Positions 1-41,418 of a stretch of 41,418 nucleotides of DNA are shown here, one piece after another. The notes under the pieces were generated by a model, which was not told the origin of the DNA, searched no databases, and worked only from the letters and a program-made list of their open reading frames with translations. A program made the position numbers and the translations under genes. How positions within the stretch are numbered: the first letter of the stretch is position 1; the number at the start of each line of letters is the position of its first letter. This stretch comes from a virus. Where the stretch lies: the IMG/VR virus record IMGVR_UViG_3300046385_000014, positions 1-41,418 of that record; one strand, given 5' to 3'.

Positions 1-127
1 TAACGCCCATCATGCCAGAGGCCATCCGTCGAACGATGACCTCCTCATCCTCACCGCCCATAGCGATGCTCATGCAGTACCAGACAGCGTGGAAGATCTC
101 GTGCAGCAATGTGTCTGCTTCTTCCAC
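1..127. repeat. Terminal direct repeat, left copy (identical to 41292-41418)
   Basis: Bases 1-127 are identical to 41292-41418 and continue one gene in frame across the join, so the contig closes into a circle of 41,291 bp. A length of exactly 127 equals a common maximum assembler k-mer, and the repeat lies inside a coding sequence, so it is more likely an assembly overlap than the true terminal repeat of the virion DNA. Confidence 0.95.
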
Positions 128-280
128 TGGGTGCTGATTGGCTTTGACAATGATCATGCACTGGTCGTTTTTGCACAGCCCTACGTTCTCTGTGCCGAGC
201 AGCGAGTCATCCTCAAAGATAACCATATAGTCTCGACCCATGATGCGAACCACGGATGGCCGCAGTTTCTCATGCTTCAT
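1..280 (-). CDS. HExxH putative zinc metallopeptidase, 5' part (gene split by window edge)
   Basis: ATG at 280-278 overlaps the TGA of the upstream winged-helix gene (ATGA). The frame stays open to base 1 and continues in the right-hand copy at 41291, ending at 41224. Joined, it gives a 115-aa protein. Residues 60-64 read HEIFH, the zinc-binding HExxH signature, inside a helix-like stretch; an acidic GGEDEE segment at 75-80 could supply a third ligand. This resembles small SprT/ImmA-like phage metallopeptidases, but only the motif supports that. The substrate is unknown. It belongs to the replication operon, after the DNA polymerase, HNH and winged-helix genes. The coding call is firm; the peptidase function is tentative. 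Confidence 0.72.
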   Translation of the reverse strand, partial: MKHEKLRPSVVRIMGRDYMVIFEDDSLLGTENVGLCKNDQCMIIVKANQHPVEEADTLLHEIFHAVWYCMSIAMGGEDEEVIVRRMASGMMGV

Positions 281-489
281 AGAAGTCCTTCTTCACGGAG
301 GAGGCCCAGACCCTCTTCCGTTATTCGCCAGATACGCCCGTAGGAATGGGGGGCTTCTTTAGTTGTGATCATTCCAGAGCTAGCCAATGAGGCAATCTCC
401 TGATCGAACTCTCTTGCGAGGTTTGATTGCAGGGAGATGCCTTGGTGGTAAGCCTTAAGGAGGATCTTGTTGAATGACTTGCGGTTCAT
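277..489 (-). CDS. Small winged-helix-like protein
   Basis: A 70-aa protein when started at ATG 489, which overlaps the stop of the HNH gene as ATGA; longer versions would run into that gene. The sequence has helix-turn-helix character: a helical N-terminus, a segment around residues 20-42 (LQSNLAREFDQEIASLASSG), then a wing-like part with YGRIWRITEEGLGLL near the C-terminus. This pattern is typical of small DNA-binding winged-helix domains. Its stop overlaps the start of the HExxH gene, so the three genes form a translationally coupled run. The target is unknown; it could be a regulator or a replication accessory. No named family is assigned. Confidence 0.6.
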   Translation of the reverse strand: MNRKSFNKILLKAYHQGISLQSNLAREFDQEIASLASSGMITTKEAPHSYGRIWRITEEGLGLLREEGLL

Positions 490-824
490 AGAATCTTTGC
501 AACACGACCTGACGGGAGCTTCCACCGCTGCGTGTTCGTAAGAACCTTATGCTCTGACTTCTCGATGCACTCTAGGTGATCCACATTACAGCAACCCCTA
601 TTGTTACAGAGGTGGTTGATCTCGTACCCGTCAGGGATAGGGGACTTCTTAAGCTCCCACATGATCCGGTGGAACATGAGGGGCTTACCGTTGATGCGTC
701 CACCTAGGTTGTATCGGAAGTAGCCATCGGGATTTACCTTGTGGCTTGTGTTTATGAAGCACCCAGTCGGAAGCGAAGCGAACGTGAGAGGTCGCGGGGT
801 ATTTCTAGAGCTAGTGAGTTTCAT
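486..824 (-). CDS. HNH homing-type endonuclease
   Basis: A 112-aa protein started at ATG 824, whose first codons overlap the last codons of the DNA polymerase gene. The core reads INHLCNNRGCCNVDHLEC (about residues 75-92), an HNH_3-type arrangement with paired cysteines and the closing histidine. This is the fold of small free-standing HNH nucleases common in T7-like phages. The N-terminal part (YFRYNLGGRINGKPLMFHRIMWEL) is the usual DNA-contacting module. Such genes are generally selfish or intron-like elements that cut intron-less relatives. Position directly behind a polymerase gene fits that habit. I see no intron or intein in the polymerase. Confidence 0.85.
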   Translation of the reverse strand: MKLTSSRNTPRPLTFASLPTGCFINTSHKVNPDGYFRYNLGGRINGKPLMFHRIMWELKKSPIPDGYEINHLCNNRGCCNVDHLECIEKSEHKVLTNTQRWKLPSGRVAKIL

Positions 825-2598
825 TCCAGTCTTTTCCAAGTTTTGATTCAGTTCCTAATCGGCATCTAAATGAGTACGTATCCGCCACTGAGGACATGGC
901 GTCGGCAGTTATCTGTCGATACGTCTCAATCAGCTTATTGTCATTTCTGACAGCCACTTGGATTTCATCGTGACTAAAAGCACAGAAGGCGAAGTCACCA
1001 TCCCACCCGTGCTTGTAACCAAGCGCGAGCATCCTTCGTTCAACCTCAACAATCCACGTCTTGCAAACAACAGCACCGGCACCTTGGAGTAAGGTGTTCA
1101 GTGCAGCATGTGAACTTCTAACGTGTATCTTTCGTCCATCAAGTCCCGTGAGGTAACCTCGTTTTGCAGCATCTCTAACAGCTTCGACCAATTTTCCGAG
1201 GGCTGGCAGTGAGCGTAGAAACTTGGACTTGAGGCGCTTACCATGGGTAGCATCTCCACCAACAATGGACCCGATCTTCTCGTCCCCAGCACCGTATAGG
1301 AAGGCGTAGATGAACGTCTTGGCTTGGTTCCGAGTCTCCAGGCCAGCAGCCTTTTGATTCTCTGTATGGATGTCTCCATTCAGAAGAACCTCAGCATACT
1401 TCCCACCGTCCCACCGAGCCATGAAGTGTGCAAGGCACCGCAGCTCAAGACCACTTGCGTCTGCCCCAACGAGGCTCCAGCCATGAGGAACACAAAAGAG
1501 TTCGCGGCACTCAGGACCATAAGGGGAACCAGAGGAAGGCACTTGAGAGATGTTGGGATAGGAGTGGGTTGCACGTCCGGTGACAGCACCATTCGGGTTG
1601 ATTGATCCATGAATCTTTCCATTCTTTTCGCACTTCATCCAGGCCTGCCCACCCTCATTGAGTTGAGAGATGCGTTTTTGGACGAGGAGATATTCAGTGA
1701 GTTGTTTGCATGGTGGGTAGCTGAGTTTCCCCAGCACCACTTCATCCACCATAGGCTTGCCGCCTTCGGTGAAATCCACAGGCTTCCACCCATAGAGATT
1801 GATCAGTCTGTCTGCGATGTGATCACGCGATGATGGGTTGAACTCCACCTGCTTGATCTTTTTGACCGGCACACCCTTCTTGTAACCAAGGGTCTTGTTG
1901 TCACGAGCTGGGACGAAGTCAGGAAGGCGGACTTCCCAGGTACCAAAGTACTCCTTCAGTCCCCTCTCCAGCTCACCCCTGCGTTGCACCAGCTTGGACA
2001 GCAGGACAGCAGCCTTAGGCATGTCGAAGCAGAAGCCATTACGCTCTTGCTTTGCCATGAGCCAAGCGACTTGGTGCTCTAGGTCGAGGGCTTCCTGAGC
2101 GTACTCCTTGGACAAGATCTTCTCGTACAGGGTAGCTGTGACCTCTACGTCTTGGACGCAGTAGTCGAGCATCTCCTGAGAGAACGTCTCCCAGCCACCC
2201 GAGTAGTCACCCTTGTAGTTGCCGAGGCGATAGCCCCATGCAGCCAGTGAGTGAGACCCCCAGAGTTTGCCTGGGAGCTTACCCTCTTTGAGAAGCTTGT
2301 TGTCTTGGTCCTTGATGTTGGCCCAGACCAATCGCGTGGCGACTAGGGTATCGAAGACCTTGGTGGGATCTACCGTGAACCAAGGGTAGAGCTTCTGAAT
2401 GACAGGGATGTCGTACTTGATTACGTTGTGACCGGCGATGATGGACGAATGTCGTAAGATTTCAAGCCCACCCTCAATGTGATCTGGGCCTACGTATGAA
2501 ACGGATGTCCCCGTCTCTGTGTCCTTGATCACCAAGCAATGAATCTTAGAAACTTCATCAAGCAAACCATCAGTTTCCAAATCGAATATAAGTGCCAC
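811..2598 (-). CDS. Family A DNA polymerase with 3'-5' exonuclease (T7 gp5 type)
   Basis: A 595-aa replicative DNA polymerase. The exonuclease domain starts at once with FDLETDG (D6, E8), and has a later DVEVT exonuclease block near residues 150-155. Polymerase motif A is VGADASGLELR (D380), motif B is RNQAKTFIYAFLYG (about 423-436), and motif C is HDE at 543-545. T7 gp5 is about 704 aa, so this enzyme is shorter, probably lacking part of the thumb or exonuclease insertions. I prefer GTG 2598, preceded by an AAAGGGA ribosome site, over an upstream TTG at 2646, because it places the exonuclease motif at the N-terminus as in T7. It works with the primase-helicase and SSB encoded upstream. Confidence 0.96.
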   Translation of the reverse strand: MALIFDLETDGLLDEVSKIHCLVIKDTETGTSVSYVGPDHIEGGLEILRHSSIIAGHNVIKYDIPVIQKLYPWFTVDPTKVFDTLVATRLVWANIKDQDNKLLKEGKLPGKLWGSHSLAAWGYRLGNYKGDYSGGWETFSQEMLDYCVQDVEVTATLYEKILSKEYAQEALDLEHQVAWLMAKQERNGFCFDMPKAAVLLSKLVQRRGELERGLKEYFGTWEVRLPDFVPARDNKTLGYKKGVPVKKIKQVEFNPSSRDHIADRLINLYGWKPVDFTEGGKPMVDEVVLGKLSYPPCKQLTEYLLVQKRISQLNEGGQAWMKCEKNGKIHGSINPNGAVTGRATHSYPNISQVPSSGSPYGPECRELFCVPHGWSLVGADASGLELRCLAHFMARWDGGKYAEVLLNGDIHTENQKAAGLETRNQAKTFIYAFLYGAGDEKIGSIVGGDATHGKRLKSKFLRSLPALGKLVEAVRDAAKRGYLTGLDGRKIHVRSSHAALNTLLQGAGAVVCKTWIVEVERRMLALGYKHGWDGDFAFCAFSHDEIQVAVRNDNKLIETYRQITADAMSSVADTYSFRCRLGTESKLGKDWNETH

Positions 2599-2724
2599 GC
2601 TGTCCCTTTCGACTAGCTGATTATTGGTGGACAATGCCGGAATCAAACCGGCCCCCCTGCGTGGGCTAAGAACTCAGCAATGCTTTCGCACCCCATGCAG
2701 GCGGCCTTCACGGATGTCCGTTGT

Positions 2725-2925
2725 TTATTTCTTCAGGACATACCGAGCGTATCGCTGGCCGGTCACTGGGTGTTTCTTGAACTGGGTCTGGATGTTGTGA
2801 CCCATCGCCTTCAACTCGCTGATACGTTTGGTCAAAGACTGGATGGAGTAATCCACCAGTGCTTCACGCTGCGAAATGCTGTTGGCCTTCTTGAAATGCG
2901 AGAGGAGAATTTGATTCTGTGTCAT
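2725..2925 (-). CDS. Small helix-turn-helix protein (HTH_39-like)
   Basis: A 66-aa protein with ILLSHFKKANSISQREAL followed by SLTKRISELKAMGHNIQTQF. This is the pattern of the phage helix-turn-helix family (HTH_39/Pfam PF14090-like) found beside replication genes: a first helix, the ISQREA turn, a recognition helix ending RISELK, and a wing closing with RYARYVL. Its ATG overlaps the TGA of the preceding 56-aa gene (ATGA), so the two are probably co-translated. It lies between primase-helicase and DNA polymerase. DNA binding is likely; the role is unknown. Confidence 0.78.
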   Translation of the reverse strand: MTQNQILLSHFKKANSISQREALVDYSIQSLTKRISELKAMGHNIQTQFKKHPVTGQRYARYVLKK

Positions 2926-3092
2926 TTAAATTCCTGAATTGTTTCAGTATCACCGAACGAGATCCAATTCCCAGTTTCGGTATCCACTACGAAATACTCT
3001 TCGCAGTGTGAAAGTGAATCCGCTACTTCCTGGTCGTTGGTCCCTTTAATGGTGCCGTCATGAAGGTCGGAAATGTAGTATCGAAAGCTCAT
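2922..3092 (-). CDS. Small hypothetical protein (56 aa)
   Basis: A 56-aa acidic frame starting MSFRYYISDLHDGTIKG and ending TIQEFK. Its ATG overlaps the TAA of the primase-helicase gene (TAATG) and its TGA overlaps the start of the helix-turn-helix gene (ATGA). This seamless packing on both sides is good evidence that it is a real gene rather than a spacer. It contains alternating hydrophobic and charged residues compatible with a small beta-rich domain and no membrane segment. I do not recognise a family and assign no function. Confidence 0.75.
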   Translation of the reverse strand: MSFRYYISDLHDGTIKGTNDQEVADSLSHCEEYFVVDTETGNWISFGDTETIQEFK

Positions 3093-4693
3093 TAAAACTC
3101 CGAGTTAGTTTCATCTTTAAAATCACCAGTGGTCTCTGAGAGACGACCAGTGTCACGATCATAGCGAAGGAACCCTGCCTCACCTGTCTCACCGGAGAAT
3201 CGGTTCTTCAGGACACGCAGAGTTGTCACGTTGGGATCTTCGCCTTGTTGGTTGCGCTCCAAGCCAATGACCATGTCACTGAGCTGTGCAATCGAGTGCG
3301 AACCACGGAGCTGAGACAGTGATGTCTTGGCCCCTTCCTCATGCCCCTTGCCATCCGAGGGACGCTTCAGGTGTGACACGAGGAACAGCCCTACCCCAGT
3401 CTCTTCAACCAGAGTGCGGAGCATCGTCATGGCGTTGTCGATCAGGCGTCTTTCGTCACCATCACCGAGACCACTAACCACAATACTAAGGTGATCGAGC
3501 ACAACCCACTTGCACCCACAGCCCTTAGCCAGAAAGCGGACTCGGGAAATGAGATTGTCAATGTCGCTAGAGCCAAAGTGGTTGTAGAGATATAGGTGAC
3601 CAGAGCCGACAGTAGAGTCGAACGCTGTTCGCAGTTGGTCATCACTGACCCCTTCCCTGCTGAGGTGTAAAGGTTTGTTGAGTTCAATGCCCATTAGACC
3701 CAGAGCTGTTCGCTTGGGGTTCTCTTCGAGCATGATCATGCCAACGGTTTCACCAGCCTTCAGAAGGTGGTGTGCGATCTCACGAACGATGGCTGACTTG
3801 CCAACGCCTGAACCAGCAGTGAGCGTCACCAACTCACCCTTGCGAGCACCACGAGTGATGCCGTTCAGGGCCGTCCATGGATATGGAACAGAGTCGATGA
3901 CCTCATTGCTGGAGACTTCTTCCCACAGGTCTAAGCCTGCGAGGATGCCATCAGGACGATATGCCTTGGCATTCCACATGGCAGAGACGATGGCCTCAGG
4001 CTGACCCTTCTGGAGACACTCATTGGCGTCCTTGAAGGGCAACGATGCGATCTTCGCCTTGCCTGACTCGAAGAGCTGCACACATTCGGCAGCAGCTTCC
4101 TTGCCGGGGTCATCCATGTCGAACATGAAGATGACTTCCTCAAACTGGTTGAGGTACTCCAGGTTCTTTTGGACTGACTTCTTGGCACCCTTAGACCCTG
4201 TCGGGATGGACACCACAGGCCACTTGTTGTTCTGAACCTGAGAGACTGTGAGACAGTCGATCTCACCCTCAGTGACAACGATCTTCTTGCCGGAGTTCCA
4301 CAGGTTTGCACCGAAGAGCTGGGCCGAAGAGAGATCTCCGAGGACATAGAAATTCTTGTCTGCACCACGGATCTTCTGGGCGACCATAGCTCCACTGGCA
4401 TCGAAGTATGGGGCAATCTGGACGGTCTTGCCTGCGTGTTCGCCTACCTGGTAATTGAACTTTCTGCAGGTGTCCTCCCTGATCCCACGCTTGATAAGAT
4501 CTTGATACTCGCCTTGAATCAAACCGGATGCTTTCTTCTTCGTAAGTGGTTCTGAACATGTTCCGTCACCCTTGACGTGCGTGTTACAAGCGAAACAAAA
4601 CTGGTGGCCGTCCGAATAGAGAGAGTTGGCATCGGACGATCCGCAGGATTCGCAAGGTGTGTGTCTGAGAAATGTGCTTTCGTCCTTATCCAT
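3092..4693 (-). CDS. Primase-helicase (T7 gp4 type)
   Basis: A 533-aa bifunctional enzyme. The N-terminal zinc ribbon has C14, C17, C33 and C36. A TOPRIM primase domain follows with TEGEID (141-146) and FMFDMDD (189-195). The RecA-like hexameric helicase has Walker A GSGVGKS (294-300), a later VVLDHLS Walker B and an RGSHSIAQLSD block. The C-terminus is acidic and ends in Phe (DETNSEF), as in T7 gp4, where such a tail contacts the polymerase. T7 gp4 is 566 aa, so the length agrees. The promoter-like motif at 4711-4726, inside the end of the upstream amidase gene, lies 18 bases before this ATG and may raise its expression. Confidence 0.97.
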   Translation of the reverse strand: MDKDESTFLRHTPCESCGSSDANSLYSDGHQFCFACNTHVKGDGTCSEPLTKKKASGLIQGEYQDLIKRGIREDTCRKFNYQVGEHAGKTVQIAPYFDASGAMVAQKIRGADKNFYVLGDLSSAQLFGANLWNSGKKIVVTEGEIDCLTVSQVQNNKWPVVSIPTGSKGAKKSVQKNLEYLNQFEEVIFMFDMDDPGKEAAAECVQLFESGKAKIASLPFKDANECLQKGQPEAIVSAMWNAKAYRPDGILAGLDLWEEVSSNEVIDSVPYPWTALNGITRGARKGELVTLTAGSGVGKSAIVREIAHHLLKAGETVGMIMLEENPKRTALGLMGIELNKPLHLSREGVSDDQLRTAFDSTVGSGHLYLYNHFGSSDIDNLISRVRFLAKGCGCKWVVLDHLSIVVSGLGDGDERRLIDNAMTMLRTLVEETGVGLFLVSHLKRPSDGKGHEEGAKTSLSQLRGSHSIAQLSDMVIGLERNQQGEDPNVTTLRVLKNRFSGETGEAGFLRYDRDTGRLSETTGDFKDETNSEF

Positions 4694-4704
4694 AAATCTT
4701 TCAG

Positions 4705-5163
4705 TTAATTATCCAATTGTGCAACCATAAGCCATTCGGCTACGTCAAAAGACGGGCACGCCTTAGCCACCTTTGGAAAATCACGGTGGCCCTGAATCTT
4801 TGCCTTCGGGTATTTCACCTTCAGTTTCTGCAGTAATGTCTTCAGCGAATCGAACTGCTCTGGCGTAAAGTTGTTGACTGCCTTCTTGATGTCGTTGGCA
4901 TCAACGCCGCCCACCATGCAGATACCCACGGAGACTGAGTTCCAGTTCTCTACGTGTGCGCCGATGGTTGAATCGTCACGGCCCTCTTCCACTGTCCCAT
5001 CACGCTTGATGACGTAGTGGTAGCCGATGCACTTCCAACCCTTGGCGCGGTGCCACTTGTCGATGTCTGCAGCACCAATGTTTTGTTTGGGTCCAGTTGC
5101 CGAGCAATGCACGGCGATGTAATCCGTACTGGCACGGACCTTTGTGTTAGCTTTGTAGACCAT
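4705..5163 (-). CDS. N-acetylmuramoyl-L-alanine amidase / lysozyme (T7 gp3.5 type)
   Basis: A 152-aa zinc amidase that cleaves the bond between muramic acid and the stem peptide. The T7 lysozyme zinc ligands H17, H122 and C130 correspond to H19 (AVHCSAT), H126 (GHRDF) and C136 (KACPSF). The catalytic Y46 and K128 correspond to Y48 and K134. In T7 the same protein also inhibits the phage RNA polymerase, which may hold here. There is no signal peptide, so export needs a holin. The start overlaps the endonuclease I gene by 17 bases. The last codons coincide with a putative phage promoter. Confidence 0.96.
   Translation of the reverse strand: MVYKANTKVRASTDYIAVHCSATGPKQNIGAADIDKWHRAKGWKCIGYHYVIKRDGTVEEGRDDSTIGAHVENWNSVSVGICMVGGVDANDIKKAVNNFTPEQFDSLKTLLQKLKVKYPKAKIQGHRDFPKVAKACPSFDVAEWLMVAQLDN
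4711..4726 (-). promoter_or_regulatory. Putative phage RNA polymerase promoter (copy upstream of primase-helicase)
   Basis: The minus strand reads GGTTGCACAATTGGAT, identical to the copy before the RNA polymerase gene. It sits in the final codons of the amidase gene, which it makes end in MVAQLDN, and 18 bases upstream of the primase-helicase start. The repeated motif and its position before a gene block support a promoter; the exact start site (predicted at the GG) is inference. Confidence 0.7.
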
Positions 5164-5599
5164 TTGGTTTTTCTTTCAGCCACGCATCAGGAATGTCCTT
5201 GTCTGCGTAGAGGAAGTTGTTCTTCTGACACCAATCTGCGTAAGTGGTTTTGCTCCGCTTGCTGATCTTTGTCTTGGAGTTGCTGAACACGAACCGAATG
5301 TTGTATTCAGGGTGTTGTTTCTGGACGAGCAAATGTTTCTGTCGGTCCTCCGTGAGGAAGCGACCTTTGCTCTCGATGATGATGCCGTTCTCTAGCTTGA
5401 AATCTGGAGTGTATTTCGCAGGCTTCTCTGGTTTCACATAAGGGATAACCAGTTGCTCAAATTGATACCCCACCCCTTTCGAGGTGAGGCTCTCTGCGAT
5501 TGACTGCTCCAGGCCAGATCGGAACCCATACTTGAGTGCGACCTGACGTGTGCTGAGTGGCTTAGAAGTCCGTGTCGGACGTTTCTTCAGTGAAGCCAT
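5147..5599 (-). CDS. Endonuclease I, Holliday-junction resolvase (T7 gp3 type)
   Basis: A 150-aa protein when started at ATG 5599, overlapping the end of the SSB gene by 38 bases. The four active-site residues of T7 endonuclease I (E20, D55, E65, K67) all align with a constant offset of 11: E31 (RSGLE), D66 (YTPDF), E76 and K78 (IIESKG). The conserved RFVFSNSKTK block follows. The enzyme resolves branched DNA before packaging and degrades host DNA. The frame is open upstream to 5677, but that extension lies in SSB coding sequence and is not expected to be translated. The ribosome site before 5599 is weak, suggesting coupling to SSB translation. Confidence 0.94.
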   Translation of the reverse strand: MASLKKRPTRTSKPLSTRQVALKYGFRSGLEQSIAESLTSKGVGYQFEQLVIPYVKPEKPAKYTPDFKLENGIIIESKGRFLTEDRQKHLLVQKQHPEYNIRFVFSNSKTKISKRSKTTYADWCQKNNFLYADKDIPDAWLKEKPNGLQS

Positions 5600-6173
5600 T
5601 CTGTTCAGCGGGGGTATCTTCCGCCTCGTAACCCTCTTCTTCACCGAAACCATAGGCTTCGGAACTTGGACCACCACCGAACTGCTTCAGCTCAATGATC
5701 TGGACTGCCTTCATGCGAAGAGACACGCCTGCACCAGCGATTGCCGTGTAGTAGGGGATCAATTCGTAGGCCACCTTCACGATGGAGCCGCCACCAATCT
5801 TGGCGTCAGCACCAACGGGTTTGCCCTTGGCATCGAACAGAGCTGGGCGCTGCTCGAATGGGTCGCCGTTCTTAGGGGTGACCTTCGCCTTCAACTTGAA
5901 GCGAACAGTAACCTTGCCAGTGTCTTCGTTGATCGCGTAAGGGACATCGCCCTCCTTGATCTTCTTGCCAGGGTTGTCTTTCTTGGCCTTGGCGACCGAC
6001 AGTGCGAACTGTTCATCCAAAAAGGTGACGATGTCCTGAGCGTCTTCGCCAGGGATCTCGACAGAGATCTTGTACTCGCCATCACTGTTGAATTTCGTGT
6101 CTGGTTTAGTCAGATATGGGTATGATGCTACCCCTTTTGGGGTTGTGTAGCGGGGGTTCTTAGCTTTAGTCAT
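5562..6173 (-). CDS. Single-stranded DNA-binding protein (T7 gp2.5 type)
   Basis: A 203-aa protein with an OB-fold-like N-terminal half (TTPKGVASYPYLTKPDTKF then YKISVEIPGED) and a very acidic C-terminal tail rich in Glu and Asp that ends SDTDF. T7 gp2.5 likewise ends in an acidic tail with a terminal Phe that contacts the polymerase and primase-helicase. It would protect single strands at the fork and promote annealing. The ATG follows AAGGACTTT, and the gene lies eight bases after a 36-aa frame. It is shorter than T7 gp2.5 (232 aa). The family is clear from the tail and position. Confidence 0.9.
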   Translation of the reverse strand: MTKAKNPRYTTPKGVASYPYLTKPDTKFNSDGEYKISVEIPGEDAQDIVTFLDEQFALSVAKAKKDNPGKKIKEGDVPYAINEDTGKVTVRFKLKAKVTPKNGDPFEQRPALFDAKGKPVGADAKIGGGSIVKVAYELIPYYTAIAGAGVSLRMKAVQIIELKQFGGGPSSEAYGFGEEEGYEAEDTPAEQNGFTEETSDTDF

Positions 6174-6180
6174 AAAGTCC

Positions 6181-6291
6181 TTAGTTCAAATAGCCTTCGT
6201 AGGCTTCTTTCATTTCAGCAATGATCTGGTTGCGTTCAGCGATGCTGTTGGCCGTGCGAAACGTGCCGTCTGGAAATACGATGCGATACAT
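6181..6291 (-). CDS. Small hypothetical protein (36 aa)
   Basis: A 36-aa frame, MYRIVFPDGTFRTANSIAER to EAYEGYLN, with a good ribosome site (AAGGA) seven bases before its ATG. The gap to the SSB start is seven bases and the gap from the upstream gene is 14, so it fills the interval exactly. The residue pattern (a short beta-hairpin followed by an amphipathic helix) looks protein-like. I do not recognise it and assign no function. The same AAGGACTTT leader stands before the SSB gene. Confidence 0.6.
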   Translation of the reverse strand: MYRIVFPDGTFRTANSIAERNQIIAEMKEAYEGYLN

Positions 6292-6305
6292 AAAAGTCCT
6301 TGGGT

Positions 6306-6494
6306 TTAAAATTCACCACCAACATCTTCGATGTCAATTTGGTAGGCCATTGCGGATAGGAACTGGTAGAACACAGCCGCAATTTCAGACCACCCACAAT
6401 CATTGTCGAGGGTTCGGCTGATCTCGATTCGCTCACCATCCCGGTACATGGACATGGTGATGTGCTTATCGTTGTTGGTTTCGTCTTCAATCAT
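6306..6494 (-). CDS. Small acidic hypothetical protein (62 aa)
   Basis: A 62-aa protein when started at ATG 6494, which has GGAG seven bases upstream. The frame is open further up to 6554, but that stretch contains the promoter-like motif at 6520-6535 and overlaps the RNA polymerase end, so I exclude it. The sequence is acidic, with a SRTLDNDCGWSEIAAVFYQF segment and an acidic C-terminus. It is the first gene after the RNA polymerase and the first downstream of that promoter, so it should be expressed at the start of the replication phase. In T7 this slot holds host-takeover proteins, but no homology is seen. Confidence 0.65.
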   Translation of the reverse strand: MIEDETNNDKHITMSMYRDGERIEISRTLDNDCGWSEIAAVFYQFLSAMAYQIDIEDVGGEF

Positions 6495-6519
6495 TGAGTT
6501 AACTCCATTGGATTTGGCA

Positions 6520-6535
6520 TTCCAATTGTGCAACC
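6520..6535 (-). promoter_or_regulatory. Putative phage RNA polymerase promoter (start of replication genes)
   Basis: The minus strand reads GGTTGCACAATTGGAA, between the RNA polymerase stop (6555) and the next gene start (6494). The five bases upstream (CAAT before GGTTGC) are shared with the 12548 copy. Transcription would run into the small genes, SSB, endonuclease I and amidase. Confidence 0.72.
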
Positions 6536-6554
6536 ATTGCCATTTGGTAACCAA

Positions 6555-9068
6555 TTAAGCAAAACAATAACGTGACTCAACGATCTGGCTCAGATCCAGA
6601 GTCCCCTTCAGAGGCAACGGTGAGAGCTTCTCAATGTTCTTCACCGAGAGCTGCTGCACGATCTCCTCCCGGAATGACTCCAGGACTTCGACCTCGCCAT
6701 ACATCTCGCAGAACGCCTCACGCACCGTGTGGTAGAGCTGCTCGACATCCCCTGCAGTGGTCCCGAAAGAGTCGTGGATCATCGCAAAGTTATCAATGCC
6801 AGCCTGCTTGGCGCGGACCACCGTCAGCATCATGTGGGCTGCGTCACACGAGTGGACAAAGTTAGGGGCGATGCCTGAGGACTGCTTGCGGCGGTCCAGG
6901 CTGTCCTTCTCTGCGTACATCGTGAGGTACACCAGCTTGCCGTTGATGGCTGTCTTCACCTTGCGCTTCTCCAGATTGGCGTAGGCCTGCATCACGGGGA
7001 AACCGACAGGTGTCGTCCAGCGGACTGGGAGTTCTTCAGATGCAGCCAGAGAGGCGGCACCTTGGAGCCACTTCATGGCCTCACCAGCTTTCACCAGCAC
7101 CTTGTTCACAGCCACCCAGATGGCCTTCGCCATGTACTGGGCACCCTGATAGCCGTCACCTTGGAAGGGGAAGGGTTTGCCAGAGTTCTTGGCGGGACGC
7201 AGGATGTCCTCCATGAGCTGCTCCTTGAAGCCATACTCCTTGGAGCCGTAGGCCAGCGTCATGACGGAACGCTTGGTCACCTTGCGGGTGATCCCAAACT
7301 CCTTCCACTGGGCAGCGATGGCCTTGGTGCCGTGCTTGACGTAGGCCACACCCTCGTCGGTGTGCTTCAGCTCGTCTTCGGTGCCGTTGACCATATCCTC
7401 GTCAATCTGCTCCATAACCTTGTTCGCCACGAGCTGGTAGACATCGGCTGGGAGGGCACGGGGCACGAGGTTGACTGCACCTCCGCCAACTTCATCACGA
7501 AGCATCGCTGAGAAGTGCTGAATTCCAGAACATGAACCGTCCATAGCCACGGGCAGTTTCGATACGAACGACTCACCATGTTCGCTGAAACCTGCCCACT
7601 CGAAACAAAATGCGAGGAACTGCCAAGGTTTGTCAATTTCCACCTCTCCCACTGAATTGCACCATCCACGGTTGTTGTAAGGATCAGCGGCGATTGCGAT
7701 GATTTGTTCTTCATTGTCCTGTACCCAGTTAACACGGTCTTCAAAGCTGGCCTTGTCGAAGCCAGCCACGTTGGCACCGTGGATTGCCAACCATTTCCAA
7801 CCCTCAGCGCCCAAGGGTTTGCCATTGGCGAATCGCAGGAGGGCCTTCTGAAAGTCTGACCCCTGAGGATTCAGATGGGGGACCGCATAGATGCGACCAC
7901 GGAAGTCCAACTGGTACGGGAAGTAGATCTTGCGGAACTTCTCGTAGCGTCGAGCAATGCCCAACCCCATGTTGAACCCAATGCGGTGCCCGAGGATCGA
8001 CAGGTTCGCCATGTGGATCTTGGCGGCATCGATTCGGTACTGCTTCTTGGCTTCCTCGTTGGTGTCGATGTCCTCAGGCTTCTTGGGGATCGGCAGACCA
8101 TCACGAGGAGGCAAGCCAGCGATCTCAGAGCCGGTGTCCCACAAGGTGGTCATCACCTCAAACACCTGAGAATTGATCTGCCATGCTGTCTGCTGGAGGG
8201 CGTTCACCGCCTCATAGACGATGGGCATGTCGGTGTGCTTCAGCTCATCCATGTAGGCCTTGTTCTTGGACTTCACCATGCGGATGGGCTTGATGTTGGA
8301 CGAGATGTAGCCACCGTTGAACGGGGTGGTCCAATCACGGGGACGGACAACCATCGGCTCATAGACAGGGCGGAGGAACTGAGTGACCTCGTTCTTCTTT
8401 TCGATCCACTCCAGAGTCTCAGGCAGGGCCTTCACGTATTTGATGGACTGGTCCTTATCGACCTTCTGGTGAGTGATCTCGACCAGGCCAATGGATTGAA
8501 TGCAAAGGTCAAGCATCTTGATGCCGACATGTAGGCGGTCTGTACGGACCCAGCGCTTCCAGCCATCCTCCAGGCGGTCAGCCTGACGGACTGCATAGAT
8601 GTGGCGGTAGTGACCCGAGGTGCGCTTCTTGGCCCCGATCAGGATCTTCTCGTACATCTTGCGCTCGTTCTCACGGATGGCGGCATAGCGGATCTCGTCC
8701 TCAATGGCGGTCCCGATAGCCACCCCAACGAACTGCAGAGTCCTGAGGCTGGAGATACCCGACATCACAGCCTTGAGGGTCAGGAAGGCCAGCATGTGGC
8801 TGTCCACGTCCTTGACCTTGGGATAGGTCGCGGAGAAGCGAGAGGCGGCACCCTTGGAGCTGGCTTCACGCCACTCATCGATGGCCTCTGCAAGCTTGGC
8901 AAGGCGGTGCGACAGGATGGTGGTGCCGTAGGAGGTGGACTCCTCACGACCAGCCTGAATGGCCTTTGAGACATCTCGCAGATACTTCTCAGCACCCCGT
9001 TGGGTCATGCCCTCTTCGAGAGCGAGCTGGACGGACATCAAGTCCTCTTCAAGATTAACATTTTGCAT
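6555..9068 (-). CDS. Single-subunit DNA-dependent RNA polymerase (T7 gp1 type)
   Basis: An 837-aa T7-family RNA polymerase (T7: 883 aa). Clear motifs are YQLDFRGRIYAV (385-396), motif A LPVAMDGSCSGIQHF with catalytic D510, motif B RKVTKRSVMTLAYGS with K599 and Y607 (T7 K631 and Y639, same spacing), and motif C HDSFG with D766. The protein ends CFA, matching the FA foot of T7 polymerase. The likely promoter-recognition loop lies between about residues 700 and 735 (after TTPVGFPV) and differs from T7, in line with a different promoter. The ATG follows AGGAAC. A phage-type promoter motif 112 bases upstream suggests self-activation. Confidence 0.98.
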   Translation of the reverse strand: MQNVNLEEDLMSVQLALEEGMTQRGAEKYLRDVSKAIQAGREESTSYGTTILSHRLAKLAEAIDEWREASSKGAASRFSATYPKVKDVDSHMLAFLTLKAVMSGISSLRTLQFVGVAIGTAIEDEIRYAAIRENERKMYEKILIGAKKRTSGHYRHIYAVRQADRLEDGWKRWVRTDRLHVGIKMLDLCIQSIGLVEITHQKVDKDQSIKYVKALPETLEWIEKKNEVTQFLRPVYEPMVVRPRDWTTPFNGGYISSNIKPIRMVKSKNKAYMDELKHTDMPIVYEAVNALQQTAWQINSQVFEVMTTLWDTGSEIAGLPPRDGLPIPKKPEDIDTNEEAKKQYRIDAAKIHMANLSILGHRIGFNMGLGIARRYEKFRKIYFPYQLDFRGRIYAVPHLNPQGSDFQKALLRFANGKPLGAEGWKWLAIHGANVAGFDKASFEDRVNWVQDNEEQIIAIAADPYNNRGWCNSVGEVEIDKPWQFLAFCFEWAGFSEHGESFVSKLPVAMDGSCSGIQHFSAMLRDEVGGGAVNLVPRALPADVYQLVANKVMEQIDEDMVNGTEDELKHTDEGVAYVKHGTKAIAAQWKEFGITRKVTKRSVMTLAYGSKEYGFKEQLMEDILRPAKNSGKPFPFQGDGYQGAQYMAKAIWVAVNKVLVKAGEAMKWLQGAASLAASEELPVRWTTPVGFPVMQAYANLEKRKVKTAINGKLVYLTMYAEKDSLDRRKQSSGIAPNFVHSCDAAHMMLTVVRAKQAGIDNFAMIHDSFGTTAGDVEQLYHTVREAFCEMYGEVEVLESFREEIVQQLSVKNIEKLSPLPLKGTLDLSQIVESRYCFA

Positions 9069-9179
9069 TCTAATAGTTCCTCGTTTAGTGGTAACTCTAT
9101 GAGTAGTATACCTTAGTAAGAATGAGTAAGGTATATCCTAGAGATAGTCTTAGAGAGATCTCTATACTCTCTTTAGTCT
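9069..9179 (-). promoter_or_regulatory. Structured AT-rich leader of the RNA polymerase gene
   Basis: No gene fits here. The leader carries an inverted repeat with 9-bp arms TATACCTTA/TAAGGTATA (9107-9115 and 9127-9135, 11-base loop) and a palindrome AGAGATCTCT (9154-9163). The 11-mer GATAGTCTTAG (9143-9153) recurs at 14307-14317 in the putative end region. Hairpins of this kind in a T7-type leader could be RNase sites or translational control elements; no direct evidence distinguishes these. Confidence 0.45.
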
Positions 9180-9195
9180 ATCCAATTGTGCAACC
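9180..9195 (-). promoter_or_regulatory. Putative phage RNA polymerase promoter upstream of the polymerase gene itself
   Basis: The minus strand reads GGTTGCACAATTGGAT, identical over 16 bases to the copy before the primase-helicase. A hairpin ends exactly where the motif begins. It drives toward the RNA polymerase gene, implying positive autoregulation. Confidence 0.7.
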
Positions 9196-9212
9196 ATAGG
9201 GTTCCCCCTATG
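9195..9212 (-). terminator. Short hairpin directly upstream of the polymerase promoter
   Basis: CATAGGG (9195-9201) pairs perfectly with CCCTATG (9206-9212) around a four-base loop. It lacks a U tract, so it may pause or punctuate transcription rather than terminate strongly. It repeats the hairpin-then-promoter arrangement seen at 36.2 and 14.65 kb. Confidence 0.4.
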
Positions 9213-9340
9213 TTCTAGTTGCTTGTCAATGGTCAAGGGTTTGACACAGATTCTTGTCACATGTTGTCACTTCCTTTCCGGTGGGAAATGGTTTGTCTAT
9301 GGGCAATTGATTCCATACGGCAACGGTCTAGGTCAAACGA

Positions 9341-9373
9341 AAGAGAACCCCTTGGTTTACAAGGAGTTCTCTT
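9341..9373 (-). terminator. Strong hairpin terminator between integrase/attP and RNA polymerase
   Basis: A 14-bp stem (9341-9354 with 9360-9373) has one mismatch and a five-base loop GTTTA. On the minus strand the stem is followed by a T-rich CTTTCGTTT. It would isolate the regulator-integrase transcript from the polymerase gene; the stem is nearly symmetrical, so it may act in both directions. Confidence 0.7.
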
Positions 9374-9393
9374 AAGCATCTTCAGTGAAAGGT

Positions 9394-9450
9394 TGGTGCG
9401 GTCAAGAGGACTCGAACCTCCACCCCTGTTACAGGACTAGCACCTCAAGC
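9394..9450 (-). other. attP core: 3' half of tRNA-Leu(GAG)
   Basis: The minus strand carries the anticodon loop TTGAGGT (anticodon GAG), the 3' anticodon strand, a long variable arm with CCTG/CAGG, the T arm GGAGG-TTCGAGT-CCTCT, the acceptor strand TGACCGC, discriminator A and an encoded CCA. The 5' half of the tRNA is missing: upstream of the anticodon loop pairing fails after two bases. This is the standard form of a phage attachment core that rebuilds the host tRNA on integration, and it lies just downstream of the integrase. The long variable arm and A73 fit leucine. It is not a functional tRNA gene by itself. Confidence 0.88.
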
Positions 9451-9534
9451 TTTATACCTTGTGAAAAAACAAGGACTTAGCTTGACACAATCACTGAAAA
9501 CAATCGTTTTTGACGCAGCAATTTTAGCCCTGTG

Positions 9535-10578
9535 TCAACCGTTGACGACCTGCAACAGTGGCATGGACGATACTTGCTCCAGAGCCTTCTTGCCTTCCAG
9601 TAGACTATCGGGACGAAGGTGCCAGTAGCGCTGTGTGGTGACGATGGATGAGTGCCCCATCCACACCTGAACGACAGCCAGAGAGGTGTTCCGCTGCACC
9701 AAGCGAGACGCACAAGTGTGCCTCAAGGTGTGAACGAGGAACTGGTTGTCATCCTCCATGCCCATGGCCGTCTTGAGGTCCACCCATTGCTTCCTCAAGG
9801 TTGCCTTGGTGAGGGAGAAGATGTTCGCTCTGTTGGACCTGCGGGTCAGGATCTCAGCCACACGGTCAGTCGCAGGGACTGCCCTCGCCTTGTCGGTCTT
9901 GGTCTCTCCAGCGTGGAGGTGGACCATCCCGTTGACGAAGTCATTAGGACGAAGACCCAGCAGCTCACCCCGGCGAAACCCTGTGTCGATCCCCACCACG
10001 ATGAAGTCACGCAGCTCGTGCATCTCAAGGTGGGTGCAGAGGTTCAACATCTTGATCTCTTCGGCCTCACTGAACCACCGAAGGCGGTGGTTGCCGGGCT
10101 TCCTGCGGATCATCTTAGGCTTGCTATCGATCCAGCCCTTATCGAGGGCCACATCCAGCATCTGAGACAGGTGGGTGACCTTATGGTTCACCGTCTGACC
10201 TCCGTTGCCTTTCTCTTCCCACGCTTCAACAGCTTCGAGGATGTCCTCAAAGGTGATGTCCTTGAGAAGGGTCTGTCCGGGGATCTCTCGGAGCACCGCA
10301 CGACAGAAGATCCGGTGGGTGCCCTGTCCATCGGGTTTATGCGTGGAGTATTTAAGCCTCCACAAGAGGTCGTGAGCATCTTGGAGTGTGTAGCCCTTGG
10401 CTTCCCGTTTTGCAGGGCTTCCTGAGGCTATTAGAGAGCTTCCTGTGGCTTTGAACCGAAGCTTAGCTTCCAGCTCAGCAGTTTCTGCTTCCTCTAGGTC
10501 TTTGTAGCTTTGCCGAAAGCGGTTTTCGAGACTTCCGACCGAGACAACAAAACTATTACCTCGTTTAGTGATGGTCAT
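9535..10578 (-). CDS. Tyrosine recombinase integrase
   Basis: A 347-aa integrase. The C-terminal catalytic domain has TGFRRGELLGLR with R202, a candidate lysine near 228, HTLRH with H283 and R286, GHSS with H309, and the nucleophile Y318 in TTQRYWH. An N-terminal arm-binding region and a SAM-like core-binding domain (about 65-160) precede it. It would recombine the tRNA-Leu core at 9394-9450 with the host gene. Its ATG overlaps the stop of the regulator gene (ATGA), so both are made from one transcript. The length and full catalytic set indicate an active enzyme. Integrases at this position, before the RNA polymerase gene, are known from some T7-like phages such as P-SSP7. Confidence 0.97.
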   Translation of the reverse strand: MTITKRGNSFVVSVGSLENRFRQSYKDLEEAETAELEAKLRFKATGSSLIASGSPAKREAKGYTLQDAHDLLWRLKYSTHKPDGQGTHRIFCRAVLREIPGQTLLKDITFEDILEAVEAWEEKGNGGQTVNHKVTHLSQMLDVALDKGWIDSKPKMIRRKPGNHRLRWFSEAEEIKMLNLCTHLEMHELRDFIVVGIDTGFRRGELLGLRPNDFVNGMVHLHAGETKTDKARAVPATDRVAEILTRRSNRANIFSLTKATLRKQWVDLKTAMGMEDDNQFLVHTLRHTCASRLVQRNTSLAVVQVWMGHSSIVTTQRYWHLRPDSLLEGKKALEQVSSMPLLQVVNG

Positions 10579-10898
10579 ACTGGTTCTCCTAGCATCTTTT
10601 TCAAGGCGATCTTACCCTTAGTAGTGAGACGAATGATCTTCTTTCTCCTTTCCATCGGGTCTTCGTAAGACTCCACAAAGTTGAGACCTTCTTCCTTGTG
10701 GCGGTTCATCTTACCAAGAGAGCTAACGTAGCGACTCGCTGTAGCAAGTCCTATGTTGGCTTTCCTAGCGACATCTGTGAGGGAGCACCCCTCTTCTTCC
10801 TGAGCAATAAAGAACAAGCACAGGAGTTGTTGTAGTGACATGTCTGGATCGACCTTTTGTACTCCAGACATCAGGTCAATTGCCTGCTTTAGTTTCAT
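10575..10898 (-). CDS. MarR-like winged-helix transcriptional regulator (candidate repressor)
   Basis: A 107-aa protein with a winged-helix core: LQQLLCLFFIAQEEEG, then CSLTDVARKANIGLATASRYVSSLGKM as the helix-turn-helix, then a charged loop and the wing RRKKIIRLTTKGKIALKKML. This layout, including the closing LTTKG, is that of MarR-type regulators. It is translationally coupled to the integrase. Two perfect 15-bp palindromes lie upstream at 10929-10943 and 11019-11033, and a plus-strand gene diverges from it. Those neighbours suggest a role in controlling lysogeny, like a phage repressor, although classical phage repressors are usually of another HTH class. The binding sites are inferred. 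Confidence 0.85.
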   Translation of the reverse strand: MKLKQAIDLMSGVQKVDPDMSLQQLLCLFFIAQEEEGCSLTDVARKANIGLATASRYVSSLGKMNRHKEEGLNFVESYEDPMERRKKIIRLTTKGKIALKKMLGEPV

Positions 10899-10928
10899 TG
10901 GTAGTCCCCTAAACGCACGTTTTGTGCG

Positions 10929-10943
10929 GTGTGAGACTCACAC
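10929..10943. promoter_or_regulatory. Perfect 15-bp palindrome, candidate operator
   Basis: GTGTGAG-A-CTCACAC has two 7-bp arms around one base. It is 31 bases before the regulator start, placing it over that gene's own promoter or leader. It has the same size and odd centre as the palindrome at 11019-11033. Confidence 0.55.
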
Positions 10944-11018
10944 ATAGGGATTCCCCTGTCAACGACTGTTTCCAGTTGGCAACCTTTGATGCACCGCAAT
11001 CTCAACCTTAGCTGGGGT

Positions 11019-11033
11019 TGACAACCGTTGTCA
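11019..11033. promoter_or_regulatory. Perfect 15-bp palindrome overlapping a TTGACA box, candidate operator
   Basis: TGACAAC-C-GTTGTCA has two 7-bp arms around one base. It overlaps TTGACA (11018-11023), a consensus -35 hexamer pointing toward the plus-strand gene at 11077; no good -10 is visible at the ideal spacing. Binding here would block that start. Confidence 0.55.
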
Positions 11034-11076
11034 GAGAGTCACTTTTACCAGACGGCAACCATTGGAGGCATTTGCT

Positions 11077-11328
11077 GTGAGGTTACCCAACAATTTGATA
11101 GCGGCAGTCAAGAAGGCAGGCGTGAAGGTGTACTTCGCAGACCGTAGGATCACCAAGCTCTGGAACCAAGAGAGGGATCACGACGATCTCATGGTCTACG
11201 GTGGGTGGTACTGGCAGCGCCACAAAAAGGGGCGTGTGGTCCAGGTTGATGAGGATGGCCCGTTCCGCACTGAATCTGCGGCCATCCGTGATGCGTTCAT
11301 CAAGTTGCAACTGAGGGTTTATCCTTAA
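11077..11328 (+). CDS. Small hypothetical protein, the only convincing plus-strand gene
   Basis: An 83-aa protein starting at GTG 11077 with a strong GGAGG ribosome site at 11064-11068. The C-terminal part, DGPFRTESAAIRDAFIKLQL, looks like a conserved phage-type motif, and the middle has MVYGGWYWQRHKKGRVVQV, a beta-rich pattern. It diverges from the MarR-like regulator across an intergenic region with two palindromes, and converges on the early operon, overlapping its last gene by 29 bases. This placement is typical of a switch gene (antirepressor or second regulator), but no DNA-binding motif is visible. The function is unknown. An upstream TTG at 11062 is possible but has no ribosome site. 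Confidence 0.68.
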   Translation: MRLPNNLIAAVKKAGVKVYFADRRITKLWNQERDHDDLMVYGGWYWQRHKKGRVVQVDEDGPFRTESAAIRDAFIKLQLRVYP

Positions 11329-11506
11329 GACCCTTTTTGAACCGCAACAGCTTCTTTTTCTCCCAGCCACGAATTAGCAAGCTGATGTTAGTCTGTAAGT
11401 GCATTGCAATGGAGTCAGACGGGTTGTCTTGGCATCCATTGCCTTGCCGTACGAACTTGGTGATGAGCCCTTCTGGACTATCTTCAATGAAAAATGCCGT
11501 CCTCAT
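11300..11506 (-). CDS. Small hypothetical early protein (68 aa)
   Basis: A 68-aa frame whose ATG overlaps the stop of the preceding 33-aa gene (TAATG). It starts MRTAFFIEDSPEGLITKFVR and has a very basic C-terminal third (WEKKKLLRFKKGLKDKP). The N-terminal part is acidic to neutral with a CQDN segment. The basic tail suggests contact with nucleic acid or an acidic partner, but this is inference. It is the last gene of the early run, and its 3' end overlaps the convergent plus-strand gene. No family is recognised. Confidence 0.62.
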   Translation of the reverse strand: MRTAFFIEDSPEGLITKFVRQGNGCQDNPSDSIAMHLQTNISLLIRGWEKKKLLRFKKGLKDKPSVAT

Positions 11507-11607
11507 TACTTCCCTTTCTTGCCGAAAGTTTCCTCCCAGCGGCGGTTGAACTCGTCTTTAGGCACCTCAATGGGACGTGGTGCTGAACCCTTGCCACCGT
11601 CACTCAT
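11506..11607 (-). CDS. Very small hypothetical early protein (33 aa)
   Basis: A 33-aa frame, MSDGGKGSAPRPIEVPKDEF and on to ETFGKKGK. The ATG overlaps the stop of the membrane-protein gene as ATGA, and its TAA overlaps the next ATG as TAATG. A Gly/Pro-rich N-terminus followed by a charged NRRWEETF helix is seen. The double overlap is the main support for this being a translated gene. The size is too small for functional assignment. Confidence 0.55.
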   Translation of the reverse strand: MSDGGKGSAPRPIEVPKDEFNRRWEETFGKKGK

Positions 11608-11753
11608 TTGATGTTGAGCCATAGGCCCACTTGAGCGAATGCGTAGCCAGTCCAGATCATGCCGTTAGACATTTCCCCTTTGGTCCACTGCAGAACACCG
11701 ACAACCAAGTAGCCGATGCCTGTGGCACCAACGATGAAGTGCTCGGTGCTCAT
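11604..11753 (-). CDS. Small membrane protein (49 aa)
   Basis: A 49-aa frame beginning MSTEHFIVGATGIGYLVVGV. Two hydrophobic segments, about residues 6-22 and 31-47, are separated by a short polar loop (WTKGEMSNG), giving a two-helix membrane hairpin. Its ATG overlaps the TGA of the 46-aa gene before it and its own TGA overlaps the next ATG, so it lies inside a coupled run. Two-helix small membrane proteins in early regions can alter the host membrane or act like holins. Nothing more can be said from the sequence. Confidence 0.65.
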   Translation of the reverse strand: MSTEHFIVGATGIGYLVVGVLQWTKGEMSNGMIWTGYAFAQVGLWLNIK

Positions 11754-11890
11754 AAGAGAGCCTCTGGTGCATCCTTCAGAACGCTAGCGCTGCGCTGACC
11801 CTCAATTGCCTTGAGTAGCCTTGCCATCTCTTTGGGAGACAGGCGGGTGAAGGGCCATGTAGGCCATGCTCCACGGATTGTTTTGTTCAT
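11750..11890 (-). CDS. Small hypothetical early protein (46 aa)
   Basis: A 46-aa frame starting at ATG 11890, which has a good ribosome site (GGAGATTGAT) directly upstream. The frame is open further to 11977, but that part has no ribosome site. The sequence, with RGAWPTWPFTRLSPKEMARL and then a mixed helix, combines an aromatic, proline-containing N-terminus with an amphipathic helix. The stop overlaps the next start as ATGA. It begins the second cluster of the early operon, after a 186-base spacer with a TATAAT box. No function is assigned. Confidence 0.62.
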   Translation of the reverse strand: MNKTIRGAWPTWPFTRLSPKEMARLLKAIEGQRSASVLKDAPEALL

Positions 11891-12076
11891 ATCAATCTCC
11901 AATGATGTGCCCTCGACATGAAGGCACACTCTTAGAGATTGTTGGCTTGTCTGATTGCTCAGCGTCCGCACCAACACCCAGCGTTTTAACGTCCTCTGGT
12001 CAGGACTTGATGTGCATTATACACAAACCAAAAGGCCCAATGCTGGTGGCAGCAATAGACCCTTCAGTTTATGGGG
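11891..12076 (-). promoter_or_regulatory. Early-region spacer with a TATAAT box
   Basis: No gene is seen in this spacer. The minus strand holds a perfect -10 hexamer TATAAT at 12021-12016, 126 bases before the next start. The -35 region at 17-18 bp spacing (AGCATT or CAGCAT) is poor, so this is at best a host sigma-70 promoter needing help. The 18-bp repeat copy at 12029-12046 covers the -35 area. Confidence 0.3.
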
Positions 12077-12180
12077 TCATCGACCCTGTTTCCAGACTGT
12101 GTAGTCGTCGCTGTAGTTAATAAATGGGTCAGCCTTGCCCCTGCTTGGTGATCTTTCGTTTTCAAAAGGCCCAATGCTGG
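12029..12180 (+). repeat. 18-bp direct repeat pair (12029-12046 and 12163-12180)
   Basis: CAAAAGGCCCAATGCTGG is present exactly at both places, 134 bases apart. The right copy is inside the 67-aa early gene (encoding PSIGPFE on the minus strand); the left copy lies in the spacer next to the TATAAT box. A small duplication or a shared protein-binding site are both possible. Confidence 0.7.
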
Positions 12181-12280
12181 GTGGAATCTCCCGGAGTGGC
12201 TTTTGGGGCTGTGGTCCAGTCCTCACGGTGCCTCCGTGGGACTTGGCGAATGCGGCCAGTTGGTCGGCTAGGGAAATCAT
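12077..12280 (-). CDS. Small hypothetical early protein (67 aa)
   Basis: A 67-aa frame whose ATG overlaps the preceding stop (ATGA). The N-terminus, ISLADQLAAFAKSHGG, is an amphipathic helix; the rest is proline-rich and polar, ending INYSDDYTVWKQGR, so much of it may be disordered. The coding overlap and absence of competing frames support it. It carries one copy of an 18-bp direct repeat. No recognised family. Confidence 0.58.
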   Translation of the reverse strand: MISLADQLAAFAKSHGGTVRTGPQPQKPLREIPPSIGPFENERSPSRGKADPFINYSDDYTVWKQGR

Positions 12281-12486
12281 GCAGCCACCTCCCGGCGCAT
12301 GTTCGCGGACAGCGTGGCAGCGTATAGCCTAGCGTCAGACCATGCGTAGTCAAAAGAGTGGTCAAAGGTGCGGACATCATGCCAAGCCCCTGAGACATCG
12401 CTAAAGCGTTGCACCGTCAAATCATAGTCCGGGCCTTTGCCATGGTATGCGATGCGCACCAATGCGCCAAAATAGGTTGGTTTCAT
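12277..12486 (-). CDS. Small hypothetical early protein (69 aa)
   Basis: A 69-aa protein when started at ATG 12486, which has GGGGA seven bases upstream. Longer starts at 12555 or 12561 overlap the promoter-like motif and lack a ribosome site. The sequence, with KPTYFGALVRIAYHGKGPDY, a VQRFSDVSGAWHDV stretch and a helical C-terminus (ARLYAATLSANMRREVAA), looks like a compact alpha/beta domain. It is the first gene after the motif at 12548-12563 and its stop overlaps the next gene. Function unknown. Confidence 0.62.
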   Translation of the reverse strand: MKPTYFGALVRIAYHGKGPDYDLTVQRFSDVSGAWHDVRTFDHSFDYAWSDARLYAATLSANMRREVAA

Positions 12487-12547
12487 AGATTCCCCAGGTA
12501 AGGCCAGGGCATGGCCGAAAGAGTGCCCACGGATACCCACGTGAATG

Positions 12548-12563
12548 TTCCACATGGGCAACC
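12548..12563 (-). promoter_or_regulatory. Degenerate phage promoter motif in the early operon
   Basis: The minus strand reads GGTTGCCCATGTGGAA, two differences from the 36.18 and 14.62 kb copies, with CAAT upstream as at 6520. It lies between the 255-aa gene and the next gene start. A weaker promoter is plausible. Confidence 0.45.
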
Positions 12564-12581
12564 ATTGGCAATCGGTAAGGG

Positions 12582-13349
12582 TTAGGCCGCGAGTGTGACC
12601 GGGATAACGCGGCGGGAGTGGCCCTTGATGGTATCGACTACAAAGCCGGTAGTGTCATGCTTTGCAGCGCCCTTGGCATACAAAGCCACAACCACGCCCT
12701 GAGGGTCCATGTGGCGAATGTCTGAGTCGTCGCCGTCCACACAATCCAAGGCAAGGAAGGTGCTAGGGATATCCTCAACGTTACGGAACACTGCAGCGAT
12801 ACGCATGCCCCCCTCAATGGCTTGATTGACATACTTTTGGTAAGCGGGGGTGCCACTGTAAGAGAATGTGAGGTCGTAATTTGCAGGCACGTTCTTGCGG
12901 TTAGCAAGCTTGGTGTAGTCGTAAAACTGAACGTCTGGAAATGCGAGCATTGCGTTAGGGTACGTGACACCGTTACGAATGACGGGGATGCTCTCCCAGC
13001 GAATGTCTGAGGTGCCATTGAGGCGGACCAAAGGCGTCATGCCAGCGTCTGAGGCTTTGCGAATGAGACCCTCGATATTGCGGACAATCTGTACCATGAA
13101 AGAAGCGCGATCCGCATGAAACCAAAGGGCCTTATCAATGCGGCTTTGTTGCACTGAGTTGAATGCACCCCTGCCCGCACTGTACAGACAGGCCTTATCA
13201 CATGCGGCAATGGTTGCCATTGGGCAAGTGTTATGGCCCGAAATTGTGTGGGGTGCCATGTACAGAATGCCAGTCATAAAGCCATACTTTTGGCCCTTGA
13301 CGGTCTTAGCGTTTGTATCGATGGCGAGAAGCTTGCGGGATTTGATCAT
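12582..13349 (-). CDS. Conserved phage protein, gp88/DUF7227-like, unknown function
   Basis: A 255-aa early protein, by far the largest of the early genes. It opens IKSRKLLAIDTNAKTVKGQ and has CPMATIAACDKACLYSAGRG (about 42-61), whose spaced cysteines could bind a metal, then VRLNGTSDIRWESIP and FYDYTKLANR. I recall this layout from a widespread phage family described as gene product 88 or DUF7227, whose function is not known. Expression before the RNA polymerase suggests a host-takeover or anti-defence role, but that is inference from position. The ATG has AGGA upstream. The family naming is from memory and should be treated as likely, not certain. Confidence 0.75.
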   Translation of the reverse strand: MIKSRKLLAIDTNAKTVKGQKYGFMTGILYMAPHTISGHNTCPMATIAACDKACLYSAGRGAFNSVQQSRIDKALWFHADRASFMVQIVRNIEGLIRKASDAGMTPLVRLNGTSDIRWESIPVIRNGVTYPNAMLAFPDVQFYDYTKLANRKNVPANYDLTFSYSGTPAYQKYVNQAIEGGMRIAAVFRNVEDIPSTFLALDCVDGDDSDIRHMDPQGVVVALYAKGAAKHDTTGFVVDTIKGHSRRVIPVTLAA

Positions 13350-13374
13350 GGCGGTTTAGTCCTATGAATGAGGT

Positions 13375-13473
13375 TTAGCGGGCTTTACAGAGGCAGAATG
13401 AAAACTGGATTCGGCCAATCCGAAGAAAGCGAATGCCACCCACTTTCTGGTATTTGATGCTGAGGTTTTTCAT
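13375..13473 (-). CDS. Small basic peptide (32 aa)
   Basis: A 32-aa frame, MKNLSIKYQKVGGIRFLRIG and on to FCLCKAR. It alternates basic and hydrophobic residues in a way typical of a short beta-hairpin, and similar basic micro-proteins sit in the early region of other T7-like phages. A GGCAGG stretch precedes the ATG. The frame fills the gap before the 255-aa gene exactly. Its charge suggests nucleic acid or host polymerase contact, which is inference only. Confidence 0.55.
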   Translation of the reverse strand: MKNLSIKYQKVGGIRFLRIGRIQFSFCLCKAR

Positions 13474-13532
13474 GTGCCTGCCCCTTTGAATGGTTGCGTT
13501 ATGGAAACAATTACCGAATGGAAACTGTCGTG

Positions 13533-13667
13533 TCAAACGAAAAGTGCATCTAGGGAATGCATGAGGCCCACGGCGAAGATGAGACCTAGGACAATCGCTA
13601 GGGCGACATCTAGGCAGCATTCAGCAAATGAGGACTTGGTATCGGTGAAGATGTTACGGTTAAACAT
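13533..13667 (-). CDS. Small early membrane protein (44 aa)
   Basis: A 44-aa frame starting MFNRNIFTDTKSSFAE with a clear ribosome site (AAGGAAAT) nine bases before the ATG. Residues 19-40 form one hydrophobic segment (LDVALAIVLGLIFAVGLM), so it is a single-pass inner-membrane peptide with a polar N-terminus holding two cysteines. It is the first gene after the terminator at 13.79 kb and probably the first early gene of the genome. Its role is unknown; early membrane peptides often change host physiology or block superinfection. Confidence 0.6.
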   Translation of the reverse strand: MFNRNIFTDTKSSFAECCLDVALAIVLGLIFAVGLMHSLDALFV

Positions 13668-13681
13668 GGTGATTTCCTTAG

Positions 13682-14474
13682 GTTAAGCCCTACGATATGT
13701 AGTGCATGACCAGAATTCTACACCCGCAAAACAAGCAAAACCCACCGATGAACAAAGTATTTCTAGGGACAAACCCTAGGTTATGAAAAAAAAGCCCCAC
13801 ACACTGTAGTCAGTGCATGAGGCTTATGGATGTCTTGTGGTGTATCTGTAGGGCGTGGGCTTGTGGTTGTCTTGTGGTGTAACTCTAGGTGTTGCGTAGA
13901 AACAACAGTAACGAAACGCTACCGATGCATCACAAGGAGTGTTGTATTTACACAACAGTCCGCATGAGCACCGGCAGATCACCTAATGATGCACCATTAA
14001 ATAGCCTATTGAGCTAGTGCAAGTCCTTATAAATCAACAACTTAGCTGGGCTTTGCGTCAACTATGCGCCACCCATAGGGAAAATCGGGGGAACTCAGGG
14101 CCAGCGAAGACCCACGAGGGGGGAACGGCCAAATACTTTACTCGATGTAGGCTCACATATTTTTCTACTAAATTATTTCAACCCTAGAGACACACTTCAG
14201 GCAACCCTCAGGAACACCCCTAGATCGCTCTACAAGGCTCTCTACTGGATCACCCTAGCCTATCCCCTCAAGATCAACCTGAGGAGATCCTAGAGGGTAT
14301 CTTGGGGATAGTCTTAGTTGGTTATATCGTAATGGTGCTATAACCTAGAGATGACACTAGGAGACTCTAGAGATAACTCTAGGAGTAATACTTAAATCTA
14401 TATGCTAGCCACATAGGCTTCTAGCTTCCCCCCCATAGCCCCCCGTAGATGTTCTACAGGGAGGTATGTGGCAG
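13682..14474. other. Gene-free region, probable site of the physical genome ends
   Basis: About 790 bases with no supportable gene, lying between the large terminase and the first early gene, which is where T7-type phages have their terminal repeats and early promoters. It is packed with CCTAG/CTAGG words (near 13765, 13776, 13902, 14184, 14220, 14253, 14289, 14344, 14355, 14378), an inverted repeat GGTTATA/TATAACC (14320-14326 and 14339-14345), a 14-base direct repeat TGTCTTGTGGTGTA (13831 and 13868) and the 11-mer shared with the polymerase leader. Short repeats flank terminal redundancies in T7 as well. The exact termini cannot be read from the sequence. Confidence 0.6.
13786..13825 (-). 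terminator. Intrinsic terminator upstream of the early genes
   Basis: On the minus strand AAGCCTCA, a 2-base mismatch and CACTG pair with CAGTG and TGGGGCTT around a four-base loop, and the stem runs straight into eight T. This is a textbook Rho-independent terminator. It would stop late transcripts running past the packaging genes, or early transcripts unless antiterminated. Confidence 0.82.
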
Positions 14475-14623
14475 TTAGCTAATGAGGCCTGATAACACAT
14501 GGTGGCTAGTCTTGTTGAGAGACGAACTACATGCTGAGCACACATTAGGAACCAGCCTGGTCCAAAGACCAGCACCTAATTGGACCGTGTGCCCAGAATA
14601 GATGTTCCCCCAGAAAGTTACCT

Positions 14624-14639
14624 TTCCAATTGGGCAACC
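14624..14639 (-). promoter_or_regulatory. Putative phage promoter after the large terminase (position of T7 phi-OR)
   Basis: The minus strand reads GGTTGCCCAATTGGAA, identical to the copy at 36.18 kb. It points into the gene-free end region, exactly where T7 has a promoter used for end-proximal replication or processing. A weak 66-aa frame covers it, but I judge that non-coding. Confidence 0.7.
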
Positions 14640-14642
14640 TAA

Positions 14643-14679
14643 GGACATGTCGCTTGAATTGAGTTTTATCGACACGTCC
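14643..14679 (-). terminator. Hairpin after the large terminase
   Basis: GGACATGTCG (14643-14652) pairs with CGACACGTCC (14670-14679) with one wobble and a 17-base loop. It lies between the terminase stop and the promoter-like motif, repeating the hairpin-promoter pairing seen elsewhere. Confidence 0.45.
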
Positions 14680-14690
14680 CTAGTTCATGT

Positions 14691-16352
14691 TCATGCACGA
14701 GACATCCATTTGGTCTGAGCCTTGGGCTTCCCAAAGACAATCGAGTTGAAGTTCTTCAGCTCCTTGTCGATGGCTGCAGACTTGATGTCACGAGCTGCCT
14801 TGTTGTTGTCCCTAGCCATTGTCTCTGTCCAGTAGGCCACAGCAATAGCGAGAGCATCCAATCGGTCATCATGGATCAGGGCTCCTCTGTCTCGGGTGAG
14901 ACGGGTGAGCTGGTAGAACAGGGAGTATTTCACATCCTTGGCGGTGTCGAAGTCCTTCTGGACCACCTTCTGATCCACAATGAGTCTGTGCTGAGACATC
15001 ACGGGTTCCAAGGTGTCGATGATACGGGCTTCCTTCTGGGTGGAGTGTTTCACCTCCTCCACAGTGCATGGATAGATCCTCGCTAGGACAGGCTTCAGGA
15101 GCTGGGTGAACATACCGTCACCGAAGTTAGCTTCGATGATGATGTACTTCACATGGTTCCTTTTGGCTGCATAGGCCAGCCCTTCGAGAGTCTCCATCTC
15201 ATAGCCCCCGGTGATGCCTCCAGCCTCTGTCAGGTACAGGTTGCCAGCCAGAGCTTTCACACAGGCATAGCCAGTCTCGTCCTTACCACGACCTGAGGGG
15301 TCGATAGACATCACTGAGCCTGTGTACTCGGACATATCGTCAGAGTGCCACATGGGGCGGTAGAACCTGTCGCCCGTCAGAGCCACGTTGGGGATGTCGT
15401 TGATCACCAGCTCAGGGGATGATGCCCATGCAACCTTCAGATGGCCCATGGTCGGGTTCAGGTTCTGCATGATCAGGTCCGAGACCTTCAGAGGGTATCT
15501 GTCGGCGTCACTCAGGGACGTATCAAGTTGGAACTGGAGAGCAAAGCCAGCCTTCCCGTAGGAGGCAGCTCGTTCCATCAGGTCTTCCTCGCCAAACCGC
15601 ATGGGGTCTGTGGGTTTGCCTGCCTGCTCCTTGTCCTTCTCGAGAGCCTTGGTGATCATCGGGGCCAACTTGCCCATGTACTTGATCACTTTGTCGATGG
15701 TTGGGAACAATGCGGGCCAGATACGAACCTCGTAGCCACGTTCAGGAAGCTGGTTGTAGAGGGACATCTCTGTCTGAGGTGTGCCAAGATACAGGATGCG
15801 TCCACCAGGCTTCAGAATAGCATCAAATTCCTTGACCGACTCCGAGAGCTTGTCTCGCATCATCTGGGTGGAAGAGTTGTTCGGGACTTCCACGTCATCG
15901 GCGATAAGTACGTCTGCCCGTGAACCCGTGATCTGTCCAGTAATGCCCACTGACTTAACGGAAGGGCTATGGTCAGGAGTAGCAGGGCCAACATCAAACG
16001 CAATGACTGAGTCCCTTTGGCCGTCTTGCGGCTTAAGGTGCTGAAGCATGGGAATTTCATTGATCAATCGCTTTACGAATGTGGAGAAGGCGTCAGCTCG
16101 TTCCTTGGAGGCTGACACCACGAGGATCTTGAGCTGGGGATTGTTGAGGATCAGCCAGCAGACAAACGCTGAGGTGATCCAGGATTTGCCTACCCCTCGA
16201 AAAGCTTCGATCACAGACCGTCTGGGTCCGTGCTGCAGGTAATGGGCGATGTCGTATTGTACGGTTGTCGGCTCAGGAAGACCGAGGTGTTTCCACACCA
16301 CGTACATGAAGATCCTGAAGTCAGCTAAGGCTGGATGTTTCTTTTGGGTCAT
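14691..16352 (-). CDS. Terminase large subunit (T7 gp19 type)
   Basis: A 553-aa DNA packaging motor. The N-terminal ATPase has Walker A FRGVGKS (51-57, K56) and Walker B VLIADDVE (148-155), followed by a coupling motif near LYLGTPQTE (189-197). The C-terminal RNase H-like nuclease has MSIDPSGRGKDE (D352, D359), IIIEANFGDG and HDDRLDALA, supplying the metal ligands. T7 gp19 is 586 aa. It cuts the concatemer and pumps DNA through the portal with the small subunit encoded just upstream. It is the last late gene before the gene-free end region, as in T7. Confidence 0.97.
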   Translation of the reverse strand: MTQKKHPALADFRIFMYVVWKHLGLPEPTTVQYDIAHYLQHGPRRSVIEAFRGVGKSWITSAFVCWLILNNPQLKILVVSASKERADAFSTFVKRLINEIPMLQHLKPQDGQRDSVIAFDVGPATPDHSPSVKSVGITGQITGSRADVLIADDVEVPNNSSTQMMRDKLSESVKEFDAILKPGGRILYLGTPQTEMSLYNQLPERGYEVRIWPALFPTIDKVIKYMGKLAPMITKALEKDKEQAGKPTDPMRFGEEDLMERAASYGKAGFALQFQLDTSLSDADRYPLKVSDLIMQNLNPTMGHLKVAWASSPELVINDIPNVALTGDRFYRPMWHSDDMSEYTGSVMSIDPSGRGKDETGYACVKALAGNLYLTEAGGITGGYEMETLEGLAYAAKRNHVKYIIIEANFGDGMFTQLLKPVLARIYPCTVEEVKHSTQKEARIIDTLEPVMSQHRLIVDQKVVQKDFDTAKDVKYSLFYQLTRLTRDRGALIHDDRLDALAIAVAYWTETMARDNNKAARDIKSAAIDKELKNFNSIVFGKPKAQTKWMSRA

Positions 16353-16387
16353 AGATTGGTTTGAAGGGGCCTAGAAGACGTTTTCAG

Positions 16388-16417
16388 AGTAACCCTAGGG
16401 GTTAGCCTAGGATTACT
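16388..16417 (-). terminator. Hairpin between the small and large terminase genes
   Basis: A 12-bp stem (16388-16399 with 16406-16417) has one mismatch and a 6-base loop. It contains CCTAGG in both arms, like the hairpin at 21723-21744. There is no U tract, so attenuation or mRNA processing is as likely as termination. Confidence 0.5.
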
Positions 16418-16439
16418 GAGAAACGGCCTTGTGGGGCGT

Positions 16440-16706
16440 TTAACTTGATTTGCGGATAGGGACGACATTCTCATCATCGAAGATGGGAAGATCGGAGAGA
16501 TCACCAAGAGGTGTCCCCACGCCGCCTATGGCCTCAATCTTGTTGTCCTTCAGAAACTGACGGGCGACGTTGAGGATGGCAGCAGGAGGCATGGAGATCC
16601 CCGTCTCAGGATCTGTGAAGTCTTGAGACAGGGTTTCTTTCAGCAACTCAGCAAGTTTTCCGTGAAGGCTACCTAGAGCCTTCTCATCAGCTTTGTTCAT
16701 GGTCAT
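16440..16706 (-). CDS. Terminase small subunit (T7 gp18 type)
   Basis: An 88-aa protein with a helical N-terminal part (ALGSLHGKLAELLKETLSQD), the segment DPETGISMPPAAILNVARQF typical of T7-like small terminases, and an acidic C-terminus before PIRKSS. It recognises the packaging site and activates the large subunit. The ATG overlaps the stop of the preceding coiled-coil protein (TAATG). The size matches T7 gp18 (89 aa). Position directly before the large subunit makes the assignment firm. Confidence 0.92.
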   Translation of the reverse strand: MTMNKADEKALGSLHGKLAELLKETLSQDFTDPETGISMPPAAILNVARQFLKDNKIEAIGGVGTPLGDLSDLPIFDDENVVPIRKSS

Positions 16707-16921
16707 TAGAAAATCAGTTTGATGGCCTTATCGAGACCAACGGTTTGAGCGATGTAGGCACCACAGACACCCATAGCGAGGTACTTGATCTGCGAGAGTG
16801 TCTTCTCGATGCCCTCAAGGGACTTGCGGAGTTTCTCTGAGATGTCCTGCAGCTTCTTTAGTTCGCCTGCATGGTCATCCACTTTCAGCTCCAGCTTGAT
16901 GATGCGGTGTTCGAGTTCCAT
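16706..16921 (-). CDS. Coiled-coil plus membrane-anchor protein, possible XhlA-like lysis accessory
   Basis: A 71-aa protein. Residues 1-45 form a charged heptad-like helix (IIKLELKVDDHAGELKKLQD and on to EGIEKTLSQ), followed by a hydrophobic segment (about 47-62, LAMGVCGAYIAQTVGL) and a short tail. This order, cytoplasmic coiled coil then one membrane helix, matches XhlA-type proteins that assist holins. In T7 the holin gp17.5 sits in this same slot before the small terminase. A separate 3-TM holin candidate lies elsewhere (32762-33187), so this may be an accessory. No Rz/Rz1 spanin pair was found nearby. Confidence 0.65.
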   Translation of the reverse strand: MELEHRIIKLELKVDDHAGELKKLQDISEKLRKSLEGIEKTLSQIKYLAMGVCGAYIAQTVGLDKAIKLIF

Positions 16922-16924
16922 GGA

Positions 16925-17446
16925 TTACGTCTTGATGATGTAGGTTGTAATGATTGTCGGTTGGACGTTCGGATGTGCCTGACCACCACCTGTGTTTGAG
17001 GTCGCACTGCTAATCCCGCTGTCTCCCACACCAAACCCGCCACCAGCGCCAGGGCCAACCACTGCGTCATGGGTGTGTGAAGGCATTTGGGCCACCGTGA
17101 GTGTGTGTGTTTGACCACCACCGGAAGCGCCTAGAGATGCACCATTGAGGCCTGAGCCTGCGGTAGTCAGTCGGGAGGCTGCAGAGCCACCCATGTTGTC
17201 CAGACCAGCAGCTACACGACCACGAAGGTCGGGCAAGTTGAAGGTCGTGGACCCATTCCCAAAACCGTAGGTTATCCCAATGGTTGAAAACAGGTCGGCA
17301 TAGGTTGTACGCGAGACAGCCTGTCCAAAACATAAGAGCCAACCTGTGGGGGCTGAAGATCCTGCGAAGGGAAGAATAACGCCAGTAGGTGCCATTCCGC
17401 CTACAGCCGAAGAGGCGGCAATTGAGAGGTTTCGAGCATTGCTCAT
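16925..17446 (-). CDS. Phage tail collar-domain fibre protein
   Basis: A 173-aa protein with GGMAPTGVILPFAGSSAPTG, GWLLCFGQAVSRTTYADLF, then FNLPDLRGRVAAGLDNMGG: the signature of the phage tail collar family (Pfam PF07484), also known from short tail fibres. The C-terminal half is Gly-rich with TLTVAQMPSHTHD, a histidine-containing loop that in related fibre tips binds metal. It ends QPTIITTYIIKT, a usual tail-fibre tip ending. It follows another fibre gene and is the last adhesin of the block. It probably forms a trimeric distal fibre part or tip. Confidence 0.87.
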   Translation of the reverse strand: MSNARNLSIAASSAVGGMAPTGVILPFAGSSAPTGWLLCFGQAVSRTTYADLFSTIGITYGFGNGSTTFNLPDLRGRVAAGLDNMGGSAASRLTTAGSGLNGASLGASGGGQTHTLTVAQMPSHTHDAVVGPGAGGGFGVGDSGISSATSNTGGGQAHPNVQPTIITTYIIKT

Positions 17447-17465
17447 AAATTCCTTCTAAAGGGGA

Positions 17466-18107
17466 TTAAACGGTACGCTTCCACATAGCCACAGTGATGT
17501 ATGGTTGGAGGTTTGCGTTAGCGCCAGAGGAGCCTGTAGAATTGACAGTGGTGCTAGTTGATACAGAGCCTGATGGTGTTCCTGCCGAGACGCTGCTTGT
17601 GGAGGAACTCCCCAGACCACTAGACAAAGCGGTAGGGGTAAGAATTCCACCGTCATTTACATAGGCTCCTAATGTGTGGCTGTGTGCCGGGAGCGCGTTA
17701 CCTGAGAAGGTGGAAGTTGAGGAAGCAGTGTGCGCGTGGCTGACAACAATTGTATCCTTGCTGCCTCCGGTCTCTTCCAAGGTATCAAACAGGGCATCGC
17801 TACCGTTCAAGCCCACCATGACCCGACCAGCACCAAAGGATACCCAAGTGCCAAAACCAAGCAGGACCGCAGGGTTCGTCAAAACGGAAGCGTTGATGTA
17901 AATCGAGCCGACCGGATAGATCGCCTGCATGATAGCCAAGCGGGTACTTAATGGGTCTTCCTTGACCAGAGGGGAGCCTCCAGGAGTCACCCCGTCATGA
18001 ACTACTAGAGTTGTCTTTGTGGTATCCACGGTGACCTCTCCAGAGGCTCCGATGAATGTACTATGTTCAGCCGTAGTACCCCGGCGTAGTTTCAATTGTT
18101 TTGCCAT
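17466..18107 (-). CDS. Tail fibre protein with Mtd-type N-terminal domain and SHTH tip motif
   Basis: A 213-aa protein. Residues 1-50, LKLRRGTTAEHSTFIGASGE then VDTTKTTLVVHDG, match the N-terminal module found in major tropism determinants and many fibres. A YPVGSIYIN block with GFGTWVSFGAGRVMVGL (about 65-95) and a VVSHAHTA-type histidine motif follow, and the C-terminal part ends NLQPYITVAMWKRTV, a classic fibre tip. It likely attaches to the tail by its N-terminus and presents the receptor-binding region. The diversification genes (reverse transcriptase, template repeat) that accompany Mtd elsewhere are absent. Confidence 0.82.
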   Translation of the reverse strand: MAKQLKLRRGTTAEHSTFIGASGEVTVDTTKTTLVVHDGVTPGGSPLVKEDPLSTRLAIMQAIYPVGSIYINASVLTNPAVLLGFGTWVSFGAGRVMVGLNGSDALFDTLEETGGSKDTIVVSHAHTASSTSTFSGNALPAHSHTLGAYVNDGGILTPTALSSGLGSSSTSSVSAGTPSGSVSTSTTVNSTGSSGANANLQPYITVAMWKRTV

Positions 18108-18113
18108 AAGTGG

Positions 18114-20069
18114 TTAGAATACCTGAGTAGAACCATAGTAGACAGCAGTTACCGGAGAACTACCGTAGAAGAGCTGGGTGATATTTGTTGATCCGAAGTA
18201 CAGGCTTGAAGTGAGTGTGGTGACTACTTGACCATTGATATAGCTGACAGACAAATAATCATTATCACCAACGGTGAAGCTAAGGCCCGTGTTGTTGCCG
18301 CCGTCAGACGACCCCGCGCCTACATTCCACGCTGTGGGTTTCTTCAGGGTTGTCTGAGTCGTGCTGCTAGAGCCCAACTGCAACAGGTTGCCTGAGACGC
18401 CGCTGATCGTGAAACTGGTGAACTCGTTGGTTGTGCCCCCAGTGAACTGAATGCGACCAATGGCTGTGTTTGTCAGTCCTGCGAACTTGTTGGAGCCTGT
18501 GACTGTCAGCGTACCTGTGCCGCCTTGGTTCAGCGTGGGGTAGGTCTGGATGCCACCGCCTGCAAAGGTTTTGGCTGATGCCGATGTGAGACTGATCGTG
18601 CCTGTGCCTGTGACCGTGAGGTTGGTGTATGGGTTGTGTGACCATACAGAGCTGCCTGTTAACGTCCATGTGCCCGACCCTAGTGCAATAGTTCTGACCG
18701 AATTTGATGCGCTACTTTGGATTTGAGGGAGCGTTACGTTATACCCGTTTGCGTCAAAGGTTCCGGCTTTCACAAATGAAGTACCAGCAGAAGACGCAAA
18801 AGCATCCTGTAAAGTGACCGCGCCCCCGGGGCTTTCTACTGAAACAGGTTGCGAGAATGTTTTACCCGCGCTCGTGATTGTTTGAATACCACGTCCGGCA
18901 AAAGTCAGTGAACCTATACCCGTCAGCGTAGTCCCAGTTCCATTGATCCAGTTGCCATAGACTGTTGGTAAAGTTGAGCCTGTTGCCAGCGTCATCGTGT
19001 TGCTGGTACGGGCAGAAATATCAATCGTGCCGATGTTGTATGAGGCGTTGATAGTTACTGTGCTTCCCGATGTAGGATAAGAAGCTGCTGGAAAGATGGC
19101 AGTATCTTGAGCCAGTGGAAAATAAGCGATGCTCGCAAGTCCGCCAGAAGTTAATGACCACACTCCCGTCGAGGCATCTCCCCAGCCCCCTCCGGGGGAA
19201 GAACGCCAATACTTATTAACACCTGCACCAAACGTAATCCCGTTGTTGCCTTTGCAATCACCCAGGCGAGTACCACTAACAGGAGCAGCAGCGCCAGCAA
19301 TGGTGATGTCCCGGAAGTCGATGTCTTGCAGCGATGCAACAGCAGCGCAGGTCAGTGTGCGTGTTGTGCCTGTGGCGTTGGAGCGAACAAACGTTCGCAT
19401 GGTTGCGTTGGTTCCTGCGGAGAGAGTCAGGGTTCCGTTGACCGTTTGGTCATCACTAAAGTTTATGGGCGAGATTCCAGCGGAGGTCCGCCCGGAAACA
19501 GTGAGGTTATTGAAGGTGTTTGCCCCTGCTAACGACCATGCAACCTTAGCCGCGCTGGTCAGGCTGACGTTGTAGAACGTCTTGCCTCCTCCGTTAAACG
19601 CACTGCTAGTTGCGGTGCAGTTAATCTGAGACGTTCCAGCGTTAAAGGTAAGCCCGGTTGAATCAGTGAAACCAATAGCGGCTGCGGTGTTAGAGAGGGT
19701 AACTGTGCTGCTGCCGAGGTTGATGGCTCTGGATGTACCACCAGTAGGCGTCACAATATTTCCCGCAGTGACGCTGTAGTTGTTTGTTGTAAACGTGCCG
19801 TTTGTGACGCTGATTGAGCCCCCTGCAGCGGTCAAAGTAAGCGCACCACCGAGACTTAATGTAATCCCGGAGTTGTTGATCTCAATTTGACCGACCGTGA
19901 GTGAGCTGGTTCGTGTAACCGTTCCGCTTCCCGAGTTAGTGTCAAAGAACGGTGTATCGGTGGAGGTCGGAACCGAAGCGCCACCAGCACCTCCAGATGT
20001 TGCAGACCAGTTAGCTGTGTTTGCGTTACTCCACGTACCCGTGCCTCCTACCCAATATCGGTTAGCCAT
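18114..20069 (-). CDS. Large repetitive beta-solenoid adhesin / tail fibre protein
   Basis: A 651-aa protein from ATG 20069, which has GAGGGG upstream. It starts NRYWVGGTGTWSNANTANWS, a motif known from phage and bacterial surface proteins, and a second related YWRSSPGGGWGDASTGVWSL copy appears near residue 285. The rest is a long run of Thr/Ser/Gly/Asn-rich short beta strands (LTLTAAGGSISVTNGTF, FNNLTVSG, SLTFAGRGIQTI) typical of a right-handed beta-helix. The C-terminus has YINGQVVTTLTSSLYFGSTN and ends AVYYGSTQVF. It probably forms the receptor-binding shaft; the two W-rich motifs suggest internal duplication. Confidence 0.78.
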   Translation of the reverse strand: MANRYWVGGTGTWSNANTANWSATSGGAGGASVPTSTDTPFFDTNSGSGTVTRTSSLTVGQIEINNSGITLSLGGALTLTAAGGSISVTNGTFTTNNYSVTAGNIVTPTGGTSRAINLGSSTVTLSNTAAAIGFTDSTGLTFNAGTSQINCTATSSAFNGGGKTFYNVSLTSAAKVAWSLAGANTFNNLTVSGRTSAGISPINFSDDQTVNGTLTLSAGTNATMRTFVRSNATGTTRTLTCAAVASLQDIDFRDITIAGAAAPVSGTRLGDCKGNNGITFGAGVNKYWRSSPGGGWGDASTGVWSLTSGGLASIAYFPLAQDTAIFPAASYPTSGSTVTINASYNIGTIDISARTSNTMTLATGSTLPTVYGNWINGTGTTLTGIGSLTFAGRGIQTITSAGKTFSQPVSVESPGGAVTLQDAFASSAGTSFVKAGTFDANGYNVTLPQIQSSASNSVRTIALGSGTWTLTGSSVWSHNPYTNLTVTGTGTISLTSASAKTFAGGGIQTYPTLNQGGTGTLTVTGSNKFAGLTNTAIGRIQFTGGTTNEFTSFTISGVSGNLLQLGSSSTTQTTLKKPTAWNVGAGSSDGGNNTGLSFTVGDNDYLSVSYINGQVVTTLTSSLYFGSTNITQLFYGSSPVTAVYYGSTQVF

Positions 20070-20232
20070 TATCTGGCCCCTCAACCTGGGCAGTCACCAC
20101 GGCAAGCCAATTATCCCTGCGCTCGTCCTTCATGGCTTCGATCTGCTCGTTGGTCAGACCGTGGTCATCCTCTAGGTGTAATGCATCGCGGAACAACCCG
20201 TGTTCGGTTTGAAACTCAAAATCAATTTTCAT
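20062..20232 (-). CDS. Small acidic protein between fibre genes, possible fibre chaperone
   Basis: A 56-aa frame, MKIDFEFQTEHGLFRDALHL and on to GPDNG, starting three bases after the tail-fibre stop and overlapping the adhesin start by 8 bases. The core LTNEQIEAMKDERRDNWLAV resembles short conserved phage proteins found next to tail-fibre genes. Acidic and helical, it could assist fibre folding or assembly, by analogy only. Tight packing and a sensible composition support coding. Confidence 0.65.
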   Translation of the reverse strand: MKIDFEFQTEHGLFRDALHLEDDHGLTNEQIEAMKDERRDNWLAVVTAQVEGPDNG

Positions 20233-20234
20233 AA

Positions 20235-21704
20235 TCACACCACAATATAAAGAGTGTTTGCGTCAGGGGAGCCTGGTAGGGCAGAAACAATTTCAACCGT
20301 TACCAACCCACCAGCAAGCGTTGTTGCCCCAGCAGGCCCTGTGGCTCCTGTAGGCCCAGCAGGCCCAGTCGGTCCTGTAGAACCTGTAGCTCCTGCCGGG
20401 CCAGTTGCGCCTGTGGCGCCTGTCGGTCCTTGAGGGCCTTGAGGCCCCGTAGCTCCTGTCGGCCCTGTAGCGCCAGTCGCTCCTGCTGGACCTGTTGGAC
20501 CTGCAGCTCCTGTGAAGCCGCCATAGACTGCCACCTCAAGGGAATCCCCTGCGGAAGCTCCTGTGGTCAGCGTTATGGCCGTGCCACTGGTTGCCGTATA
20601 GTCATCCCCACGAACGAGCTTCACGCCGTTCAGGTAGACGTTCTCATACCCAACAGCGTAGGTGACCGTGAAGACTGTCTGTCCTGCTGTGGCGGTGAAT
20701 GCTGTAGAGACATAGCCCACGACCTGGTTTGCGATTGCCGCAGCGCTGGCAGCGGAAGTGGCAGCACTCGTTGCACTTGCAGCCGCCGCTACTGCATTGG
20801 TGGTACTGCTTGAGGCGTTTGTAGATGCAGAGGATGCACTCGCGGCTGCTGCAGATGCGCTTGTGGCTGCTTCACTTGCCTTGGTTGTGGCAGTGGTTGC
20901 CGCTGTTGCTGCGGTAGAAGCGGAGGTGGCTGAAGATGCGGCTGAGGATGCTGCACCGGAGGCGCTCGTAGCAGCAGCACTTGCAGAGCTGGCCGCAGAT
21001 GCGGCGCTCGCCGAAGCAGAAGCCGCTGCGGCCTCTACAGCCTCCACGCTATCCGTGATGTTTTCAATCTGGTCGATGTTGTCTGCAAGGGCCTGGATAG
21101 ATTCAATGTTATCTGCAACAGCTACAATCTTACTCGTCCCAGATGTGGGGTTGGTATCGACGGGACTGGTGATCAGTCCGAAGTCTGTAGCGGTCCCTGT
21201 GACAACACCTAGATCAGAGCCAACGATTGCAATTGCATCCTTCGCAGAGGCTACCACAGCAACTGCAGGGTACTCATAGTCCAAGGTTCCCTTAACGACA
21301 GCCTCATCAGCCGCAATGGCTGGTGCAAGGTTGCCTAGGCGTTTGCCTTGACCATCCCAGCGACCAGTTGGGTCCGAGCTGATTGTTTCCGCTACGGCAT
21401 CGTCAGTCTCCTGAGCGATATACAGGTCGAACGTAGAGAGGAGGTCGAGGTCTCGCTCAAGTAGGATAGAGCCGTCAGTGAAGTTCACTGGGGCAATACC
21501 CTTAGGGGTCACCCTCTTGATCTCAATAATAGAACCAGAGACAGGCGTGGGGTAGATTGTTACGGTGTTCGCATTGAGGAACTCGAAGACAGCATCTGCC
21601 GAATCTACCTTGACCTTAACGTGGTCGGAACTAATGTATTGAAATCCAAAGGTGTAGTTGGCAGTTGTGCCATTTCCGGTGTACCGGACGTAACTGTAGG
21701 CCAC
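20235..21704 (-). CDS. Tail fibre protein, gp17-like N-terminus with collagen-like region
   Basis: A 489-aa protein from GTG 21704, which has GGAG six bases upstream; a TTG at 21716 is less likely. Residues 1-140 match the T7 tail-fibre attachment domain ([35 protein letters not shown]). A long Ala/Ser-rich heptad-like stretch (about 225-325) is a coiled-coil shaft. A small domain with [20 protein letters not shown] follows. The C-terminal part has roughly 20 Gly-X-Y triplets ([19 protein letters not shown]), a collagen-like trimeric rod, before a short cap. It ties the other adhesins to the tail. Confidence 0.93.
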
Positions 21705-21722
21705 TAAATTCTCCAAAAGAAA

Positions 21723-21744
21723 CCCCTAGGGTAACACCTAGGGG
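21723..21744 (-). terminator. Intrinsic terminator between gp16-like gene and tail fibre
   Basis: CCCCTAGG (21723-21730) and CCTAGGGG (21737-21744) form a perfect 8-bp stem with a six-base loop; on the minus strand TTTCTTTT follows. It sits just before the fibre ribosome site, so it may set the fibre level or separate transcripts. Confidence 0.65.
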
Positions 21745-21754
21745 ATGTAGTTAT

Positions 21755-24700
21755 TTACTGCGGTTGCTGAATATCAAAGAGGCCAGCTTTGGCTTTGGCT
21801 CGATACTGAATCACAGACTCAATCTGATCGTTGATGGCTTCACCCTCGTCCATTCGGAGTTTGGCGAAGGCAGCTTCTTGCAACTGACCAATGACTCTCT
21901 GCATTGCTGCAGCCTTGGCTCCCTTTTCGGCAAATGTACCGTCAGGAAGGTTCGACTTAGCGAGTTGGTAGAGAGGAACTTCAGGGTTCAACGCCCGATA
22001 GTTCTCTTGCCACACGTCATACAGGGTCCGTTTGCCGTCCTTGGCGACCACCGTGCGAAGATCCAGGTCTCCGAGGCTCTTGTGCTGCACTGGTGCCTTG
22101 AATGTTGCCCCGGTAACCCGAGACAGACGATCCATTTCAACCATGACAGCTTGAGATTCCTCAGACATTCCCTTGGTCCGCTCTTCAACCGAGGCTGTAG
22201 AGAAGATGTTCCACAAAGTTCCGGTGTCGGAGGGTCTGCGGACGTTCCCGAGGGGGTCATAGGCCATGGAAGTCTTCACACCGGGGATGCTAGTCCCCAA
22301 TGAACGGGCCAGTTTCTCATCGACCATCTGCCAGAAGTCTGCAGGATCTCGAATACCGGGGTCGTGGTCCTTAGCAATCTTGTGGAGTGTGTTGGGAACC
22401 AGCAAGAACATCTTCTCGCCCATGAACTTCAGCCATTTGTCTTCGTGCTTCTCGATGTCCTCAGCGTTCGTGAAGATCTCTGCGGTCATCCGTGCGCCTG
22501 TCACCAAGTTGGCGTCCTTGATTGCGGTTAGCACAGCAGCGAGACCCACATTGACGTGGGAGTATGCCTTCTCAATCAGGCTGTCATCGATCTCCTCACC
22601 CTGAGCCTGCTTCAGGCGCAGCTTATCGGCCCTCTCCAAGGCGTTGATCATGATCTTCACCGGGGTGGCGATAGGATCAAACAACTTGTAGGACCAAGTG
22701 GAGCCATCAGACATCTTGATTGTGTAGGGTGCCTGCAGAGGACCATCAATACGGTTTCGTTGCTGCTTGAAATCACCATAGGCTCCATCGCCTGTGATCC
22801 TGCCCTGAGCATACAGCGACAGGACAGCACCAGCGATTGCCAGCGAGGTCATGGATTCAGCCTGAGCTTTCACCTGACGGGCCATACCGTTCTTACCCGC
22901 AAGATCATTCAAGAAGTTGGGGGCAAGGAGCTGTAAGCCTGGGGTCAAACGAACCCCCTCCTCAAAGACTCGGATGGGTGTTCTGAAGAACAACTGTCCA
23001 GTCACCAAGGCCCACGAGGGGACAGCCTTAGCGCCCTTCTCATAGAGCTGGGCGATCTTGGAGGCACCACCTTCACCAGAGAAGTCCCGCTTGTAGAGAA
23101 GGTCTCGCACGTAGGCCAAGGCTTCCTCGTCGGTCCCCTTACGGAGAGCGTCAGGATTGCGCATAGCTTCACGCTCAACCCAGTCCCAGAGTTCATCACC
23201 AGTGAGACCCTTATTCACACCCTTGTTGATCAGGGGTTGAACAAGATCATCACCCTTCTCAGCACTACGGGATGCAGCGACAGCCGTCTCAGAGGCTTCC
23301 TTGATGAAGGCATTCAGGGCATCGCCCTTCAGTCCCTTCTCAGCGCCTTCCATAGCTGCCTCAGATGCCGCCTTACCGGAGACAAAGCTGTCATAGGCCA
23401 TGCGTGAGAGGAACTCGTCGGAGGCGTTCAGGACTCGTGGCAGGAAGCGAATAGCTCCAGCAGGAACCCACTTGAAGAACTTGTTGGTGTCGCTCAGGGC
23501 CAGATCACCTTCCACCAGACGGGTGCCGTCTCGTGTCAGGAGGGATTGCTCTAGGCGGTAGGCAGTCCTTGCAGCAGCAATGGCTCCACCGAAGGATGAA
23601 CGCATGGCTGAGTAGGAAGCCCCGAGTTCAGCACGAGCTGCCTTCTCGAAGGAGTTCCCGAAGACGAACTTCAAGGCAGGAGTGATCAGCGTCTTGATGG
23701 CTGAGGAGACAAAGTTGAGCTGGACAGTGGTGGCTGTGAACACGTTAGAGATCGCTGTCTCTTTGAGTTTATCCACAAAGCCTGCACTGCCTGGGGCAAT
23801 TGCTTCCCCCATCGCTTCCCTCTCACGGCGCATCTGGACAGCCAGTTTAGCGGCTCCCTCGATGTCCCCAGCTTCCTGAGCTGCCTGGATCTTGCTCTCG
23901 TACTCACCGACAACCTTCTGGACAGCAGCTTCTTGATCCGCCTTAGCGACCACCTCAGCCCACACAGGGAGTGCCTGTTCACGGGTGAGGCCCTGCTCTT
24001 CCATGATGGATTCGACAGTGATCTTGCTGGTCGATGCACCGCCATTGCGGCGATCATTCAAGATCGTACCGGCCATAGAGCCTGCAGCGTCATCAGCCAA
24101 TCCAGGAGTAGCCAATCGGTCCAGCAACCCGTCAACCTTAGCGGTCAGCTCAGCCAGCTTGGCCCCCTCTTCAGGAGTCCTGTTGGCCTTCCCGAGGAGA
24201 GCATCACGCTCCTTAATCCCTTCAGCAGCTTCCCGCTTCAGATCCCCGTTGAACATGCGCAGAGCGTTATCAACCACTCGTCGCTGCTCAGGGTGGAAGG
24301 CTCCTGTACGGAGTTGCTCCAAGGCCTGAGGGAGCTGGTCTGGTGGAAGATCCTTCAGATCCTGAACCATAGGTGCTGCGAGTTTCTCGACATCAGCCTT
24401 GGTGACTGCAGCTACAGGTTCCCCGTTGACACGAGTAGTTCGCATCCCGGTGTTCTCAACCCCAGGAACCTTGATGATAGGCTCGTCCACCCCCTTCATA
24501 TCAGGGGTCACCTGATCGGCAGGCAATCGGCCATCCTGCTGTCGTCCGGGGGCTGCTACAGATTCTGGAGGGGTAGTACCGCCCGGTGCGTTAGAGGCTG
24601 CTGTAGGGGCCTCTGGGACCGTTGCAGGTGCTTCAGGAGCGGCAGCAGCGGCAGCAGTAGTGCTGGCCTTAGAGGCAGCAGCCCCATCCTCCTTAGTCCC

Positions 24701-25990
24701 CTTGAACATATCTCGGAGTTCACCAAAGGCCTTCCCCACATAGGGGCTTGCCTTTGACGCTATGACATCCATGCCCGTGCCGAGGACCAGACCAGAGGCG
24801 GCACCAATGCCCACATCAACAGCGGTCTTACCTGCAGAGATCTCTTCACGACGACCTGCGGAGACTTCGACACCCTGCTTGATGACACTCTGGGCACCAC
24901 CGTAGACCGCACCTTCCATACCTGCGACAACGCCTGTACGGACAGCGCCAGTGACGATGGCATCCTTGGTAGCCTCAATCATGGACCGCTGGACGACCTG
25001 CTTTGCAGCCTCCTTCGCAGCGTTTCGAGCGGCCATCTTGGCAGCGAAACCAAGGCCGAGTGTGCCTACGCCAACAAGGTTCAGAGGATCGGTGACGATA
25101 CCTTTGGCAGCACGTCCAGCTCCCTCCATGGAGAACTGTGTGTTGTCATAGCTATCGAGCATGTAGAGGAAAGCCTCCTTCTGCTCTTGCGAACCTTTGG
25201 ACACCTGATAGGCGATCTGGGCCATCGACACTGTGTTGAAGTTGAAGTTGCCCATGGAGTCCTTACCCCACTCAGCAAGGTCACTCTGGCTCTTGCCCTC
25301 GTAAGGCTTCTTCTCCCAGAGTTCGTACAGAAGGGCAGATGCCTTCAGCCAGTCAGGATCAGCATTGAGGGACTTAGGGTCGATGTCTTTGCGGACATTG
25401 GCGAACGGTTTGTAGCTGCTACCAGCCGGAGCTGCCTGCCCATTGAGAGCAGCCAAGGACCACTCCATGGTCTTCTTGGGTTGGTTGTAGGGTGAGCTAG
25501 GGAGGGACGCCCAGATGTTACCGAGCTTGTTGATAGCCCCTTCCCAGTTCCCACTGTCCACATCGGCCAAAGCACCCTTGCGGCGGATCAGCTCCAAGGC
25601 GATCTTGTCCTGGCTCTCCTTAGAGAAATCCGTGACACCCAGCTTTGGAGCGACATCACGATAGGTGGTGCCTGTGATCTGATAGCGACCCGCTGCAGTG
25701 CTGGGGCCGTCACCTGTAACCACACCAACCACGCCGGGGTGCTTGGAGAAATCGGTGAAGCGCTTGCCACCAACGATCACGTCATAGTCGGCACCCTCTG
25801 CCTTAGCGAGGAAGCTGAGGAACCTCTGACGGTTCTGCTCAGGGGTTCCTGCAGGGGCAGTTGCTGCAGGTGCGGCTTTAGGAGCATCCATGGCCCAAGC
25901 AGGGACAGCAGGAGTGGTTGACTCAGTTGCCCATGCTGGTGCTGCCTGTGGAGCATCCTCAGTTGCCCACGAGGGAGCGGTAGTAGCCAT
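21755..25990 (-). CDS. Giant internal virion protein (T7 gp16 position) with lambda-endolysin-like GH104 transglycosylase domain
   Basis: A 1,411-aa protein, the largest gene. Residues 1-45 hold three imperfect PxWAT/PAWAM repeats. Residues 52-180 resemble lambda R endolysin (GH104): RQRFLSFLAKAEG with E65 as the likely catalytic residue, YDVIVGGKRFTDF, STAAGRYQITGT, and GNIWASLPSS. The middle holds Ala/Pro-rich linkers and long helical regions; the C-terminus has RMTAEIFTNAEDIEKHEDKW and later segments like the T7 gp16 channel core. It is ejected into the cell, where the lytic domain locally opens the murein and the rest forms the trans-envelope conduit with gp14 and gp15. T7 gp16 is 1,318 aa but uses an SLT-type lysozyme. 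Confidence 0.93.
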   Translation of the reverse strand: MATTAPSWATEDAPQAAPAWATESTTPAVPAWAMDAPKAAPAATAPAGTPEQNRQRFLSFLAKAEGADYDVIVGGKRFTDFSKHPGVVGVVTGDGPSTAAGRYQITGTTYRDVAPKLGVTDFSKESQDKIALELIRRKGALADVDSGNWEGAINKLGNIWASLPSSPYNQPKKTMEWSLAALNGQAAPAGSSYKPFANVRKDIDPKSLNADPDWLKASALLYELWEKKPYEGKSQSDLAEWGKDSMGNFNFNTVSMAQIAYQVSKGSQEQKEAFLYMLDSYDNTQFSMEGAGRAAKGIVTDPLNLVGVGTLGLGFAAKMAARNAAKEAAKQVVQRSMIEATKDAIVTGAVRTGVVAGMEGAVYGGAQSVIKQGVEVSAGRREEISAGKTAVDVGIGAASGLVLGTGMDVIASKASPYVGKAFGELRDMFKGTKEDGAAASKASTTAAAAAAPEAPATVPEAPTAASNAPGGTTPPESVAAPGRQQDGRLPADQVTPDMKGVDEPIIKVPGVENTGMRTTRVNGEPVAAVTKADVEKLAAPMVQDLKDLPPDQLPQALEQLRTGAFHPEQRRVVDNALRMFNGDLKREAAEGIKERDALLGKANRTPEEGAKLAELTAKVDGLLDRLATPGLADDAAGSMAGTILNDRRNGGASTSKITVESIMEEQGLTREQALPVWAEVVAKADQEAAVQKVVGEYESKIQAAQEAGDIEGAAKLAVQMRREREAMGEAIAPGSAGFVDKLKETAISNVFTATTVQLNFVSSAIKTLITPALKFVFGNSFEKAARAELGASYSAMRSSFGGAIAAARTAYRLEQSLLTRDGTRLVEGDLALSDTNKFFKWVPAGAIRFLPRVLNASDEFLSRMAYDSFVSGKAASEAAMEGAEKGLKGDALNAFIKEASETAVAASRSAEKGDDLVQPLINKGVNKGLTGDELWDWVEREAMRNPDALRKGTDEEALAYVRDLLYKRDFSGEGGASKIAQLYEKGAKAVPSWALVTGQLFFRTPIRVFEEGVRLTPGLQLLAPNFLNDLAGKNGMARQVKAQAESMTSLAIAGAVLSLYAQGRITGDGAYGDFKQQRNRIDGPLQAPYTIKMSDGSTWSYKLFDPIATPVKIMINALERADKLRLKQAQGEEIDDSLIEKAYSHVNVGLAAVLTAIKDANLVTGARMTAEIFTNAEDIEKHEDKWLKFMGEKMFLLVPNTLHKIAKDHDPGIRDPADFWQMVDEKLARSLGTSIPGVKTSMAYDPLGNVRRPSDTGTLWNIFSTASVEERTKGMSEESQAVMVEMDRLSRVTGATFKAPVQHKSLGDLDLRTVVAKDGKRTLYDVWQENYRALNPEVPLYQLAKSNLPDGTFAEKGAKAAAMQRVIGQLQEAAFAKLRMDEGEAINDQIESVIQYRAKAKAGLFDIQQPQ

Positions 25991-27615
25991 TAAGGTTCCC
26001 TTCCAAATGTACTAATGAATTTCTGACGGAACTGCGGATTCTTTTTCACGTAGTCGATGTCAGCTTGCGTTGGTGTTGGACGAGCTTGAGGTGCTGGAGT
26101 TCCTCGACCACTTGAGGTGTTGGCGGGTGGCGTTGCCTGACCTTTGGAACCTTGGAGCTGGCCCTGCATGAACGCTTCAGTGCGATCCACAGCCTTATCC
26201 ACGATGTCCTGCTTGGTGCGTCCTGTCGGCCACTTACCGTTCTCTTCGTAGTAGGCATTGAAGCCGTTACGAATAGACTGGTCATAGAGGTTGACCGTGC
26301 GACTGCGTAGGGTGGGACTCAAGACAACCATGGGGTTCTTAGAGGCTTCTTCCAGACTTGCACCAATGCGGGTTGAGTAGGCGCTCTTCACCATGTCGTC
26401 GTTCATGGCGATCATGCCCTCGACCAGTTTGGGAATCTCATTGACCAGCTTGTCGCGGTCACCTGGGTTCAGGTAAGGATTCTTCTGGGCTTCATCGATT
26501 AGCTGGTTCGTATCGACACCTTCCGTGGTTGCACGATTGAGGATAGACGAGCGAAGACGCTGGAGATTCCCAGAGCTTTCTGCAGCAGGACGACGAGGTG
26601 CCTCACGCATGGAGGTTGCGTACTGGTACAACTCTGGGTCGTTGATGTACTTGCTGGGATCGATGTCCCCACCCTTAGCCACTTGCTGAAGGATGGAGTT
26701 CTTGCCTGCACGGATTGTTTCCTCGCGTTGGTACGCTTGGATCTGTCGTTCCTTGCTGAAGTCCCCGAAGCGCATCTCAGTGATCTGAGCACGGGTCTTG
26801 CTGATTGCAGCCTTGGTTTCAGCGTTGAGGAATCGCTCTGGGATTTTCTCCAAGAGGGCAATGTTCCGATCACCAATGGCCTGCTTCACCACGGTCTCGA
26901 CAACCAACTCATTGCGGCGGACATTGCTGAGAGCCGAAGAGTTCTTCCAGACATCATCGAGTTGCATGAGGGCCTGGTCAGGGTTGTCCGACTTGATGGC
27001 ATCAATGACTTTCCCGGAGAAGTCTTTGGACTGAACCTCAATATGGTAAGCGTTGGATTGTGCCTGCCACTTGTTCTCAAAGGAGTTGATCTCCTTGTCG
27101 ATGGTTATCACCGCACCAGAGAGAAAGTGGCCGTTTTCCTTAGGGATCTTGGCGATAAGCTTGGCCCGCTCTTCTTTCAAGTAGGCTGTTCGTGCAGTTG
27201 GATCTTGGATCAGAGTGGCGTTGTTATTCACACCATCGATGATTGTTTGGACTTCCTTGCGGCCCCACTCAACCCCGAGACCATCGTTTGTTCGCGCATT
27301 GACTAATGTAGATGCTCCGGGAGCGACCGTCCCGGCCTGAACCCCGGTGATTGTGCCGTCACCCAACTCCTTCTTCGCCTGTTCGATAAACGCAGGAACC
27401 TTCATGGTGTCCAAGATCTCCTTGCGGCGCTCTTCGGACTTCCGATCTTCCATCATTTTGTCAAGCAAGGGAGTCGTCTTACCCAAGGCCTCAGCCAGTC
27501 GGTAAGCTCCAGAATCCCGAGGATCGAAGCGAGCCTGTTCCGTTTGAATGTTCGGGGCCGCTACGGTCTGCAGTGCCTCAGCACGGGGGTCGTACCCCAC
27601 TTGAACTCGTGGCAT
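25990..27615 (-). CDS. Internal virion protein (T7 gp15 position)
   Basis: A 541-aa, largely helical protein that starts PRVQVGYDPRAEALQTVAAP, a common opening for T7-like gp15 proteins, and is rich in Lys/Glu/Gln helices throughout. A Pro/Gly linker (PPANTSSGRGTPAPQARP) precedes the last 25 residues. In T7, gp15 forms part of the inner core and, after ejection, the periplasmic tunnel for DNA. The T7 protein is 747 aa, so this one is shorter. The start lies 12 bases after the gp14-like gene and the stop overlaps the gp16-like start (TAATG). The assignment rests on order, composition and N-terminus. Confidence 0.85.
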   Translation of the reverse strand: MPRVQVGYDPRAEALQTVAAPNIQTEQARFDPRDSGAYRLAEALGKTTPLLDKMMEDRKSEERRKEILDTMKVPAFIEQAKKELGDGTITGVQAGTVAPGASTLVNARTNDGLGVEWGRKEVQTIIDGVNNNATLIQDPTARTAYLKEERAKLIAKIPKENGHFLSGAVITIDKEINSFENKWQAQSNAYHIEVQSKDFSGKVIDAIKSDNPDQALMQLDDVWKNSSALSNVRRNELVVETVVKQAIGDRNIALLEKIPERFLNAETKAAISKTRAQITEMRFGDFSKERQIQAYQREETIRAGKNSILQQVAKGGDIDPSKYINDPELYQYATSMREAPRRPAAESSGNLQRLRSSILNRATTEGVDTNQLIDEAQKNPYLNPGDRDKLVNEIPKLVEGMIAMNDDMVKSAYSTRIGASLEEASKNPMVVLSPTLRSRTVNLYDQSIRNGFNAYYEENGKWPTGRTKQDIVDKAVDRTEAFMQGQLQGSKGQATPPANTSSGRGTPAPQARPTPTQADIDYVKKNPQFRQKFISTFGREP

Positions 27616-27627
27616 ATTTTTCCTTGA

Positions 27628-28131
27628 TTAAGTTCCCCACCACTTTGCCTCTTTACCCGCCTGCCCAATTTTCAGGGCGGCGCTAAAGTAGTCAGGCATT
27701 GCAGGGGTTTTAAGTTGGTTGATCTGGCTGGCGGCGTTGATGCCGATATTCTCACGCTGATTGTTGATTGCCATCTCAGCGTTCTCATAGTTAGTCGTGA
27801 CGGCATTGGTGAACCGCCCACTCTTGCTACTCAGGTCACCCATGAGAGCATCTACAGAAAGACCGGAGACTCCGTTCTCCCCTGCAGACACAGTTGCCGT
27901 AGCCTCTGCAGCCCTCTTGGAGAGGTTGTTCTCTTCGAGCTTCTGCATAGCGCCTTCACGCTGCTGCATGTGCATGGCGTTCGTCTGGTTGACGTTAGCC
28001 GCCATGGCTCTCATGGAGTTCTCGTACTGGCGCTGGTTAGCTGCTGACTGCGCATCTGCGGCTTGCTGCTGCGCAACCAACGAGGCAACCGAGCTGGCAA
28101 CCGTCAGGGCCGCAATTACTGGAGGGCACAT
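27628..28131 (-). CDS. Internal virion protein (T7 gp14 type)
   Basis: A 167-aa protein beginning MCPPVIAALTVASSVASLVA followed by a Gln/Ala-rich helix, the same build as T7 gp14 (MCW start, hydrophobic helix, then QAxxxxAAxQ repeats). The remainder is Asn/Ala/Glu-rich coiled helix. After ejection gp14 forms the outer-membrane pore for DNA entry. T7 gp14 is 196 aa. The start overlaps the gp13-like stop by 16 bases. Confidence 0.88.
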   Translation of the reverse strand: MCPPVIAALTVASSVASLVAQQQAADAQSAANQRQYENSMRAMAANVNQTNAMHMQQREGAMQKLEENNLSKRAAEATATVSAGENGVSGLSVDALMGDLSSKSGRFTNAVTTNYENAEMAINNQRENIGINAASQINQLKTPAMPDYFSAALKIGQAGKEAKWWGT

Positions 28132-28529
28132 TTTTCTTTTGCCTTATAAAATTCAATGAAGAACTCACCGTCAGGCCCCATCTGCTGAGGGACTTTGAAG
28201 TCGAACCCCAGCCACTTGAGCCATCGGATGTGTTCCGTATTCTTTGTCCACGCAATGTTGTGGAGGTAGGTGAAGCCCTTAGACATCTCCTCAAGGTAAC
28301 CCTTGCACCCCCTCACGAAAGGCTTTCGGATTTCCTTGAGAAGGTCTGAGGCCAGCATCCATGGGACACCAACCTCACCCTTGGTTCCGCCGATCCCAAA
28401 CATGGCTACCACCCTACCGTCCAACAGAACGGTTTGGCAGTCAAAGCCCCCAAGGAAGCCTCCACGGAGAGCTTCCGCAGGGGTCACTCTGGCTAGGTGC
28501 CAGATCTCATCCTTGTCTTCCTGACGCAT
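28116..28529 (-). CDS. gp13-like protein with acetyltransferase-like fold
   Basis: At least 137 aa from ATG 28529. The pattern VVAMFGIGGTKGEVGVPWML, later YLHNIAWTKNTEHIRWLKWLGF, and a final FFIEFYKA strand is that of GNAT-like phage proteins in the T7 gp13 slot, where T7 gp13 (138 aa) aids virion core assembly. The reading frame upstream of the ATG encodes VRRSRLRDVAELSVT, which looks like a GNAT N-terminus, so the real start may be a non-ATG codon (GTG at 28535, or one close to the gp12 stop at 28582). The ejected-core role is by analogy with T7. Confidence 0.82.
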   Translation of the reverse strand: MRQEDKDEIWHLARVTPAEALRGGFLGGFDCQTVLLDGRVVAMFGIGGTKGEVGVPWMLASDLLKEIRKPFVRGCKGYLEEMSKGFTYLHNIAWTKNTEHIRWLKWLGFDFKVPQQMGPDGEFFIEFYKAKEKCALQ

Positions 28530-28581
28530 GGTCACACTGAGTTCTGCGACATCCCTGAGGCGAGACCTGCGGACTGCGATA

Positions 28582-30951
28582 TTAGACTGGCTGACTGCGT
28601 TTGACGTAGTAGCCCTCCCAGTCTGCACTGAGGAAGGAGCTTGGGAGTGGACTGTCATTGGTGATCGTGATGTTGGTGCCGATGTTTCGGCTAATGACGG
28701 GAACAAGGAACCGTCCTGAGGACACGCTGTAGCGGCCAACAATGGAGGAATCTCCGAGGACTTTTCCTGAGTAAACGTAGTTGTACGTGTCACGGCCCAA
28801 CGGGGTGACCTGCACCTTGAAGTAGCCAGCATCTGCGTAGTTGAGGGCCACCTTGCGTAATTGCAGGCGTCCCTCAGTGTCGCTCTTCTGACCACCCGTT
28901 TGGGTGTTCGTGCGGACAGTGATCGTGGAGAGCTGGTATGTCAGGGTGTACTTACGACCAAAGGCCAGCGTAGCCCCTGTGATGTTCCCTGCGACCTTCG
29001 CAGTGGTGCCATCCCAGATCACGTCATAGATCTCTCCAGGCTTCAGCGTTGGGTGATCCTTGACCACGACCTGATAGGAACCAACACTCGGGGTGTAACC
29101 CAATGGTGTCAGATCGATTGTTGTGTAGCCTGAGCCATAGGTCAAAGCTGTGGAAGCCAGTTGAACCTTCCGATCCAGGTGAACCGTGTAGGGTTCGTTG
29201 GGATCAATATCTCCAATGGAGACGGTGACCTTCTCGACATACGCACCATCGGATCTGTTGATCACGAGATACAAGTCCGAGCCGATGAAGTCAGCGTTCA
29301 GGATCGTAGAGTCAGACCCGAAGGACCACTTGGACCACGAGCTTTGGAGCTTGTCATTGTTGGCCCAGAAGTACTTGTAGACATAGAGCGCAGAGGCATC
29401 CTTAGAGGACAGTGCGATGAGCACATCCTCGTTGGGAGCTGCAGCGATCTTGAAGACACCCGAGGGGACGTACTTAGGGAGATGCCCGGTGATGTCCATG
29501 GAGTCATTGCCCACGTTGTTCACGTCAGCGAAGTACTCACGGAAGGCAGAGTAGTCACCCTTGTCCACAGCGAAGTAGACGTTCTTTCCGATGCCCACAG
29601 GCTTAGCCAGAGTGTTGCAGGGGAACTCAGTGACGACCTTGAGGCCAACACTCTTGGGTGTCAGCAGGTCGTTCTGGTCCACCAGGAACTGGGTCTGCTC
29701 AGAGAACAGCAGCAGGGACTTGTTGAAGGGGACCGCATGTTTCAGCAGGGACACCTTCGTGTGGCTTGCATTCACATCGATCGGATCGGAGTCCAGCAAC
29801 TGGGTAACCGTGGTGCGGCTGAAGTTGAAGTACTCTCCAGATTCGGAGAAGACCACAGCCTCATCTGCGAGGAAGCCCAAGCGGTTTCTGTAAAAGAACA
29901 CGTCTGAGATCTGGTGGCCTACGAACGATGGGAACGGGTTTGAGTTATTGTCCCCCACCAAGCGGCCTTTGAATGTGGCCTGCTTGAAGGTGAACGTCCC
30001 GTCAGCCTCCCTCACAAGGATGTGTGGCATGGTGGCTGCGTTAAGGTTCAACGCGATGCCGGGAGCTGGACACTCCTTCCAAACCCCTACCCCAGTGGCC
30101 CCTGTGTTGGTGGAGAACTGGACGTAGTAGCTGTCGAAGGGAGAGGTTGCCGTCTCACCAGAACCTGTACCCGTGATCTGAACCACAATGCCGTTGACAC
30201 CCGGGTTGGCGGGGAGATCAGCAAACTTCTGCAGCTTGCCTTTGACTGCCACCATGGCCCCGTTGTTGAAGCCATCCTCTGTCTGGAGGGTGAAATCCGC
30301 CCCCCAATTGATGTAGATCGTTGAGCCAGAGAGTGACGCAGAGAGGTTGTTGGAAACCAGTTCGTTATAGAGCTGCAGTGCGATGTAGTCCGTAGAGATC
30401 TGGGGGGCATCTGCGGTGGTTGCACCGTTGGGGGTCGTGAAGGATGCGTAAACCGACCCATTGAACAATATCTTGTAGGTCTTACCGTAGTTGCCAGCCT
30501 TCACGTTCACCAGACCCTCAAAGGGCCGTGTAGCGGTCGTGGTGCTGCCTGTAGCTACCGAGATGCTCTTGTTCACGATGAACGTATAGTCAGCCACGGT
30601 GATTGCAGAGAAGCTTGTGGAGGGACTTGAAGAAGACAAGTAGCCCATACCGTTGGGGAAGTTCACGGTCTTCACAGAGCCATCGACCCCGAAGACTTGG
30701 AGGTTACCGTTGGTCACAACAGCGACATAGCGCTCAGTGGTGTCACGGTTGATTGTGTGGATGAAACAGTTAGCCAGTGGAGAAGAGGTGATCTTCTTCA
30801 GGTGCTGGCTTGGTGGCCTCTTCTTCAACCCCTGAGAGACAGTGGATAGACCATTCTCTTGAGCTTCGCCCTGAGAGTTCAGCCGAAGAGTAAAGGGTTG
30901 CTGAGAGACACCGTTAACGAAATTGGGAATGGAAGAAGAGATCAGTGCCAT
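28582..30951 (-). CDS. Tail tubular protein B, nozzle (T7 gp12 type)
   Basis: A 789-aa protein (T7 gp12: 794 aa). It begins ALISSSIPNFVNGVSQQPFT, the conserved opening of T7-like nozzle proteins, and contains GLKKRPPSQHL, HTINRDTTERYVAV and FYRNRLGFLADEAVVFSES, all strong family blocks. It forms the hexameric tail tip below the gp11 ring and holds the fibres. The ATG is three bases after the gp11-like stop. The gp13-like frame overlaps or abuts its end. Confidence 0.97.
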   Translation of the reverse strand: MALISSSIPNFVNGVSQQPFTLRLNSQGEAQENGLSTVSQGLKKRPPSQHLKKITSSPLANCFIHTINRDTTERYVAVVTNGNLQVFGVDGSVKTVNFPNGMGYLSSSSPSTSFSAITVADYTFIVNKSISVATGSTTTATRPFEGLVNVKAGNYGKTYKILFNGSVYASFTTPNGATTADAPQISTDYIALQLYNELVSNNLSASLSGSTIYINWGADFTLQTEDGFNNGAMVAVKGKLQKFADLPANPGVNGIVVQITGTGSGETATSPFDSYYVQFSTNTGATGVGVWKECPAPGIALNLNAATMPHILVREADGTFTFKQATFKGRLVGDNNSNPFPSFVGHQISDVFFYRNRLGFLADEAVVFSESGEYFNFSRTTVTQLLDSDPIDVNASHTKVSLLKHAVPFNKSLLLFSEQTQFLVDQNDLLTPKSVGLKVVTEFPCNTLAKPVGIGKNVYFAVDKGDYSAFREYFADVNNVGNDSMDITGHLPKYVPSGVFKIAAAPNEDVLIALSSKDASALYVYKYFWANNDKLQSSWSKWSFGSDSTILNADFIGSDLYLVINRSDGAYVEKVTVSIGDIDPNEPYTVHLDRKVQLASTALTYGSGYTTIDLTPLGYTPSVGSYQVVVKDHPTLKPGEIYDVIWDGTTAKVAGNITGATLAFGRKYTLTYQLSTITVRTNTQTGGQKSDTEGRLQLRKVALNYADAGYFKVQVTPLGRDTYNYVYSGKVLGDSSIVGRYSVSSGRFLVPVISRNIGTNITITNDSPLPSSFLSADWEGYYVKRSQPV

Positions 30952-30954
30952 GTG

Positions 30955-31536
30955 TTATCGATCAATGACTCGCATTACCGAGTAGTTACTCGTGAGGATG
31001 TTGTAATCCGCTGTTCGGGCCTCGTAGCGGCGCATGGAGCGCAGAGCACGGGCCTCGTCTTCCTTGGTGAAATTACCAAGGGTTTCACTACCAACGACTC
31101 GCTGCTGGAAGATCCTCGCAGATCGGACGGTGATGTAGTGACGAGCTGCCTGAGGCAGATCATTGAACTCAAGGAGGATCGTTAGGTCGGCCTTGAGATC
31201 TTTGGTGAATGTGTAGGTTTTACCCTTGCGGTCATAAAGACGGTTGCCCCGGATCGCAACGTCATAGTCACGATTGTAGGTGCTTGTATCTACCTCGATG
31301 GCATTGCCGGGGACGTAGATGAAGCCATCGCTGGCTGGTGTGAGGACGAACTCAAAGTCCGTGTTGAAGTGCCAACCCTCTTCCTGAACCTGCACCGAGA
31401 CTTCGGACAAGATAGAACGGGCGGTGACCGCATCAACGACACCTGCAGCAGCGTCTAGAGAGTTGATGGGGGATTCGCCGATGGTAGCCAACATCACGTT
31501 GACTGCATCAAGCTCAGTGGTCATTGAGAGAGCCAT
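30955..31536 (-). CDS. Tail tubular protein A, gatekeeper (T7 gp11 type)
   Basis: A 193-aa protein from ATG 31536, which has AGGAAT seven bases upstream (T7 gp11: 196 aa). The N-terminus TTELDAVNVMLATIGESPIN is the gp11 signature, followed by VDAVTARSILSEVSVQVQEE and GWHFNTDFEF. Later blocks RNRLYDRKGKTYTF and RHYITVRSARIFQQRVVGS agree. It forms the 12-mer ring joining portal and nozzle. The frame is open upstream to 31569, but that part is the capsid terminator, so I reject the longer start. Confidence 0.96.
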   Translation of the reverse strand: MALSMTTELDAVNVMLATIGESPINSLDAAAGVVDAVTARSILSEVSVQVQEEGWHFNTDFEFVLTPASDGFIYVPGNAIEVDTSTYNRDYDVAIRGNRLYDRKGKTYTFTKDLKADLTILLEFNDLPQAARHYITVRSARIFQQRVVGSETLGNFTKEDEARALRSMRRYEARTADYNILTSNYSVMRVIDR

Positions 31537-31560
31537 TGGATTCCTAAGAAAATAAAAAAA

Positions 31561-31590
31561 AAGCGCCACCCTATTTCTAGAGTGACGCTT
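31561..31590 (-). terminator. Strong intrinsic terminator after the capsid gene
   Basis: A 12-bp stem with wobbles (31561-31572 with 31579-31590) and a six-base loop is followed on the minus strand by nine T and then ATTTTC. It takes the position of the T7 T-phi terminator, behind the major capsid gene, and should reduce but not abolish downstream tail gene transcription. Confidence 0.9.
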
Positions 31591-31605
31591 ATTATTGAGC
31601 CGTGA

Positions 31606-32559
31606 TTAGGCGGTCTTCAGTTCGATGGCGCAAGAAGGGCGCAGGACGCCATGTCCAAGTGCGTATTTTGCGACCATCAGGGTGCCCTGACGACGAATGT
31701 CGTACTCGGATTCCATCGCCAGATCCATCAACTTGACGGTGCCGACAGCATCCTTGGTAGCCACCACACCAACAGTGTTAGTGAAGGCACCAGCATACTT
31801 GTTGCCAGTACCAGCTTCCAACGAACCGTTAGCAACCGTAGCGCCGAAGGGAGCGTGGTTAGTCTTGACGATCTCGATGCCTGCGACACGCAGCACCTTA
31901 CCGTCAGCGTACACACCAGCACCGCCCCAGTCCTTGTTCATGATCTTGGTGTTAGCAGCCAACTTGTAGTAGGCGGCAGGAGCCAAGAACGCGACACGAC
32001 CGTCTTCACTGACGTTCTTCTCGTCCAGTGCCTGAGCAGCAGCGAAGAGGCCAGCAACCAGAGATTCGCCAGTGGCGTCACTCATCAGGGTGCCAGAGGT
32101 AACCGCACCACCACCAGCTTCACCAGTCACAGGCGAAGTGCCGCGAGCAGCCAGAACGGCCAACTGCAGCAACTGCTTGTCTTTGGTGTAGGCCAGCTTG
32201 CGGCCAATCTCGGTCGAGTAAGGAGCGCGAACATCGTAGTGGTTCATCGCTTCGTCAATCGAAGCCAAGAAGGCGTGGCTGATCAAGAGGTCATCAATGG
32301 TGATGACGATCTCGTTCGCAGGCACAGCGGTGCCGTTGATCTCAGCGCCAGGCACATGGTATTCAGCGCCGATAGTACCGAGGATAGGGAACTGAGCAGA
32401 CTTGCCGGAAGCAATAGTACGCTCAGAGAATCGACCAGCGGTTACAGTAGCTTCTTGAAAAGCAGTCAGAACTTCGCCAGCGAAAACTTTGAGAAAGAGA
32501 GCCTTAGCATCGCCAGAAGTGTTAATCTGACCGACACGGCTAGGAGTAGCGTTTGCCAT
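31606..32559 (-). CDS. Major capsid protein (T7 gp10 type)
   Basis: A 317-aa HK97-fold capsid protein. Conserved blocks include GDAKALFLKVFAGEVLTAFQ near the N-terminus, ISHAFLASIDEAMNHYDVRA, YSTEIGRKLAYTKDKQLLQL (E-loop and spine region), and KVLRVAGIEIVKTNHAPFG. The C-terminus ends RPSCAIELKTA. T7 gp10A is 345 aa. The start follows a 200-base untranslated leader and the gene ends in a strong terminator, the usual setting for the most expressed phage gene. I see no slippery site or extension, so no evidence for a 10B-like frameshift product. Confidence 0.96.
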   Translation of the reverse strand: MANATPSRVGQINTSGDAKALFLKVFAGEVLTAFQEATVTAGRFSERTIASGKSAQFPILGTIGAEYHVPGAEINGTAVPANEIVITIDDLLISHAFLASIDEAMNHYDVRAPYSTEIGRKLAYTKDKQLLQLAVLAARGTSPVTGEAGGGAVTSGTLMSDATGESLVAGLFAAAQALDEKNVSEDGRVAFLAPAAYYKLAANTKIMNKDWGGAGVYADGKVLRVAGIEIVKTNHAPFGATVANGSLEAGTGNKYAGAFTNTVGVVATKDAVGTVKLMDLAMESEYDIRRQGTLMVAKYALGHGVLRPSCAIELKTA

Positions 32560-32761
32560 ATAAATTTAATCTCGTGTGAGTTGAAGAAAGGTTGAGCAAC
32601 CTCCTAGAAACCCGACACACATCACGCAGAGTTATCTCCCGCAGGAGGCAAAGGTCGTGTAATCAGTTCTTAGAATTGCAATTCCACCGCGTAAGAACGC
32701 AGTGTGGAATGACTTCAAATCTTCACAGAGAAAATGGGGGCTTATACCTGCCCCCGTAGGT
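32560..32761 (-). promoter_or_regulatory. Untranslated leader of the capsid gene
   Basis: No gene fits here. The minus strand holds a hairpin AGGTTG-CT-CAACCT (32589-32602), a palindrome GAATTGCAATTC near 32675, and an imperfect CCAC/GTGG stem near 32685-32708. The first ten bases of the hairpin, GGTTGCTCAA, match the promoter motif but its second half does not. T7 has a promoter and an RNase III site in this place. Confidence 0.5.
32736..32755 (-). terminator. Hairpin between holin-like gene and capsid leader
   Basis: GGGGGC (32736-32741) pairs with GCCCCC (32750-32755) around an eight-base loop; ATTTTCTCT follows on the minus strand. It lies six bases after the holin stop and would separate it from the capsid transcript. 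Confidence 0.6.
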
Positions 32762-33187
32762 TTACTTGGTGACGCCCTTGATCTTCTCAGCCGTGCGATA
32801 GGCACCAAGGCCCAGCAAACCGAAGAGAAGCGTCATCAGCGTATCGAGATTGAGCACGGGTAGAGTCGCCTCTACTTTGTACCAAGCCAGAAAGAATGTT
32901 GCGAAAGGCAGCACTACAAATTGGTAGAGCAAGCCCATCACGCAGGTCCATCCCACAGCGGGACGCCAGCCTGACTTGAACAAGCTGTCAGACCCAGCTT
33001 CCACCTCGTTGACTTTGAGTTGCCCCATAGCCAACTGAGTTTCCGCTTCGAGAACCTTAAGTTCCCCTGCCTGCTGCATCTCAAACAATTTCAGTTTGGC
33101 TTCTGCAGCCTGCTGGGGGTTTGGAAAGATCTTGTCAAAGACCTTGCCTGCCAGATCGAAGAGACCTCCGAGGAGAAGTGGACTCAT
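32762..33187 (-). CDS. 3-TM holin-like protein (GTA holin family type)
   Basis: A 141-aa protein. Residues 1-60 hold SPLLLGGLFDLAGKVFDKIF and a charged Ala/Gln/Glu helix; then SLFKSGWRPAVGWTCVMGLL begins a membrane segment (about 75-98), followed by a second hydrophobic stretch (FATFFLAWY) and a third (about 115-128, LMTLLFGLLGLGAYR), ending TAEKIKGVTK. The SGWRPxxGW box and C-terminal hydrophobic pair match the 3-TM holin family (Pfam PF11351-like). It would release the amidase. Its place between scaffold and capsid genes is unusual; T7 has its holin near the terminases. Confidence 0.82.
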   Translation of the reverse strand: MSPLLLGGLFDLAGKVFDKIFPNPQQAAEAKLKLFEMQQAGELKVLEAETQLAMGQLKVNEVEAGSDSLFKSGWRPAVGWTCVMGLLYQFVVLPFATFFLAWYKVEATLPVLNLDTLMTLLFGLLGLGAYRTAEKIKGVTK

Positions 33188-33195
33188 GAGAAGCC

Positions 33196-33990
33196 TCAGA
33201 ACACGTTAGAGCGAGAGAGTTTGGCCTGAACCTTGGCACGGTAGGCAGGGTCGTTCTTGTACTTCGGATCTCGCATAGCCTCAGTCAATTGAGCCGTAGA
33301 CTCAAAGACATCCACAGCGCCACCCTTGCCACCACCCAGCATACGCTGAGGGTCGGAACCCACCTCGCGGGTGTACTTCGCACTGAGGCCCATCGCTGCC
33401 AGCTTTGCCTGATCGGCATTGCCAGAAGAGACTGCCGTGTTGTACGCAGCGATCTCCGAGGGACTCAGATTGGCCTTAGCCCAAGTAGTGATCTCAGCAT
33501 ATTTCTCAGCGCCACCAACTTCCGACATAATGCTGTCCTGAAATTGCGCAGCCACCGCCTGCTGACCAGCGATGTATTGATCCACCAAGCCTTTATCAAA
33601 GCCTGCCTTCGTGAGTTTCTCGTAGCTCTCCGCAGACAGCTCACCATTCTTGGCGAACTCTTGCGAGAACTCATCCAGTTTCATCCCCTTCTCTGCAAGA
33701 GCAGCTTCAGGGTTCTCAGGGGGTTTTGCTTCAGGAGTAGCTTCAGGTGTAGCCGCTGGCTTATTGCCACCAAGCTTGCTCTCCAATTCCGCATAGGCCT
33801 TAGCCATATCCTCCGCTGACTTGAACTTCTGAGGAAGCCACTGGGGGCGATCCTCAGAGGAACCCTGAGGGTCTGCCAGGTTCTCAACCACGGGACTGGC
33901 GCTAGCCTTGTCCACGAGGTCAATCATAGCCTGATCGTGACCCTCAGGTGCCACGGGGTTTTCACTTGTAATAACTACAGTATCAACCAT
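33196..33990 (-). CDS. Capsid assembly scaffold protein (T7 gp9 type)
   Basis: A 264-aa acidic protein (T7 gp9: 307 aa). After a disordered N-terminus, SSEDRPQWLPQKFKSAEDMA matches the conserved scaffold motif, then a Pro/Ala/Glu-rich linker (KPAATPEATPEAKPPENPEA) and a helical middle (KLDEFSQEFAKNGELSAESY). The C-terminus DPAYRAKVQAKLSRSNVF is the basic capsid-contact helix. It shapes the prohead and leaves before DNA fills it. It lies between the small gene after the portal and the holin. Confidence 0.93.
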   Translation of the reverse strand: MVDTVVITSENPVAPEGHDQAMIDLVDKASASPVVENLADPQGSSEDRPQWLPQKFKSAEDMAKAYAELESKLGGNKPAATPEATPEAKPPENPEAALAEKGMKLDEFSQEFAKNGELSAESYEKLTKAGFDKGLVDQYIAGQQAVAAQFQDSIMSEVGGAEKYAEITTWAKANLSPSEIAAYNTAVSSGNADQAKLAAMGLSAKYTREVGSDPQRMLGGGKGGAVDVFESTAQLTEAMRDPKYKNDPAYRAKVQAKLSRSNVF

Positions 33991-34001
33991 GTATTTCCGA
34001 T

Positions 34002-34175
34002 TTAGTAGTCAACCAAGACAATGCCGTTTCCGTAGACACGGATCAGTCTTGCGTTTTGATCAACTTCAAATTTAATTTTGTCCGCGCCCTCACCAAAGAA
34101 CTGGATCTCTGGTTTGGTTTCTTTCACGGACTTCTTGGGTGTTTCCACCTTGCTTGCAGGTTTTGCGTCAGCCAC
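34002..34175 (-). CDS. Small hypothetical protein after the portal (57 aa)
   Basis: A 57-aa frame starting at GTG 34175, overlapping the portal stop as GTGGCTGA with GGAG seven bases upstream. The first third is Lys/Ala/Pro-rich (ADAKPASKVETPKKSVKETK), followed by PEIQFFGEGADKIKFEVDQN and RLIRVYGNGIVLVDY, a small beta-sheet pattern. It fills the space between portal and scaffold exactly, where T7 has no equivalent gene of this kind. Its function is unknown; a head assembly accessory is a guess from position. Confidence 0.68.
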   Translation of the reverse strand: MADAKPASKVETPKKSVKETKPEIQFFGEGADKIKFEVDQNARLIRVYGNGIVLVDY

Positions 34176-35766
34176 CAGTGGCTCCTTCAGGGGGCGTTTG
34201 TTGTTGATTAGCCATGTGCTGCTTCATGAGCTGACCTGCCTGCGTAATCGCTGGAGTCATACCCTGTTGCAACATAGCCATTTGTTGAGCCTGTTGTTGT
34301 TCCTGCTGGATCTGCTCAGGACTCTTCACGAGACCCTTCATGTCGATACCTAGAGAAGTACCTAGACGCTTCAATGCGTCATCCTTGTTGATCTCGGGAG
34401 GAAGCTGGGCGATCAAGCCTGCTGCCTGAAAGAAGGCCTGCAGTTTGTTCATGTCATTGCCACGACCCAAGGCCTCCATGCCTGTCACGATGACTGGCTT
34501 GACGGTTCCCTTAGGAAGGACTGGCAGCTTCTTCTTGCGCTCCATGGCGAACATCAAACGGTTCACCAGAGGGACTTGCAGTTCCTGCGAGAGGATCGAG
34601 TAGATGCCACCGAGAGCTGATTCCAGTTCACCCGCCATGTAGCGGATCTCTTCGGCTGTCACTCGTTCGCCATTGCGTTGAACTGCGGAGTTCAGCAGGA
34701 AGGCATAAGCGAGGCGCTCTTCAATTCGAGAGATGGTCTCAAGGGCAACACGGAAGTCGTTGTACTTATTGAGCTGGAGGACTGTTACGTCCTGCTCGTT
34801 GCCTTCAACGATTGCCCCGTTATCAGATTCGGCAAGGGTCTGTTGGCTAGTGGTCCCGTTAGGGTTCACCAGAAACAACACCTTGGCTGCTGCAGCGGAG
34901 CCTTCTACGATTGCCTGCGAGAGAGCTTCGAGGGACTTGATGTCACCGAGGTACTCTTCGACATAGCCACGACCATAGTTCTCACCGTCGATCTTGTTGA
35001 ACCGGACGGGAATCCATGGGGTCTTGTCGAAGGGGAATACACCTTCAGAGCCAGGGACAATCTTGCCCTTGATCTCCTGATAGACCCGCCACTTCCCATC
35101 TTCCAACTCTACGTGGGTGTAGATGTCGCAGTTCTTCTCATGAGGAGCTTCTTGAGGCCCCGTACCATCTTCCTCCAGATAGCCAAGCATCACTTGGACA
35201 TCTGTGGGGAGGGTCGAGGGGGAGACAGTTTCCTTGGTGATGATGTCGAGCACCTTACCCATGGCATCGCGGCGAACCACGAACTTCTCCAGAGGGAACA
35301 CTCGCATACCGCCACCATCGGGGAGGTACAGGAGAGCGTTGCCACTCACGAGCAAATGCTTCATGGACTCAAAGGCTGACACCCGGATGGCACCAGCTTC
35401 GATCTCGGATTGAACTGCACGTTCGATCTTGTTCAGGCCTTCTTCGACCTGTGCTCTCATACCCTCTTGCTTCGTCAGTTGCTCAAGAGTGAAGTCATCA
35501 ATCTGGAGTCGGAAGAACGGAGAGTTGGGAGGCAGCAGTGCGAGGAGCAGCTTGGATGCCAGGTTGTTCACACCACGAGCACCCACAGCCTGATACGGAG
35601 TGTAGTACTTCGTGGCGTTGGAGTGACCTGAGGGAGGAACAAGTGTTGGGAGTGTGTATTTAGAGCAATCCCTCGCTCTGTCCAGGAACGGGAAACGATC
35701 TGTTTCTAGCTTTGCATAAAGACTAGCAGCCGAGGATTCCTGTTCCGCTTCGTTCTTCTCTTCCAT
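34168..35766 (-). CDS. Portal / head-tail connector protein (T7 gp8 type)
   Basis: A 532-aa protein (T7 gp8: 536 aa). Family blocks include RARDCSKYTLPTLVPP, GARGVNNLASKLLLALLPPN, SGNALLYLPDGGGMRVFPLE and GRGYVEEYLGDIKSLEALSQ. The C-terminal part is Gln-rich (QQEQQQAQQMAMLQQG), as in other portals of this group. It forms the 12-mer through which the terminase packs DNA. The ATG has AAGG upstream. Confidence 0.97.
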   Translation of the reverse strand: MEEKNEAEQESSAASLYAKLETDRFPFLDRARDCSKYTLPTLVPPSGHSNATKYYTPYQAVGARGVNNLASKLLLALLPPNSPFFRLQIDDFTLEQLTKQEGMRAQVEEGLNKIERAVQSEIEAGAIRVSAFESMKHLLVSGNALLYLPDGGGMRVFPLEKFVVRRDAMGKVLDIITKETVSPSTLPTDVQVMLGYLEEDGTGPQEAPHEKNCDIYTHVELEDGKWRVYQEIKGKIVPGSEGVFPFDKTPWIPVRFNKIDGENYGRGYVEEYLGDIKSLEALSQAIVEGSAAAAKVLFLVNPNGTTSQQTLAESDNGAIVEGNEQDVTVLQLNKYNDFRVALETISRIEERLAYAFLLNSAVQRNGERVTAEEIRYMAGELESALGGIYSILSQELQVPLVNRLMFAMERKKKLPVLPKGTVKPVIVTGMEALGRGNDMNKLQAFFQAAGLIAQLPPEINKDDALKRLGTSLGIDMKGLVKSPEQIQQEQQQAQQMAMLQQGMTPAITQAGQLMKQHMANQQQTPPEGATGG

Positions 35767-35774
35767 TTAATACC

Positions 35775-35984
35775 TTAAGCAGGAATGTTCAGGCCACCAC
35801 CGCTTGAGCCTGTGTCAGTCTGGGTGCGATCAATACGGAGAGAGCCGCGACCTCGATTGGCTGAGAGCATCGCGGAGTCCTTGCGGTTAGAACCTTCAGC
35901 AGGAGCCACGGTCACCAAGGGTGCTGGGGCTGCAGGAGCTGGAGGTGGCGGAGCAGCCGGGGTGCTGGGAGATGAGAGGCACAT
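35775..35984 (-). CDS. Small Pro/Ala-rich protein before the portal (69 aa)
   Basis: A 69-aa frame starting MCLSSPSTPAAPPPPAPAAP and ending GGGLNIPA. T7-like phages often have a short protein with an MC start, a proline-rich head and an RxGxxSLRID-like middle at this point; RGRGSLRIDRTQTDTG here agrees. The head is disordered, the tail Gly-rich. It might be a minor virion or assembly factor. The ribosome site is weak, and it starts two bases after the preceding stop, suggesting coupling. Confidence 0.7.
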   Translation of the reverse strand: MCLSSPSTPAAPPPPAPAAPAPLVTVAPAEGSNRKDSAMLSANRGRGSLRIDRTQTDTGSSGGGLNIPA

Positions 35985-35986
35985 AA

Positions 35987-36175
35987 TCAGTTCTCTAGAA
36001 TGTTTTGGTTCTGCAAAGTGAACTGGTGTCGCAGCATACGGACGACATTGACCTGACCAGCATCAAACATGATGTCGTCAATCTTGGCTCCACGGGTGGG
36101 AGCCTTGTCGCTGAAGCGTCTTTCCAATTCTTCGAGTAAGTCTTTAGAGACTAGAGGAAACTTCGAGTTATCCAT
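35987..36175 (-). CDS. Small hypothetical protein, first gene of the structural block (62 aa)
   Basis: A 62-aa protein from ATG 36175, with GGAAGA just upstream. The frame is open up to 36199, but that stretch is the promoter motif itself, so I use the ATG. The sequence, SKDLLEELERRFSDKAPTRG then FDAGQVNVVRMLRHQFTLQN, looks like two amphipathic helices with a conserved-looking GQVNVVRML segment. It is the first gene after a terminator-promoter pair. Unknown function, possibly head assembly. Confidence 0.68.
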   Translation of the reverse strand: MDNSKFPLVSKDLLEELERRFSDKAPTRGAKIDDIMFDAGQVNVVRMLRHQFTLQNQNILEN

Positions 36176-36181
36176 AAGGTC

Positions 36182-36197
36182 TTCCAATTGGGCAACC
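36182..36197 (-). promoter_or_regulatory. Putative phage promoter for the structural gene block
   Basis: The minus strand reads GGTTGCCCAATTGGAA. It starts nine bases after a perfect hairpin terminator and runs into the ribosome site of the next gene, so a transcript starting at the GG would have a leader of only about 10 bases. Confidence 0.75.
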
Positions 36198-36205
36198 AAA
36201 AGGAA

Positions 36206-36226
36206 TAGGGGGAAGTGATCCCCCTA
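36206..36226 (-). terminator. Hairpin terminator after the ribonucleotide reductase gene
   Basis: TAGGGGGA (36206-36213) and TCCCCCTA (36219-36226) form a perfect 8-bp stem with a five-base loop, four bases after the reductase stop; TTCCTTTT follows on the minus strand. It closes the DNA metabolism block. Confidence 0.8.
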
Positions 36227-36230
36227 CTCT

Positions 36231-38207
36231 TTATCTGATTGGGCAAGCGCCAGTTGAACATTCTTCACCCTGAATCTCATCCAAGCTGTTCGCTTGGTCG
36301 ATCTCTAGGGGCTGAATCTGAGCGGCATATGTCTCGTAGGCTTCCTTGGTCACCACCTCTTGTGGGAGGTACATGTAGCCCAAGTCCTTAGCTGTCTTTG
36401 TGGGATCAGCACGGAACAGGAAGCTCACACCAACGTACACGTTCCAGTTCTCCAGCAACCAATCGACAATGGCGGGAACCTCATCGACTGAGTAGGAGAT
36501 CGTCGCTGAGACGTTCTGCTGGCACCAGTTCTCCATGAGCATCTTGTAACGCTCCAACTGACCAATGGCTGACTCAAGGTTGACCTCCATCTCGACACCG
36601 TTCTTGACGAACTTATCGAAGGGGACATCATCCCAGCGAACAGGGAACGTGATCAGGACGGACTCATTGTCTGTCGGGTTGTCGAACACACGGTAGCCTG
36701 CAGCACGGCACAGGGGCACCAGAGGATCATGCTTGGAGAAGTTCACGTTGTTGAAGACGTACTTCCCTAGTGGCTTGTGGACACCCTCTGTAGTGTCCAT
36801 GATCTTACTGAGTGTCCCGCTGGGCTTGATTGTGGTGACGTTCTTAGGTCGTGGAGTCCCAAGCTCATCAGCCATGCTATAAGCACCTGAAGTAGCTGTT
36901 CGCTGCAACTCAGTGTAGTCGTATGGTCCCAAGTCTGGCCGTCGAACGACACCTGTAATGCCGACTCCACACAACCGCAGGAAGTCGTTGTTAAGGTGCC
37001 AGGCTTCTTGGAGAATACCATCACGGAGATTAACACAGGTTTGTCGGTAGTTTGCGCGTGAGGCAAGATGTACCGCTCTGCGAAGTCCCGAAGAGTCACC
37101 TTTGAATTTTCCAACGTCCACCTCCGTCAGGTTACAGAATGATTTGTTGCCGAGCAGGATCTCAGCACAGGGGTTGCAGCCTTTGAACCAAGGTGCTCGC
37201 TTGGTGGCAGTGACACCGTTGATGAAGCCGGGTTCTGAACCACCGGATTCAACCATCAGGTCAAAGATGTGGGCCAGCTCATCACGGGAGGGCTTCGAGC
37301 GGAACAACAGGGAGTTGTTCGACTGAGCACGTTGGATGTTGGAGACCCACCAGTCCTTCTTGGCTACAGCAAACTCTTGCCACTCATCCTCACCATAGGC
37401 GAACAGAGCAATTTCCGCAGAGCGTCGAGAGCTGAGTACAGTACCGAGCCAATTGACAACATCAAGTATGTCAATACGAGTAAGCAAGCTGCCAGCACGG
37501 CGATTGAGGATGTGAAAAATTGCTTCATATGCTTTGGCGATGGCGGCATCACCTGAGGAAATCCAGCCGTAGCCTTTGAGGCGTTCACCAGCAGGACGGA
37601 TCTGAGAGAAGTCCAAGACCAGCTTATCGGCTGGGTGGGGGTGAGCCATGAGTTTACCCACGGACTTAGCCCAGGCTTCTGCGGAGTCTCCTACTTGGAT
37701 CGTCCACGTCTTTGTCGCCGGGTCGTAGCTCTCTTTGTTCGCTTCCTCACCACCCTTTTCGGTTCGGTTGGAGCGGACCACTTCAAGAGATGCGATGGGC
37801 TTGCGGAACCCGGTAAGCTGGCCCACCACAGGAGAGAAGCCAACACCACAGCCCTGAAGCAGGAGCCACAGTACGTCAACAGTATCTTGAACGGATTCGA
37901 CATTGGTAAAACTACAGTTGAATTGAGAGGCCTCACGAGACTTTGCAACGGAGGTGCCACCGAGCCAGAGGGTTCGGCCTGACATGAGAACCTTGCGATC
38001 CAGCATGAGCTGACGGAGTTCTTCGAGTTCCGAGAACACACCGTCATCACCTTCAGGGAGACCAAGCGCCCGGTTCCAGAGCCATTCTTGGTGACCAATG
38101 ACTCGGTCTACGGTTTCTTCCCACGTCTCGAAGTTCTTACCAGTGTCGTCAGTGGGGCGGTTGTAAGTGCGGCGTGTAATGAGCTGCGCACGGAGGGAGG
38201 GATTCAT
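36231..38207 (-). CDS. Ribonucleoside-triphosphate reductase, class II (adenosylcobalamin-dependent, monomeric type)
   Basis: A 658-aa reductase that makes deoxynucleotides for phage DNA. It starts RRTYNRPTDD and has MSGRTLWLGGT, QFNCSFTNVESVQDTVDVLW with C98, GVGFSPVVGQL, and NPCAEILLGNKSFCNL with the radical-site C347 and redox partner C358. The C-terminal shuttle pair is C650 and C655 (CSTGAC). This layout and length match the RtpR-type class II enzymes, which need host vitamin B12 and no small subunit. Its start overlaps the HNH stop (TAATG). No radical-tyrosine subunit gene is present, consistent with class II. Confidence 0.92.
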   Translation of the reverse strand: MNPSLRAQLITRRTYNRPTDDTGKNFETWEETVDRVIGHQEWLWNRALGLPEGDDGVFSELEELRQLMLDRKVLMSGRTLWLGGTSVAKSREASQFNCSFTNVESVQDTVDVLWLLLQGCGVGFSPVVGQLTGFRKPIASLEVVRSNRTEKGGEEANKESYDPATKTWTIQVGDSAEAWAKSVGKLMAHPHPADKLVLDFSQIRPAGERLKGYGWISSGDAAIAKAYEAIFHILNRRAGSLLTRIDILDVVNWLGTVLSSRRSAEIALFAYGEDEWQEFAVAKKDWWVSNIQRAQSNNSLLFRSKPSRDELAHIFDLMVESGGSEPGFINGVTATKRAPWFKGCNPCAEILLGNKSFCNLTEVDVGKFKGDSSGLRRAVHLASRANYRQTCVNLRDGILQEAWHLNNDFLRLCGVGITGVVRRPDLGPYDYTELQRTATSGAYSMADELGTPRPKNVTTIKPSGTLSKIMDTTEGVHKPLGKYVFNNVNFSKHDPLVPLCRAAGYRVFDNPTDNESVLITFPVRWDDVPFDKFVKNGVEMEVNLESAIGQLERYKMLMENWCQQNVSATISYSVDEVPAIVDWLLENWNVYVGVSFLFRADPTKTAKDLGYMYLPQEVVTKEAYETYAAQIQPLEIDQANSLDEIQGEECSTGACPIR

Positions 38208-38608
38208 TATTTATGGGTTCTGATTAGTAGTGAAACATGGGATTGAGCGAAGCCAAACCTTTTGCCGATTTCCGTTTGGGGCAAGCCCTCATCGTTATAA
38301 AGGCGCACCATTTCTTGGACGACCTCTGGCGTGGCTCGAAACTTCGGGTGGTCCTTACCTGTTACGTAAAGACCATCTCGCGCTGCATCTGTCGAGTTTT
38401 GTTGAGGACTGCAGAGGTACATATGGTTTGTATTGATACAACCCTTGTCGTTACATCTGTGTGCAACAACTTGTCCCTCTGGAATATCCCCATTGACGAT
38501 TGTCCACATCATTCGGTTCATGCGCCAGAAACGCTTGTTCCATTTTAGGCGGGGATACCCATCATCATCCCTATGTGTCGTTGTAGGAACAATGCAGTCA
38601 CCGCGCAT
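38207..38608 (-). CDS. HNH endonuclease with C-terminal helix-turn-helix
   Basis: A 133-aa protein from ATG 38608 (a GTG at 38614 is also possible). The N-terminal part DDDGYPRLKWNKRFWRMNRM and VVAHRCNDKGCINTNHMYLC form an HNH_3-type nuclease core. The C-terminal RLYNDEGLPQTEIGKRFGFA with SHVSLLI is a helix-turn-helix for site recognition. Such free-standing homing nucleases often sit next to reductase genes. It is a different lineage from the HNH at 486-824, though the core is related. I see no intron in the reductase. Confidence 0.87.
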   Translation of the reverse strand: MRGDCIVPTTTHRDDDGYPRLKWNKRFWRMNRMMWTIVNGDIPEGQVVAHRCNDKGCINTNHMYLCSPQQNSTDAARDGLYVTGKDHPKFRATPEVVQEMVRLYNDEGLPQTEIGKRFGFAQSHVSLLIRTHK

Positions 38609-38912
38609 CGCCACTACCAGTTATGGTGCCATTAGCCTTGCGGCGTGTTAGTTTTTCGATGTTACCTTGAGCGACCTCATCGAGGTCAAAACCATTGTCT
38701 CGCGCAATCGCAGAGACGCACCACAAGATATCACCGAGTTCCTTCTTGATGTTCTCAAGGTGGGTGCCTATGTTGCCGCCATCGCGGATCAGCTTCGCTT
38801 CATGGGACATCAGCTCACCGACCTCGCCTGCCAGGTTCAGTATGGCGTACTGCTCATCGGCAGACTTCAGTCGGAATGAGAGAGCTACGTCCTGATATTC
38901 GTTAAATCTCAT
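38598..38912 (-). CDS. MazG-like nucleotide pyrophosphohydrolase
   Basis: A 104-aa protein with the all-alpha MazG signature: NLAGEVGELMSHEAK (EVGE at about 30-33) followed by IKKELGDILWCVSAIARDNG (ELGD, about 56-70), which supply the EExxE/ExxD metal ligands. It hydrolyses non-canonical or signalling nucleoside triphosphates; in phages it is thought to alter the ppGpp or nucleotide pool. The ATG overlaps the preceding stop (ATGA). Its length is that of single-domain phage MazG proteins. Confidence 0.9.
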   Translation of the reverse strand: MRFNEYQDVALSFRLKSADEQYAILNLAGEVGELMSHEAKLIRDGGNIGTHLENIKKELGDILWCVSAIARDNGFDLDEVAQGNIEKLTRRKANGTITGSGDAR

Positions 38913-39418
38913 AGACCTTCCAGTTGAATCAATAGGTCGATGTAGTGCTTGGCTTTCTCAAGATCTTTCTTGCCGCCCTTGTCACGCCACCGGGAGATGT
39001 ACTTCACCACATTGGCCTCGCAGTATGGGAGGTTGTTCTTGGTGATGAACTCAATGGGTTGGATAGCCATGGACTTGTAGTGACCACCACCAACTTGAGT
39101 TGACAGAGGGTCAGTGCCAATGGCTTCGATGTAGTCCTTCTGAGCCTTGGAGAGGTCGTTGAAGGCCTCGTCTTCCTCAGCGGTGACTGGGGGTTCAATC
39201 TCAGGGAACAGGGGCATCTGGTGGCCGAAGGCTTTGTTGATCTCCACCTGCTGTCGGGGGTCGTCCTTCTTCAGCCAGATCAGTGTGGGGCCTTGACAAG
39301 CTGTGAAGGGAAGCGCGGCACACAGTGACGTAGAAGACTCGGCAGCGCAGCCGCAGCAGCTCCCATTTTCACCCTCAGCTTTCAACACGTATGTCACACC
39401 ATCAATCATGGTTTCCAT
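38909..39418 (-). CDS. DUF3310-domain protein
   Basis: A 169-aa protein. The C-terminal 70 residues, GGGHYKSMAIQPIEFITKNN, YCEANVVKYISRWRDKGGKK and DLEKAKHYIDLLIQ, are a full DUF3310 domain, common in T7-like phages and sometimes labelled nucleotide kinase without proof. The N-terminal part has CCGCAAESSTSLCAALPFTAC, a cysteine-rich segment that may bind metal. It overlaps the exonuclease by 13 bases and the MazG start by 4. Function unknown, likely in nucleotide or DNA metabolism given its neighbours. Confidence 0.88.
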   Translation of the reverse strand: METMIDGVTYVLKAEGENGSCCGCAAESSTSLCAALPFTACQGPTLIWLKKDDPRQQVEINKAFGHQMPLFPEIEPPVTAEEDEAFNDLSKAQKDYIEAIGTDPLSTQVGGGHYKSMAIQPIEFITKNNLPYCEANVVKYISRWRDKGGKKDLEKAKHYIDLLIQLEGL

Positions 39419-40188
39419 AAAATAACTTTCTTGTTCAAATGATCGTAGTCAGAGGAGCGGCAGATACGGGCAACTCGTGCCTGCACCAGAGCTTCTTCCT
39501 CACCGAGGCCCGCCTTGTCGAAGGCCTTGACCACATGCTTCCAGTACAACTCTCGGAGCTGCTGTGGGTTAGCCCATGGCGTACCCTCATCGAGAGCCGC
39601 TTGGAGCACCTTCTCGGCACCCTTAGGTCCACACCCAGGGCAACCTGCGTAACCGTCTGTAGTGTCCCCTGTGAGGGTCTGCATCATGTGGTAGCGGTCG
39701 GCTTGATGTTCGGTAATCTCAAACATCTCGTCCTTGCCGAAGTTGTAGTGGGTGCCGGGGATCGTCTTCAGATCCTTGTCGATGGTGCAGATGATGAACT
39801 CTCGGACTGGCTCCAGCTTTGAGGGCATGGTGGACCAGATGCCAAGGACATCATCACCTTCCATCTCTGGGAGGGTCACCGACTGGTGCTTGTGCTGGGC
39901 GTACTCTCGCATGAACTTGAGCAGCAGCGGCTTGCGCTTGTCTGCACGGTTGCCCTTGTAGGTAGGTAGCACAGACTTGCGCCAGTTGTCCTTGTCGGAG
40001 AAAGCCAAGATGTAATCCGTGGCTTCAGTCTTCTCCAGAATCTTCTGGAGCAACTCCTCGAAGTACTGAATGGCATCCTTCTCGAAGGCGTGAAGGGTCC
40101 AGAACCCGTCACCCCAATCGAATGCCTGCTCTGAAACTGTTGCTGCTTGGTACGCCAAGATGTCAGCATCTATGAGAGCAACGCGCAT
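39406..40188 (-). CDS. 5'-3' exonuclease (T7 gp6 role, PIN/FEN fold)
   Basis: A 260-aa protein opening MRVALIDADILAYQAAT, the first metal-ligand strand of PIN/FEN nucleases. Further acidic clusters are FSDKDNWR, EMEGDDVLGIW and CTIDKDLKTI, and a helix-hairpin-helix-like GDTTDGYAGCPGCGPKGAEK follows. It removes RNA primers and recycles host DNA, like T7 gp6 (300 aa). The ATG overlaps thyX by 19 bases. Confidence 0.94.
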   Translation of the reverse strand: MRVALIDADILAYQAATVSEQAFDWGDGFWTLHAFEKDAIQYFEELLQKILEKTEATDYILAFSDKDNWRKSVLPTYKGNRADKRKPLLLKFMREYAQHKHQSVTLPEMEGDDVLGIWSTMPSKLEPVREFIICTIDKDLKTIPGTHYNFGKDEMFEITEHQADRYHMMQTLTGDTTDGYAGCPGCGPKGAEKVLQAALDEGTPWANPQQLRELYWKHVVKAFDKAGLGEEEALVQARVARICRSSDYDHLNKKVILWKP

Positions 40189-40853
40189 ACTTTTTCCTTA
40201 GGCTCATGGTTCATTAGAAATTCCCACGAGGTGGGGAAGAGGTTGGCAATGTGGTCAGAGATTGGCTGAGCGACATTGCGGGTTTCCTTCTGGGTATGGG
40301 AGTCCAGTCGGAGCTGACACATACGCGCCCAAGCATAGAGGGTGCCTGTCCAGATCCACTCGGTCATGGTGTTCTGAGGGAGGACCATACGGGCCTGCTC
40401 AGGGCAGACACCAGCGGCTAGGAGCTTGTTGTACATCTCCAAAGGCATCGCCATGTTGTAGTAGCGCACGTCAACGTCGAGCCATCCAATCGCTGCGGCA
40501 TCATTCGAGCTGCCCTGCTTCACGTTCTCAGCAGCCTTGCGCCACACCTCAGGAAAATAGAACTCAGGCTCAGTGTTCACATAGCGGCGGGACACTTCGT
40601 TCCACGAGAACCCCACGGTGTGCTTCACGAGCTGACGAGCCACGAAGATTGGAGCCTTCACTCGGAACGTCACTGAGCAATGCGCGAATGGGGACCAGTG
40701 GTTGTGTGTTGCGAGATACTTGATGAGGCCACGGTCTGTCCGGTGGTCGAACTCCTCGTGTTCCTTGTCGAAGCTGACTCGCGCAGCGTTGACCACAGTG
40801 AGGTCACTGCCCATGGAATCCATGTACTCAACGGAGATGTCAGAGACTTTCAT
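40170..40853 (-). CDS. thyX: Flavin-dependent thymidylate synthase
   Basis: A 227-aa enzyme that makes dTMP from dUMP with FAD and methylene-tetrahydrofolate. The signature VARQLVKHTVGFSWNEVSRR (71-90) with Y91 is the ThyX motif; the family's RHR reads KHT here, a variant that other phage ThyX proteins seem to share, with S83, N85, E86 and R90 kept. THNHWSPFAHCSVTFRVKAP before it is also conserved. It supplies thymidylate alongside the reductase. The ATG overlaps the end of the endonuclease VII-like gene. Confidence 0.96.
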   Translation of the reverse strand: MKVSDISVEYMDSMGSDLTVVNAARVSFDKEHEEFDHRTDRGLIKYLATHNHWSPFAHCSVTFRVKAPIFVARQLVKHTVGFSWNEVSRRYVNTEPEFYFPEVWRKAAENVKQGSSNDAAAIGWLDVDVRYYNMAMPLEMYNKLLAAGVCPEQARMVLPQNTMTEWIWTGTLYAWARMCQLRLDSHTQKETRNVAQPISDHIANLFPTSWEFLMNHEPKEKVCALLS

Positions 40854-41223
40854 TTAAATAGCCCTTTGCTTTATCAATTAATTTTGGATCATCATTGAAT
40901 AGGCCTAGGGCCATATTACATTTGTGACAGAGAAGCCCCCGCACCCTCCCTGTTTCATGACAGTGGTCGATGCAAAGGTCTTTACCTTTGTTGTCATTCG
41001 TTCCGCATATCTGGCATCGGCCATCTGCAACCGAAACAAGTGCAGAGTATGTACTTTCGTCAAGGCCGTAGCGCTTAAAGAAGCGCCGCTTTGGCCTCGT
41101 CTTTGCGTAGTCCCGTTGTCTAACTTTGTCGCACTCCTTGCAGAGGTAGTACCAACGCTTCTGATATGACGACTGCCAGTTCAGTTCCGTCAGGACAACA
41201 CTACAAGTTTTGCATCGTTTCAA
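40840..41223 (-). CDS. Recombination endonuclease VII-like protein
   Basis: A 127-aa protein with a TTG start at 41223 directly after the HExxH gene stop. Zinc cysteines are CKTC (4-7) and CKEC, then CQICG, DLCIDHCHETGRVRGLLCHK and CNMALGLF: the His-Me finger core of endonuclease VII, with DHCH as active site. The T4 enzyme resolves branched DNA, but small stand-alone versions like this one act as homing-type nucleases. It is a third mobile-type nuclease in this genome. The TTG has GGAA nine bases upstream; no in-frame ATG is near. Confidence 0.9.
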   Translation of the reverse strand: MKRCKTCSVVLTELNWQSSYQKRWYYLCKECDKVRQRDYAKTRPKRRFFKRYGLDESTYSALVSVADGRCQICGTNDNKGKDLCIDHCHETGRVRGLLCHKCNMALGLFNDDPKLIDKAKGYLNESL

Positions 41224-41418
41224 TTAGAGTTCCAAAGGTTTTCGGTTTTGAATTGACTGAAAGTATTTGAGGAGATCAGGGTTATCCATGATAACGCCCA
41301 TCATGCCAGAGGCCATCCGTCGAACGATGACCTCCTCATCCTCACCGCCCATAGCGATGCTCATGCAGTACCAGACAGCGTGGAAGATCTCGTGCAGCAA
41401 TGTGTCTGCTTCTTCCAC
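41224..41418 (-). CDS. HExxH putative zinc metallopeptidase, 3' part (continues from base 280-1)
   Basis: Bases 41418-41292 repeat the left-end coding sequence, and 41291-41224 supply the last 22 codons, ending RKPLEL. Read as a circle, the gene runs from 280 down to 1 and then from 41291 to 41224, giving 115 aa. Treating this part alone as a 64-aa gene would be wrong, as it begins in mid-frame. See the 5' part for motif and role. Confidence 0.72.
   Translation of the reverse strand: MEEADTLLHEIFHAVWYCMSIAMGGEDEEVIVRRMASGMMGVIMDNPDLLKYFQSIQNRKPLEL
41292..41418. repeat. Terminal direct repeat, right copy (identical to 1-127)
   Basis: Exact copy of the first 127 bases. Removing one copy gives the 41,291-bp unit and restores the split gene without any frame change. 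Confidence 0.95.

Follow-up and report, generated by a model that had tools for sequence, protein, structure and literature searches.

A conserved, very probable autogenous promoter before the RNA polymerase gene of a temperate T7-like phage, with a plausible role in a lytic switch

How a T7-type RNA polymerase can be silent in a lysogen yet fully on during induction is the question raised by IMGVR_UViG_3300046385_000014, a 41,418-base virus record that was analysed at its full length (hereafter the window), and in which a tyrosine integrase gene lies directly upstream of the polymerase gene. The phage genes identified are all on the minus strand, with T7-like replication genes (SSB, endonuclease I, amidase, primase-helicase and DNA polymerase) and T7-like head and packaging genes (portal, scaffold and terminase) both arranged in T7 order. 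The ends of the window are identical over 127 bp (1-127 and 41292-41418), probably a k-mer overlap left by circular assembly and not genuine terminal repeats. The single-subunit RNA polymerase (837 aa, 6555-9068, minus strand) matched Pfam RNA_pol (6.5e-117), RPOL_N (1.4e-19) and phrog_414 (2.1e-284), whilst the integrase (9535-10578, minus strand) matched Pfam Phage_integrase (1.5e-20) and phrog_1 (1.1e-49). The start of the integrase gene is overlapped by 4 nt by the open-reading frame of a MarR-like winged-helix regulator (10575-10898, minus strand), the two forming one operon; the MarR assignment is weak, comprising a match to phrog_9665 (transcriptional regulator), weak MarR/IclR matches and a weak match to MarR structures. 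A probable host-type promoter of this operon (TTGACA, 17 nt, GAGTCT) is found at 10934-10962 on the minus strand, and most relatives carry a TTGAC-type -35 near position -65. A perfect palindrome, GTGTGAGACTCACAC (10929-10943), overlaps the presumed -10 of this promoter, and GAGTC/GACTC inverted repeats occur at the same promoter in some relatives. Read in the direction of transcription, the free genome thus has its early region first, then regulator and integrase, then attP and the terminator, and last the autopromoter with the polymerase.

A preliminary description of this DNA had reported a perfect motif copy 112 bases before the polymerase gene, and this was confirmed: GGTTGCACAATTGGAT is present at 9195-9180 on the minus strand, the polymerase ATG being at 9068. 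On the model of T7-type promoters, with transcription starting at the leading G of GGAT, +1 would fall at 9183 and the leader would be 115 nt long. An identical copy is present before the primase-helicase gene (4711-4726, minus strand), within a 20-mer, TATGGTTGCACAATTGGATA, that is shared exactly between 9179-9198 and 4710-4729; another, with one difference, is present directly 3' of the polymerase gene (6520-6535, minus strand). Two late-type promoters, both GGTTGCCCAATTGGAA and both detected as sequence matches on the minus strand, lie between the terminase and the early region (14624-14639) and before the structural genes (36182-36197). Sites with two or fewer mismatches to the motif numbered five; every one is on the coding (minus) strand, the plus strand has none, and 40 dinucleotide shuffles yielded none. 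The motif was also the biggest group of near-identical 16-mers on the minus strand (six sites), whilst four shuffles gave no cluster of at least four such 16-mers. The copies at 4711, 6520 and 9180 read GCACAATT and the late copies at 14624 and 36182 read GCCCAATT, possibly a class difference like that of T7 class II and III. The late-type promoter at 14624, 5.5 kb upstream, could also feed the polymerase gene with phage-polymerase transcripts. An inverted repeat directly upstream of the motif (CATAGGG...CCCTATG, inside 9180-9212) was dropped as a candidate element, relatives being without it.

The motif resembles T7-family promoters in form (CAC, a 4-nt box, GG), and nearly all the relatives compared have a motif of like shape 92-141 bases ahead of the polymerase gene, with outliers at 204 bases in L027 and 240 bases in L025. 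In the relatives it is usually repeated directly after the polymerase, and a third copy often follows 4-5 kb downstream; L013 and L014 have the upstream motif and no second close copy within the locus examined. Scans of the reverse strand of the relatives returned one weak match. The sequence of the motif varies between relatives and agrees within each of them, reading AGTCCTACAATTGGATA in L017, AGTCCGACA[A/C]TTGGATA in L021 and L022, ACTATTGCACAATTGGT in L025 (twice), GGGACCACATA[A/C]GGATA in L026 (three times) and AGGTTGCCCAAACGG in L027 (four times). Across 17 sequences, promoter distance was correlated with distance in the polymerase specificity loop when overall polymerase distance was controlled (partial r 0.39, permutation p 0.002). 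The promoters of Pseudomonas phage LUZ100 (OP329100) were mapped by transcriptomics and, in the excerpts of that report, are placed before the polymerase (phi1), after it (phi2 and phi3) and after the amidase (phi4) (PMC10134795); the three copies around the polymerase here, at 9180, 6520 and 4711, sit at the positions of phi1, phi2/phi3 and phi4, respectively. The proposal that the motif is the polymerase gene's own promoter is thus very probably correct, in that its layout behind a terminator is kept in relatives and matches that of LUZ100, where terminator T4 comes before phi1; the anatomy that a self-amplifying polymerase would need is well supported. The motif variants further supply candidate pairs of polymerase and promoter that differ in specificity.

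A self-promoter need not be a switch. It may be an ordinary middle promoter which, like T7 phi1.x, raises the polymerase and replication genes after a host-driven early phase. The two further copies that serve genes past the polymerase are in keeping with this, as is the early expression of both polymerase and MarR in the related temperate phage HTVC022P (PMC12753301). However, a middle promoter leaves unexplained the conserved terminator and the operator-like site that lie between attP and the promoter, and we consider it a doubtful account of the locus.

The terminator was described earlier as strong, at 9341-9373, and the hairpin is real and of the intrinsic type: a 14-pair stem with a 5-nt loop (9373-9341, minus strand) is followed by the T-rich tail TTTCGTTT. 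As the tail is present on the minus strand only, the terminator would act on transcripts heading for the polymerase. Its pairing is conserved by compensatory change, with 4 of 10 consensus pairs changed on both sides among 14 sequences, although L017 has only a weak hairpin at this position. Between the integrase and the terminator lies the 3' half of a tRNA-Leu gene, from anticodon loop to CCA (9451-9394, minus strand), which is the presumed attP core on the basis of its sequence and of the attL/attR repeats in relatives' prophages; the relatives carry tRNA-Leu 3' halves or whole copies at the equivalent place. A conserved sigma-70-like promoter between the attP core and the polymerase was not found, and the candidate sites in this interval were rejected, their number being about that expected by chance (6 vs. 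5.8). The hairpin begins 20 nt past the tRNA CCA end here and 17-25 nt past it across the clade, whatever its sequence, which would suit a terminator that merely completes the rebuilt tRNA gene after integration, supplying its 3' end and termination without any control of the polymerase. Against this, the terminator appears to span the sole path by which host-driven transcription could reach the polymerase, whether the genome is free or integrated, so an effect on the polymerase would be hard to avoid, and tRNA completion as the whole function seems rather unlikely.

The consequences of an attachment site at this position can be seen in integrated relatives. Seven relatives found in bacterial genomes have, less than 700 bases upstream of the polymerase, a tRNA gene in the same orientation: tRNA-Leu in Pseudomonas putida HAI-2, Polynucleobacter and Methylovorus, tRNA-Phe in Marinicella, tRNA-Ser in Caulobacter and Novosphingobium umbonatum, and tRNA-Pro in Novosphingobium lindaniclasticum. 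The polymerase lies 169-596 bp behind the tRNA in these integrated relatives, whilst in P. putida, Methylovorus, Marinicella and Polynucleobacter, whose polymerases are about 38-61% identical to that of this phage, an integrase is about 39-43 kb downstream of the polymerase, at the far end of the prophage. There the 3' end of the tRNA is repeated exactly, over 55, 60 and 56 bp in P. putida, Methylovorus and Marinicella, respectively. In the P. putida HAI-2 prophage (L049) tRNA-Leu is followed by the terminator, then by a promoter-like motif and the polymerase; among the other integrated relatives, no obvious terminator was seen behind the tRNA in L075, L102 and L106, and no recognisable phage promoter after the tRNA in L050 and L056. 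That this phage itself integrates into a tRNA gene is suggested by its attP-like half together with the junctions of these relatives at ~38-61% polymerase identity. The tRNA-Leu half had no host match among 299 genomes of one family, and a search of that family for closer prophages gave none beyond the Polynucleobacter prophage already known (54%), the others being more remote (38% at most). Integrated Rhizobium relatives are also known (PMC8631192).

This topology bears on the source of the first polymerase. The preliminary description had the terminator shield the polymerase from the integrase transcript, with a little polymerase arising from read-through. Such shielding can operate only while the genome is free, as a circle or concatemer, with attP between integrase and terminator, and read-through from the integrase can supply polymerase only in this state; it does not apply to the prophage, in which the integrase of relatives is at the far end and its read-through cannot reach the polymerase. 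The upstream neighbour in relatives' prophages is a host tRNA gene, so any read-through polymerase in a lysogen would have to come from the tRNA, and it is probably this transcript, not that of the integrase, which the terminator faces. With the relatives' prophages so arranged, read-through from the integrase is excluded as the origin of the first polymerase in lysogens. This arrangement also weighs on the model of the LUZ100 authors, who, in the excerpts of their paper, proposed an autopromoter, a leaky terminator, a MarR-like repressor and positive feedback (PMC10134795). In such a model, read-through from the integrase operon starts the polymerase, the promoter amplifies it and the repressor decides, the integration state being irrelevant. 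In the same excerpts LUZ100 reads cross terminator T4 and phi1 precedes the polymerase (PMC10134795), and the gene order here is that of LUZ100. The model is still valid for the free genome, but an operon about 39-43 kb away cannot feed the polymerase in integrated relatives, and we regard it as unlikely to be the full explanation.

The account given earlier also lacked a repressor, which is probably involved. A conserved palindrome, GTTNCCANNTGGNAAC, occurs at three places: ahead of the MarR-like gene, in the interval from terminator to autopromoter, and next to the phage promoter that follows. The first site, GTTGCCAACTGGAAAC (10968-10983, minus strand), precedes the -35 element of the promoter serving regulator and integrase, matches at 12 of 12 positions and is present in 13 of 14 genomes; the second, GTTGCCGTATGGAATC (9309-9324, minus strand), matches at 10 of 12 and is present in 11 of 14; the third, GTTACCAAATGGCAAT (6536-6551, minus strand), abuts the promoter copy 3' of the polymerase, matches at 11 of 12 and is present in 9-10 of 13. 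Their offsets are ~88 bases before the regulator, ~250 before the polymerase and 2517 past the polymerase start, whereas on average a fraction of 0.015 of genomes has a GTTNCCANNTGGNAAC site at any one offset. Shuffled palindromes matched a mean of 0.2-0.3 genomes, with single shuffles reaching 13, 5 and 10, the pattern having been defined on the same sequences on which it was scored; the high-scoring shuffles may be nearly the same pattern as GTTNCCANNTGGNAAC. On this conservation, GTTNCCANNTGGNAAC is probably a repressor operator, and the MarR-like protein its likely ligand. According to the excerpts of the LUZ100 paper, its authors anticipated, on the strength of earlier studies, MarR sites on either side of the polymerase promoter (PMC10134795). 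Tandem operator-like palindromes, GTTTCCATTCGGTAAT and GTTTCCATAACGCAAC, are found 17 bp apart at 13493-13525 (minus strand), beside a TTGACA of the early region, and several relatives have similar tandem pairs in their early regions. Repeats of GTGACAAC/TGTGTCA type lie on both sides of the tRNA-Leu core (9200-9300 and 9480-9540) and occur also in relatives; these are possibly integrase arm sites. The presence of operator-like and GTGACAAC repeats in the same intergenic region could suggest that the motif at 9195-9180 is itself an operator or arm site and not a promoter, but this is very improbable, because its versions covary with the specificity loop and its positions match the mapped LUZ100 promoters, and its CAC, 4-nt box and GG resemble T7-family promoters.

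We therefore favour, as somewhat likely, a joint reading in which an autopromoter loop is combined with a cut-off by integration at tRNA-Leu, a MarR-like repressor and a restart on excision. The T7-type polymerase of the phage would use the promoter at 9195-9180 and so sustain its own expression. While the genome is free, early and regulator-integrase transcripts made from host-driven promoters would cross attP and leak past the terminator, yielding the first polymerase, which the autopromoter would then amplify. Integration at the tRNA-Leu gene would open the circle between integrase and terminator, as the junctions of relatives indicate; the polymerase gene would then have a host tRNA gene upstream of it, with the terminator carried by the phage as insulation, and no conserved host promoter of its own, and the early and integrase promoters would shift to the far end of the prophage. 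Repressor bound to the three GTTNCCANNTGGNAAC sites would close the loop in lysogens, and excision would rejoin the polymerase with host-driven promoters, starting the loop. A stricter form, in which integration itself cuts the polymerase off from all host promoters except that of the insulated tRNA gene, and excision starts the loop, follows from the position of attP between the host-driven early and integrase promoters and the polymerase gene; it is possible, though we hold it only tentatively. If true, excision gating would be a topological lock on lysogeny in T7-like phages, with a logic comparable to integration-dependent immunity in mycobacteriophages. A lytic switch is plausible on this arrangement of sequence elements, and it may be bistable, as the preliminary description proposed.

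Parts of this arrangement recur in known phages. Escherichia phage T7, which is strictly lytic, shares the single-subunit polymerase and the form of promoter, with a GG start; to our knowledge it lacks an integrase and does not carry a T7 promoter immediately ahead of gene 1. LUZ100 has a MarR-like gene in an operon with an integrase, terminator T4, phi1 before the polymerase and further phage promoters past the polymerase and past the amidase, but its promoter is of GATTACCACACAGGTATGGA type, its polymerase is about 40% identical (many T7-like phages being at ~41%), and a complete tRNA-Leu lies upstream of its integrase. The excerpts of the LUZ100 paper report that stable lysogens were not obtained and do not discuss integration topology (PMC10134795). 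By polymerase identity the closest cultured phage is Bordetella phage vB_BbrP_BB8 (MK984681, Gyeongsanvirus; 65%), in which an integrase is likewise followed by the polymerase, and in which GGTTGCACATAAGGAT stands at -114 and recurs, nearly unchanged, past the polymerase gene; unlike this phage, BB8 has no visible tRNA-derived attP between integrase and polymerase, and no MarR-like match was found in it. Limnohabitans phage YIMV22061 (PQ492660; 54%) has MarR-like gene, integrase, tRNA-Leu and polymerase in the same order, but its tRNA-Leu is complete and in the opposite orientation. In the T7-like cyanophages P-SSP7 and S-TIP37, attP is likewise downstream of the integrase and matches a host tRNA-Leu, and both integrate without stable lysogeny, but the excerpted account does not describe a self-promoter before the polymerase (PMC8776855).

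We conclude from sequence comparison that the conserved site is real and very probably an autogenous promoter of a temperate T7-like phage, of a kind already described in LUZ100. New here are its conservation throughout the clade, where promoter and polymerase covary, a candidate operator, and the integration that would separate the polymerase from the integrase operon; the anatomy of one phage becomes a clade-wide pattern, with probable operator sites named. The separation of the polymerase from the integrase operon by integration was not found in the literature examined. The paper 'Sheep in wolves' clothing', reportedly by Boeckman et al. 2022 and probably the source of the LUZ100 paper for flanking MarR sites, may describe the topology or the operators.

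Finally, the 115-nt polymerase leader (9069-9183, minus strand) folds into hairpins, as do the leaders of most relatives, with folding z of about -1 to -5 relative to mononucleotide-shuffled sequences in this phage and its relatives; these hairpins possibly reflect RNase III processing.

Follow-up and report, generated by a model that had tools for sequence, protein, structure and literature searches.

The viral DNA analyzed here (the window, i.e., the whole stretch of 41,418 nucleotides) likely carries a lysogeny module of the type seen in the temperate T7-like phages LUZ100, Pasto, and HTVC019P, with a putative switch that would combine a MarR-type regulator with integration. As far as can be read from the sequence, the set of lysogeny parts is complete and includes an integrase, a MarR-type regulator, an attachment site, a terminator, and repeated operator-like sites. 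An earlier note on this DNA had proposed a lysogeny module inside a T7-type genome, and this was borne out by a relative in which the same layout forms a complete prophage, bounded by attL and attR, in a Pseudomonas putida chromosome.

Genome layout and genes of the lysogeny module

The 41.4-kb virus record is of T7 type, with most genes on the minus strand, and encodes a DNA polymerase, terminase, portal-type adaptor, major head protein, primase-helicase, gp2.5-like SSB, endonuclease I, amidase, and a T7-type single-subunit RNA polymerase (837 aa; 6555–9068, minus strand; phrog_414, E 2e-284; PF00940). The integrase gene, the MarR-type gene, and a divergent gene are sited between the early genes and the RNA polymerase gene. 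Elsewhere in the window, a ribonucleotide reductase gene (36231–38207; phrog_367, E 4e-168) adjoins the portal-type gene, an unusual spot for it in a T7-type genome, and a protein of 1411 aa (21755–25990), endolysin-like over a stretch close to its N-terminus, is probably an internal virion or tail protein.

The tyrosine integrase (347 aa; 9535–10578, minus strand) matched PF00589 (E 1.5e-20) and phrog_1 (E 1e-49), and its gene lies just upstream of the T7-type RNA polymerase gene, as in temperate T7-like modules. The catalytic set of tyrosine recombinases (R, K, H, R, H/W, Y) is fully present as R202, K227, H283, R286, H309, and Y318, and all six residues were invariant in an alignment with 21 relatives, which agrees with the earlier description of a full-length enzyme with intact catalytic residues. 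The ATGA coupling to the MarR-like gene was likewise found, as an overlap at 10575–10578.

That neighboring gene (10575–10898), which adjoins the integrase gene on the same (minus) strand, again as in temperate T7-like modules, encodes a MarR-type winged-helix regulator of 107 aa, assigned by PHROGs, profile, and fold comparisons. Its scores against the Pfam MarR and MarR_2 models fell below the gathering cut-off; it matched phrog_9665 (“transcriptional regulator”) at E 1e-22 and, in a profile match, the MarR protein of LUZ100 at E 7e-23. The AlphaFold model (pLDDT 88) has a winged helix-turn-helix fold and matched solved MarR-family structures in Foldseek, including MexR, MarR, and MepR (best E 9e-5), and the protein is shorter than the matched MarR chains (124–180 residues). 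Relatives of the regulator were found in 47 phage records, mostly from pelagiphages, T7-like cyanophages, roseophages, and rhizobiophages. Transcriptomics of LUZ100 found its MarR and integrase genes to be co-transcribed, and MarR-based control of lysogeny, with repression of the polymerase, was proposed for that phage (PMC10134795); the repression proposal follows a 2022 study of Pasto. Given the 47 records and the co-transcription in LUZ100, a MarR-type regulator in the integrase transcript can no longer be called unusual, as it had been on first inspection. The accompanying suggestion of a possibly distinct lysogeny switch found no support, since temperate T7-like phages usually have MarR beside integrase (LUZ100, pelagiphages, P-SSP7).

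On the other side of the regulator, the divergent gene (11077–11328, plus strand) encodes 83 aa of no known family, with no match in Pfam or PHROGs and no fold match. Its best start is a GTG at 11077 preceded by GGAGG, and the gene is conserved in 15 aligned relatives; its reported place beside the module was upheld. It is oriented away from MarR in 19 of the 20 testable loci. An obligate partnership with MarR was considered and rejected, because one locus (L133) has a homologue without MarR; there the homologue (L133:3001–3249) belongs to a different phage and lies beside a 655-aa replication-type gene with no neighboring MarR. Guessing from position, the divergent protein is probably an antagonist or an excision helper.

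Attachment region between the integrase and polymerase genes

Between the integrase and RNA polymerase genes lies the attachment core (9394–9450, minus strand), which on the polymerase strand corresponds to the 3' 57 nt of tRNA-Leu(GAG), ends in CCA, and is kept in relatives. ARAGORN and Rfam searches over the window found no tRNA, and the core is the 3' half only. Its best match was to an intact chromosomal tRNA-Leu(GAG), with 55 of 57 bases identical, and an equivalent 55-bp core forms attL and attR in the P. putida prophage. The tRNA-derived core noted earlier next to the module is thus a 3' piece of tRNA-Leu(GAG). Because phage DNA and the polymerase gene continue after it, the core probably represents attP and the record the free phage form.

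Four candidate arm-type integrase sites surround the core, two on the integrase side (TGTGTCA at 9483–9489 and TGACACA at 9531–9537) and two on the polymerase side (TGTGTCA at 9242–9248 and TGTGACA at 9255–9261). They were picked out by enrichment of TGTGWCA, the density of which across 15 genomes was 9.6 per kb in the regions between the integrase and polymerase genes vs 0.24 per kb elsewhere (40-fold), and their placement on both sides of the core fits integrase arm sites. The core is followed directly, ahead of the polymerase gene, by an intrinsic terminator (9341–9373, minus strand), a strong hairpin with a T-rich tail built on a 14-bp inverted repeat that is 93% complementary. In most cassette-bearing relatives, its stem is kept while the sequence has changed, and a terminator occupies the same place in the P. 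putida prophage.

The tRNA at this position varies among relatives. Eight of them (L025, L029, L030, L040, L044, L062, L065, and L068) have different tRNA genes, as fragments or whole, between the integrase and polymerase genes (Leu with anticodons TAG, TAA, and CAA, and perhaps Phe), which indicates that the target changes while the layout stays. In one further relative (L013:4355–6125), two copies of the attachment core lie about 1.3 kb apart between these genes with other ORFs between them, an arrangement that looks as though attP had captured cargo. Another viral contig (L049:4605–4816) carries tRNA-His and tRNA-Leu(TAG) at this place, apparently host genes taken along after excision, or else a sign of tandem prophages.

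Prophages of relatives and searches for the host site

Scanning bacterial genomes with the polymerase recovered one close relative, in P. putida HAI-2, with identities to the window of 61% for the RNA polymerase, 33% for MarR, and 47% for the integrase. The polymerase start in this genome lies 595 bp past the end of a tRNA-Arg/His/Leu(TAG) cluster, whose tRNA-Leu has been restored upstream of the polymerase gene, and the integrase, adjoined by MarR, lies 38 kb beyond the polymerase. A 55-bp direct repeat bounds the element at 599808–599862, where it covers the 3' portion of this intact tRNA, and at 640301–640355, just after the integrase. The prophage is complete and reads tRNA-Leu, terminator, polymerase gene, and so on to MarR, integrase, and attR, an order from which it follows that integration sets the MarR-integrase operon and the early promoters apart from the polymerase gene. 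A decayed prophage in a second species of the same genus has the same junction of tRNA-Leu, terminator, and RNA polymerase gene, with the polymerase gene broken.

The search of candidate hosts proposed in the earlier note succeeded in part. A near attB was found (the 55/57 match) and so were attL and attR of a relative's prophage (in HAI-2), while an exact attB was not, nor was a prophage of this very phage in the bacterial genomes scanned with the polymerase or the integrase. No exact attB pattern turned up in 369 genomes from the class to which P. putida belongs, nor in 249 from the phylum and 398 from one order, the latter two sets giving tRNA-Leu(GAG) matches of up to 97%; the integrase was absent from 248 genomes of a family with good attB-like tRNAs. 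An attB-like match on a Methylobacterium bullatum “plasmid” was rejected as a prophage, as the tRNA-Leu(GAG) there is intact. Two genomes of another group (L140 and L141) have a tRNA-Leu(GAG) identical to the one in this record (L096, NZ_LR743510.1), whose label may be wrong.

These results bear on whether integration leads to true lysogeny. The phage might instead be essentially lytic, using its integrase and attP for transient insertion, with MarR only tuning early expression. Such behavior would agree with the T7-like cyanophages S-TIP37 and P-SSP7, which integrate into tRNA-Leu but gave no stable lysogens (PMC8776855), with LUZ100, for which stable lysogens were not obtained (PMC10134795), and with our finding no prophage of this phage. 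The failure to obtain stable lysogens of LUZ100 or the T7-like cyanophages suggests that integration may be transient. Yet the complete prophage of one relative and the decayed one in a second species indicate that integration can last in the wider group, and T7-like prophage elements have been reported in 78 Pseudomonas genomes (PMC10134795). We regard integration without lysogeny as unlikely and retain the reading of a temperate phage.

Operator-like palindromes and promoters

A 16-bp palindrome (GTTKCCANNTGGMAAC) was spotted by eye, after which a position weight matrix (PWM) was trained on relatives only. With this matrix, the window contained six matches of at least 12 bits, compared to 0.78 expected from shuffled sequences (maximum 3, n=60), and the top eight matches all fell within 6.5–13.5 kb. 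A plain count of the consensus (11/14 matches) did not exceed the shuffles; only the relative-trained PWM did. The positions of the sites are conserved in relatives, and those in three relatives left out of training (L010, L012, and L016) agreed.

One copy (GTTGCCAACTGGAAAC, 21.6 bits; 10968–10983) sits just upstream of the MarR −35 element; most relatives have it as well, at −84 to −92. For the MarR-integrase operon, the putative host promoter has its −35 TTGACA at 10957–10962 (minus strand) and a −10 candidate at 10934–10939; TTGAC is found at the same place in most relatives, with a 17-nt spacer, and the −10 is weak in the window but good in L011, L020, and L062. The divergent gene has its own putative host promoter (TTGACA-17-ACTTTT; 11018–11046, plus strand), which overlaps a palindrome TGACAACCGTTGTCA at 11019–11033 and whose −10 and start are overlapped by a further operator-like copy of 13.1 bits (11044–11059). 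The paired palindromes of the earlier note were thus recovered, with the sites at 10968–10983, 11019–11033, and 11044–11059 conserved in position among relatives. The positions of the first and last of these would fit repression of the divergent gene together with activation, or tolerance, of MarR's own promoter.

Further copies surround the polymerase gene. Upstream of it lies GTTGCCGTATGGAATC (16.3 bits; 9309–9324), found at about −245 to −257 from the RNA polymerase start in most close relatives, together with a weaker match at 9274. Three nucleotides after the gene lies GTTACCAAATGGCAAT (20.3 bits; 6536–6551), kept in the same place in about 10 relatives. In the early region, two copies (10.3 and 17.8 bits, starting at 13493 and 13510; 13493–13525) lie upstream of gp88, where a palindrome is also found in five relatives, and one of 15.8 bits lies inside gp88 (13213–13228). 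The motif was missing upstream of the RNA polymerase gene in distant MarR-bearing relatives.

A putative promoter of the phage polymerase (GTTGCACAATTGGATAG; 9178–9194, minus strand) precedes the polymerase gene, and a second one (6518–6534, minus strand) directly follows the palindrome at 6536. The motif has four copies in the window (up to 3 mismatches), all on the minus strand, against 0.06 expected, and its CAATTGGAT core is kept in most close relatives. We also weighed, and dropped, a host promoter of the polymerase gene that would overlap the 9309 palindrome, as its −10 is weak and variable.

We predict the 16-bp palindrome to be a candidate operator, which MarR may read.

Loss of the module in close relatives

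In two relatives with a polymerase 83% identical to that of the window (L018 and L019), a single block is missing that comprises the divergent gene, MarR, integrase, core, terminator, and the main palindrome upstream of the polymerase gene. At the junction, a short segment that matches the divergent gene's end is joined to an arm-type site. The earlier note had asked whether relatives without the module keep the same regulation, and the answer was divided. The terminator and main polymerase-upstream palindrome were gone, while other palindromes were kept: L018, a 37.5-kb record in which no MarR was detected, retains copies of 21.0, 15.3, 15.2, and 14.5 bits, the strong ones after the RNA polymerase gene and in the early region. 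These copies reflect either a recent loss of the module or another reader of the sites, and they are the main weakness of the operator reading.

The palindrome could accordingly be read by another phage or host factor, for example one tied to the phage promoters or replication. Besides the copies in L018, the same 21-bit copy occurs in L061, though the contig of the latter starts inside the RNA polymerase gene. Against this, most close relatives that carry the module have two copies flanking the promoters of MarR and the divergent gene, at distances that are conserved, the main polymerase-upstream copy disappeared together with the module in L018, and recent loss would also explain the copies remaining there. 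We consider a different reader rather doubtful and keep MarR as the predicted one.

Complete loss in some relatives might also mean that the module in the window is an inherited remnant that no longer functions. This appears highly improbable, as all reading frames are open, the catalytic residues are invariant, and the attP arms, terminator, and start codons are kept; the module is moreover conserved across relatives over integrase identities of 37 to 86%.

Comparison with known temperate phages

The window represents a member of a known temperate T7-like kind, in which MarR and integrase before the polymerase gene have already been reported. Like LUZ100, it has MarR followed by integrase ahead of a T7-type polymerase gene, a terminator after the integrase, a phage promoter before the polymerase gene, and tRNA-Leu nearby, with integrases 35% identical. 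LUZ100 differs in carrying a complete tRNA-Leu between MarR and integrase on the opposite strand, whereas this phage has the 3' half of a tRNA between the integrase and polymerase genes on the same strand. In the HTVC019P-type pelagiphages and P-SSP7, too, a MarR-type gene (gp0.7 in P-SSP7) and an integrase gene precede the polymerase gene, and integration is into tRNA-Leu, but sequence identity is weak (about 30%) and the hosts are other ones; in P-SSP7, an attachment core has also been reported downstream of the integrase (PMC8776855). The nearest named phage is Bordetella phage vB_BbrP_BB8 (Gyeongsanvirus), with 65% identity in the RNA polymerase and 45% in the integrase just before it, in which, however, no MarR relative was detectable at that place and a 278-bp unnamed gene precedes the integrase. 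The HAI-2 prophage resembles the window in the position of attP between the integrase and polymerase genes and differs in its target, tRNA-Leu(TAG) rather than tRNA-Leu(GAG), and in that the palindrome was not found upstream of its RNA polymerase gene. The branch of this phage has a conserved divergent gene, a conserved set of operator-like palindromes, and the predicted attachment core between the integrase and polymerase genes.

A possible switch and its meaning

Tentatively, and with less confidence than for the module itself, we propose that integration is part of the switch, with the polymerase gene placed behind a host tRNA and a terminator, a MarR regulon defined by one 16-bp palindrome, and the divergent protein as antagonist or excision factor. 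Early host promoters would express MarR and integrase. At high levels, MarR would keep the divergent and polymerase genes in check, along with the first phage promoter, and under these conditions the integrase would insert the genome into the host tRNA-Leu gene. Since the core sits between the integrase and polymerase genes, insertion would rebuild the tRNA immediately ahead of the polymerase gene; there, the phage terminator would block read-through from the tRNA. Insertion would also move the early promoters and the MarR-integrase operon to the other prophage end. Because attP has the terminated MarR-integrase operon on one side and the polymerase gene on the other, the latter would be cut off from every early promoter and fall silent, supporting dormancy. 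The mycobacteriophage BPs offers a likeness in that integration itself alters expression of the key switch gene. The attP of BPs lies inside the repressor gene (PMC4557955), whereas the core of this phage lies between the integrase and polymerase genes, so that integration-dependent immunity of the BPs kind, with attP inside the repressor gene, does not apply here.

Overall, comparison of some 40 module-bearing relatives and two prophages provides, from sequence evidence, a concrete layout for temperate T7-like phages, covering the place of insertion, the predicted fate of the polymerase gene on insertion, and candidate regulator sites, and showing as well how a single step of module loss can yield a module-less relative. 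With one protein and a few short DNA fragments, it can now be tested directly whether MarR controls lysogeny in T7-like phages, and how it may do so.
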